From: Treponema sp.
Lineage (GTDB): Bacteria > Spirochaetota > Spirochaetia > Treponematales > Treponemataceae
Assembly: GCA_012520945.1 (NCBI GenBank)
Contig: JAAYNH010000052.1
Location: forward strand, 1-41,441
DNA length: 41,441 bases
Direction of reading: 5' to 3'
In this document: positions 1 through 41,441 of the stretch, in pieces
How the letters are laid out: every line of letters begins with the position of its first letter
Position numbering within the stretch: position 1 is the first letter of the stretch
The notes under the pieces: generated by a model
Told to the model about the DNA's origin: nothing
Seen by the model: only the letters and a program-made list of their open reading frames with translations
Databases searched by the model: none
Translations under genes and position numbers: made by a program

Positions 1-107
1 CAGCTTTCCATACGAGCGTTATCGTAGAACTTATCAGTACCGCTCATGCTTTGAATTGCAGTGAAAGTATCGTTTACCACAAGCTGTTATCAATTCTCAA
101 TTACTAA
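1..107 (+). other. C-terminal tail of an unrecognised gene (left edge)
   Basis: A frame open from the window edge runs 34 codons and ends in TAA at 105-107. Its last residues contain the string SVIVELISTAHALN, which loosely recalls the C-terminal helix of IS66-type transposases, but the match is too short to name. The base composition is visibly less AT-rich than in the downstream genes (codons TTC, ATC, TAC, AAG), so it may be foreign or highly expressed. A competing minus-strand frame is also open across 1-86, so even the strand is uncertain. Confidence 0.3.
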
Positions 108-138
108 CTTTTATATCCACAGGACTAATTAAACTCTA

Positions 139-185
139 TTTAAAAAAAAACACTTCTGAAGCTTCCTTTTTTAAAAAAAACACTT
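139..185. repeat. Short direct repeat upstream of the TetR promoter
   Basis: The motif TTTAAAAAAAACACTT occurs twice about 30 bases apart, ending at 155 and 185, with the palindrome GAAGCTTC between the copies. The second copy runs directly into the -35 box of the TetR promoter. The A-tract phasing could bend DNA upstream of the promoter, or this may be a small duplication. No function can be assigned. Confidence 0.45.
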
Positions 186-212
186 GACAAATTGAACGTT
201 GTTCAATATACT
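184..212 (+). promoter_or_regulatory. Promoter of the TetR/DUF2141 operon
   Basis: A perfect TTGACA at 184-189 is separated by 17 bp from TATACT at 207-212. The spacer and -10 box lie inside the inverted repeat at 192-225, so bound repressor would block polymerase directly. Confidence 0.85.
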
Positions 213-225
213 GAACAACGTTCAA
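192..225. promoter_or_regulatory. TetR-type operator (perfect 14-bp inverted repeat)
   Basis: The arms TTGAACGTTGTTCA (192-205) and TGAACAACGTTCAA (212-225) are perfect inverted repeats around a 6-bp spacer. Each arm contains a smaller near-palindrome around AACGTT, so two regulator dimers may bind, as in QacR-like sites. The site covers the spacer, -10 and start region of the promoter and ends just before the regulator's ribosome binding site. This is the expected layout of an autorepressed TetR gene. Confidence 0.85.
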
Positions 226-235
226 GGAGTTTAAT

Positions 236-811
236 GTGGAAGTAAAAAACCCTGTTAGAGAAAGCATAATATCAATTACCATTGACCTCATTAATGAATA
301 TGAAGGCGAGCTAGAAAAAATCAATTCTCGCCTCATCGCTCAAAGAGCAGGAGTTTCCTTAGGTCTAATAAACTATCATTTTGGAAGCAAAAAAAAGCTA
401 ATTAATTTAAGCGTAGAGCGAATAATTAACAATATTGTATTACATTTTAAGCCACGCAAAAATAAAAAACCCACATTATCTGAAGTAGCTATTGAAGTCT
501 TTGAGTTTTTATTCTCAAACAAAGCTATCGCAAGAATTTCTATACTAAGCGATATGGAAAACTATCAAGAAAATAGCAACTCGGTATTCAGCCAAAAAGG
601 TTTTTCTCTTTTTATGCCCAAAAATTTAAACAAAAAAGAAAAAGCATTGCTTTCCTTTATACTCTGTTCTGCAATGCAAGTTGCATTTTTGGGTGAAAAA
701 ACAATAAGCGCTGTTTTAGGCTATGACTTAAGTCAAAAAAAAGAAAGAAAAATATTTATTTGCGATCTTATTATGCAATTAACAAAGAAGCCTGAAAGCA
801 GGCAGTTTTAG
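236..811 (+). CDS. TetR/AcrR-family transcriptional regulator
   Basis: A 191-residue regulator with a typical TetR N-terminus. A helix-turn-helix lies at about residues 25-55, with RLIAQRAGVSLGLINYHFGSKKKL as turn and recognition helix (written here only as a landmark). The C-terminal two thirds should form the all-helical ligand pocket, which is divergent and does not reveal the inducer. The start is GTG at 236, 6 bases after AAGGAG (224-229); the ATG at 234 is out of frame and hits a stop after two codons. It leads a three-gene operon and almost certainly represses it through the operator at 192-225. The ligand is inferred to be a small lipophilic or membrane-stress compound only because the downstream genes encode envelope proteins. 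Confidence 0.88.
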   Translation: MEVKNPVRESIISITIDLINEYEGELEKINSRLIAQRAGVSLGLINYHFGSKKKLINLSVERIINNIVLHFKPRKNKKPTLSEVAIEVFEFLFSNKAIARISILSDMENYQENSNSVFSQKGFSLFMPKNLNKKEKALLSFILCSAMQVAFLGEKTISAVLGYDLSQKKERKIFICDLIMQLTKKPESRQF

Positions 812-834
812 ATATAAATTATTAGGAGATTTTT

Positions 835-1473
835 ATGAATAAAAAAGTAGGAATGTATTCCTCAGTAATAACTTTTATTGCTGTTTTTGCCTTTGCAGTT
901 TGTATGTTACTGGAAATATTATTGGACAACAATATAGGTAAAATTGGGAATTATTTTTCAAGTATATTCATTGCGTTCGGTTTTATTCCAATGATGTGTT
1001 CATTTTTCACTTTTGTTGATAATCAAAAAAAATCTTTAGGATTATTAGCTCTATCATTTTCAATTATGTATGGCACAATAGTTATCATTGTTTATTTTAC
1101 ACAATTAACAACAGTAAGATTATCAGAATTATCTAATGAAATGGTTTTCCTATTGGATTATTTGCAATTTGGTCTGTTTTTCAATTATGACTTATTGGGA
1201 TATATGTTTATGGCATTATCAACATTTTTTATGGGAATAATATTAGAAACTAAAAACAAACAAGAAAAATTATTAAAAAGATTATTGTGTATACATGGTA
1301 TATTTGCAATAAGTTGTTTTACAGCGCCAATTTTAGGAGTATTTGGTTCCAGTATGGCAGGAGAAACTATTACAGGAACAATTTTGTTGGAAATTTGGTG
1401 TATATATTTTATGCCAATATGTATATTGTCATATAACTATTTCAAAAATATAAAAGAAGTAGAGTCATACTGA
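835..1473 (+). CDS. Six-helix integral membrane protein of the TetR operon
   Basis: I do not recognise the family of this 212-residue protein. It has about six hydrophobic segments (roughly residues 9-30, 38-61, 67-89, 105-137, 148-172 and 180-203), very short loops and no nucleotide-binding or catalytic motif. It starts at ATG 835 with AGGAG at 824-828, 23 bases after the TetR stop, and the next gene follows 12 bases later, so it should be co-repressed. The topology would suit a DUF998/DUF4386-like small membrane protein or a minimal transporter. Its placement between a TetR regulator and a secreted protein suggests an envelope-stress or efflux role, which is inference. Confidence 0.7.
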   Translation: MNKKVGMYSSVITFIAVFAFAVCMLLEILLDNNIGKIGNYFSSIFIAFGFIPMMCSFFTFVDNQKKSLGLLALSFSIMYGTIVIIVYFTQLTTVRLSELSNEMVFLLDYLQFGLFFNYDLLGYMFMALSTFFMGIILETKNKQEKLLKRLLCIHGIFAISCFTAPILGVFGSSMAGETITGTILLEIWCIYFMPICILSYNYFKNIKEVESY

Positions 1474-1485
1474 AAAGGAGAAGAT

Positions 1486-1905
1486 ATGAAAAAGTATGTG
1501 TTTTTTATTATGGTATTGTTCTTTTGCATAAAAAGTGTTTATGCGGATTCAGTTTTGACAATAAAAATTCAAAATGTAATTGTAAATGATGGAACAATTT
1601 ATGTAAGTGTGTTTTATAGTGAACAGGGGTTTAAAAATAAAAAGGCAGACATGGTTTTTCCAATTGACCCGACAAATAGTATTATTCATCATAAATTAAC
1701 ATTAGCAAAAGGAGAATATGGGATAAGTATTCATCAGGATGTTAATGGAAATGAAGAAATGGATTACGGCTTATTTGGGATACCAAAAGAACCCTATGGA
1801 TTTTCGAATATGAAAGGCAAAGTTCCGCCAAAAAATTTTGATACATTAAAAATAATTATGGATAATTCAAACAAGGAGATAGTAATACCATTTGTAAGTT
1901 TTTAA
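1486..1905 (+). CDS. Secreted DUF2141-family protein
   Basis: A 139-residue protein with a signal peptide (MKKYVFFIMVLFFCIKSVYA, cleavage predicted near residue 20). The body matches the DUF2141 pattern: G-T-I-Y-V-S-V-F-Y near residues 37-45, the KGEYGISIHQDVNGNEEMDYG block near 85-105, and GIPKEPYGFSN near 107-117. DUF2141 proteins are small beta-sandwich envelope or extracellular proteins of unknown function, often described near carotenoid or lipid genes. ATG at 1486 is preceded by AAGGAG at 1475-1480. It is the last gene of the TetR operon; no strong terminator was found in 1906-1960. Confidence 0.85.
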   Translation: MKKYVFFIMVLFFCIKSVYADSVLTIKIQNVIVNDGTIYVSVFYSEQGFKNKKADMVFPIDPTNSIIHHKLTLAKGEYGISIHQDVNGNEEMDYGLFGIPKEPYGFSNMKGKVPPKNFDTLKIIMDNSNKEIVIPFVSF

Positions 1906-1960
1906 CCCAACGGATGCCCCACTTCTTTTCTAGTGCTCTAAATGCAATTCAGGCCTCTTA

Positions 1961-1984
1961 AACATGACAAGCTTTTGTCATGTT
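1961..1984. promoter_or_regulatory. Operator copy 1 (WYL regulator promoter)
   Basis: A perfect 10-bp inverted repeat, AACATGACAA (1961-1970) and TTGTCATGTT (1975-1984), separated by GCTT. A TATAAT box lies at 1992-1997, 7 bases after the repeat. The position 17 bp upstream of that box has no consensus -35, so the repeat occupies the -35 region. A second copy with the same 24-bp length lies before the GyrI-like gene at 3045-3068. Confidence 0.8.
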
Positions 1985-1991
1985 TTTGTGT

Positions 1992-1997
1992 TATAAT
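1992..1997 (+). promoter_or_regulatory. -10 box of the WYL regulator gene
   Basis: A consensus TATAAT lies about 45 bases before the proposed ATT start. No good -35 hexamer lies at 16-18 bp spacing; the inverted repeat takes that place. This fits either an activator-dependent promoter or tight autorepression. Confidence 0.6.
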
Positions 1998-2041
1998 TAA
2001 AGTTCAGAACTACTTTGACAGCATAAAAAAAGGAGCGTAAT

Positions 2042-2977
2042 ATTAAAATCGATCGCCTTCTTTCCATATTAGTACTTCTTCTCAGAAAAAAACGAGTCCA
2101 AGCCAAAGAGCTTGCCAAAAAGTTCGAAGTTTCAACACGCACTATTCTAAGGGATATCGATGCGCTTAACCTTGCTGGTATTCCGATTATTACCTACCAA
2201 GGCATAAATGGTGGCATTGAAATTGCAGAAGGCTATAAACTTGATTCGAATGTACTAAGCACAGAGGAAATGCTTGCAATGATAACTTCTCTTAAAAGCA
2301 TGGCTAATGTAATACCTGAAAGTCAGCATGAAATGTTACTTGAAAAGTTAAAAAGTATTCTCTCAAAAGTGCAACTTGAAAAACTGGAAGAAAAATTCAA
2401 GGAAATGATAATTGACCCTTCTTCATGGTTTGGTTTTAAAAACATAAGCGAAACGTTCCTTAAACTTAAAAATGCAATCAGCAAAAAACAAAAAATAGCC
2501 TTTTCTTATTTGGACAGCGAAGGGCGCGAAACAAAAAGAGAATGCGAACCCTACTTTTTAATCATGAAAGGGCAAGCTTGGTATCTTTTTGCATTTTGCC
2601 TTTTACGAAAAGATTTCCGTTTTTTTAAACTCAGCCGCATATCAGATTTTTTAGTAACAAATTCAATTTTCAAGGCTCGCCCCATCCCAGAAGAAAAAAG
2701 AATCGCAGAACAAAATTGGGAAAGCAATGTAAAAATGATAAAGCTTGAACTTGCATTTGAAAAAAACATGAAAACTCATGTAAACGAGTGGTTTTATGAT
2801 TGCCCACTAAAAGAAATAAACGAAAGGTTTTTTGTTGAAAAAAACTTCCCCGACGAAAAATGGCTTATAGGCTTTATTTTGGGTCTTGGCACAGGAGTAG
2901 AAGTAATAAAACCCCTAAGCCTTAGGCAAAAAATTGTAAAAGAAGCTATGGAAATTGCAAAAAAACATAGTAGTTAA
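2042..2977 (+). CDS. YafY-type HTH/WYL-domain transcriptional regulator with an ATT start
   Basis: The continuous frame encodes 311 residues. Residues 1-60 form an N-terminal winged HTH (KIDRLLSILVLLLRKKRVQA, then AKELAKKFEVSTRTILRDID). The WYL domain begins near residue 144, with the WYL signature at 180-182 and the FFKLSRI strand at 195-200. The first ATG in frame is at 2270 and would delete the whole DNA-binding domain. Family members begin M-K-I-D-R; here the codon at that exact place is ATT (2042-2044), 6 bases after AGGAG (2031-2035), with no ATG, GTG or TTG in the 76 codons before 2270. I therefore propose initiation at ATT; an ATG-to-ATT mutation that weakens expression is the alternative. 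WYL domains sense small ligands or nucleic acid. It probably controls itself and the GyrI-like gene. Confidence 0.8.
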   Translation: MKIDRLLSILVLLLRKKRVQAKELAKKFEVSTRTILRDIDALNLAGIPIITYQGINGGIEIAEGYKLDSNVLSTEEMLAMITSLKSMANVIPESQHEMLLEKLKSILSKVQLEKLEEKFKEMIIDPSSWFGFKNISETFLKLKNAISKKQKIAFSYLDSEGRETKRECEPYFLIMKGQAWYLFAFCLLRKDFRFFKLSRISDFLVTNSIFKARPIPEEKRIAEQNWESNVKMIKLELAFEKNMKTHVNEWFYDCPLKEINERFFVEKNFPDEKWLIGFILGLGTGVEVIKPLSLRQKIVKEAMEIAKKHSS

Positions 2978-3044
2978 TCAAAATAAATATCTGGAGAAAG
3001 TTTTTTCTTCAAGTAGATATAAAAAAAATGTTATATTAAACTTA

Positions 3045-3068
3045 AACATGTCATACACTTGTCATGTT
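3045..3068. promoter_or_regulatory. Operator copy 2 (GyrI-like gene promoter)
   Basis: AACATGTCAT (3045-3054) and TTGTCATGTT (3059-3068) form an inverted repeat matching at 8 of 10 positions around ACAC. Its right arm is identical to that of the site at 1961-1984, and the total length is the same (24 bp). A TATAAT box follows at 3077-3082, 8 bases after the repeat, nearly the same geometry as copy 1. Confidence 0.78.
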
Positions 3069-3076
3069 TTACCCCT

Positions 3077-3082
3077 TATAAT
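3077..3082 (+). promoter_or_regulatory. -10 box of the GyrI-like gene
   Basis: A TATAAT box sits 8 bases after operator copy 2, with no consensus -35 at the normal distance. Transcription should start near 3089, leaving a leader of about 115 bases that holds a hairpin and a 12-codon frame. Confidence 0.6.
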
Positions 3083-3092
3083 CTCCTTATAC

Positions 3093-3110
3093 TGCAGAAC
3101 CAAGTCTGCA
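3093..3110 (+). promoter_or_regulatory. Small hairpin at the predicted 5' end of the GyrI-like mRNA
   Basis: TGCAGA (3093-3098) pairs with TCTGCA (3105-3110) across a 6-base loop, within a few bases of the predicted transcription start. It is followed by an A-run rather than a T-run, so it is not a terminator; it may stabilise the mRNA 5' end. Confidence 0.4.
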
Positions 3111-3130
3111 AAAAATCTGAGGAGATTAAT

Positions 3131-3169
3131 ATGAACTACAAAAAAAGAAATGAAAGCTGGAACTTATAA
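3131..3169 (+). CDS. Possible 12-residue leader peptide or gene remnant
   Basis: ATG at 3131 follows a strong ribosome binding site (GAGGAG, 3118-3123) and opens a frame encoding MNYKKRNESWNL before TAA. Removing one A from the A7 run at 3140-3146 would instead give MNYKKEMKAGTYKLPF before a stop, so this may be the decayed start of a lost gene. Its position 35 bases ahead of the GyrI-like gene would also suit translational coupling. No known attenuation motif is seen. Confidence 0.3.
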   Translation: MNYKKRNESWNL

Positions 3170-3203
3170 ATTGCCTTTTTAAAACATATAAAGGAGACAA
3201 AAT

Positions 3204-3833
3204 ATGAAACATGAATGGAAAAAGAACGAGAAACAATTCTATTTACCGAAGAACAAACCTGAATTGATAAGTATCCCCAAATTTAAATATTTCACAATTG
3301 ATGGAAGCGGAAATCCCAATGATGATTTTTTTGCTGAATACATTGGTGTTTTATATTCTTTATCTTATGGAATAAAAATGAGCCCCAAGAAAGGAATTGA
3401 ACCCAAAGGATATTTCGATTATACGGTTTATCCTCTTGAAGGAGTTTGGGACATAAATGATGAAGCCAAGAAATCATTTGACGGGACAATAAATAAAAAC
3501 ACTTTAGTTTTTAAATTAATGATACGACAACCTGACTTTGTTGACAAAGATTTTGCTTTACAAATACTCGAACAGACTAAAAAGAAAAAGCCACATGTTT
3601 TATTAGAACAAGTCAGATTTGAAGAAATAATAGAAGGCGATTGTATTCAAATGCTGCATTTAGGCAGTTATGACAATGAACCTGAAAGTTTTAAAGTCAT
3701 GGAAAGTTTTGCTGAACAAGAAAAATTTAGTCGAAAATCAAAAACTCACCGAGAAATCTATCTTAGCGACGCAAGAAAGGTTTCCCCAGATAAATTGAAG
3801 ACTGTTTTGAGATTTAGTGTTGAGAAAAAATAA
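3204..3833 (+). CDS. GyrI-like small-molecule-binding protein
   Basis: A 209-residue protein of the GyrI-like (SHS2-fold, COG4832-type) group. The opening pattern is typical: LPKNKPELISIPKFKYFTID followed by G-x-G-N-P-N, the segment YTVYPLEGVWD at about residues 74-84, VLLEQVRFEEI near 131-142, and the closing HREIYLSDARKVSPDKLKTVLR block. Some relatives act as cyclopropanoid cyclopropyl hydrolases that detoxify DNA alkylators; others bind gyrase or drugs. ATG at 3204 follows AAAGGAG (3191-3197). It is transcribed alone, downstream of the WYL regulator gene, from a promoter with nearly the same operator. I infer it is the target of that regulator. A terminator follows at 3913-3949. Confidence 0.83.
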   Translation: MKHEWKKNEKQFYLPKNKPELISIPKFKYFTIDGSGNPNDDFFAEYIGVLYSLSYGIKMSPKKGIEPKGYFDYTVYPLEGVWDINDEAKKSFDGTINKNTLVFKLMIRQPDFVDKDFALQILEQTKKKKPHVLLEQVRFEEIIEGDCIQMLHLGSYDNEPESFKVMESFAEQEKFSRKSKTHREIYLSDARKVSPDKLKTVLRFSVEKK

Positions 3834-3849
3834 TATAATCAAATCATTA

Positions 3850-3894
3850 TGGATTTACCAAAGACAAAAGAAGAATTATATGGTACATATTAAA
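3850..3894 (+). other. 14-codon open frame of doubtful meaning
   Basis: An ATG opens MDLPKTKEELYGTY before TAA, between the GyrI-like gene and its terminator. No ribosome binding site is visible. It looks like the start of a helical protein and could be a remnant; I do not call it a gene. Confidence 0.15.
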
Positions 3895-3912
3895 TTAAAT
3901 AGGCTAAATAAT

Positions 3913-3949
3913 AAAAAACCTGTACATATCTTACTAACACGGGTTTTTT
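3913..3949 (+). terminator. Intrinsic terminator after the GyrI-like gene
   Basis: An 11-bp stem (AAAAAACCTGT at 3913-3923 with ACGGGTTTTTT at 3939-3949, one G-U pair) closes a 15-base loop; its 3' arm is the T-run. The A-rich 5' arm means it could also work on the minus strand. Confidence 0.65.
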
Positions 3950-4004
3950 AAAATGTAATTTCATCTGGAATTTTGACAGCCAACAGGGAATATGGTATTA
4001 TTAG

Positions 4005-4832
4005 AATAAGTCTTTGCACTGCATGGTGCATGTAAACCCCGTTGGTGACACTGAGTTTAAAAATTCATATATGGTTTTACAAAATCAAAACCTTGGTGAA
4101 GAAATTCGTGCCGGTTATGCAGGAAATAATGCTATTAATGTTTATATAGGAGTAAATAATTCTTTTATACGCATTAGTGATGTTGAAATAGAGCTTTTAC
4201 AAACAGCCGTTCCTGTTGACAATTACTCATGGAATGGTTATAAAACTACAATCAAAGTAGGAGATAAAATATTTGTCAATCCTGTATTTCTTCCTGCAAA
4301 TGCAACAGATACAAGTGTTAAAACATGGGCATCATACAATACATCGATTGTTACCGTTGATTCATATGGCGTTATCACAGGTGTAGCACCAGGAACCACC
4401 GGTATTTATTTCCACTCCAACAGTAATAATAAGTATGGTAGTTTTGATGTTACTGTTGAGCCTGTTGCAGGTGGTTCCGATATTGTTCACAATTTTACAA
4501 CATCGGGAATAACAAGTGATTTTTTCACAATTGTTGGAAATACTGCAACTAATAAAGGTTCTGTTACATATGACAATTTAACATTAACAACGTGTCTGAA
4601 AATGGAAACAGCTACAAAAATTAGTTTTTCAATTACTGAAAATAAAACTTTAATATTAGTTTTAGGTGCTGTAGTAAACGGAACAAATGAGGGTGCTAAC
4701 AAAAATGTTAAGATTAACGATACAAATTATAAATCCAATGCAGATGGAATTATTACTTTAGATTTAACTTCAGGTAATTATGAAATCAAAAAACAAGACG
4801 TTGCAAATCTGTTCTATATTAAGTTACAATAA
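4005..4832 (+). pseudogene. 5'-truncated exoprotein fragment with an Ig-like (BIG2) domain
   Basis: An open frame starts after a TAG at 4002-4004 and codes for about 270 residues. The only early start is TTG at 4014, without a ribosome binding site, and there is no signal peptide. After an N-terminal stretch of unknown fold comes a bacterial Ig-like group-2 domain (about residues 68-148: KVGDKIFVNPVFLP, then TWASYNTSIVTVDSYGVITG and VAPGTTGIYF), then a beta-rich C-terminal domain (about 155-272) like the terminal module of secreted pectate lyases. Such a protein should be exported, so I read this as the 3' part of a larger gene that lost its 5' end. A short frame in another phase at 3952-4029 may be more of the remnant. 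An intact cytosolic protein is unlikely. Confidence 0.6.
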
Positions 4833-4858
4833 CATATGAACAATTAACGTCTAAATAC

Positions 4859-4887
4859 TTGCATAAGTGTTATTTTTTCGCTATAAT
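4859..4887 (+). promoter_or_regulatory. Promoter of the rpsP operon
   Basis: TTGCAT (4859-4864), 17-bp spacer, TATAAT (4882-4887). A second TATAAT at 4908-4913 lacks a -35 partner. The leader of about 53 bases ends in TGGAGGAA. Confidence 0.7.
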
Positions 4888-4946
4888 AAAATATTATATT
4901 ATTAGGCTATAATGCAATTTATTATAATTTTATGGAGGAATCTAAC

Positions 4947-5192
4947 GTGGTTAGAATCAGGCTAAAGAAGTTTGGAACAAAAAAGCGTCCTTATTACCGC
5001 ATAGTTGTTCAAGACTCACGCAAACCTCGCGATGGAACATGCATCGAAGAATTGGGAATTTATCACCCAATTGAGGTTGAAGAAAATCAAATTTCTTTTG
5101 ATGAAGAAAGAGCAAAATACTGGATCGGTGTTGGTGCACAACCGTCAGATACAGTTCGCAAGTTGTTCAACAAGAAAAACTTTACAATTTAA
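4947..5192 (+). CDS. rpsP: 30S ribosomal protein S16
   Basis: An 81-residue bS16, a primary assembly protein of the small subunit. The N-terminus VRIRLKKFGTKKRPYYRIVV and the EELGIYHPIE segment are diagnostic, and the length matches the family. An upstream in-frame ATG at 4932 would add five residues, but it lies inside the ribosome binding site GGAGGAA (4934-4940). GTG at 4947 gives the normal bS16 start and correct spacing, so I chose it. It is the first gene of a long plus-strand operon of ribosome-maturation genes and sits right after the accessory region, behind its own promoter. Confidence 0.97.
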   Translation: MVRIRLKKFGTKKRPYYRIVVQDSRKPRDGTCIEELGIYHPIEVEENQISFDEERAKYWIGVGAQPSDTVRKLFNKKNFTI

Positions 5193-5214
5193 TTTTGCTT
5201 GGGAGTTTTTGGTA

Positions 5215-5448
5215 ATGGAAAAGGACCTAATTGAATATATTGCAAAATCCTTGGTCGATGATCCTAGTGCTGTTGAAGTAAATGAAACAGAGAGTGAACG
5301 CTCAACTGTAATTGAATTGCGCGTCGGTCCCGGTGACATCGGTAAAGTAATCGGTAAGCACGGTCGAATCGCAAAGGCTTTGCGCACAGTATTAAGTGCA
5401 TCTGCTAGCAAATCAGGTCAGCACTATACCTTGGAAATTTTAGACTAG
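5215..5448 (+). CDS. khpA: KH-domain RNA-binding protein (KhpA/YlqC type)
   Basis: A 77-residue protein that is essentially one KH domain, with the GxxG-type signature GDIGKVIGKHGR at residues 40-51. This family, encoded next to rpsP in Firmicutes and spirochaetes, binds RNA and in some bacteria pairs with KhpB to influence cell division and translation. The start is ATG 5215 with GGGAG (5201-5205) upstream; a longer reading from 5005 overlaps rpsP and has no homologous sequence. It lies 22 bases after rpsP and 7 bases before rimM, so it is tightly co-transcribed. Confidence 0.93.
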   Translation: MEKDLIEYIAKSLVDDPSAVEVNETESERSTVIELRVGPGDIGKVIGKHGRIAKALRTVLSASASKSGQHYTLEILD

Positions 5449-5455
5449 GCAATTG

Positions 5456-6034
5456 ATGGAACAACTGGTTGTTGGATTTGTCCGTGGCTCACATGGGCTT
5501 ACGGGTAACTTTAAAGTAGAAAGCACATCCGGTGAATACGAACATTTTTTTAAAATGACGGAAGTGACTTTGAGAAAAAACGGTAGTGAACAACTTTTCA
5601 AAGTTGAGTCAGTAAAAGGTTCCGTGAATAATCTCTTAATGAAATTAACAGGAATTGATACAGCTGAAAAAGCTAAATCTTTTTCGGGTTTTGAAATTCT
5701 TGTGTCGCGAGACAAAGCTTGTCCTTGTCGTGAGGGTGAGTATTATGTCGAAGATCTAAAGAAATGCACAGTAGTTTATTGTGCAAAAAATGGTGACGGA
5801 CTGGCAAAAACATTTGCACCGGGAGAAGTTATTTCAATCGGGAAAATCACAGACGTATTGGAAGGCGGAGCTAATGATTTGTTTGAAATCCTTATCTCCG
5901 AAGGCGTGGCTACCCTGCTCCACCGTACAGATAAAGAACGAAAAGTTTTGGTTCCATTCCACAAGGAGTTTATCGGTACGGTTGACATTCAAAATAGGGC
6001 TATCCACCTGAAGCACCTCTGGATTTTAGAATAA
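5456..6034 (+). CDS. rimM: Ribosome maturation factor RimM
   Basis: A 192-residue 16S rRNA processing factor that binds S19 and helps fold the 30S head. The N-terminal RimM domain begins EQLVVGFVRGSHGLTGNFKVES (landmark residues 2-20), and the PRC-barrel half is shown by EGEYYVEDLKKC near residue 91 and VLVPFHKEFIGTVDI near 165. The family is usually about 170 residues; the extra length is an insertion near 103-118 (AKNGDGLAKTFAPG). ATG 5456 is chosen over TTG 5453. The ribosome binding site is poor, so translation probably depends on coupling to the KH gene 7 bases upstream. Confidence 0.95.
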   Translation: MEQLVVGFVRGSHGLTGNFKVESTSGEYEHFFKMTEVTLRKNGSEQLFKVESVKGSVNNLLMKLTGIDTAEKAKSFSGFEILVSRDKACPCREGEYYVEDLKKCTVVYCAKNGDGLAKTFAPGEVISIGKITDVLEGGANDLFEILISEGVATLLHRTDKERKVLVPFHKEFIGTVDIQNRAIHLKHLWILE

Positions 6035-6036
6035 TT

Positions 6037-6813
6037 ATGAAATTCCATGTGCTAACCTTATTTCCTGAAATTCCACGTGCTTTTTTTGAAAGCTCAATCA
6101 TGGCAAAAGCTGTGGATAAAGGAATTATTGCCTACGATCTTGTGAATATTAGGGACTTTGCCCTAGATAAACACAATACATGTGATGACAGTCCTTATGG
6201 TGGTGGTGCCGGCATGGTAATGATGACCGAACCACTAGTGAGAGCACTTGAAAGCGTTGGCGTAAGATCCAAAAAAATTGGCGGTAAAAAAACTACTGGA
6301 AAGTCAAAAAAACGTGTAATTTATGTTACACCATCGGGAAAAACGCTAACACAAAAGCTTTCTTACGAATTAAGTCGTGAAGAAGAACTTATTTTTATTT
6401 GTGGACGTTATGAAGGAATTGACCAACGCGTTATAGATTCATACGTAGATACGGAAATTTCCATTGGAGATTATGTACTTTCTTCAGGAGAAGTTGCCGC
6501 AACAGTTATTATTGATGCGGTTTATCGTCTTATTGAAGGAGTTATTACTGCAGAATCTCTACAAGAAGAAAGTTTTTCAGACGGGCTTCTGGAATATCCA
6601 CAATACACTCGACCGGAGGTATTTAATGGAATAAAAGTGCCTGATGTTCTATTATCGGGACATCATGAAAATATTCGAAAATGGCGTTTAAAAAAACGCT
6701 TGGAAAAAACCTTAATGGTTAGACCTGAATTAATTACAGAATGTAGAAAAAACGGCACTTTAACAACAGAAGCAGAAAAAATGATTGAGCAAATATTATT
6801 TTCAGGAGATTAA
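6037..6813 (+). CDS. trmD: tRNA (guanine-N1-)-methyltransferase TrmD
   Basis: A 258-residue SPOUT methyltransferase that makes m1G37 in tRNAs reading CCN, CUN and CGG codons and so prevents frameshifting. Seen directly: the N-terminus MKFHVLTLFPEI, the glycine-rich DSPYGGGAGMVMMTEP, the knot residues ICGRYEGIDQRVID, and SIGDYVLSSGEVA, which carry the SAM site and the catalytic Asp region. It has a charged insertion near residues 82-94 (KKIGGKKTTGKSKKR). It starts 2 bases after the rimM stop and ends 3 bases before rplS, the classical rimM-trmD-rplS order. Confidence 0.97.
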   Translation: MKFHVLTLFPEIPRAFFESSIMAKAVDKGIIAYDLVNIRDFALDKHNTCDDSPYGGGAGMVMMTEPLVRALESVGVRSKKIGGKKTTGKSKKRVIYVTPSGKTLTQKLSYELSREEELIFICGRYEGIDQRVIDSYVDTEISIGDYVLSSGEVAATVIIDAVYRLIEGVITAESLQEESFSDGLLEYPQYTRPEVFNGIKVPDVLLSGHHENIRKWRLKKRLEKTLMVRPELITECRKNGTLTTEAEKMIEQILFSGD

Positions 6814-6816
6814 ACT

Positions 6817-7200
6817 ATGGATATTATTAAAACCATTGAAGAATCACAAAAACGCTCTGATTTAGATCCATTCAAAGTTGGTGACACTATAAAAGTTCAC
6901 TTTAAAATTGTTGAAGGAAAAACAGAACGCATTCAAGTATATGAAGGTTTGGTTATTTGCTTCAAAAATTCCGGAATTGGACGCACTTTTACAGTACGCA
7001 AAAATTCATATGGTGTTGGTGTTGAACGCGTTTTTCCTATAAACTCACCACGTATTGCAAAAGTTGAACTTGTTCGACCTGGTAAAGTTCGTCGTGCAAA
7101 GCTATACTATATTCGTGATAAAGTTGGTAAAGCTGCAAAGATTAAAGAACTTATTATCAGAAAATCAGATCGCAAGGCAGCAGAAATCGCACAAGATTAA
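6817..7200 (+). CDS. rplS: 50S ribosomal protein L19
   Basis: A 127-residue bL19, located at the 30S-50S interface. The diagnostic block is [20 protein letters not shown], then the [22 protein letters not shown] segment (landmarks only), then [22 protein letters not shown]. The C-terminal tail after that is about 10 residues longer than in E. coli. ATG 6817 lies 3 bases after trmD, whose last codons contain CAGGAG (6803-6808) as the ribosome binding site. Confidence 0.97.
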
Positions 7201-7324
7201 TTTTGATGACAAGGGATTCAATTATGAGTCCCTTGTTAAAACATTTATAAAAGATTCAGTCACTTCAGATTCAGATACTTCTCACAGTAATGTTACAAAT
7301 ACAAATTTTAAGATAAATCTTTTA

Positions 7325-8062
7325 TTGTTAAAAGAAAATCCTGAATTTTTTAATTTTCCGCAAGTTAAATATTTTTTTGATAAGTTAAATTTACCTGCTG
7401 ACATTATTTCAGTAAAGATTTTACAATGTATAATAGAAATGCAATTTAAGCCTCATGAAAAATCATTAATTAATATTCATAAAATGGCTCAAAAATTTGA
7501 AAATAAATCTTTAAAAGCTACAGAAGTGGCAATGTATCTAGAAACTAAAGGTATAGAAGCAACAGAAGAAAATGTTCTAATGATTTTAAATCTTTTAGAC
7601 GATGATGATAATGAAGGAGAACAAAAAAAGAGAAACAATGAGTTTTTAAAATATTTAAATCATAAAACAAAAACAAATAAACATTGGATTTTTCTTCCTT
7701 TTGAATATAAATATTTTAAAAACGATACAAAAAAAATTAATGCTTGGGGAAATATTAGAGTTTTAATTGATAAAAACAAAAAAAAAGTTGAAAAAATTAT
7801 TTTTTTTTGCAAAAACTCAAGAAAAAAGATTAAAATTGTGTTATATTTATTATATGGAACGAGAGATAAAAAAAGTGCTAAACTTATTTTTTGTGAAAAA
7901 CCAAATTTGAATATTATCAAAAAATATCACAATTCAAAGTTACTAAAAGAACTACTAAACACTTTTTTTGAATTATCCGTTAAATATGATTCAGAACTTT
8001 TTGAGAAAAATGCATTTTTTGACGACATTAGTTTTGAAACATTTTCAGGAGACTTAGCATGA
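7325..8062 (+). CDS. FliK C-terminal-like protein (YlqG-like position), start uncertain
   Basis: The frame is open and looks coding from just after rplS (about 7202), but it has no ATG, GTG or TTG until TTG at 7325, which gives 245 residues; an ATT at 7196 is a non-canonical alternative. The C-terminal 120 residues alternate beta strands in a pattern like the FliK C-terminal domain: WIFLPFEYKYF, then WGNIRVLIDKNKKKVEKIIFF, then IKIVLYLLYG, then a helix. The middle is charged (LDDDDNEGEQKKRN). The stop overlaps the next gene, an FlhB C-terminal-like protein, by 4 bases. FliK and FlhB work together in export switching, so the pairing supports the call, but sequence alone does not prove it. I recall a similar pair (ylqG-ylqH) after rplS in Bacillus. 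Confidence 0.55.
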   Translation: MLKENPEFFNFPQVKYFFDKLNLPADIISVKILQCIIEMQFKPHEKSLINIHKMAQKFENKSLKATEVAMYLETKGIEATEENVLMILNLLDDDDNEGEQKKRNNEFLKYLNHKTKTNKHWIFLPFEYKYFKNDTKKINAWGNIRVLIDKNKKKVEKIIFFCKNSRKKIKIVLYLLYGTRDKKSAKLIFCEKPNLNIIKKYHNSKLLKELLNTFFELSVKYDSELFEKNAFFDDISFETFSGDLA

Positions 8063-8304
8063 ATTTGCAAGAAGCTGTTGCTTTACTTTATCCGGAAACT
8101 TCAGACGCTCCAATAATTGTTGCTAAAGAAAAAGGAGTTTTAGCACAACGAATGATTGAACTGGCAAAAGAGTTTAATGTTCCTGTAATTAAAAATTCTG
8201 ATACAACGGATATTTTATCATTTTATAATATTGGAGATTATATTCCTGAAGAAACTTTTGAAATAATTGCTAAAATTTTTTCTTATATTCGGAGAGCTTT
8301 ATGA
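8059..8304 (+). CDS. FlhB C-terminal domain homologue (FhlB/YlqH type)
   Basis: An 81-residue stand-alone copy of the cytoplasmic end of the flagellar export switch protein FlhB. The segment APIIVAKEKGVLAQRMIELAKEFNVPVIKN and the ending IGDYIPEETFEIIAKIFSYI follow FlhB-C closely. It lacks the NPTH autocleavage motif and all membrane helices, like the FhlB proteins of other bacteria. ATG 8059 overlaps the FliK-like gene's stop and its own stop overlaps the HD-GYP start, both by 4 bases, so translation is coupled. It may influence substrate-specificity switching of the periplasmic-flagellum export gate; that role is inferred. Confidence 0.85.
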   Translation: MNLQEAVALLYPETSDAPIIVAKEKGVLAQRMIELAKEFNVPVIKNSDTTDILSFYNIGDYIPEETFEIIAKIFSYIRRAL

Positions 8305-9527
8305 AAAAAATGTTGAGAATTAATCCATCAAAACTATCTGAAGGCATGAAATTTACTGCACCTGTTTTTTTTGATGATGGCGTTAATATGTTTTTAGCTG
8401 AAAACCATCCTGTAAAAAAAATGCATATAGATGCATTATCCAAATGGGATGTTCCCTACGTTATAACTTACGGTTCTTTAATTACAAATAATGATATTTA
8501 TTTAGACAGTCCGGAATTAATTGAAGAACTTCCAAACTCAAACGACGTTTTTTTTACAACCTTTAACGATTACAAAGAAACACCAACAGAACAAATTAAC
8601 AGAATTATTTATAATCTTTCAAATCAAGATTCTGAAATTTTAGAAAATTATAAAAATATCTTAAATTATTCTGAGGAAATTTTTCTTTATTTTAATAATA
8701 ATGAAAAAAATTTGCGCGAAAAAGTAGATAAAATTTCCGAACAAATTACAAAACTTATTAAGACAAACTGGCAAGATATTGTCAGCTATATTTTAGTAAA
8801 TACAACCGACTCTTCTCTTTCAAAAAATGCAGTAGATACAGGAATTTTTGCTGGAATTTTAGCTAGAGAATACGGATTTAGTGATCGAAAAATTCTACAA
8901 ATAATAATTGCTTCTTTTTTGCACGATGTTGGTATGCTTGATGTACCTGAAGAAGTTTTAAGAAAAAAATCACAATTAACAACACAAGAGTTTAATTTAC
9001 TACAATTGCATACTGTTCGATCAGCTCAATTTGCTGAAAACATACTTTTTTATCCGAAAGAAATTGGCAAAATGATTTTATCCCATCATGAACGTTGGGA
9101 CGGAAAAGGCTATCCTGAAAAAATTTCAAGCTCGCAAATTGACATTGGAGCTCGTATTTTGTCAATTGCTGATGCATTTAGCGCAATGATCAGTCATAAA
9201 GTTTACAGAGACTCAATCGGCGGATATGATGCAATGAAAAATCTACTTGATTCAAGTCAACATAGATTTGATCCTAAATTACTAAAACTATTCATTCAAA
9301 TTATCGGAATTTATCCGATAGGTTCTATTGTAATATTAAATAACAATGCAATAGCTCAAGTTGTTCAAGGAAACCTTGAAATGCCTTTTTTACCTGAAGT
9401 GAAAATTTTAGTTGAATCAAAAAATAAACCTATTTTAAAAATTGGTGATATAATTAAACTTAAAGAGCTTAAAGAGTTAAAAATTGTCAGAGCACTTAAA
9501 CAAAACGAATACAAAACGTATGCATAA
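8301..9527 (+). CDS. HD-GYP domain protein, probable cyclic-di-GMP phosphodiesterase
   Basis: A 408-residue cytosolic protein. The N-terminal part (about 1-65, KLSEGMKFTAPVFFDDG) resembles the small domain found before HD-GYP in many spirochaete proteins. The HD-GYP domain spans about 175-340: HD at 208-209, H237, HH at 262-263, the GKGYP loop at 268-272 and D291. The usual HDxGK is HDVGM here, so one conserved lysine is replaced; the metal ligands and GYP are kept, so I expect activity. It is translationally coupled to the FlhB-like gene and overlaps yraN by 8 bases. With the FliK/FlhB-like pair it may tie c-di-GMP to motility, which is inference. Confidence 0.9.
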   Translation: MKKMLRINPSKLSEGMKFTAPVFFDDGVNMFLAENHPVKKMHIDALSKWDVPYVITYGSLITNNDIYLDSPELIEELPNSNDVFFTTFNDYKETPTEQINRIIYNLSNQDSEILENYKNILNYSEEIFLYFNNNEKNLREKVDKISEQITKLIKTNWQDIVSYILVNTTDSSLSKNAVDTGIFAGILAREYGFSDRKILQIIIASFLHDVGMLDVPEEVLRKKSQLTTQEFNLLQLHTVRSAQFAENILFYPKEIGKMILSHHERWDGKGYPEKISSSQIDIGARILSIADAFSAMISHKVYRDSIGGYDAMKNLLDSSQHRFDPKLLKLFIQIIGIYPIGSIVILNNNAIAQVVQGNLEMPFLPEVKILVESKNKPILKIGDIIKLKELKELKIVRALKQNEYKTYA

Positions 9528-9882
9528 TAAAGCAGTCGGAAAAGAAGGAGAAAAAAAAGCTGTTATTTTTTTGCAAAATACAGGATATGAAATTATAGAG
9601 ACAAATTGGCAAGTTCGTACCGGTGAAATTGATATAATTGCATTAAAAAATGATACTTTGGTTTTTGTTGAAGTAAAAAGTCTTCCAAATGGCAATACAG
9701 AATTACTTCAGCATGTTCTTGGAAAAATAAAACAAAAAAAAATTATCGAAACTGCTAAACGTTTTCTTGATTTCAATCGAAAATATAGTAACAGCTATAT
9801 TAGGTTTGATGTACTTGTTGTCGATATGCCGGGATTAGAACCTGTGCATCATATTGAAAACGCATTTTCGGAGCTTTTATGA
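9520..9882 (+). CDS. YraN/UPF0102 endonuclease-like protein
   Basis: A 120-residue restriction-endonuclease-fold protein. Residues 1-25 carry the family start (NKAVGKEGEKKAVIFLQNTG), and the nuclease motif is intact: E36 and D38 in TGEIDIIA and E51-V-K53 in FVEVKS. The family is linked to Holliday-junction and DNA-processing work, but the true substrate is unknown. ATG 9520 overlaps the HD-GYP stop; a TTG at 9484 would lengthen the overlap without adding homologous residues. Its stop overlaps the start of the next small gene. Confidence 0.9.
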   Translation: MHNKAVGKEGEKKAVIFLQNTGYEIIETNWQVRTGEIDIIALKNDTLVFVEVKSLPNGNTELLQHVLGKIKQKKIIETAKRFLDFNRKYSNSYIRFDVLVVDMPGLEPVHHIENAFSELL

Positions 9883-10046
9883 TTTCTGTTGCTAAAAAGG
9901 CAAAAACCAAAAAAAACGTTTCTCCACGAATATTGGAGATGCGAAAAAAGATTAACGATGATGAATATTTGGACAATGCAATCTTCAGGATTGCATTGGT
10001 TCTTAGTAAAAAAATTGTTGAAAACAATGATTTTCAAAGGAAATAA
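9879..10046 (+). CDS. Small basic protein of 55 residues, unknown function
   Basis: A 55-residue frame begins at ATG 9879, inside the yraN stop (ATGA overlap), and ends at TAA 10044-10046, 5 bases before the next gene. It reads MISVAKKAKTKKNVS, then RILEMRKKINDDEYLDNAIFRIALVLSKKIVENN as two likely helices. The 4-base overlap, matching composition and position between coupled genes make it credible although it is short. The N-terminus is lysine-rich, the rest helical with no metal motif. I do not recognise the family; it could be a nucleic-acid or ribosome-associated protein. Confidence 0.72.
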   Translation: MISVAKKAKTKKNVSPRILEMRKKINDDEYLDNAIFRIALVLSKKIVENNDFQRK

Positions 10047-10051
10047 TTATA

Positions 10052-10468
10052 ATGGAACGTAAAAATAAAAAAAATAAAAATTATTCAAATAAAAAACATA
10101 ACAAGGATTTTTCAAAAAATCAAAATAAAAGAGAAAAAGCAAATCAGTCTTTACCAAAAATTATTTTAGATTCACCTATTTGCCCTAGATGTAAACAACC
10201 AATTCAAGAACTGGCAAGTGCTCTTACAGATAAAAAAACGGGTGAGCCAATGCATTTTGATTGTGTTTTGGATTTTTTGAAAGCATCTGAAAACCTTGAG
10301 GCAACGGAAAAAATAACATACATTGGTCAAGGTCGCTTCGCCATAGCACACTTCCCTACACCGCATGATTTTAGACATTTTGAAATTCGCAAAATTATTG
10401 AGTGGGAAGAAAAAGAAAAAGACTATGAATGGCGAAGTAACATTGCAAACTTATTTAGTAAAATATAA
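10052..10468 (+). CDS. Small protein with a possible CxxC-HxxC zinc site
   Basis: A 138-residue protein with a very lysine- and asparagine-rich, probably disordered first 35 residues, followed by CPRC (C44, C47) and H69-F-D-C72, an arrangement that could bind one zinc. The second half (ITYIGQGRFAIAHFPTPHDFRHFEIRKIIEWEE) looks like a small beta domain. I recall similar proteins at this operon position in Treponema but know no function. RNA binding is plausible from the basic tail and the ribosomal operon context. It is the last gene before the hairpin at 10480-10511. Confidence 0.72.
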   Translation: MERKNKKNKNYSNKKHNKDFSKNQNKREKANQSLPKIILDSPICPRCKQPIQELASALTDKKTGEPMHFDCVLDFLKASENLEATEKITYIGQGRFAIAHFPTPHDFRHFEIRKIIEWEEKEKDYEWRSNIANLFSKI

Positions 10469-10479
10469 TTGTTAAAAAA

Positions 10480-10511
10480 AAGAGTCACTTGCTATAAAAC
10501 AAATGACTCTT
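10480..10511 (-). terminator. Intrinsic terminator for tRNA-Leu (and readthrough from the ABC operon)
   Basis: AAGAGTCA (10480-10487) and TGACTCTT (10504-10511) form an 8-bp stem with a 16-base loop. On the minus strand it is followed by a T-run (complement of the A-run 10474-10480), just after the tRNA 3' end. The plus-strand operon ending at 10468 converges here and meets the same hairpin, though with a poorer T-tail. Confidence 0.75.
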
Positions 10512-10519
10512 AAAAATCT

Positions 10520-10605
10520 TGCCGGGAACCAGAATCGAACTGGCACGGCGTTTCACTGCCGAGGGATTTTAAGTCCCTTGTGTCTACCTATTCCACCATC
10601 CCGAC
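10520..10605 (-). tRNA. tRNA-Leu (anticodon UAA)
   Basis: An 86-base class II tRNA on the minus strand. Acceptor GTCGGGA pairs with TCCCGGC (one U-G pair), discriminator A; the anticodon loop CTTAAAA gives UAA; there is a long leucine-type variable arm, and the T arm carries GTTCGATTC. CCA is not encoded. It is transcribed by its own promoter (10622-10650) downstream of the ABC operon. Confidence 0.95.
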
Positions 10606-10621
10606 TATTTTTAACTTTTAT

Positions 10622-10650
10622 ATTATATAAAAAAAAACAGACTTATTCAA
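10622..10650 (-). promoter_or_regulatory. Promoter of tRNA-Leu
   Basis: On the minus strand TTGAAT (10650-10645), 17-bp spacer, TATAAT (10627-10622), about 17 bases ahead of the mature 5' end. Confidence 0.65.
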
Positions 10651-10659
10651 GTGTTTTTA

Positions 10660-11463
10660 CTAAAAAAACTTACCTAAAAATGCTTTTGTTCGATCTTCTT
10701 TTGGATTTGTAATAACTTCTCTTGCTGAACCTTCTTCAACAATTAATCCTTTATCCATAAATATAACCGTATCTGCACAATCACGTGCAAAATTCATTTC
10801 ATGAGTAACAACAATCATTGTCATGTTTTCTTCAGCTAATTGTCTAATAACTTGTAACATTTCTCCCGTAAGCTCAGGGTCAAGTGCACTTGTAGGCTCA
10901 TCAAAACATAAAACTTCAGGTTTTAAAGCTAAACTACGTGCAATAGAAACACGTTGCTGTTGGCCACCTGAAAGTTCGCATGGATATGATTTTGCCTTAT
11001 CAATTAGATCCATTTTTTTAAGTAATTCTATGGCATTATTTTCTGCGTCAATTTTGGAAATTTTTAATACATTAATTTGTGCAGTTGTAATATTTTGTAA
11101 AACATTCATATGAGGAAAAAGATTAAAATTTTGAAAAACCAAACCAACCTTTAAGCCGATTTGACGTAATTTTTTTTTATCTGCATATTTTTGAATCTTT
11201 TTGCCTTTTTTATCATATTCATAAGTAACAATATCATCAGAACATATTTGAATATGTCCGTCTGTAACTTTTTCCAGTTGAGCAATACATCGAAGCATAG
11301 TTGATTTTCCTGAGCCTGAAGGACCGATTATGCCCAAAACTTCACCGGATTTTACTGAAAAAGATACATCTTTTATCACTTCCAAAGAACCAAAACATTT
11401 TTTTACATTTTGCACACGAACGACTTCATTAATAGTTGTATTTTCCAATTTATATCTTCCCAT
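10660..11463 (-). CDS. Polar amino acid ABC transporter, ATP-binding protein
   Basis: A 267-residue ATPase of the GlnQ/HisP group. Walker A GPSGSGKST at 47-55, signature LSGGQQQR at 164-171, Walker B VLCFDEP at 184-190 and switch His221 are all intact. It has a charged insertion at about 80-100 (YEYDKKGKKIQKYADKKKL). It is the last of three minus-strand genes, starting 5 bases after the permease stop with AAGGGG as ribosome binding site. It powers uptake of a polar amino acid; the exact substrate is not readable. Confidence 0.95.
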   Translation of the reverse strand: MGRYKLENTTINEVVRVQNVKKCFGSLEVIKDVSFSVKSGEVLGIIGPSGSGKSTMLRCIAQLEKVTDGHIQICSDDIVTYEYDKKGKKIQKYADKKKLRQIGLKVGLVFQNFNLFPHMNVLQNITTAQINVLKISKIDAENNAIELLKKMDLIDKAKSYPCELSGGQQQRVSIARSLALKPEVLCFDEPTSALDPELTGEMLQVIRQLAEENMTMIVVTHEMNFARDCADTVIFMDKGLIVEEGSAREVITNPKEDRTKAFLGKFF

Positions 11464-11468
11464 GCCCC

Positions 11469-12125
11469 TTATTTATAATAACTTAAACGTTTTTCAAATT
11501 TTAAAAATACTTCATTTACAACCCAATTCATAACAAAATAAAAAACTCCTGCAACAAAAATCGGCATAATTGTAACTTGTGTATTTGCCTGCGTATAAGC
11601 AACTCTAAAAAGTTCAGCAACGCCAATGACTTGAGCTAATGAAGTATCTTTAACCAATGTAATAACTTCATTTGCTGTTGCAGGTAATATGCGTTTAATT
11701 ACTTGCGGTAAAATAATTATGAAAAATGTTTGAATCTTTGTAAAACCAAGCATTTTAGCAGCTTCATATTGACCTTGAGGAATGCTTGCAATGCCACCGC
11801 GATAAATTTCTGCAAAATATGCGGCATAATTAATAGAAAATGCAACAATAACTGCAATAAAGCGATCAATGTGAACGGTAAAATCAGGATTAATTCTTTT
11901 AGAAATATGATATGGAGCAAAATATACAAAAAAAAGTTGTAACATTAAAGGTGTACCGCGAATAATAAGCATAAAAAAATGTACAGGCAAACGAATAATA
12001 GTAATTTTAGACATCCGTCCTGCACAAATAATTAAACCTAAAGGAAGAGAAAAAAGAAGTGTAAGAAAAAACACCTTGAGGGACACAATTGTTCCCTCAA
12101 GCATAACAAGAAGCATTTGACCCAT
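11469..12125 (-). CDS. Polar amino acid ABC transporter, permease
   Basis: A 218-residue inner-membrane permease of the HisMQ/GlnP type, with about five helices and the EAA-like loop EAAKMLGFTKIQTFFIIILPQVIKR in its later half (landmark only), which contacts the ATPase. Start at ATG 12125 with AAGGA (12133-12137); a TTG one codon upstream is less likely. It lies between the binding protein and the ATPase. Only one permease gene is present, so it probably forms a homodimer. Confidence 0.94.
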   Translation of the reverse strand: MGQMLLVMLEGTIVSLKVFFLTLLFSLPLGLIICAGRMSKITIIRLPVHFFMLIIRGTPLMLQLFFVYFAPYHISKRINPDFTVHIDRFIAVIVAFSINYAAYFAEIYRGGIASIPQGQYEAAKMLGFTKIQTFFIIILPQVIKRILPATANEVITLVKDTSLAQVIGVAELFRVAYTQANTQVTIMPIFVAGVFYFVMNWVVNEVFLKFEKRLSYYK

Positions 12126-12143
12126 CAAGGCGTCCTTATAAAA

Positions 12144-12947
12144 TTATTTACCGATTGTTGAAATATCTTTTCCAAACCAATTATTTGAAATATTGGCAAT
12201 TGTGCCATCTTGAGCCATTGCTTCTAATGTTTGTTTTACAGCTTCAGTCAATTCCACATCAGATTTACGAAAACCAATTCCATATGATTCAGGAGCTAGA
12301 GCTTCATCCAAAACTACAAACGGTTTATTGTCTTTTGCAATAATATAAGCGGCAACAACTTCATCCATTACAACTGCATCTACTCCGCGAGCTTCCAAAT
12401 CCATAATTGCAGTAAGATTATCCTTAAACTCAACAATTTTTTTGAGACTTGATTTAAATTCAGAATTTGAATTAACAGCTTCAGAAGCACTTGAACCAGC
12501 TTGTAAACTAATTGTTTTTCCTGCCAAATCAGCTAATGTTGTAATGCCTGAATCATTACGAACAATTACAACTTGTGAATTTAACAAATAAGGACCAACA
12601 AAACTCATTGCTGCTTGACGTTCTTCTGTCATAGTAAAACCATTCCAAATGCAGTCAATATTGCCTGTGTTTAATTCTTGTTCTTTAGCACTCCAATCGA
12701 TGGGTTGAAGAACAAGGTCAACACCTAGACGAGACGCAACTTCTTTTGCTAAATCAACATCATAGCCAACTATTTGATTTGCTTCATTGCGAAAACCCAT
12801 TGGCGGGAAAGAATCGTCCAAACCCATAACTAATGCATTTTTAGAAATAACTTTTTCTAAAGAATTTTGTAATTTTTCTTTTTTGCATCCTGTTGTAAAA
12901 ACTGCAATTAAAGAAAATGCAAGTAAAATTGTAATAATTTTTTTCAT
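12144..12947 (-). CDS. Polar amino acid ABC transporter, substrate-binding lipoprotein
   Basis: A 267-residue family-3 solute-binding protein. Signal peptide with lipobox FTTGC (Cys21), then a lysine-rich tether and the bilobed fold: ALVMGLDDSFPPMGFRNE, IVGYDVDLAKEVASRLG, WNGFTMTEERQ, LAGKTISLQAGSSA and GIGFRKSD. The start is ATG 12947 with GGAGGA just upstream; a longer open frame reaching 13199 is only AT-rich leader. It is lipid-anchored in the periplasm and first in the operon, so its high expression fits its carrier role. The pocket suggests a neutral or polar amino acid, not more. Confidence 0.95.
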   Translation of the reverse strand: MKKIITILLAFSLIAVFTTGCKKEKLQNSLEKVISKNALVMGLDDSFPPMGFRNEANQIVGYDVDLAKEVASRLGVDLVLQPIDWSAKEQELNTGNIDCIWNGFTMTEERQAAMSFVGPYLLNSQVVIVRNDSGITTLADLAGKTISLQAGSSASEAVNSNSEFKSSLKKIVEFKDNLTAIMDLEARGVDAVVMDEVVAAYIIAKDNKPFVVLDEALAPESYGIGFRKSDVELTEAVKQTLEAMAQDGTIANISNNWFGKDISTIGK

Positions 12948-12979
12948 ATTATCCTCCGAAAAAAATACACGTATCCAAT

Positions 12980-13008
12980 ATTTTAAGTGAAATTTTCTTT
13001 TTTGTCTA
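12980..13008 (-). promoter_or_regulatory. Promoter of the ABC transporter operon
   Basis: On the minus strand TAGACA (13008-13003), 17-bp spacer, TAAAAT (12985-12980). It is divergent from the uracil-DNA glycosylase promoter, whose -10 lies at 13044-13049. Confidence 0.55.
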
Positions 13009-13043
13009 TAAAAATAGTTGTTTAAGTTTTGTTTTTGTTCTAT

Positions 13044-13049
13044 TATAAT
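13044..13049 (+). promoter_or_regulatory. -10 box directly before the uracil-DNA glycosylase start
   Basis: TATAAT ends 8 bases before the ATG at 13058, with no ribosome binding site between. The -35 is weak (TTGTTT at 13018-13023 is 20 bp away). Transcription would begin about 2 bases before the start codon. Confidence 0.55.
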
Positions 13050-13057
13050 GTTGTTAT

Positions 13058-13774
13058 ATGAAACAAGCAGAAAAAGAACAATTAAACACATTTTTAGATA
13101 CCTCTTTTTCTTGGATATCAGGTTTTCCCATAGGAGTTTGTGCAGGAAACAAAAGTCCGTTTTTTTCAGATGATATGACAATTGAATCCAATACAACAAA
13201 AGAAACGTCCGTTCAAAACTTCAATGTAATGAACAATATTACTTCAAAAATTATCTCTTGTTCGCGATGCTCACTATGTAAAACATGCAAAAACTTTGTT
13301 GTTGGCACTGGTGTTGAAAATCCGCTTGTTATGGTAATTGGGGACTTTCCTTCTGAAAAAGATGATATTCAAGGATTGCCTTTTGTTAATGATGCCGGAC
13401 AACTTTTGGACAAAATGCTTTTAGCCATCAATTTACATAAAAATCAAAACTGTTATATTACAAATATAATAAAATGTCGTCCACCAATGGGTCGTGATCC
13501 AAAACCTGAAGAATTAGACGCATGTCGCTCATTTCTTGATGCACAAATTCAAACATTAAAACCTAAAATTATTATAACGCTTGGACGCATTGCAAGCCAA
13601 AGTCTTTTAAAATCTTCTCAGAACATTAACCAACTTCACGGTAAATTTCATGACTATAAAGGCATTCCTGTTATGCCTATTTATCATCCAAATGCACTTT
13701 TGCGCGATGAACGATTAAAAAGACCTGCCTGGATTGACTTACAAGCTGTCCATAATAAATTATTTGAAAATTAA
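13058..13774 (+). CDS. Family-4 type uracil-DNA glycosylase (iron-sulfur)
   Basis: A 238-residue base-excision repair enzyme homologue. The first 60 residues are poorly conserved; the catalytic core starts near 62. The four cluster cysteines are visible: C68 and C71 (with extra C74 and C77), C140 in IIKCRPP, and C156. Also present are PFV-x2-AGQLLD at 108-118, ITLGRIAS near 173-180 and the motif IYHPNALLR with H210. Odd point: the water-activating motif, usually GEAPG, is GDFPS here (95-99), a Glu-to-Asp change with other substitutions, so activity or specificity may differ. Single gene, probably a nearly leaderless mRNA. Confidence 0.88.
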   Translation: MKQAEKEQLNTFLDTSFSWISGFPIGVCAGNKSPFFSDDMTIESNTTKETSVQNFNVMNNITSKIISCSRCSLCKTCKNFVVGTGVENPLVMVIGDFPSEKDDIQGLPFVNDAGQLLDKMLLAINLHKNQNCYITNIIKCRPPMGRDPKPEELDACRSFLDAQIQTLKPKIIITLGRIASQSLLKSSQNINQLHGKFHDYKGIPVMPIYHPNALLRDERLKRPAWIDLQAVHNKLFEN

Positions 13775-13855
13775 AATACGTTTAAACTATTTTATTTTGT
13801 TTTCTTTTTAATTTTGTGAATTTATAATTAAATATATTAAAATTAAGGTGCTATC

Positions 13856-15964
13856 ATGAATAATTATATAGAAGTACTTCTCAATATTCCGCTAAATTCA
13901 ACTTTTACATATAAATGTGAATTTTCAAAAGAATCTATTTCTGAAATTTCAAACAAAAATGATAGTGAACCGTGTTTTGATTTTTCTGAAAATTCTAAAA
14001 CAGAAAAACGTAAAAGAAAAAAAACTGATGCTGAAATTGCTTTAGAAAATATCACTGCAGATAAAATTATTCCAGGTATGCGCGTTGAAGTTTTTTTTGG
14101 CAATAAAAATGCACGCAAAATGGTTGCATATGTTATTAGATGTTTAGATAAATTACCTGAAAACTTAAAAGACATTGAAATAAAACCTATTTTGCGTGTA
14201 TTGGATAGTAAGCCCATTTTTACGCATGAACAGATTGAGCTGGCTTTTTGGATTTCAAGATATTATATTTGTGCACCGGGAGAAGCTCTAGCTAATATGT
14301 TACCTTCGGCAAAAAAAGAAAGCAGTGGCGGAAGTTTTGGATTTGCTGAAGATGAAAAAGCTTTTGAAAAGCACATATTAAGTGAAGAACAAAAAACCGC
14401 AGTCCACAATATTTTAAATTCAAAAGATAATTATTTTCACTATCTATACGGTATAACAGGCTCCGGTAAAACTGAAGTTTTTTTATCAATTACTGAAAAT
14501 ATTTTATCTGAAGGCAAAGGAGTCATATATCTTGTGCCGGAAATAGGCTTAACTCATCAAGTCATTGAAGCAGTAACAAAACGATTCGGTAATATTGTTG
14601 CGGTTTTACATTCACATCTATCACCTGCAAAAAAACTGAAACAATGGCATAGAATTTTAAATAAAGAAGCTAGAGTCGTTATTGGTGCCAGAAGTGCAAT
14701 TTTTGCTCCGATACCAAATTTAGGTTTAGTTATTATAGATGAAGAACATGACGGTTCGTATAAATCGGATAATACACCGCGTTATCATGCAAGACAAGTT
14801 GCAATGTACCGATGTAGTAAAGAAAAAATTCCGCTTGTAATGGGAAGTGCCACGCCATCTGTAGAAAGTTATCATTTTATGAAAACAAATTTGATTAAAA
14901 AACATATATTAACTAAAAGACTTAGCGGAGGGAAACCGCCTTCTATTGAAACAATAAATTTAGCTGAATACGATATGACAGGTAGTATATCACCAAAATT
15001 AGAAAAAGAAATTAGACAAACATTATCAGAAAAAAGGCAAATAATTTTGTTTTTAAATCGCAGAGGCTTTACACATTTTTTTCGCTGTCATTCATGTGGC
15101 TTTGAAATGAAATGCAAAAATTGTTCTGTAACATTAACATATCATAAAAGTCAAAAAATTTTACGCTGTCATTATTGCGGTTGGCAAGTTCAAATGCCTT
15201 CATGTTGTCCCAAATGTGAATCGCTTGATATAAGTTATTCCGGTGTTGGAACAGAATTTATTGAAGATGAGGTAAAATCTAAATTTCCTTTAGCAAAAAT
15301 ACAAAGAGTTGACACGGACACATTAACAAAAAAAGGTGAATTGGAGCAATGTCTCAAAAATTTTGCAGAAGGAAGAATTGATATTTTACTTGGGACACAA
15401 ATGGTGGCAAAAGGTTTGAATTTTCCAAAACTAAAACTCGTTGGAATTATAAATGCTGACACTGGATTACATTTACCGGACTTTAGAGCAAGTGAAAGAA
15501 CTTTTTCATTAATTATACAAGTTGCCGGACGTGCAGGACGTTTTTTTCCTGACGGTAAAGTTTTAGTACAAACATATAATCCTTACAGAAGTGCAATTAT
15601 TTTTGCTACTCACAACGATGCATTGGGATTTTATGAACATGAGCTTGAAGAACGCAAAATACTAGACTTTCCGCCTTTCTCACGACTTATTCGACTTGTT
15701 TTTCGAAGTGCCTCTGAAAAAATTGCACAAAAAGCAGCAATTAATGCACAAAATATTTTAGAAAGACAAGCAAATAATTTTTCGGTTTTGGGACCTGCGG
15801 AATGTCCTTTAGCAAAAATTGCGGCAAACTTTCGTTGGCAAATACTTCTAAAAGGTAACGATATTACTTTAATGCAAAAAGCAGTTTCAAATCTTGCATG
15901 GAATTATATATGCCCACGTGGTGTTTATATGGAAATTGATGTTGATCCGGTAACATTATTATAA
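13856..15964 (+). CDS. priA: Primosomal replication-restart helicase PriA
   Basis: A 702-residue 3'-to-5' helicase that reloads the replisome at collapsed forks. Walker A GITGSGKTE at 199-207, DEEH at 295-298 and GSATPS near 330-335 are intact. Eight cysteines of the double zinc site lie at 411, 414, 420, 423, 438, 441, 450/451 and 454, and the helicase VI region is QVAGRAGR near 556. The N-terminal DNA-binding domain carries an unusual charged insertion at about 24-66 (EKRKRKKTD inside). ATG 13856 follows AAGGTG. The gene stands alone between the glycosylase and tRNA-Arg. Confidence 0.96.
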   Translation: MNNYIEVLLNIPLNSTFTYKCEFSKESISEISNKNDSEPCFDFSENSKTEKRKRKKTDAEIALENITADKIIPGMRVEVFFGNKNARKMVAYVIRCLDKLPENLKDIEIKPILRVLDSKPIFTHEQIELAFWISRYYICAPGEALANMLPSAKKESSGGSFGFAEDEKAFEKHILSEEQKTAVHNILNSKDNYFHYLYGITGSGKTEVFLSITENILSEGKGVIYLVPEIGLTHQVIEAVTKRFGNIVAVLHSHLSPAKKLKQWHRILNKEARVVIGARSAIFAPIPNLGLVIIDEEHDGSYKSDNTPRYHARQVAMYRCSKEKIPLVMGSATPSVESYHFMKTNLIKKHILTKRLSGGKPPSIETINLAEYDMTGSISPKLEKEIRQTLSEKRQIILFLNRRGFTHFFRCHSCGFEMKCKNCSVTLTYHKSQKILRCHYCGWQVQMPSCCPKCESLDISYSGVGTEFIEDEVKSKFPLAKIQRVDTDTLTKKGELEQCLKNFAEGRIDILLGTQMVAKGLNFPKLKLVGIINADTGLHLPDFRASERTFSLIIQVAGRAGRFFPDGKVLVQTYNPYRSAIIFATHNDALGFYEHELEERKILDFPPFSRLIRLVFRSASEKIAQKAAINAQNILERQANNFSVLGPAECPLAKIAANFRWQILLKGNDITLMQKAVSNLAWNYICPRGVYMEIDVDPVTLL

Positions 15965-16161
15965 TTTTTATGCATGGCAAAACAAAATAAAACCAAAGAC
16001 AAAAAAAAGACTATTTAAAAGGCTGTAAAAAGCAACAAAGGCATTAATAAACATCAATAAAAATCTTTGTCAATTTTTTTGTCAAACTCTTTTTTTGTGT
16101 CTTTTTTTTAGGGTATCCGTCTAACACTGTAAAGTCTAATCCCACTTAACTTTACTGCGTT
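15965..16161. other. Intergenic region between priA and tRNA-Arg: T-tracts and hairpins
   Basis: I see no credible gene here. It holds a 14-codon lysine-rich frame (ATG 15974, no ribosome binding site), three GTC-plus-T-tract units between 16068 and 16110, and two hairpins. One, at 16129-16135 with 16149-16155 (GTAAAGT/ACTTTAC, 13-base loop), lies just after the tRNA-Arg 3' end and may direct 3' trimming. The other is listed separately as a weak terminator. Confidence 0.4.
16035..16080 (+). terminator. Weak candidate terminator after priA
   Basis: ACAAAG (16035-16040) pairs with CTTTGT (16065-16070) over a 24-base loop and is followed by a T7 run. The stem is short, so this is tentative. Confidence 0.35.
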
Positions 16162-16235
16162 CGGGACTGGAGAGACTCGAACTCCCTACCTACTGCTTAG
16201 AAGGCAGTTGCTCTATCCTGATGAGCTACAATCCC
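16162..16235 (-). tRNA. tRNA-Arg (anticodon UCU)
   Basis: A 74-base tRNA on the minus strand. Acceptor GGGATTG pairs with CAGTCCC (one U-G), discriminator G; the D arm is GCTC/GAGC; the anticodon stem ACTGC/GCAGT closes the loop CTTCTAA, giving UCU; the T arm reads GGGAG-TTCGAGT-CTCTC. CCA is not encoded. It reads AGA codons, the common arginine codon in such an AT-rich genome. Confidence 0.95.
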
Positions 16236-16250
16236 ATTCAAAGTGTGTAT

Positions 16251-16279
16251 ACTATATCAAAAAAAATTGATTATGTCAA
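16251..16279 (-). promoter_or_regulatory. Promoter of tRNA-Arg
   Basis: On the minus strand a perfect TTGACA (16279-16274), 17-bp spacer, TATAGT (16256-16251), about 15 bases ahead of the mature tRNA. Confidence 0.85.
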
Positions 16280-16416
16280 AACTTTTTACCTCTTTTTACC
16301 TATTTTTTATTTACCTGATTTTACTGCTTACCCCAAACGAATTATTTAGTAAATTATCTATACTTTTATAAAAAAACGTGATAAAATAAACTATCTATTT
16401 TTTAGGATTTATTAAT

Positions 16417-17391
16417 ATGAATAAGCTATTATCAATCACATTTTTAATTTGCATTTTTTTAGGTTTAAGTCTTATAGGTTGTGCGTCAAGAGTGCAAATG
16501 ACAGTTATGAAGCCCGGTGAAGTAAATTTGCGAAATACTAAAACCATTGCAGTTTCATCAATGGTCTACAAAAATCCTGTAAAATCCAATCAACTAATTT
16601 CCAAATTAACAATGGGATTACTTCAAACAGGTTATTTTGATAAAGTTTTAGACAGGCAAAATTTATCCCTAATTGAAAAAGAAATTAATCTTTCTCTAAT
16701 GAATATGTCTGATGAAGATGTTGCATTAAGCTTGGGACGATTTGTCGGTTCATCAAACTTAATTGCCGGCTCTGTAGAAGACAATTATTCTGAGACTAAT
16801 CGTGAATCAAAATATACTGACAGCAAAGGTATAGCATATACTACATATTATAGAGATGGAATTATGAGAGTTTCTATTCATTTTAAAGTAATTAATACAG
16901 AAACTTCCGAATTACTCGCTGCGAAAACTTTTACAGTTGAAAAAAAACAAACCACTAGTGCAAATAATGCAAGACCGCCCAGTCCAAATAAAGAACTTTT
17001 ATGGACAAATGCCACTGAAGAAATCATTGAAAAATTTTTAACCTACATAGCTCCGCATAAGGTTGTTGAATCTGTTAAACTTGAAAATGACAAAGCTTTA
17101 CCGGATAACAAAAGCATAGCAAATTTGCTTAATATTGGTGCTACAAATGAAGCATTGGAAATTCTATATGATGCTGCAGCACTCGAGTATCCTAAAACTG
17201 ATATTAAAGCAAAAGCACTTTACAATTATGGTATTGTAATGGCGATTTTAGGCAATCATGAAACAGCAAGTATTTATTTAAAAGAAGCACTAAAACTAAA
17301 ACCAACAAAACAATTGTATTCAGATGGTATAACTTATGCAAAACAACGTGCATATGAAGCTTCAAAACTTGAACAACAAATGAAATTATAA
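16417..17391 (+). CDS. CsgG-like lipoprotein with C-terminal TPR-like helices
   Basis: A 324-residue predicted lipoprotein: hydrophobic signal and lipobox LIGC (Cys22). Residues 30-210 resemble the CsgG/DUF6340-type fold found in lipoproteins that sense or build envelope structures (TIAVSSMVYKNPVKSNQLISK, then GYFDKVLDRQNLSLIEKE, then SNLIAGSVED). Residues 225-324 form helical pairs with a TPR look (ALYNYGIVMAILGNHETASIYLKEALKLKP). AGGA at 16404-16407 serves as ribosome binding site. No partner gene lies nearby, so function stays open; a periplasmic or outer-membrane assembly role is inferred. Confidence 0.72.
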   Translation: MNKLLSITFLICIFLGLSLIGCASRVQMTVMKPGEVNLRNTKTIAVSSMVYKNPVKSNQLISKLTMGLLQTGYFDKVLDRQNLSLIEKEINLSLMNMSDEDVALSLGRFVGSSNLIAGSVEDNYSETNRESKYTDSKGIAYTTYYRDGIMRVSIHFKVINTETSELLAAKTFTVEKKQTTSANNARPPSPNKELLWTNATEEIIEKFLTYIAPHKVVESVKLENDKALPDNKSIANLLNIGATNEALEILYDAAALEYPKTDIKAKALYNYGIVMAILGNHETASIYLKEALKLKPTKQLYSDGITYAKQRAYEASKLEQQMKL

Positions 17392-17455
17392 TTTTACATA
17401 TTTTCTTAATAAATATTAAATTAATTAAAGAATTAATAATTACAGGAGTTATGAT

Positions 17456-19228
17456 TTGAACAAAAATGAAATTATTTCGCGTGCAGAAAAATATGCTACT
17501 GAGGAACAGAATGAATTTTTCCGTAATGAAATAAAAAAATTAATTGCTGAAAATAACTTTACAGAACTTGAAGACAGATTTTATAGAAATTTAGAATTTG
17601 GAACCGGTGGTATGCGTGGCATAATTGGAGGGGGAACAAATCGAATCAATACTTACGTTATTAAAAATGCTACTCAAGGATTAGCAAATTATTTTATTAA
17701 AACATTTCCGGAGAAAGCTGCAAAAAATGAACTTTCTGCTGTAATAGCTTATGATTCAAGACACTATTCCGATGTTTTTGCCGAAGCAACAGCTTGCATT
17801 TTTGCTGCAAACGGTTTCAAAACTTATTTATTTTCATCTTTACGTCCAACTCCTGAGTTATCTTTTGCAATTCGTGAATTAGGTTGTGACACAGGAGTTG
17901 TTGTTACAGCTTCTCATAATCCGCCACAATATAATGGTTATAAAGCATATTGGAACGATGGTGCACAAGTTATTGAACCGCATGACGCAGGTATTATAAA
18001 CGAAGTAAACAAAGTTGATTCGATTAAAATTATGTCCCCTGCTGAAGCAATATCGTGTGGCAAACTGATAATGATTGACGATGAAATAGATAATAAATAT
18101 CAAGCTATGGTAAAAAGCAAACTTTTCCGTCCTGAATTAATTCGTGAAAAAGCAAAAGAAGTTAAAATAATTTACACTCCTTTACACGGAACCGGAGCTT
18201 TGCATGTTGAAAGTATTTTGGGCGATATGGGATTAAATGTTATTACAGTTCCCGAACAACGCGAAGGCAATGGAGACTTCCCTACAGTAGACAAACCAAA
18301 CCCTGAAGAAGCAGAAGCATTAAAAATGGCTATTGAATTGGGCGAAATAGAAAATGCCGATGTAGTAATGGCTACTGACCCTGACTCTGATCGTTTTGGC
18401 ATTGCAGTTCCAAATAAAGAGGGCAAATTTGTTTTAGTTTCAGGAAACCAAATCGGTGTACTTCTTACAGACTACATTATTTTTTCTAGAAATGAATTAA
18501 ATATAATGCCAAAAAATCCTGCTATAATTCGTTCAATTGTTACTTCAACAATGTCAGATAAAATTTGTGAAAAACATAATGTGCGACTTGTAGAATGCTT
18601 AACAGGTTTTAAATGGATTGCTTCGGAAATGGCTAAGTTTGAACAAACCGGTAGCAATACGTATATTTTTGGTTTTGAAGAAAGCTATGGATATAATATT
18701 GAAAATGAAGTAAGAGACAAAGATGGAATTTCCGCCGCTGCCCTTTGTGCAGAAATGACACTATTTTGGAGAGCAAAAGGAAAAACTCTCTTAGAAAGAA
18801 TAAATGAGCTTTACTGCGAATATGGTTATTTTGATGATAGAACTATTTCAAAAACATTTCTCGGTGCTTCCGGCGTCGAAACAATGAATAATATTATGTC
18901 AAAATTACGCAATGAAGGCTTAAAAACTCTTGCCGGTTATAAAGTAGAAAAAATTCGTGACATAGGTACTTCAACTATTTTTAATCCGAAAAATCCAAAA
19001 GAAAAAACAATAATTTCTTTTCCGAAAAGTAATGTACTACAATTCTTTTTAGAAAACGGAACAATTGTTAGTGCTAGACCAAGCGGTACAGAACCAAAAA
19101 TTAAGTTCTATATTAATGCTACAACACCTGTAATAAATGGTAATGTAAAAGATGCTAGCAAAAAATCCAATACCCTTTGTGATGCAATAACAACTGAAAT
19201 TAATGCTATTCTAGATGTCACAAAGTAA
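17456..19228 (+). CDS. Phosphoglucomutase/phosphomannomutase
   Basis: A 590-residue alpha-D-phosphohexomutase, the long form typical of PgcA/PGM2-like enzymes. The phosphoserine loop TASHNPPQYNGYK has Ser153; the magnesium loop is DPDSDRFG at 308-315; the sugar-binding loop is FEESYGY; the phosphate-binding loop is RPSGTEPKIK near the C-terminus. It links glucose-6-phosphate to glucose-1-phosphate for polysaccharide and glycolipid synthesis. The start is TTG 17456, 7 bases after CAGGAG; the ATG at 17451 hits a stop after one codon. The end overlaps the exonuclease gene by 14 bases. Confidence 0.95.
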   Translation: MNKNEIISRAEKYATEEQNEFFRNEIKKLIAENNFTELEDRFYRNLEFGTGGMRGIIGGGTNRINTYVIKNATQGLANYFIKTFPEKAAKNELSAVIAYDSRHYSDVFAEATACIFAANGFKTYLFSSLRPTPELSFAIRELGCDTGVVVTASHNPPQYNGYKAYWNDGAQVIEPHDAGIINEVNKVDSIKIMSPAEAISCGKLIMIDDEIDNKYQAMVKSKLFRPELIREKAKEVKIIYTPLHGTGALHVESILGDMGLNVITVPEQREGNGDFPTVDKPNPEEAEALKMAIELGEIENADVVMATDPDSDRFGIAVPNKEGKFVLVSGNQIGVLLTDYIIFSRNELNIMPKNPAIIRSIVTSTMSDKICEKHNVRLVECLTGFKWIASEMAKFEQTGSNTYIFGFEESYGYNIENEVRDKDGISAAALCAEMTLFWRAKGKTLLERINELYCEYGYFDDRTISKTFLGASGVETMNNIMSKLRNEGLKTLAGYKVEKIRDIGTSTIFNPKNPKEKTIISFPKSNVLQFFLENGTIVSARPSGTEPKIKFYINATTPVINGNVKDASKKSNTLCDAITTEINAILDVTK

Positions 19229-19796
19229 ATTTAAATGTATGTTATATAAACTGCCTTCTTTATTTGACGAAGGGGCTGTTTTTACAGCTATTGATACTGA
19301 AACTACAGGTTTGAATAAACATAATGATCGCATAATTGAAATTGGTGCCGTTAAATTTGATAAAAATGGTATTATTGATAAATTTTCTTCTTTAATAAAT
19401 CCGAAAAGACCCTTAACGCAAATATGTATAAAATTATGTGGTATTTACGATGATATGCTTAGCGATGCTCCAACTGTGGCAAAAGTTTTACCTGAGTTTT
19501 TATGTTTTATTTCCGGCTCCACTCTTATTGCACATAATGCAAATTTTGATATTAATTTTATAAATGCTGAATGTGAACGCATACATTTTCCACAATTAAC
19601 TAAACCTAATATCCCTGCTCTTGATACAGTGAAAATCAGTCGTTTTTGCTTTCCTAGTTTTGAGAAACATAATCTACAATTTTTAGCACATAAATTTGCC
19701 ATTAATTCAGGCAAAGCACATAGGGCACTTGATGATGCGATTGTATGTAAAGAAATTTTTTTACGATGCATAAATGATTCTTTACGCCATATGTAA
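19215..19796 (+). CDS. DnaQ-type 3'-5' exonuclease (pol III epsilon-like)
   Basis: A 193-residue DEDDh exonuclease. ExoI AIDTETTGL (D27, E29), ExoII AHNANFD (D112) and ExoIII AHRALDDA (H169, D174) are intact. The length matches the catalytic domain of the proofreading subunit, without a clear clamp-binding tail, so it could be epsilon itself or a repair exonuclease. It overlaps the phosphohexomutase by 14 bases, so the pair is co-transcribed. It converges on the LysM gene, with 56 bases between. Confidence 0.9.
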   Translation: MSQSKFKCMLYKLPSLFDEGAVFTAIDTETTGLNKHNDRIIEIGAVKFDKNGIIDKFSSLINPKRPLTQICIKLCGIYDDMLSDAPTVAKVLPEFLCFISGSTLIAHNANFDINFINAECERIHFPQLTKPNIPALDTVKISRFCFPSFEKHNLQFLAHKFAINSGKAHRALDDAIVCKEIFLRCINDSLRHM

Positions 19797-19852
19797 ATAA
19801 TATAAAACGCTACCCAGATAATTGTTCATCATTAAACTAACTGTTTAGCTCG

Positions 19853-20755
19853 TTATCCTCGCGGAGCCTTTGCCGGATCAATGGGTTTACCGTTTTTAAA
19901 TACCATAAAATTAAGTTGCGGTTTGCCTGAATGCATATCGATTCCAAGATTGCCAACAGTGTGACCAAAAGATATTTTTTGTCCTTTTTTTACATTAATT
20001 GATTCAAGTCCCGTATAAACATACATCAATTCATTAGAGCTTTGAACAAAAACGACTTGACCAAACCCGCGGTAAATTCCACTAAACATAACAGTACCAT
20101 CTTTAATTGCTGTAACATTTTCGCTTTTTTTACCTGTTAAAAGCACACCGCATATTTTTCCTTTAATATAGCTTACTTCCAACGGTTTTACAGGCCAAAC
20201 TAATGTTGTAGATGCTGTTTTATTTTTATCAATTTGTCGCGGATCAATAATTTGTGAAACATTTGAAGCATTAAATGAATTTGTATCTTTTTCTACATCA
20301 GGATTTTTAACAACTAATGTGTCTAATATTTGTGGAACAATTATTTTTTGACCCACTTGTATTATATTACCACTCATTTGATTTAAAATTTTTAAAATAT
20401 CTACACTTATGTCAAATCTTTTTGCAATTGAATATAATGTATCTCCACTTTTTACAATATAAGTATCGGTTTTTTCAGGCATTGTAACTTTAGCCGGTTC
20501 CGGTAATTTATTTGACGATTGCGTTGAACTGGATTTGACAGGAATTAAAAGACTTTGTCCTGTTTTTATTATATCGTTTTTTGCTAGATTATTTGCATCA
20601 CAAATTTCGTCAACAGAAACATTATATTTACGGCTTATTGCATATAATGTTTCGCCTTTTTGTACAATATGTTTTTTAAAACCGGTACTTTGTGCAAAAA
20701 GAGTCCCTGAGTATATAATTAAAATTAATGCAAACAAAATTCTAAATTTTTTCAT
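19853..20755 (-). CDS. LysM protein with degenerate M23 (LytM) domain
   Basis: A 300-residue exported protein: signal peptide to about residue 22, LysM 1 at 29-72, LysM 2 at 97-140, then a low-complexity linker and an M23-like domain at about 190-295. The M23 zinc ligands are missing: the expected H-x3-D region reads GVLLTGKKSENV, the Y-x-H strand reads YVYTGLE, and the HLHFE strand reads PQLNFMVF. It should bind peptidoglycan but not cut it, like the EnvC/NlpD amidase activators. It starts 5 bases after the HD-protein gene and ends the minus-strand operon. Confidence 0.88.
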   Translation of the reverse strand: MKKFRILFALILIIYSGTLFAQSTGFKKHIVQKGETLYAISRKYNVSVDEICDANNLAKNDIIKTGQSLLIPVKSSSTQSSNKLPEPAKVTMPEKTDTYIVKSGDTLYSIAKRFDISVDILKILNQMSGNIIQVGQKIIVPQILDTLVVKNPDVEKDTNSFNASNVSQIIDPRQIDKNKTASTTLVWPVKPLEVSYIKGKICGVLLTGKKSENVTAIKDGTVMFSGIYRGFGQVVFVQSSNELMYVYTGLESINVKKGQKISFGHTVGNLGIDMHSGKPQLNFMVFKNGKPIDPAKAPRG

Positions 20756-20760
20756 ACTTT

Positions 20761-21990
20761 CTAATTATCGGTAAAATCATCAAATTCATTAAGAAATGAA
20801 CTAATGTCAAAACCATTAATTCTATCAGATTTTTCATACAACATATAAATGTTTTTTTTACCATGACGTAAATGATTTGATGTAATTCCATAATAAATTG
20901 ATTGATGAGCTTCAATAAATGCGGCAATTTGATCAGCTAATCTAACAAGACGACCGTCAACAGGAGAATATTTTTCATCGTTAAATTTAACATTTAAATC
21001 CTTATATGATACATGTAAAACTTCTACAGAAGAGGATTTATCTTTTCCCGGCAAAATAATACGATTTTCAAATTCATCACTAGTAAAATACATTAGTTCA
21101 TCAACATAAAAATCTTCCATTAAAGGACAAAGTTCTTTGCGAACGATTTCATCTTCAATTTTTTTAACCACACTTGGTAATTCTGCAGTTGCTTGTTTTA
21201 CAGGACTAATAATATCTCTGGTAACAGCTTCAGGTAAATCATGAAACAAGGCACTAAAAAAATTATTATAACGACGCTTTTTACAAAATTGTGCATCAGA
21301 ATCTTCAAGTAAAAGTGTAGTTACAGCAACAAAAAAAGAATGTCCAAGTACAGATGTTTTAGGTACGCGCGGTGTTTGATTCCAGCGAATTTGAAAGCGT
21401 AATTGTTCCAATACCAGCAAAAATTCATATGGCTTTTGTTTTGTGATAAGTTTTTGCATTCCGGTTAAATCCAAGTAATCAACAATATCATCGTTAAGTT
21501 GTCTTTCAATATTTTTTAATCGATACGGTTCATTTACGTGTGAAATCATTTCAAATTCACGCAACGTTGAATATTTATGAGCAGCACGAAATACGCGTTT
21601 TGTTAATGTTTCCTCTTTATCGTCATTTAAATAATTTTTGAATAAATTATATAATTTAACATCTTTTATTATGGAAGAATATTTATCTAAAAGCCATTCA
21701 TTAATTTTTTTATATTCTTCAGGATATTCTATGCGAATCATTCTCTGAACAGGACTTTTTATGTCACAAAGTGCAATTTTTTTTAACAAATCAAATAAAG
21801 AAGCATATATCATCCAATCCCAATCAATAATATTACCTTTTTGTTCTTCAAACTTTCCAATTATATATGCCAAAACCATTTTTTCAGCAGCTTTATCCAT
21901 TTCAATAATATCAAAAGGACGAACTAAATCATTCCATCGTTCAATTGAAAAAGCTTCAAAAATTTTCAATGCAAAATCTTTAGATAACAT
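20761..21990 (-). CDS. HD-domain phosphohydrolase, 5'-nucleotidase-like
   Basis: A 409-residue soluble protein. The HD core begins at about 190, with H217 (LGHSFFVAV), then HDLPEAVTRDIISPVK at 250-265, which matches the HDxxE-xxT-x-D-x3-PVK signature of YfbR-like 5'-deoxynucleotidases, and a closing D in LADQIAAFIEAH near 370. The first 190 residues are helical and unassigned. The start is ATG 21990, 8 bases after GGAGG; an upstream TTG overlaps the ribosome binding site. A 93-base AT-rich gap separates it from the previous gene, so it may have its own promoter. Nucleotide clean-up is the likely role. Confidence 0.82.
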   Translation of the reverse strand: MLSKDFALKIFEAFSIERWNDLVRPFDIIEMDKAAEKMVLAYIIGKFEEQKGNIIDWDWMIYASLFDLLKKIALCDIKSPVQRMIRIEYPEEYKKINEWLLDKYSSIIKDVKLYNLFKNYLNDDKEETLTKRVFRAAHKYSTLREFEMISHVNEPYRLKNIERQLNDDIVDYLDLTGMQKLITKQKPYEFLLVLEQLRFQIRWNQTPRVPKTSVLGHSFFVAVTTLLLEDSDAQFCKKRRYNNFFSALFHDLPEAVTRDIISPVKQATAELPSVVKKIEDEIVRKELCPLMEDFYVDELMYFTSDEFENRIILPGKDKSSSVEVLHVSYKDLNVKFNDEKYSPVDGRLVRLADQIAAFIEAHQSIYYGITSNHLRHGKKNIYMLYEKSDRINGFDISSFLNEFDDFTDN

Positions 21991-22083
21991 AAATGCAACC
22001 TCCAAAATTATCTAAGCAAATTTACAATTTTAAAATTTATAATTAAAGATTTTATGAACAAAAATGCAAACAAATTTTACAAT

Positions 22084-22890
22084 CTAACGTTTTTTTTCAT
22101 TAACCTTTTGATCGGCTTCCATTTTTTCTTTCCAAACAATAGCTTTCTTTTTAATATTTTCAGCTTCATCATTTTCATTTAATAAAACACAAATTCTTCG
22201 CCATGCCAAAAGATAATTTATTCCTAAACGAAAATCATCCATGCGTCGTGTTGAAAGTTCATATCGGTCGCGATAACGATCTGCAGATTGTTCTAACAAT
22301 TTTTTTATCAAACGTAAATAATATACAGTTACTTCATAGTCGGGAGAACGCGGATCAAAATATGATTTTATGGCTTCTTTTAAATCAATTAAATTTTTTG
22401 AAATTGTTGCAAAGCGTCCTTGAATTTCAACAAAAGACCATTTCCATTTAGAATTTTCACCAAATGCTTTCATGATTAATTGAATAATAAGACCTAATTT
22501 GCGCACAATTAAATATCTTTTTTCTAAAGGAATATTACTAATTTCTGCAACTTTATCCGAATAATCTGAAAAAGGTACATCAATATAATCGGTTACAATA
22601 TCTTCCAAATAAATAATTGCTTTATAAATTGCTTTGCGACCATCGTTTAAGCTTTCTGTATTTTTTGTGTCTAAAATTTCAACAGAAAGATTATTCATTG
22701 TTAAAAAAATTGTTGTAACATGTATCATTTCTTCTGCAAGTAAAAATTTCTTATAAGCAATGCCGGTATTATCACGAGCAATTAAATCAAGCATACTTTT
22801 TTCTTTTTCAAAAATTTTATTCACTTCCGTTTTAAAAGGCCCAATCTTTAGATTAAACAAAGCCCTGTTTTCCGCAGTAATTTTTGCCAT
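22084..22890 (-). CDS. Conserved helical protein, unknown function
   Basis: A 268-residue, almost wholly alpha-helical soluble protein without signal, metal or nucleotide motifs. Repeated heptad-like charge patterns (KSMLDLIARDNTGIAYKKFL; ESLNDGRKAIYKAIIYLED) suggest a helical bundle. I associate it with spirochaetes but cannot name a family. ATG lies in the recN stop (TAATG overlap), so it is translated with recN. Being joined to a DNA-repair gene gives only a weak hint of function. Confidence 0.7.
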   Translation of the reverse strand: MAKITAENRALFNLKIGPFKTEVNKIFEKEKSMLDLIARDNTGIAYKKFLLAEEMIHVTTIFLTMNNLSVEILDTKNTESLNDGRKAIYKAIIYLEDIVTDYIDVPFSDYSDKVAEISNIPLEKRYLIVRKLGLIIQLIMKAFGENSKWKWSFVEIQGRFATISKNLIDLKEAIKSYFDPRSPDYEVTVYYLRLIKKLLEQSADRYRDRYELSTRRMDDFRLGINYLLAWRRICVLLNENDEAENIKKKAIVWKEKMEADQKVNEKKR

Positions 22891-24602
22891 TATGCACCTC
22901 CAAAATTTTGAAGCAATGCTCTTGCATGTTCTATAGAAAAACTAGAATCCATATCTCCTGAAAGCATTCTAGCAATTTCTTCAACACGTTTGTTATCAAA
23001 TATATACTCTACAGAAGTTTGTGTTTTTCCATCTTTTGTAAACTTTTCAATCTTTAATTGATTATCGGCAAAAACTGCTATTGACGCAAGATGTGTTATG
23101 CATAATATCTGTTTATTTTTTGCAAGTTGTTTTAAGTGTTCACCAACGCTAACGGCAACTTCTCCACCAATTCCTGTATCAATTTCATCAAAAATCAAGG
23201 TATCAACATTATCACTTGATGCTAAAACAGTTTTGAGTGCTAACATAACACGCGAAAGTTCACCACCAGAGGCAATCTTTGCAAGAGGTTTTTCAGGACT
23301 ACCAATGTTTGCTGAAATTAAAAATTCTATATTATCAAAACCATATTGTCCGCATCTTTGCCATTCATTATCTCCTTCCTTCATTTGTATGGAAACAGAA
23401 AACTTTGTACCTTTCATGCCAAGTTTTTGTAAAATTATTTCCACTTGCTGACTTAATTTTTCTGAAGCTATTTTTCTTTTTTGAGATATTTCCGATGCAA
23501 CGCGATACAATGATTTTTCCATTGATGTTATTTCTGCCTGTAATTCTGCTCTACTTTCTGCACTTCGTGTCAAAATATCAAGGTGTCGTTGTGCATTTTC
23601 TGCATATTCAAGAAGTGCTTGAACAGAATTTTCTTTTGTTAAATATTTTTGTTTTAATTTATAAATCAAATGACTTCTTTTTTGCACTTCTTCTAGGCGA
23701 GCAGGATCAAAAACTAAATTTTGTTGATACATACTTATTTCATCATTAATATCACTAATTTCATAAAATACATTCTCAATCCTTGTAGCAATTTTTTGGA
23801 GAGATGAATCCATACCGGCAACATTATCACTAAGAGAACGTAATTTTTTCAATGCAGAAAAAACACCGTCAGAGGAAACATTTTCAGAACCATTTATAAT
23901 TAATGAAATAGTATCAATTTCACTATATAGTTTTTCAAATTGTGAAAGACGTTTTTCTTCTATTTCTAATGATATATCTTCTCCTGTTTTTAGATTAGCA
24001 TTTGTGATTTCTTCTACCGCAAAAGAAAGTAAGTCAATTTTTTTATTTTTATCTGCATCTGCATTTATTAGTTCTTCAAGTTCATTACGTTTTTTTACTA
24101 AATCAGAATAATTTTTACTAAAAGTTTCGACTATTTCAGTTAAACCGGCAAATGAGTCTAAAAATCTTCTATGTTCTGATATTTTTAATAACGATTGATG
24201 TTCATGTTGTCCGTGAATATCAACAAAAAAACTCGTAAATTCTGAAAGTTCATTACGTGTTACAGGTGTATCGGCAATCCATGCCGCTGTTTTTCCGGTA
24301 TTACGTACAATGCGACGAAGTAAAACCCTGTTATCCTCAACTAAAATACTTCGTTCTTCAAGCCATTTTAGGGCTTCCTTTTGTTTTTCATCTATATATA
24401 CAGTACCGGAAACTCTAGCTTCAGAGGAACCTGTGCGAATTTGATCAAGAGACGCTTTTCCGCCAAGTAAAAAAGAAAGTGCACCAATAAGAATACTTTT
24501 TCCGGCACCGGTTTCTCCTGAAAAAACTGTAAATCCTTTGTTAAAATCCAAATTGACACTATCTATTAAGGCAAAATCTTTTATAAATATATCTTCTATC
24601 AT
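22890..24602 (-). CDS. recN: DNA repair protein RecN
   Basis: A 570-residue SMC-like ATPase that gathers and tethers double-strand-break ends. Walker A SGETGAGKS near residues 28-36, a long central coiled coil (about 155-365), signature KIASGGELSRVMLALK and Walker B DTLIFDEIDTGIGG, followed by QILCITHLASIAVFAD. The start is ATG 24602 after GGGGGAG; an upstream TTG adds six residues inside nadK. It overlaps the nadK stop (ATGA), so nadK-recN is coupled as in many bacteria. Confidence 0.97.
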   Translation of the reverse strand: MIEDIFIKDFALIDSVNLDFNKGFTVFSGETGAGKSILIGALSFLLGGKASLDQIRTGSSEARVSGTVYIDEKQKEALKWLEERSILVEDNRVLLRRIVRNTGKTAAWIADTPVTRNELSEFTSFFVDIHGQHEHQSLLKISEHRRFLDSFAGLTEIVETFSKNYSDLVKKRNELEELINADADKNKKIDLLSFAVEEITNANLKTGEDISLEIEEKRLSQFEKLYSEIDTISLIINGSENVSSDGVFSALKKLRSLSDNVAGMDSSLQKIATRIENVFYEISDINDEISMYQQNLVFDPARLEEVQKRSHLIYKLKQKYLTKENSVQALLEYAENAQRHLDILTRSAESRAELQAEITSMEKSLYRVASEISQKRKIASEKLSQQVEIILQKLGMKGTKFSVSIQMKEGDNEWQRCGQYGFDNIEFLISANIGSPEKPLAKIASGGELSRVMLALKTVLASSDNVDTLIFDEIDTGIGGEVAVSVGEHLKQLAKNKQILCITHLASIAVFADNQLKIEKFTKDGKTQTSVEYIFDNKRVEEIARMLSGDMDSSFSIEHARALLQNFGGA

Positions 24603-25435
24603 GAAACTCCCCCAAACCAATGCATTTTTGATTGTATTGCTTCATAAAATATATGAGAATCACAACCGACAAGCAAGGCTTTTTTTTCTGAAATTGAAAT
24701 TTTTATTTTATCATTTACTTTAAGATTTACTGAAATTTGTCCGTCATAAGTAATAACAGGTTCGGCACCACGACTCGGAAGTACTTCAATATCCAAAACG
24801 GCTGTATGAGGTAAAACTAAAGGTCGTCCTGCTAAAGAAAAAGGACAAATTGAACTTAAAATAATAGCATCTAGTGTAGGATCTACTAATGGGCCTCCCG
24901 CTGAAGCAGAATAGGCCGTAGAACCTGTAGATGTTGCCGCAATAATTCCGTCTGATTTAAAAACACCAAAAGAAAAACCATTGCAAACTACATTTAGACT
25001 AAGCATTTTTGCTGCCTGTGCGGAAATTACAATATCATTAAGAGCTTGACTTGTAAAGATTTTTTCACCGTCACGAAAAAGTGTCCCTTGAAGCATTGTT
25101 CGCTTTGTAACTAAAAGTTTACCATTTATAAAATCTTCTAAAGGTTTTTGCCATGCATTTTTTTGAATACCTGCAATAAAACCGAATTCTCCCAAATTAA
25201 TTGGAAAAATTGGAATTTTTTTTAAGGCACAACATCGAGTAGCAAATAATACGGTTCCGTCACCACCAAGTGTTACTGCAAAATCATAACTATCATTTTC
25301 ACAACATTCTGTTTGTCCGGAATAATTTACAAGATTAACATCAATATTTTTTTCAATTAAAAAATCAACAACTGCCTGTGTAAAAAAAGGAATCTCATTA
25401 TTAAATGTATTTTGAATAATTAAGCAACGCTTCAT
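24599..25435 (-). CDS. nadK: NAD kinase
   Basis: A 278-residue enzyme that makes NADP from NAD and ATP. The GGDGT motif with its catalytic Asp lies near residues 58-62 (FAVTLGGDGTVLFATR), the NAD-binding LND (ALNDIVI) near 141, and the glycine-rich DGIIAATSTGSTAYSASAGGP (landmark) near 170-190. The start is ATG 25435; a longer frame to 25531 overlaps the upstream gene. It is the third gene of the cheW operon. Confidence 0.96.
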   Translation of the reverse strand: MKRCLIIQNTFNNEIPFFTQAVVDFLIEKNIDVNLVNYSGQTECCENDSYDFAVTLGGDGTVLFATRCCALKKIPIFPINLGEFGFIAGIQKNAWQKPLEDFINGKLLVTKRTMLQGTLFRDGEKIFTSQALNDIVISAQAAKMLSLNVVCNGFSFGVFKSDGIIAATSTGSTAYSASAGGPLVDPTLDAIILSSICPFSLAGRPLVLPHTAVLDIEVLPSRGAEPVITYDGQISVNLKVNDKIKISISEKKALLVGCDSHIFYEAIQSKMHWFGGVS

Positions 25436-25449
25436 ATTGCCTCGATTTT

Positions 25450-26478
25450 TTAAGGCAAGGTAGCTAAAACTTTTGCAACCTTGGCAGTTTGTACACCACC
25501 TAATCTTGGATAAAGCGGAAAAAACACACACCTTAACAACAATGATTTTGCTTGCACACAGGATTCAAGCTCTTCTTCGCGCAACGCAATTACTGAATTT
25601 CCATAGGCTTCTACAATTTCAACATCTTTACGTAAAGCATATTGTTTTACATCTTTCATTCCACCTGACAAAATCACAGGAAATGAATAAACTGACGGAA
25701 CAACATATTCATTTTGCTGAGAAAATGTTTTATGTTTTCCTTGCATAAGACTTCTTATATATACTTCGTATATTTCTTTGCGGACAGCTTCGTTTTTATT
25801 AAATTCTTTTAATTGTACAAATGCCAATGCAGAATTAATATCAGGTAAAGTGTCTGTGGAAGGTGCCATATCTGTATATTTTTTCAATACAGTCCAATTA
25901 CGCCTTTCCGGTGCCATAAGTAATGCTCCACCACCGGCAGTCATCGAATCATATTCTTCCAATCCGCATATTGAAAAAATTCCGAATGAACCTGTATTTT
26001 TTTCATTTAATGAAGCACCTACACTATGAGAAATATCTTCAATGATTGGAACATTTAGTTCGGCAAGTGCTGTAAAATTCGGAACAATGCCCATAGTCTC
26101 GTGTATAAGTAAAACTCTTCCTCCATTTCTCATGCCTTCTGCAACATTATCTGCAATGACAAGTCCCGTTTCACCGGAAACATCAAGCACAATAGGGTTG
26201 AATCCCATATCTTCAAGTGCCAAAATTTGCCAAGCAGGAGCTAAGGCAGAAATCATCACACCGGAACCGGCTGCCAAACCTAAAGCTTTTAGAGCATATT
26301 TTAAAGCAATTGCCGGTGAACGTAAAGCTACAACCCCATCAACTAAAAAAAACTCTTTAGCATATTGACAGAGACGTTGATTCATTTTTCCTGGACCGGT
26401 TTTTTCAGCAACCATGCATGTTAAGACAGCATCCATTTCCTTTCTGCGTATAGTAGAGCTAAAAGTTTGAATTTTCAT
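25450..26478 (-). CDS. DegT/DnrJ/EryC1-like protein lacking the PLP lysine
   Basis: A 342-residue protein with the DegT sugar-aminotransferase fold. The N-terminus and cofactor region are recognisable: GPGKMNQRLCQYAKEFF, LRSPAIALKYALKALGL near 52-68, and the PLP-ring Asp in IIEDISHSVGA (D148). Family members then have an FS-x-x-x-x-K-x-x-x-x-GEGG loop; here it reads FSICGLEEYDSMTAGGG (168-184), without lysine, so a Schiff base with PLP is unlikely. It could act by the lysine-to-histidine dehydratase route or be a non-catalytic binding protein. Its start overlaps the cheW stop by one base. Confidence 0.75.
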   Translation of the reverse strand: MKIQTFSSTIRRKEMDAVLTCMVAEKTGPGKMNQRLCQYAKEFFLVDGVVALRSPAIALKYALKALGLAAGSGVMISALAPAWQILALEDMGFNPIVLDVSGETGLVIADNVAEGMRNGGRVLLIHETMGIVPNFTALAELNVPIIEDISHSVGASLNEKNTGSFGIFSICGLEEYDSMTAGGGALLMAPERRNWTVLKKYTDMAPSTDTLPDINSALAFVQLKEFNKNEAVRKEIYEVYIRSLMQGKHKTFSQQNEYVVPSVYSFPVILSGGMKDVKQYALRKDVEIVEAYGNSVIALREEELESCVQAKSLLLRCVFFPLYPRLGGVQTAKVAKVLATLP

Positions 26479-26960
26479 CAGTTATCAATTCCAATAAGTT
26501 TTTGAAGTTCTTTAGGATTAAACACACGACGTATATCCAGCATTATCAAATAACCGGTTTCTTGTCGTATAACACCATGAATATATTCCGAACCAATACC
26601 TGAAAGCATTTGTGGAGGTGGCTTTACCTCATCATTATGAACCGAAACTACACGAGCAATTTTATCAATAATAATGCCAATTTTATTGCCATCAATATTT
26701 AATATTACAAAACCACCTTGAAATTCATCATCGTCTTCTGTAATTTCCATTGCTTTTAAACGAAATCTTTTATGTAAACTAACAACAGGAATAATTTCAC
26801 TGCGTAAATTAAAAATTCCTTCAACATAATATGGTGCTTGAGGAATAGGTCTTACAGGTTGAATCTTCACGATTTCTTTTACATCCATGATATTAACACC
26901 ATAAAGTTCTTCGCCCAATTGAAAAGTTACTAATTGAAATTGTGTATCATCGACAACCAT
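26478..26960 (-). CDS. cheW: Chemotaxis coupling protein CheW
   Basis: A 160-residue protein that is one CheW/SH3-like domain: FQLVTFQLGEELYGVNIMDVKEIV, then VEGIFNLRSEIIPVVSLHKRF and FVILNIDGNKIGIIIDKIARVV. It links methyl-accepting receptors to CheA. It is not beside cheA, so it is an orphan copy. The promoter is at 26984-27012 and AGGA precedes ATG 26960. It leads the operon that runs through nadK and recN, so a chemotaxis gene is co-transcribed with housekeeping genes. Confidence 0.95.
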   Translation of the reverse strand: MVVDDTQFQLVTFQLGEELYGVNIMDVKEIVKIQPVRPIPQAPYYVEGIFNLRSEIIPVVSLHKRFRLKAMEITEDDDEFQGGFVILNIDGNKIGIIIDKIARVVSVHNDEVKPPPQMLSGIGSEYIHGVIRQETGYLIMLDIRRVFNPKELQKLIGIDN

Positions 26961-26983
26961 AAATCCTCCAAAATCTACTACAT

Positions 26984-27012
26984 AGTATACACTGATTTTT
27001 TGATTTTTGCAA
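26984..27012 (-). promoter_or_regulatory. Promoter of the cheW-nadK-recN operon
   Basis: On the minus strand TTGCAA (27012-27007), 17-bp spacer, TATACT (26989-26984), 24 bases ahead of the cheW start. Confidence 0.75.
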
Positions 27013-27102
27013 CCAATTTTTTTTTGTCTGTTTTTTTTCGTTTTTTGAAATATTTTATATTAATGCCATAAAATAATTATTTATATTGTTTTTATTATTT
27101 CG

Positions 27103-29271
27103 TTAAACCAATCCTTTAAAAAGCTCAACCAGCTTATTATTAAATTTTTTTGTTTCGACTTTTAATTCATTCAAAAACTCATTATTTTCCAAAGTGCCTA
27201 AAACTTCATTCATTTCTTCTTGATTTGCATAAGTAATTGTTCTAAAAAATTCAGTATAATCTTTTTTTCGAGATTCAACTGAACTTTCATACATATAATT
27301 TGAAACATCAATAACATCATCTATAATTAAGTCAAACATTTCAGGTGTAAACTGTTCGATACTACATGAAAAAAGTTGTTCTAATATATATATTGCATAA
27401 CTTGCTTTATATTCAAGATATTTTTCTTGACACTGTGCATAAAAATTATGAACCTCAGACCAAGAGTTAATTTCATGAGATTTAATTAATGAAAAAAGTT
27501 CGTGTACTTTTGCTTCCGGAATTACTTGCCCGCCTATATTAAGCCACGAAACATAAAGATTATATGTTTCTATTTTTTTTAAAATTTCAATATCCAATTG
27601 TTCTATTTTATATTCTTCACTATATTCAACTAATGTCTTAACAGCAAAAAATTCCATAATTTTTCTATATTCTCTATAACCTTGTGCAGGTTTAATAATG
27701 ACTGCTCCATATTTTTTCATACATCGCGAATCTTCAAGTTCAATATTAGATTGTAAATTTTGAATTAAAAACTCTTTTGCAAAGTCATACAAATTTTCAT
27801 CTTTATGTTTAAACCATTCATCATTTGCACGTAGCCATCGACCCGTAAGATGAATCAATCTATCCATTGCAAAAAAAACTTCTTGCATTGTATCCGGAGC
27901 AAAAGGATCCGTTTCAATGAATTGAACTTTCACTTTTCGTTTATCGCGTTTTTTAAATTTGCTATTATTACGTATCATTGCAAACATATTAAACATAAAC
28001 CAATATGCAGGCATTATACGAATACTGTTATCTGTATCTCCCATTGTCACAAGTGAAAAAGGATATAAAATATTTAACTCATATTGATATGAACCTTTTG
28101 CAACTAAAGTAAAAGAGGCAAATTTACTATTATGCTTAAAATCGGAACATAAACCCGGCCAAAATCCACGACCCGCATAAATTTCACCGTCTGAACTTCT
28201 AGAATTATGATTTGAACCAATCATAGCACCTGCTGCTATGTTTGACTGCCCTTTTAAGGTAGAAGCAATTAAAAAAGAAGTATTATGATGTTGTTCATGA
28301 AAAGGGAAAATCAAATTATTCAAAATTTCACAACAAGAAACAGTGGAATTATCACCTAAAACAGAATTTAGAAGGCGTGCACCATATTTTAATTGACAAT
28401 TTCGACCTATTACAAAGCGAACAGCAACTGCTTGATAAAAAACATTACTGCCGTAACCCATTATACCGTTGACCATTTCAACGCCTTCACCTATTTGACT
28501 TGGTTCATCAATTGAAGAACAGACTGTTATGTTTTTTAATTTCATAGCACCTTTGACATAGGCACCTTCACCGAATTTTACGTCTTTTATTAAAACGGTA
28601 TTTTTAATAACACAGTTAGAACCGACAAATCCCATCGTATCCCATTTTTTATTATTTCCTAATTCCGTCATTTCAAAAAAACGTTTTTGCAATTCTTTAT
28701 CATCTCTATAACGTGACCAAAGATATGCATCGGCAGGAATCATTTCTTCAAAAGGTAAAACTTTACGGCCGCCATTTTCATTAGCAATTTCAATCCAAAT
28801 ACGTACATTTTCATCTTCGCCTTCTTTTAAAATACCATTACCGAACTTTGAATGTTTTGTACACATCATTTCTTGAATATTAAAAAGAATTACTTTATCT
28901 GAAATTACATAATTTACTAAATGACGTACGTTTTTTACAACAACATCATCACCGATAATACAATCTCTAATATAGCAATTTACTATACCTGTTTCCAATT
29001 GCAAATCGTGATATTGAAGTTTTGTCTTACGTATTTTTCCAAGTATAACAAAACCAACAAAATGAGAATTATAAACATTATCCGGACAAAAATCATCTGA
29101 AACCCAAACGCCACTCCAATTAGGACATGAACATCTATTTGAATTTTTTTCTAAAATAGTAATTTCTTCTTTTGTTAAATGTCTTTTATCCTTTATCGCT
29201 TCTGCAAAAATTTCATTAATAAACTGCTGAGGTGATGAATCTTCTGAATTTATAACTTTAACTTGTGCCAT
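27103..29271 (-). CDS. DUF4954 left-handed beta-helix protein
   Basis: A 722-residue soluble protein of the DUF4954 family, known from Bacteroidetes and spirochaetes. The middle (about residues 75-430) carries hexapeptide-like turns of a left-handed beta helix as in LpxA/GlmU acyltransferases: CYIRDCIIGDDVVVKNV, NCVIKNTVLIKDVKFGEGAYVKG and LLNSVLGDNSTVSCCEIL, with the conserved SNHNSRSSDGEI and GRGFWPGL segments. The rest (430-722) is helical. A sugar-nucleotide or acyl-transfer role is suggested by fold only. It has its own promoter (29286-29314). Confidence 0.88.
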   Translation of the reverse strand: MAQVKVINSEDSSPQQFINEIFAEAIKDKRHLTKEEITILEKNSNRCSCPNWSGVWVSDDFCPDNVYNSHFVGFVILGKIRKTKLQYHDLQLETGIVNCYIRDCIIGDDVVVKNVRHLVNYVISDKVILFNIQEMMCTKHSKFGNGILKEGEDENVRIWIEIANENGGRKVLPFEEMIPADAYLWSRYRDDKELQKRFFEMTELGNNKKWDTMGFVGSNCVIKNTVLIKDVKFGEGAYVKGAMKLKNITVCSSIDEPSQIGEGVEMVNGIMGYGSNVFYQAVAVRFVIGRNCQLKYGARLLNSVLGDNSTVSCCEILNNLIFPFHEQHHNTSFLIASTLKGQSNIAAGAMIGSNHNSRSSDGEIYAGRGFWPGLCSDFKHNSKFASFTLVAKGSYQYELNILYPFSLVTMGDTDNSIRIMPAYWFMFNMFAMIRNNSKFKKRDKRKVKVQFIETDPFAPDTMQEVFFAMDRLIHLTGRWLRANDEWFKHKDENLYDFAKEFLIQNLQSNIELEDSRCMKKYGAVIIKPAQGYREYRKIMEFFAVKTLVEYSEEYKIEQLDIEILKKIETYNLYVSWLNIGGQVIPEAKVHELFSLIKSHEINSWSEVHNFYAQCQEKYLEYKASYAIYILEQLFSCSIEQFTPEMFDLIIDDVIDVSNYMYESSVESRKKDYTEFFRTITYANQEEMNEVLGTLENNEFLNELKVETKKFNNKLVELFKGLV

Positions 29272-29285
29272 AATAACCTCGATTA

Positions 29286-29314
29286 ATTATATACTAAATT
29301 TGAAAAATTTTCAA
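29286..29314 (-). promoter_or_regulatory. Promoter of the DUF4954 gene
   Basis: On the minus strand TTGAAA (29314-29309), 17-bp spacer, TATAAT (29291-29286), with GAGG as ribosome binding site just before the ATG. Confidence 0.7.
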
Positions 29315-29383
29315 TTATTATATATCCAATTATATATCGCATTCATTATATTTTGTGTATCTTTTATAATTATTTAAATATAA

Positions 29384-29412
29384 TTGAATTTTAAGTTATT
29401 AGATGATATATT
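29384..29412 (+). promoter_or_regulatory. Promoter placing transcription start at the M16 start codon
   Basis: TTGAAT (29384-29389), 17-bp spacer, TATATT (29407-29412). The -10 box ends 6 bases before ATG 29419 and no ribosome binding site is present, predicting a leaderless mRNA. Confidence 0.6.
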
Positions 29413-29418
29413 TTTAAC

Positions 29419-32148
29419 ATGAAAAAAAATTTCATTTATTTTATACTTTTATTTTCATTATTTAATTGTTTTGCTCAAGAACATTTTCACTATGTTTTAG
29501 AAAATGGTCTTGAAATATATATTATTGAAGATAAAACAAACCCAATGTCAAACATCATTTTAAATACTAAAGCAGGATATTCAAATCAAAAACCTAACGA
29601 TACTGGTTTTTTCGAACTATATTCACGAATGTTTTGGACAAGCAATCCTGATTTTAAATTCCAAAAAGATGCTGAAATTTTTTTTCAAAACCATGGTGTT
29701 TTAAACATAAAGTCGCAATGTAATTTTTCAAATTCACTTTATTCGGCAAGTTTTCCTGCAAATCAAATTGATGTAGTTTTAAATAATTTATCAAACACAT
29801 TAAAATCCCCTAATTTCCAAGAAAATATTTTACAAAAAAAATTTAACGAACTAAAAAATTATGCAAATGATTATTCGGAAAATGCTGCCGGCTTTATTAA
29901 CTCTACAATTGATAGTAAAATTTATAAAGATGAGCCATGGGTTTATGACACAAGTCTTTTCCCCAGCTTAAAAAATTATAAAAATATAAATTCTATTCGT
30001 GGTAAACTTATAGAAATTTCAAATAATTATTACATACCTAACAATTGTGCAATTTTTATTTCTTCTCCATATAATCATAATTTTGTTTTTGAAATTATTA
30101 ATAATCATTTTAAATCATGGATAAAAAAAACCGTTAAAAATAATATACCTAAAAAAAATATTTTTGAAAATATTAAAGAAAAAAAATTTGTTTTAGTTTC
30201 AAAAGATTTTTCTAAAGAAGTAAATCAAATTATTATGTACTTTTTATCAAATGAAAAAATTGATTCGGCGATTGGAAATATCTTTGCTCATTCATTAGAA
30301 AATCCAACAGGAATATTAAAGACAAAAATTGCAAATTCTAAAGAACTTGGTCATTGCGAACATGACTTATCAAATATTACTTTTAGCCAAAATACAAATC
30401 ACTCAAAAATTATTTTTCAAGCTTTAATTCCACAAACAAATACTTCTATTATAAATCAAATTAATATTACAAAAAATTTTTTATTAGAAAGTTCAAATAT
30501 CACAAAAGAAGAATTTGTTTTTTTAAAAAACTTTTTAAGCAATCAAGAAAAACAAAAACTAAAATCTTCATTTGATTTACTTTATGAACTTTCAGATAAA
30601 TGGAGCAATAATTATTTTTCACATAATATAACCGAAGCAGAACTTTGTCTAAATAATTATTTTAACACAGAACCTTTTATTTTTATTCTTGCACACACAG
30701 ATACATATAAAAAAAACAAATCTTTATTTGATAAAAACGGATACATTGCTATCTCTAATGAAACAAAAAATTGGTATAATAATTTTTCAAATTTTAAGAC
30801 TCAAGATAATATAAATACAAATATAAATGAATTTAATATTACTGAAAAAATTGTTAAAGAAAATTATAGCCATTTTGAACAATTTAAATTACAAAATGGA
30901 ATTCCCGTTGCACTAATAAAAAATAAAAATCATAACATTAGTTTTTCCTTGAATATACTTGGAGGAGAGCTTAATCAAGATAAGCGAGCTTTAGAAACAA
31001 TTGTAATAAATGCACTCACACAAAATATTAAGTTTAAGATTAATTCACATGCAGAACTTTTTTTTAACACTGATGTTTTTTCAGAAACAAATTTACAATA
31101 TTCAAATATCACAATTGAAACAAGTGAACAAAATTTTGAAAAAGTTCTTCAATGTTTTTCAAATGCATTAATATATGGAGATGTTACACATGCACAAGCA
31201 GACGAATTAATGAATGCAGAAAAATATAAATGGCGTCTGAACACAAACGATATGTTTTTTCAACAAAAATTAATTGCATTACAGACATTATATTCAGGAA
31301 CAAAAATTGAAAAAATTTCTCAACTAAGCGGTGATATTTTACTTGATGTAAATTATAATCACATTCGAATAAATTATGCCTCTTTATTAAATGCTAAAAA
31401 ATTTTTTATAACAATTAGTTGTGCAACAGAAATTCTTTCAAAAGAAAACATTGAAAAAATTCTTAACGATAATTTTGGATTATTAAAAAGTTTTGATATT
31501 AATTTTTACACTTTACCTGAACCTATTTTTTCTGAAATAACAATTAAACAAAAATTAAAAAGAATTTTTACTTCTGATATTCCTGCAGATAAAGCACCTC
31601 AAAGACCTTTGCATTTAATTCCTACAACTGAATTTTTAGATCCTGCTCGTGTTGTTATAAAAGCTCCTCCAAAAATATCTGATGAATACATTATTTTTTA
31701 TGCATTACTTTTACATTTGGAAAATTTAATTAACCATAATGAACATAACAGTTTCGAAAAATGCCATGTTGAAATTTCTGAAAATAACTTACAACATTCC
31801 TCAATTATATTTTCAAAATGTAAATCAATAATTGATACAAAGAAAATCTTTGATACGATGCTTTTGAAACTTAAAGATTCAATACGTAAAGAATCTTTAC
31901 ATAACATAAAAACAAATTGTATATCACATCTTGCATCAAACAGTCAAACAAATAATGATATAACAAAACTTCTCAGTATAAATTATATTAACACAAATAA
32001 ATTTGACAGATGGATTGAAGAATATTTAATTTTAGAAAATGCATCAACAGAAGTTTTTAATTTTGTTTTTGAAAAATATTTTTCTATGCCTATTAAGGTA
32101 TGGATTTTTTCATCGGATACATCGCAAAAAAGCAGTGGTAACAAATGA
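29419..32148 (+). CDS. Exported M16-peptidase-fold protein without the zinc motif
   Basis: A 909-residue protein with a signal peptide (MKKNFIYFILLFSLFNCFAQ; Cys17 might be lipidated under relaxed spirochaete rules). The N-terminal M16 pattern is clear: HYVLENGLEIYIIEDKTNPM, then ILNTKAGYSNQKPNDTGFFELYSRMFW. At the place of the inverted zinc motif HxxEH it reads GFFELYSRM (63-71), so neither histidine nor the catalytic glutamate is kept. A second M16 half starts near 490 (FKLQNGIPVALIKNKNHNISFSLNILGG) and is also motif-less. It is likely a non-catalytic envelope protein or partner subunit. Its stop overlaps the next gene by 4 bases. Confidence 0.78.
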   Translation: MKKNFIYFILLFSLFNCFAQEHFHYVLENGLEIYIIEDKTNPMSNIILNTKAGYSNQKPNDTGFFELYSRMFWTSNPDFKFQKDAEIFFQNHGVLNIKSQCNFSNSLYSASFPANQIDVVLNNLSNTLKSPNFQENILQKKFNELKNYANDYSENAAGFINSTIDSKIYKDEPWVYDTSLFPSLKNYKNINSIRGKLIEISNNYYIPNNCAIFISSPYNHNFVFEIINNHFKSWIKKTVKNNIPKKNIFENIKEKKFVLVSKDFSKEVNQIIMYFLSNEKIDSAIGNIFAHSLENPTGILKTKIANSKELGHCEHDLSNITFSQNTNHSKIIFQALIPQTNTSIINQINITKNFLLESSNITKEEFVFLKNFLSNQEKQKLKSSFDLLYELSDKWSNNYFSHNITEAELCLNNYFNTEPFIFILAHTDTYKKNKSLFDKNGYIAISNETKNWYNNFSNFKTQDNINTNINEFNITEKIVKENYSHFEQFKLQNGIPVALIKNKNHNISFSLNILGGELNQDKRALETIVINALTQNIKFKINSHAELFFNTDVFSETNLQYSNITIETSEQNFEKVLQCFSNALIYGDVTHAQADELMNAEKYKWRLNTNDMFFQQKLIALQTLYSGTKIEKISQLSGDILLDVNYNHIRINYASLLNAKKFFITISCATEILSKENIEKILNDNFGLLKSFDINFYTLPEPIFSEITIKQKLKRIFTSDIPADKAPQRPLHLIPTTEFLDPARVVIKAPPKISDEYIIFYALLLHLENLINHNEHNSFEKCHVEISENNLQHSSIIFSKCKSIIDTKKIFDTMLLKLKDSIRKESLHNIKTNCISHLASNSQTNNDITKLLSINYINTNKFDRWIEEYLILENASTEVFNFVFEKYFSMPIKVWIFSSDTSQKSSGNK

Positions 32149-32753
32149 ATGAAAAAAATACAATCAGAAAAAAAATTAAAAATAAACTTAATTCTCTTTC
32201 CGATGAAAAAAAAAATTATTCGAAAAATCAAATTGCTAAAATTTTTTTTTCAACATATATTTATAAAAAAGCAAAAAAAATTTTTGTTTTTTTTCCTTTG
32301 CCCGATGAAATATCAATTACGAAAATTATTGAACAGTGTTTAATAGATAAAAAAATATTATTCCTTCCTAAAATTAACGACACTGAAATGGAATTTTTTC
32401 AAATAGATAATAATATTAATTTTTTTGAACAACTCGAAAAAAACAAATGGAACATTTTTGAACCAAAGCCTATATTAAAAAAAATTACAATAACATCTAT
32501 TGATGAAAATTGTATTTTTTTAATTCCAGGTCTTGCATTTACAAAAAAAGGTCAAAGACTTGGTCGCGGAAAAGGTTTTTATGATAAATTTCTGAGCCAA
32601 ATTAATAATTTACAAAACATTTCTTTAATAGGTACTTGTTATGATTTTCAGATTATAGAAAACATTCCCACTGAATTACATGACATAAAAGTTAATTATC
32701 TATTAACGGAAGTTGCATTTTCAAAAATTATGCATTATAATCATGAAATATGA
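32145..32753 (+). CDS. 5-formyltetrahydrofolate cyclo-ligase
   Basis: A 202-residue MTHFS-family enzyme that recycles 5-formyl-THF to 5,10-methenyl-THF with ATP. The signature is GLAFTKKGQRLGRGKGFYDKFL at about 138-159 (landmark), with the N-terminal basic helix KKIKNKLNSLSDEKK and FFPLPDEI at 50-57. The N-terminal part is very lysine- and isoleucine-rich, reflecting base composition. It overlaps the M16-fold gene by 4 bases and the uridine-kinase-like gene by 4 bases, so all three are coupled. Confidence 0.92.
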   Translation: MNEKNTIRKKIKNKLNSLSDEKKNYSKNQIAKIFFSTYIYKKAKKIFVFFPLPDEISITKIIEQCLIDKKILFLPKINDTEMEFFQIDNNINFFEQLEKNKWNIFEPKPILKKITITSIDENCIFLIPGLAFTKKGQRLGRGKGFYDKFLSQINNLQNISLIGTCYDFQIIENIPTELHDIKVNYLLTEVAFSKIMHYNHEI

Positions 32754-34402
32754 AAACTATTGAAATTAAGTTTCCAAACGGAACAACAAAAACTGTAGAC
32801 TATGGCACAAAAACAATTGAGCTTTTAGATAACTTTGAAGAAGGCGACTCGGAAATTATTGCAGTACGTGTTAATAATGAAATTAGTTCTTTAACCGAAC
32901 AATTAATATATAATTCATATCTTGAACCTGTTTATCTGAATACAACAGAAGGTGCTCAAGTTTACAGACGAACATTATGTTTTGTTTTAGCGGCAGCTGC
33001 AAATGATATTTTCCCAAACTCTCGCCTACTTGTTGGTCACAGTTTAGGTCGCGGTTATTATTATACTTTAGAAACAGGAAAACCTCTCAAACAAGTTGAT
33101 ATTGATTCTCTTTCAAAAAAAATGCATTCACTAATCAATGAAAATTTGCCTATTACACAAACTGTAATTTCATATAAAGATGCGATTGAGCTTTTTGAAA
33201 AAACTAATCTAGTTGAATCACGTAAACAAATTGAATACATTTGCCCATCATATTTTGTAATGAATGTTTTAGGCGACTTTGCAGATTTATACCATGGACC
33301 GTTTTTAAGTTCAACAGGAATTTTAACTCAATTTGATTTAACAAAATATGGTGATGGTTTTTTACTTCGGTTTCCACACTCACTTGACCATTCAAAACTT
33401 ACTGACTTTAAAGACATTCCTAAACTTTTTAATATTTATAACGAATATAAAAAATGGGGAAAAATGCTTAATCTAACATCCTCAGCTTCCCTTAATGAGA
33501 GAATTTACAAAAGAGAAATTAAAGAACTGATTAATATAATTGAACATTTACAAACAAAACAAATTGCCGATATTGCCGATCAAATTAAAAACAGAGGTAA
33601 TGTAAAAGTTGTTTTAATTGCCGGACCTTCATCTTCCGGTAAAACAACCACCTCAAAAAAACTTTCGGTACAACTCCAAGTATTGGGTTTTAATCCAAAA
33701 GTAATTGAATTGGATACATATTATGTTGGACGTGAAAAAACTCCTAAAAATGAAAATGGTGATTATGACTATGAATGCTTAGAAGCCTTAGATGTTGCAC
33801 AATTAAATAAAGATTTAGTTGATTTATTTGCAGGTAAAGAAGTTAATTTGCCAAGCTATGATTTTATTGAAGGTAAACGATTTTATACTAATAAAAAGAT
33901 GAAACTTGAAACAAATGATATTTTAATTTTAGAAGGTATTCACGGCTTGAATGATAATCTTACTCCACTTATTCCGAAAGATATTAAATTTAAAATTTAT
34001 TTGTCTGCACTAACTCAATTAAATTTAGATGATCATACGCGTATTGCAACTAGTGACAATAGGTTAATCCGACGCATTGTTCGTGATTCACAATTTCGTG
34101 GAAAATCTGCAAAAGATACAATAAAAATGTGGCCAAATGTTCAAAACGGTGAAAAACTTTATATCTTTCCGTATCAAAATCAAGCAGATGCAATGCTCAA
34201 TACCGCTTTAGATTATGAACTTGCCGTATTAAAAGTTTATGCAGAACCGTTATTAAAAGCCGTAAAACCTTTTGACGCTGAATATTCAGAAGCAAAACGT
34301 TTATTAAGTTTTTTAAATAATTTTTTACCTATACCTGTTACCGATGTACCTGTTCAGTCATTGCTTCGCGAATTTATAGGTGGAAGTGATTTTAAATATT
34401 AA
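32750..34402 (+). CDS. TGS-domain uridine kinase-like protein
   Basis: A 550-residue fusion. Residues 1-65 form a TGS domain (KTIEIKFPNGTTKTVDYGT); 66-210 resemble the second additional domain of threonyl-tRNA synthetase (FVLAAAANDIFP, VGHSLGRGYYYT), though its zinc-type histidines are not all kept; 285-490 form a P-loop kinase with Walker A AGPSSSGKTT (291-300) and the uridine-kinase-like ELDTYYV, EGIHGLND and RLIRRIVRD segments. This is the known fusion of anaerobes and Treponema. The substrate is probably a nucleoside; the role of the tRNA-synthetase-like part is unknown. Last gene of the three-gene operon. Confidence 0.9.
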   Translation: MKTIEIKFPNGTTKTVDYGTKTIELLDNFEEGDSEIIAVRVNNEISSLTEQLIYNSYLEPVYLNTTEGAQVYRRTLCFVLAAAANDIFPNSRLLVGHSLGRGYYYTLETGKPLKQVDIDSLSKKMHSLINENLPITQTVISYKDAIELFEKTNLVESRKQIEYICPSYFVMNVLGDFADLYHGPFLSSTGILTQFDLTKYGDGFLLRFPHSLDHSKLTDFKDIPKLFNIYNEYKKWGKMLNLTSSASLNERIYKREIKELINIIEHLQTKQIADIADQIKNRGNVKVVLIAGPSSSGKTTTSKKLSVQLQVLGFNPKVIELDTYYVGREKTPKNENGDYDYECLEALDVAQLNKDLVDLFAGKEVNLPSYDFIEGKRFYTNKKMKLETNDILILEGIHGLNDNLTPLIPKDIKFKIYLSALTQLNLDDHTRIATSDNRLIRRIVRDSQFRGKSAKDTIKMWPNVQNGEKLYIFPYQNQADAMLNTALDYELAVLKVYAEPLLKAVKPFDAEYSEAKRLLSFLNNFLPIPVTDVPVQSLLREFIGGSDFKY

Positions 34403-34463
34403 TACTTATTATTTTAATCGCTATTTTCATTTTATTTTCACAATTATTTTTCAAAAATTAAAT

Positions 34464-34492
34464 TTGACTTTTTAGAAAGTATAGTTTAAAAT
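34464..34492 (+). promoter_or_regulatory. Promoter of the EAL-domain gene
   Basis: TTGACT (34464-34469), 17-bp spacer, TAAAAT (34487-34492). The box ends 9 bases before ATG 34502 and there is no ribosome binding site, so the leader should be only about 3 bases. Confidence 0.65.
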
Positions 34493-34501
34493 GTAATAGT
34501 T

Positions 34502-36553
34502 ATGTTATATAGCATTGATTATGACATTTGTGCACTACTCATTCTTATTTTTGTTTTGATGTTTAATTATACAAGAAAACAAACTCCTTTATTACAAAAT
34601 CGATTTTTTATTGCTATTATATGGAATGTAATTATTACTACAATTTTTGAGCTATTAAGTACCCTTTATGACATATACTATAATGTCTGGCCAAATTGGC
34701 TTGGTTATTTTATTAATTGTTTTTATTTTATTTCACTTAGTTTTATTCCTTTACTTTATACTTACTATTGCATTGCAATGACTGAGGTTTTTGAATATTC
34801 AAAAAAGAGAACAAATTTTTTTGCGTATTTTTTAATTGCTATACCTTTTCTTATTTCATTTGTTATTATTTTACTTACACCTTTTGTTGCACCAAAATTT
34901 ACACTAACTTTTTCAATTGACTCATCCGGAATATATCATAGAGAACAAAGTGGTTTTAAACTAATGTATGGTATTGCAGGATTTTACTTATTGGCATCTT
35001 TTGTTATATTAGTTATTAGAATTAAAATTATTAAACTTCCTAGAGCTGTTTTAATGAGCTCCTTTATTATTGCTTCATTAATCAGTGTCGTTGTTCAATT
35101 GATTGAACCTAGATTAGTTGTTCAATGTTTTGGAATTTCATACAGTTTATTATTATTTTCTTTTTCCGTTCAAAGACCTGAAGAAAGATTAGACAGTGTT
35201 ACGGATTTGTTTAATGCTGAGGCTTTTGCAGTAATTAGCGAGAAAAAATTCAAAAGCAACAAAACATTTTTATGTGCAGGAATTATGATTGAAAATATGC
35301 CATATGTTATCAGTACATTTGGTATCAAAAACTTTAATAAGATACTAAATTTGGTTAGTACTTTTTTTAAGAAAGAATATTCAAAAAAATGCACACTTTT
35401 TTATTTAAGTCAAGGACGCTTTTGTATTATATTTAAGCAACCGTTAGTAAAAGAAGCATATAAAATTTTAAGTGAAATTTTAACACGGTTTCAAATTCCT
35501 TGGGGAACAAAAGAAGATAAAGCTAACGAATTAATGATAAAATTAAATATTCGTTCTTGTCTTATCACATGCCCACAAGATGCACAAACATCCGAAGAAA
35601 TAATTGATACAATAAATCACGTTGCTGAAAATGCACTTTATAGAAGAGGTGGCATTGCACACATTAGCAATTATGACAGAAACAGAAAAAAGAAACTGAC
35701 AGAAATAGATTTTATTTTACGTAATGCTCTTAATAATCTTGAAAAAGGTGCATTAAATGTATATTACCAAGCAATTTATTCTACAGCTAAAAAACGTCTT
35801 ATAGGTGCAGAAGCATTAATTCGAATGCGTGACATTGATGGAATTTTATCATCTAATGAAAATAAGAAAGGTGAATTTATTTCTCCTGAAGAATTTATTC
35901 CAATCGCTGAAAAAAATGGAACCATTTACAGCTTGGGAGAATATGTTTTTGAAAAAGTATGTCAAATGTTAAGTTCAAATTCACCTGAAAAATATGGCAT
36001 TGAAAAAATTGAATTAAATCTATCTGTTGTACAATGTATGCAAGAAGATGTTGTCGATTATATTTTACAAATTAAAGATATGTATAAAGTAGACAATGGA
36101 TTTATAAATTTAGAAGTTACAGAAACTGCCGCCGCATATCAAGTAGATACTTTATTAAAAACTATGGAACGATTAATTGAGGAAGGTATTGAATTTTCTC
36201 TTGATGATTATGGAAAAGGTCATGCTACAATGGATTATTTAATAAATTTACCTTTTGAAACTATAAAAATAGACAAAGATATTATTTGGAATGCTTATTC
36301 AAATCCAAGCACAAATGTTGCCCTGGCAACTACTATTACAATGATAAAGGACTTAGGTAAAAAAGTTTTGGCAGAAGGAGTCGAAACTGAAGACCAAGCA
36401 AAATGGTTGACCGATTTAGGCTGCGACTATCTACAAGGATATTATTTTTCAAGACCGCTACCAAAAGAAGAATTTTTAGAACTTATGAAAGAAAAAAATA
36501 CTGATATTTATAATAACTATATTGAAGAATTACCACTTTTAGAAGAAGCTTAA
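34502..36553 (+). CDS. Membrane EAL-domain protein, probable c-di-GMP phosphodiesterase
   Basis: A 683-residue protein. About seven helices (residues 8-220) resemble the 7TM sensor found on histidine kinases. Residues 230-385 are a degenerate GGDEF domain in which the active-site motif reads SQGRF (303-307). The EAL domain (400-665) is intact: GAEALIRM (E437), N506, LEVTET (E538, E541), LDDYGKG (D568, D569), KIDK (589-592), LAEGVET (E625) and QGYYFSRPLP. I expect c-di-GMP breakdown controlled by a membrane signal, perhaps with GTP binding at the dead GGDEF. It converges with the ThrE gene, their stop codons sharing four bases. Confidence 0.9.
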   Translation: MLYSIDYDICALLILIFVLMFNYTRKQTPLLQNRFFIAIIWNVIITTIFELLSTLYDIYYNVWPNWLGYFINCFYFISLSFIPLLYTYYCIAMTEVFEYSKKRTNFFAYFLIAIPFLISFVIILLTPFVAPKFTLTFSIDSSGIYHREQSGFKLMYGIAGFYLLASFVILVIRIKIIKLPRAVLMSSFIIASLISVVVQLIEPRLVVQCFGISYSLLLFSFSVQRPEERLDSVTDLFNAEAFAVISEKKFKSNKTFLCAGIMIENMPYVISTFGIKNFNKILNLVSTFFKKEYSKKCTLFYLSQGRFCIIFKQPLVKEAYKILSEILTRFQIPWGTKEDKANELMIKLNIRSCLITCPQDAQTSEEIIDTINHVAENALYRRGGIAHISNYDRNRKKKLTEIDFILRNALNNLEKGALNVYYQAIYSTAKKRLIGAEALIRMRDIDGILSSNENKKGEFISPEEFIPIAEKNGTIYSLGEYVFEKVCQMLSSNSPEKYGIEKIELNLSVVQCMQEDVVDYILQIKDMYKVDNGFINLEVTETAAAYQVDTLLKTMERLIEEGIEFSLDDYGKGHATMDYLINLPFETIKIDKDIIWNAYSNPSTNVALATTITMIKDLGKKVLAEGVETEDQAKWLTDLGCDYLQGYYFSRPLPKEEFLELMKEKNTDIYNNYIEELPLLEEA

Positions 36554-37830
36554 TATTTTACTTTTCTTTTAAAAGCAATATTCATAATTTTTGCAAATGT
36601 ACTTGCTAAAGCAATCCCTAATGCTATAGCACCGGCAGCACTCATTGTTGAAAATCCTAAAGTTAATGCATCGTTCATTAAACCGTTTGCAAAAGCCCTC
36701 ATGGTTTTAAACATACCTCCACCCGGTACTAAAGGTAAAAGTCCCGGCAACAAATATACGGTTGCAGGATTATTAATTGTATATGCTAAAATTTCAGCTA
36801 AAAGGGCTACAGTAAAGGAACCAATAAAATAACTACCGGCCCCACCCGTACCAAAAAAATTATATAGAACCCAACCTACACCACCTATTAATGCACACCA
36901 AATAATATCAAATTGATTTGTATTTAAATAAAAGGAACTAAAACCTGCCGCACCACAAGAAAAAATAAAAGCAAATAATATCTTCAATATTTTATTTTGT
37001 GAAAAACTTGTATTTAATGCAACATTTGTTAATAAATCAATAATTAATACATTTGAGCCTAAACCAAAAAATGAAAAAAACAAAAGTCCAAAAACAGAAC
37101 CAACAGAAAGTGCTGAAGCAATCATAAAAGCCTCAACTAAACGAGCAGTACCGGCTACTAGATCACTTGCAATAATATCACGTATAGCATTTACAATTGC
37201 AAGACCGGGAACAACTTGCATCAAAACAGCAATTAAAACTATTTCTGTTGTAGGAATAATATGTAAAACAAAAGCAATTTCCGTTAAAATAGAAATTAAA
37301 AAGCCGGAAAAAATCGAAATAAAAAAACTACCTAAATTAAATTTTTCAAAAAAGATAAGAAAAACACGTATACCAAAACCAATAATTAAAGCACAAATTG
37401 CTTCAAAAACACTTCCTCCAAACATAAAAGTAAAACAAAAAGAGGAACAAGCAGCCATAGAATATACGAGTATATTCGAATAAGAAGGAGTCTTATTTAT
37501 TCGTTCCAAAATAGCTTCAATTTGTCTAGGATTTGATTGTTTTTGTCTTTTAACAATGCGCCTGGACAATTCATTAATTTGTGCAATTTTTTTTAAATTT
37601 GTACCACGTTTTGTAATTCTACGAATAGCCGAATGATAATGGTCCTTTGAATCAGTATATGAAAATTGAATTACCGTAGGAGTAACAAAAGCACTAGCAG
37701 TCTTTGCTCCAAGAGACTTAGCAATATTGGTAACAGTTTCTTCTGTTCTATATGTTTCACCGCCATTTTCCAAAACAATTGTTCCTGCATTAATAGCAAT
37801 TTCCATCATGTCTTCACATTTAATTTCCAT
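36550..37830 (-). CDS. ThrE-family threonine/serine exporter
   Basis: A 426-residue inner-membrane protein fusing both ThrE halves. The cytosolic N-terminal region has the DUF1212 signature (NAGTIVLENGGETYRTEETV near 14-33, then AFVTPTVIQFSY and RRITKRGTNLKKI). Membrane helices follow from about 120, with GLAIVNAIRDIIASDLVAGTARL near 207-229, and the second half carries the DUF3815-type segment LLPGLLPLVPGGGMFKTM near 360-377. It exports small hydroxy or other amino acids or organic acids by proton exchange. The start ATG 37830 lies 6 bases after a TATAAT, so the mRNA is predicted to be leaderless. Confidence 0.9.
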   Translation of the reverse strand: MEIKCEDMMEIAINAGTIVLENGGETYRTEETVTNIAKSLGAKTASAFVTPTVIQFSYTDSKDHYHSAIRRITKRGTNLKKIAQINELSRRIVKRQKQSNPRQIEAILERINKTPSYSNILVYSMAACSSFCFTFMFGGSVFEAICALIIGFGIRVFLIFFEKFNLGSFFISIFSGFLISILTEIAFVLHIIPTTEIVLIAVLMQVVPGLAIVNAIRDIIASDLVAGTARLVEAFMIASALSVGSVFGLLFFSFFGLGSNVLIIDLLTNVALNTSFSQNKILKILFAFIFSCGAAGFSSFYLNTNQFDIIWCALIGGVGWVLYNFFGTGGAGSYFIGSFTVALLAEILAYTINNPATVYLLPGLLPLVPGGGMFKTMRAFANGLMNDALTLGFSTMSAAGAIALGIALASTFAKIMNIAFKRKVKY

Positions 37831-37836
37831 AAAGCA

Positions 37837-37865
37837 ATTATATTACTTAACAAAGCAATTTACAA
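37837..37865 (-). promoter_or_regulatory. Promoter of the ThrE-family gene
   Basis: On the minus strand TTGTAA (37865-37860), 17-bp spacer, TATAAT (37842-37837). The -10 box ends 6 bases from ATG 37830. Its -35 overlaps, on the other strand, the -35 of the icd promoter. Confidence 0.65.
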
Positions 37866-37887
37866 TAGAATAAATTATTGATATACT
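37859..37887 (+). promoter_or_regulatory. Promoter of the isocitrate dehydrogenase gene
   Basis: TTTACA (37859-37864), 17-bp spacer, TATACT (37882-37887). The leader is about 87 bases, very AT-rich, and ends in AAGGA before ATG 37981. The two divergent -35 boxes share five positions. Confidence 0.6.
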
Positions 37888-37980
37888 GTTCATAGAAATT
37901 ATATATTACATATTTTATACATAAATTAATTGTTTAAATATGTAAATAATTATTAATAAAATATTTTAAGGAAAAAGATT

Positions 37981-39183
37981 ATGGAAAAAATCAAAATGAA
38001 AAATGCCATTGCAGAACTTGATGGCGATGAAATGACTAGAGTTTTATGGAAAATTATTAAAGAGAAATTACTTGAACCTTATATAGATTTAAATGTTGAA
38101 TATTATGATTTAGGATTAAAAAAACGCGATGAGACAAACGATGCAATTACATATGAAGCTGCTGCAGCAATAAAAAGATTAGGTGTAGGTGTTAAATGTG
38201 CAACAATTACTAGCAATGCGGCTCGTGTTGAAGAATATAATTTAAAATATTTAACACCAAGTCCAAATGGAATCATCCGTGCTGAACTTGATGGAACGGT
38301 TTTTAGAAAACCCATTTTATTAAAAAATATAAAACCAACTGTTTCATGCTGGGAAAAACCTTTAATTCTTGGTCGACACGCATATGGTGATGTTTATAAA
38401 AACTGTGAAATTAAAACAGAATGTGCAGGAAAAGCAGAACTTGTTTTCACAGGAGTTGATGGCAAAGAAGTACGAAAAACAATTATGGAAATGAATGGTC
38501 CGGGAATTTTACAAGGTATTCATAACTTAGATAAATCTATAGAAGATTTTGCTCGCTGTTGTTTTATGTATTCATTAGATGAAGGTATTGATTGTTGGTT
38601 TGCCACAAAAGATACAATCTCAAAAACGTATGATGGAAACTTCAAAGAAATTTTTCAAACTATATATGACAATGAATTTAAATCTAAATTTGAAGCAAAA
38701 GGTATTGAATACTTTTACACCTTAATTGATGATGTAGTTGCTCGTGTTGTAAAACATAAAGGTGGTTTTTTGTGGGCTTGCAAAAATTATGATGGTGATG
38801 TTATGAGTGATATGGTTGCTTCTGCATCAGGAAGTTTAGCAATGATGACAAGTGTTCTTGTAAGCCCTGACGGTGTTTTTGAATATGAAGCTGCACATGG
38901 AACAGTTCAACGTCACTACTACAGATATTTAAAAGGTGAAAAAACTTCAACTAATCCTGTTGCATTAATTTTTGCATGGACAGGTGCATTGGCAAAACGC
39001 GGAGAATTAGACGCTAACAAAGCACTTGTTGACTTTGCTAAGAAACTCGAAAAAGTTACATTAGACACAATCGAAAGTGGTATAATGACAGGTGACTTAG
39101 CATTGATTGCAGAACCTGCGGCAAAACAAGTGTTAAACTCTTGGGAATTTATAGATGTCCTTGCTACAGAAATGAGTAAATAG
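37981..39183 (+). CDS. icd: NADP-type isocitrate dehydrogenase, eukaryote-like subfamily
   Basis: A 400-residue enzyme that decarboxylates isocitrate to 2-oxoglutarate. It belongs to the homodimeric group close to mitochondrial IDH2, not to the E. coli Icd type: AELDGDEMTRVLWKIIKEKL at the start, the isocitrate loop TPSPNGIIRAELDGTVFRKPI (landmark), LGRHAYGDVYKN, and late AAHGTVQRHYYRYLKGEKTSTNP. The usual SPNGTIRN-x-L-GGT reads SPNGIIRAELDGT, a small variation in the substrate loop. It is a single gene without other TCA genes nearby; its job is probably glutamate precursor and NADPH supply. It ends one base before the convergent parC stop. Confidence 0.93.
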   Translation: MEKIKMKNAIAELDGDEMTRVLWKIIKEKLLEPYIDLNVEYYDLGLKKRDETNDAITYEAAAAIKRLGVGVKCATITSNAARVEEYNLKYLTPSPNGIIRAELDGTVFRKPILLKNIKPTVSCWEKPLILGRHAYGDVYKNCEIKTECAGKAELVFTGVDGKEVRKTIMEMNGPGILQGIHNLDKSIEDFARCCFMYSLDEGIDCWFATKDTISKTYDGNFKEIFQTIYDNEFKSKFEAKGIEYFYTLIDDVVARVVKHKGGFLWACKNYDGDVMSDMVASASGSLAMMTSVLVSPDGVFEYEAAHGTVQRHYYRYLKGEKTSTNPVALIFAWTGALAKRGELDANKALVDFAKKLEKVTLDTIESGIMTGDLALIAEPAAKQVLNSWEFIDVLATEMSK

Positions 39184-39184
39184 T

Positions 39185-41095
39185 TTATTTATCCAAAACA
39201 AGGCTTTTGGCTTCCCGCGTTGAAAGGCGCACCCCTTGTGCCCTTAAACCCTTTTCTTCGTAGTCATGAGCCTTGAATGTTTCTTCCAAAATTTTCACAC
39301 GCGGTTTTGATTCATATTTTATTGTAAACTTGAATTTATCGCGTGTATCCACATGAACAACCTGCATTTCATCGGGAGCCAAAAGATAATCTCGATTGAA
39401 AATCCATTTTTCAATACGGCATCTTTTTATATATGCATATTTAGTTTTCGGATCTCGATAAATTACAGTGAATAAAATTTTAGAAATTTTTTCTTTATCC
39501 GCCAAAGCACAAAACCACATACGCGTGTCTACAAATAATTTTTCCTGCACATCAACAACAGCATAAGTACCTGTTTTACGAACAATCAAAATTCTGTCAT
39601 AAGGAGTAACTTTCATAATTTCAGTTCCTGTAGAAACAGCTGTTCCTAGGTAGCCCGTTTTTTCATCATAACGTAAAGGCATATCACGTTTAACAACTTC
39701 TTTTGCATCAACTTGTTCAAAGCCTTTAATTTGAGTACGACGTTTATATTCTTTGAGCGGAAGTTTTTCTAAAATATCAGACAAATATGCTATTGCATAT
39801 CCTTTTAAATTTTTTAATAATTTTGCAATTTCTTTTAATCTAGTATTAATATCCTTAACTTCCTGACGATTTTTATTAATATCATATAGAGAAATACGAC
39901 GAATTGGAATTTGTAGCAAATGTTCAATATCATCATCCGTAATTTCACGAATTAATTCAGCTTTAAAAGGTTCAAATCCTTGTCGCACAGCTTTTTTTAC
40001 TGTTTCAGCTGTTTTCATCTCTTCTATTTTTTTATAAATGCGTTCTTCAATAAAAATTCGTTCTAATGTACGCAAATGTAATTTATTATTCAAATGAAGT
40101 TTTTCAACTTCTAACTCTTCTTTCAAAATCATTTGCAATTGTTTTGCATGATGTTGAATAATTTGTGTTGCCGTCATTTGTTGAGGCATATTATCTTTAA
40201 TAACAAGCATATTACATGAAATGGACTGCTCACACTCTGTAAAAGCATACAGAGAATCAACAACATCTTTTGCATAAACACCACGTTGTAATTTAATTTC
40301 TATTTCAACATGGTCAGATGTAAGGTCAATAATGCTCGAAATTTTTATCTTATTAGCTTTTGCAGCCTTTTCTAACGAATCAATTAATGTTTTAGTATTT
40401 GAGCCAATTGGTAACTCAGTAATTAAAACACGTTTTTCATCACTAGTGTCAAGTTTAGCACGAGTGATAATTTTTCCTAATCCATCGTTATATTCAGAAA
40501 CATCAATAATACCACCTGTTGGAACATCAGGAAATATCTCAAATTTTTCTCCGTTCAAACATTTAATTTCCGCTTCTATTACTTCACGAATATTATATGG
40601 CAAAATTTTTGTACTCATTCCCACTGCTATTCCTTCAGCACCAAGAATAAGTACTAAAGGCAATTTTGAACGAAACACAGTCGGTTCTTTATTACGTCCA
40701 TCATAGCTTGGAACATAATTAGTAATTTCCGGATTATACAAAACATCTTTAGCAATAGGTTTTAAACGACATTCAATATATCTGGCTGCAGATGCCCCAT
40801 CTCCCGTATACATATTTCCAAAGTTACCTTGCTTTTCAATGAACAACTCTTTATTAGCCAGAACAACTAATGCACCATAAATTGATGCGTCTCCATGAGG
40901 ATGATATTTCATTACTTGACCGACAACATTAGCAACCTTATTAAATCTTCCATCATCAATTTCAAATAAAGTATGCATAACACGACGTTGAACCGGTTTT
41001 AATCCATCTTCAATATCCGGAATGGCACGGTCGCGAATTACATAACTTGCATATTCAAGAAAGTTTTTATCAAATATATCTTTTACATAAGCCAT
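39185..41095 (-). CDS. parC: DNA topoisomerase IV subunit A-like protein
   Basis: A 636-residue type IIA topoisomerase A subunit. The breakage-reunion domain is intact: NFLEYASYVIRDRAIPDIEDG at the start, DGLKPVQRRVMHTLFE, YHPHGDASIYGALV, the GNFGNMYTGDGASAARY loop with catalytic Tyr106, and LPLVLILGAEGIAVGMST. Length is short (GyrA about 800, ParC about 750); the C-terminal part lacks a full set of beta-propeller blades and the GyrA box is not seen, so decatenation rather than supercoiling is expected. It begins one base into the upstream parE stop. Confidence 0.92.
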   Translation of the reverse strand: MAYVKDIFDKNFLEYASYVIRDRAIPDIEDGLKPVQRRVMHTLFEIDDGRFNKVANVVGQVMKYHPHGDASIYGALVVLANKELFIEKQGNFGNMYTGDGASAARYIECRLKPIAKDVLYNPEITNYVPSYDGRNKEPTVFRSKLPLVLILGAEGIAVGMSTKILPYNIREVIEAEIKCLNGEKFEIFPDVPTGGIIDVSEYNDGLGKIITRAKLDTSDEKRVLITELPIGSNTKTLIDSLEKAAKANKIKISSIIDLTSDHVEIEIKLQRGVYAKDVVDSLYAFTECEQSISCNMLVIKDNMPQQMTATQIIQHHAKQLQMILKEELEVEKLHLNNKLHLRTLERIFIEERIYKKIEEMKTAETVKKAVRQGFEPFKAELIREITDDDIEHLLQIPIRRISLYDINKNRQEVKDINTRLKEIAKLLKNLKGYAIAYLSDILEKLPLKEYKRRTQIKGFEQVDAKEVVKRDMPLRYDEKTGYLGTAVSTGTEIMKVTPYDRILIVRKTGTYAVVDVQEKLFVDTRMWFCALADKEKISKILFTVIYRDPKTKYAYIKRCRIEKWIFNRDYLLAPDEMQVVHVDTRDKFKFTIKYESKPRVKILEETFKAHDYEEKGLRAQGVRLSTREAKSLVLDK

Positions 41096-41441
41096 TATGC
41101 ATCAATCTCCTCAAGAAGATTTTTAACAATAAACTCACGACGCTCCGGAGTGTTTTTTCCCATATAAAACTCTAATAATTTTGGTACCTTTTTTAAGGTT
41201 TTTACTTCAACAGGAGTAAGACGCATATTATCTCCAATAAACTGACCAAATTCATGCGGACTAATTTCTCCCAATCCTTTAAATCTAGTAATTTCTACAG
41301 TTTTTCCTAACTCTTTTATACATTTATCTCTTTCAGTTTCACTATAACAATACATTGTTTCTTTTTTATTGCGTACACGAAATAATGGTGTTTCCAAAAT
41401 ATAAACACGTCCACTTGTAACTAATTCTTCAAAATAGCTCA
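41095..41441 (-). CDS. parE: DNA topoisomerase IV subunit B-like protein (C-terminal part)
   Basis: Only the last 114 codons are inside the window; the frame stays open to the right edge, so the start is off-window. The TOPRIM end is visible: [22 protein letters not shown], then [21 protein letters not shown], then the [10 protein letters not shown] segment that normally closes GyrB/ParE. It pairs with the subunit A gene directly downstream (one-base overlap), which favours ParE over GyrB; an ATG-like start at 41397 is internal and should not be used. Confidence 0.9.

What the first reader, a model, noticed from the sequence alone, without database searches (positions are those of the whole stretch)
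1961..3068. Matching 24-bp operators before the WYL regulator and the GyrI-like gene
Two inverted repeats of identical length, with an identical right arm and near-identical distance to a TATAAT box, precede both genes, and both promoters lack a -35 consensus. This defines a small regulon and a candidate binding motif (AACATGWCAW-N4-TTGTCATGTT) for a WYL regulator; few have known sites.
Basis: seen in the sequence. Interest (0 to 1): 0.62.

Follow-up and report, generated by a model that had tools for sequence, protein, structure and literature searches.

The report
WYL regulator sites replacing the -35
The two matching DNA palindromes are very probably binding sites of the neighbouring WYL regulator; the same site, at the same distance from the promoter, recurs in two bacterial phyla before genes that look like protection against DNA-damaging chemicals, so it probably works as a switch-on site and not as a simple repressor operator.

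Summary
Two 24-bp inverted repeats (1961-1984, 3045-3068) lie 7 and 8 nt before perfect TATAAT boxes of a WYL gene (2042-2977) and a GyrI-like gene (3204-3833). They are the only exact matches in the genome. The motif generalises to AAYATGACA-N6-TGTCATRTT: it occurs in 85 of 274 genomes of the family and 27 of 291 genomes of the class of Sedimentibacter (Bacillota), with zero reversed-pattern matches in both sets. It sits beside WYL, GyrI-like, SPL-like radical SAM, SAP-domain, DUF1706 (ClbS/DfsB) and UDG genes. It co-occurs with the WYL subfamily in 76 of 85 motif genomes, against 32 of 189 others.

New here: over 76 gene-facing sites from two phyla and unrelated genes, the -10 box lies 7 or 8 nt after the palindrome in 67, a -35 box is absent, and the palindrome's centre lies on the -35 position (-32). 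That is the layout of the WYL activators DriD and PafBC, whose half-sites it resembles. The protein is closest to those two, with the ssDNA-sensing residues invariant. The likeliest reading is an ssDNA-activated homodimeric activator of a genotoxin-response regulon. Repression is not excluded, and nothing was tested at the bench.

The parts
1961..1984 (.). WYL binding site 1, AACATGACAAGCTTTTGTCATGTT (perfect palindrome; extends to 1960-1985)
   Evidence: cross-genome motif
1989..1997 (+). extended -10 element TGT-TATAAT of the WYL promoter, 7 nt after site 1; inferred start of transcription about 2004
   Evidence: spacing rule
2030..2035 (+). Shine-Dalgarno AAGGAG of the WYL gene
2042..2977 (+). 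WYL-family transcription regulator (HTH_11, WYL, WCX; 311 aa), start codon ATT
3045..3068 (.). WYL binding site 2, AACATGTCATACACTTGTCATGTT
   Evidence: cross-genome motif
3077..3082 (+). -10 element TATAAT of the GyrI-like promoter, 8 nt after site 2; inferred start of transcription about 3089
3204..3833 (+). GyrI-like protein (209 aa) of the cyclopropanoid-hydrolase kind; keeps W85, E157, E185, Y187 of Lin2189
   Evidence: PMC5684135

Best explanation
The palindromes are binding sites of the adjacent WYL protein, acting as a homodimer. Each is centred on the -35 position of a promoter that has a good -10 and no -35. By analogy with DriD and PafBC, single-stranded DNA from damage binds the WYL domains and frees the DNA-binding domains. 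The dimer then sits on the palindrome on the face opposite sigma domain 4 and anchors RNA polymerase, switching on its own gene and the GyrI-like gene. The GyrI-like enzyme is predicted to open reactive cyclopropane rings of DNA-alkylating compounds. Shown by sequence: the site, its genome-wide rarity, its cross-phylum recurrence beside WYL and GyrI-like genes, the fixed geometry, the absent -35 and the conserved sensor and catalytic residues. Inferred: binding by this WYL protein, activation, the ssDNA signal, and the enzyme's substrate.
For: Motif specificity: 85 of 274 family genomes and 27 of 291 Clostridia-class genomes, reversed control 0 in both. Neighbours are WYL, GyrI-like, DUF1706, SAP, radical SAM and UDG. 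Co-occurrence with the WYL subfamily: 76 of 85 against 32 of 189, odds ratio 41. Geometry: -10 at 7-8 nt in 67 of 70 sites with a -10, flat in the opposite direction (68/76 against 10/66); -35 mean 2.0 of 6; 40 of 70 with TGn. DriD: site over the -35, constant distance to the -10, -35 of 1-2 of 6, consensus ATACGAC-N7-GTCGTAT (PMC12340889). PafBC promoters: tTGTCRgtg-8 nt-TannnT (PMC5656591). Profile against PDB: PafBC 1.6e-44, DriD 4e-14, BrxR and CapW mostly 1e-7 to 1e-10 on the WYL domain only; the fold aligns full length with PafBC and DriD. R193, F195, R199, W180, Y181 and HTH R33, R37 are invariant in 25 homologues.
Against: 34 of 70 sites have a perfect TATAAT and 40 have TGn, so these promoters might fire without help; DriD promoters have poor -10s. 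A site over the -35 also suits a repressor. BrxR and CapW show that WYL proteins can repress. DriD's spacer is 7, ours 8, and DriD does not regulate itself. The exact DriD-type sequence TACGAC-N8-GTCGTA is not enriched in the family. Nine motif genomes lack a strong WYL hit and 32 WYL genomes lack the strict motif.
Confidence: 0.6

Rival explanations
1. The WYL protein is a repressor. It covers the -35 region of extended -10 promoters, limits its own gene and the GyrI-like gene, and leaves the DNA when its WYL domain binds a ligand (CapW/BrxR-like).
For: The site covers -44 to -21 and the -10s are strong. Negative autoregulation is a very common design. WYL repressors BrxR and CapW bind palindromes of about 19-27 bp (PMC9122588, PMC9122601).
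Against: The distance to the -10 is fixed over unrelated genes in two phyla, while repressor operators usually shift. BrxR's site lies downstream of the -10 and CapW's overlaps it. BrxR and CapW are the more distant relatives and align only over the N-terminal two thirds.
Confidence: 0.3
2. The palindromes are recognised by some other transcription factor that also controls the WYL gene.
For: Nine motif-bearing genomes gave no strong WYL hit, among them one 98% complete.
Against: Strong co-occurrence and physical linkage with the WYL subfamily, and half-sites like those of DriD and PafBC (PMC12340889, PMC5656591). Several of the nine are incomplete drafts.
Confidence: 0.07
3. The inverted repeats are transcription terminators of the upstream genes, similar by chance.
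For: Both lie between genes on one strand; site 1 scores as terminator-like.
Against: Identical arms in unrelated genes and phyla, constant distance to a -10, sites also in front of leaderless genes; site 2 has only a short T run and was not called.
Confidence: 0.02

Closest known systems
DriD of Caulobacter crescentus (WYL activator; PDB 8TP8, 9PFQ, 9PFV)
   Same: wHTH, helical linker, WYL, WCX; palindrome with half-site ATAYGAC; site centred on the -35 at a constant distance from the -10; poor -35
   Different: Spacer 8 instead of 7; T/A where DriD has C/G; stronger -10s; other target genes (DriD: didA, bapE, recJ, dnaG); the window gene carries its own site while DriD does not regulate itself
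PafBC of mycobacteria (RecA-NDp promoters)
   Same: Closest solved relative by sequence; right half-site TTGTC placed 12-13 nt before the -10 (12 in RecA-NDp)
   Different: PafBC is a heterodimer on a non-palindromic motif; here one protein and a palindrome
SiwR of Mycobacterium smegmatis
   Same: Homodimeric WYL activator; palindrome between -35 and -10; controls DinB-superfamily genes, as DUF1706 here
   Different: Site is 19 bp with a GGA at -26; actinobacterial; no GyrI-like gene mentioned in the passages read
BrxR and CapW (WYL repressors of phage defence)
   Same: WYL dimer on a palindrome
   Different: Sites overlap or follow the -10; linked to phage defence; weaker sequence and fold match
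Cyclopropanoid cyclopropyl hydrolases YtkR7, C10R6, Lin2189 (GyrI-like)
   Same: P0001 matches Lin2189 over its length and keeps the catalytic glutamates and two residues of the aromatic cage
   Different: Control of the known ones by a WYL protein is not described in the paper read; activity of P0001 untested

Membership tests
DNA-damage WYL activators (DriD/PafBC/SiwR) | wHTH - linker - WYL - WCX architecture | tested here: met
   Pfam HTH_11, WYL, WCX and PafC HTH; model with wHTH, helices 74-121, WYL, WCX; full-length fold match to PafBC and DriD
DNA-damage WYL activators (DriD/PafBC/SiwR) | beta4/beta5-loop arginines and phenylalanine needed for ssDNA sensing | tested here: met
   R193, F195, R199 invariant in 25 homologues; F195 aligns with PafC F200
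DNA-damage WYL activators (DriD/PafBC/SiwR) | Site over or just downstream of the -35, fixed distance to the -10, poor -35 | tested here: met
DNA-damage WYL activators (DriD/PafBC/SiwR) | ssDNA-dependent DNA binding and activation; induction by DNA damage | not testable with these tools
   needs bench work
DriD | Consensus ATACGAC-N7-GTCGTAT | tested here: not met
   Here ATATGAC-N8-GTCATAT; exact TACGAC-N8-GTCGTA not above control in the family. Not filed as DriD itself; works like it
BrxR/CapW repressors | Site overlapping or downstream of the -10 | tested here: not met
   Sites end 7-8 nt before the -10
BrxR/CapW repressors | Linked phage-defence genes | not tested
   PADLOC not run; Pfam of the immediate neighbours scanned names none
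GyrI-like cyclopropanoid hydrolases | E157, E185, W85 and Y187 (Lin2189 numbering) | tested here: met
   phmmer alignment to 3B49/5X5M, all four aligned with identical residues (PMC5684135)
GyrI-like cyclopropanoid hydrolases | Hydrolysis of yatakemycin or CC-1065 | not testable with these tools
   enzyme assay needed

The most novel reading that the evidence does not exclude
An undescribed SOS-independent genotoxin response, shared by Spirochaetota and Bacillota, in which an ssDNA-activated homodimeric WYL protein reads a palindrome that replaces the -35 and switches on genes, many of them leaderless, for cyclopropane-opening and other detoxifying enzymes and for DNA repair (GyrI-like, ClbS-like DUF1706, SPL-like radical SAM, UDG, SAP).
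Probability: 0.4. Interest if true: 0.8.

Novelty: new variant of a known kind. Interest (0 to 1): 0.62.

Why it matters
Few WYL regulators have known sites. Here about 100 distinct sites from two phyla give a sharp motif and a fixed promoter geometry. They link DriD, PafBC and a large unstudied group of 'YafY family' proteins by a common half-site (GTC) and position. They also tie GyrI-like and DUF1706 proteins to one regulator, which predicts a function (genotoxin defence) for many genes of unknown role and gives direct bench tests.

Tried and rejected
Chance repeat: rejected. Terminators: rejected by arm conservation and -10 spacing. The exact DriD consensus half-sites with spacer 8 as a family-wide motif: no enrichment, control higher. 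Plasmid DNA search with the window region: no match. Literature search for the motif letters gave only noise; YobU/YobV and YafY/GyrI searches found no paper on this regulon. Own-genome near matches at C24 and C38: control rate, dropped. The fructosamine-kinase direction of divergent sites has no -10 at the rule distance, so those genes are probably not controlled from that site. The tree of WYL proteins shows the motif label clustered (7 changes against 16 shuffled), but loci were partly chosen by motif, so it is weak evidence.

Full report
WHAT IS THERE. The window is a contig (C13) of a 2.19-Mb, 119-contig draft genome, 95% complete, with no held genus-mate. Site 1 is perfect over 11-nt arms; site 2 has two mismatched arm pairs. 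Neither promoter has a -35 box at 16-18 nt (best 1/6 and 3/6); site 1 has an extended -10 (TGTTATAAT). The chance expectation for the motif with 3 mismatches is 0.05 in the window. In the whole genome there are two exact matches, both here; with two mismatches two more appear, no more than the reversed pattern gives.

THE GENES. The WYL protein (2042-2977) has HTH_11, WYL and WCX domains. It has no ATG at its start: the reading frame, the AAGGAG at 2030-2035 and the alignment with homologues put the start at ATT 2042. The GyrI-like protein (3204-3833) matches Lin2189 (PDB 3B49, 5X5M; E 3e-40), and the four residues shown there to matter for cyclopropane hydrolysis (W85, E157, E185, Y187; PMC5684135) align with identical residues (the chain numbering is offset by 3).

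THE MOTIF ELSEWHERE. The exact motif occurs in one other genome of 274 in the family, G004, of another genus: one of its two sites lies upstream of two GyrI-like genes, the other beside a second kind of GyrI-like gene. Loci fetched only because they hold WYL or GyrI homologues showed variants of the same palindrome in several genera. The generalised pattern AAYNTGACANNNNNNTGTCANRTT occurs in 85 of 274 genomes (7 of 20 genera), up to 8 times a genome, with 0 matches of the reversed pattern in all 274. A WYL homologue in Sedimentibacter acidaminivorans (Bacillota, 36% identity) has the same layout: palindrome, WYL gene, palindrome, GyrI-like gene. In 291 genomes of its class, 27 have the pattern and none the reversed one; 17 of the 27 loci show a WYL, GyrI-like or SPL-like radical SAM gene beside it, and the closest WYL relative of all (L095, 43% identity) is followed by a site, TGCTATAAT and another GyrI-like gene. 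A Priestia megaterium and a Monoglobus record show the same. Pfam of genes beside sites: DUF1706 (the ClbS/DfsB family, from general knowledge), SAP_new25, DUF3781, radical SAM, UDG, fructosamine kinase, GyrI-like/Cass2. Across the 274 genomes, 76 of 85 with the motif have a strong hit to the WYL subfamily profile, against 32 of 189 without it (Fisher p 2e-31; within genus g4 67/74 against 18/126). The genomes are related, so the p-value overstates independence, and the profile was built from motif-bearing loci.

GEOMETRY. 104 distinct sites were collected. For 76 site-and-direction pairs facing a gene of the listed families, 70 have a -10 within 5-10 nt, 67 of them at 7 (14) or 8 (53) nt after the right arm. 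In the opposite direction of the same sites the distribution is flat (68/76 against 10/66 at 7-8 nt). The -35 hexamer is absent (mean best match 2.0 of 6, below that of permuted consensuses, 2.6). 40 of 70 carry TGn before the -10, and 26 of 70 have an ATG 6-7 nt after the -10, i.e. leaderless messages, which independently supports the -10 assignment. With the -10 at -12 to -7, the palindrome is centred at about -32, on the -35 hexamer. Sites whose neighbours were not in the family list often show the same -10 distance.

MECHANISM. DriD binds ATACGAC-N7-GTCGTAT over the -35 at a constant distance from the -10; its promoters have 1-2 of 6 matches to the -35; it is activated by ssDNA and anchors RNA polymerase (PMC12340889). 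PafBC promoters read tTGTCRgtg-8 nt-TannnT (PMC5656591). The present consensus can be written ATATGAC-N8-GTCATAT followed by 9-10 nt and TATAAT. It shares the half-site with DriD except for one base, and places the TTGTC of the right half within 0-1 nt of its place in PafBC promoters. By sequence profile the protein is nearest to PafBC, then DriD, with BrxR and CapW behind. The predicted model (mean pLDDT 80.6, pTM 0.52) aligns full length with PafBC and DriD, but only to about residue 220 with BrxR and CapW. The pTM is modest, so domain arrangement is not relied on. The arginine and phenylalanine residues of the ssDNA-binding loop and two recognition-helix arginines are invariant in 25 homologues. 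The best-supported mechanism is therefore activation by an ssDNA-bound homodimer that substitutes for the missing -35, with positive autoregulation. The main doubt is the strength of the -10 elements, which would suit a repressed promoter equally.

WHAT IS SHOWN AND WHAT IS NOT. Shown from sequence: the sites, their rarity, recurrence, linkage, geometry and conserved residues. Inferred: that this WYL protein binds them, that it activates, that ssDNA is the signal, and that the GyrI-like enzyme hydrolyses cyclopropanoids. No experiment was run. The literature library held nothing found on this motif or regulon, but it lacks most subscription papers and regulon databases, so prior description cannot be excluded.

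Noticed in passing
window 2042-2044: The WYL gene starts with ATT, a rare start codon, where most homologues have ATG, TTG or GTG; a Clostridia homologue (L166) seems to have ATA at the same place. The first ATG is 76 codons further and would remove the DNA-binding domain.
   Followed up: partly
window 192-225: A 34-bp near-perfect palindrome (TTGAACGTTGTTCAATATACTGAACAACGTTCAA) overlaps the TTGACA/TATACT promoter of the TetR-family gene 236-811: a likely TetR autoregulatory site.
   Followed up: partly
window 3131-3169: The leader between site 2 and the GyrI-like gene holds a 12-codon reading frame with its own Shine-Dalgarno-like sequence (MNYKKRNESWNL).
   Followed up: no
sites in L063, L066, L068, L073, L078, L081, L127, L129, L132 and others: Many genes of this regulon in genus g4 are leaderless: the ATG lies 6-7 nt after the -10, at the expected transcription start.
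   Followed up: partly
L086 (genome G158, 98% complete): Two sites (radical SAM and fructosamine kinase side) but no strong WYL subfamily hit in the genome; the regulator may be missing from the assembly or replaced.
   Followed up: no
L120 and L026: Variants with the two half-sites one base closer (GAC-N7-GTC, as in DriD) near WYL genes in Enterococcus gilvus and an order-level relative.
   Followed up: no
genomes G015, G031, G072-G074, G076, G078, G079 (genera g16, g20): Have strong WYL subfamily members without the strict motif; their sites may be diverged.
   Followed up: no
L122, upstream of 4001-4927: A Staphylococcus aureus plasmid carries a related WYL gene with TTGACATTAGTATGTCAA upstream, next to a DJ-1/PfpI gene.
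   Followed up: no
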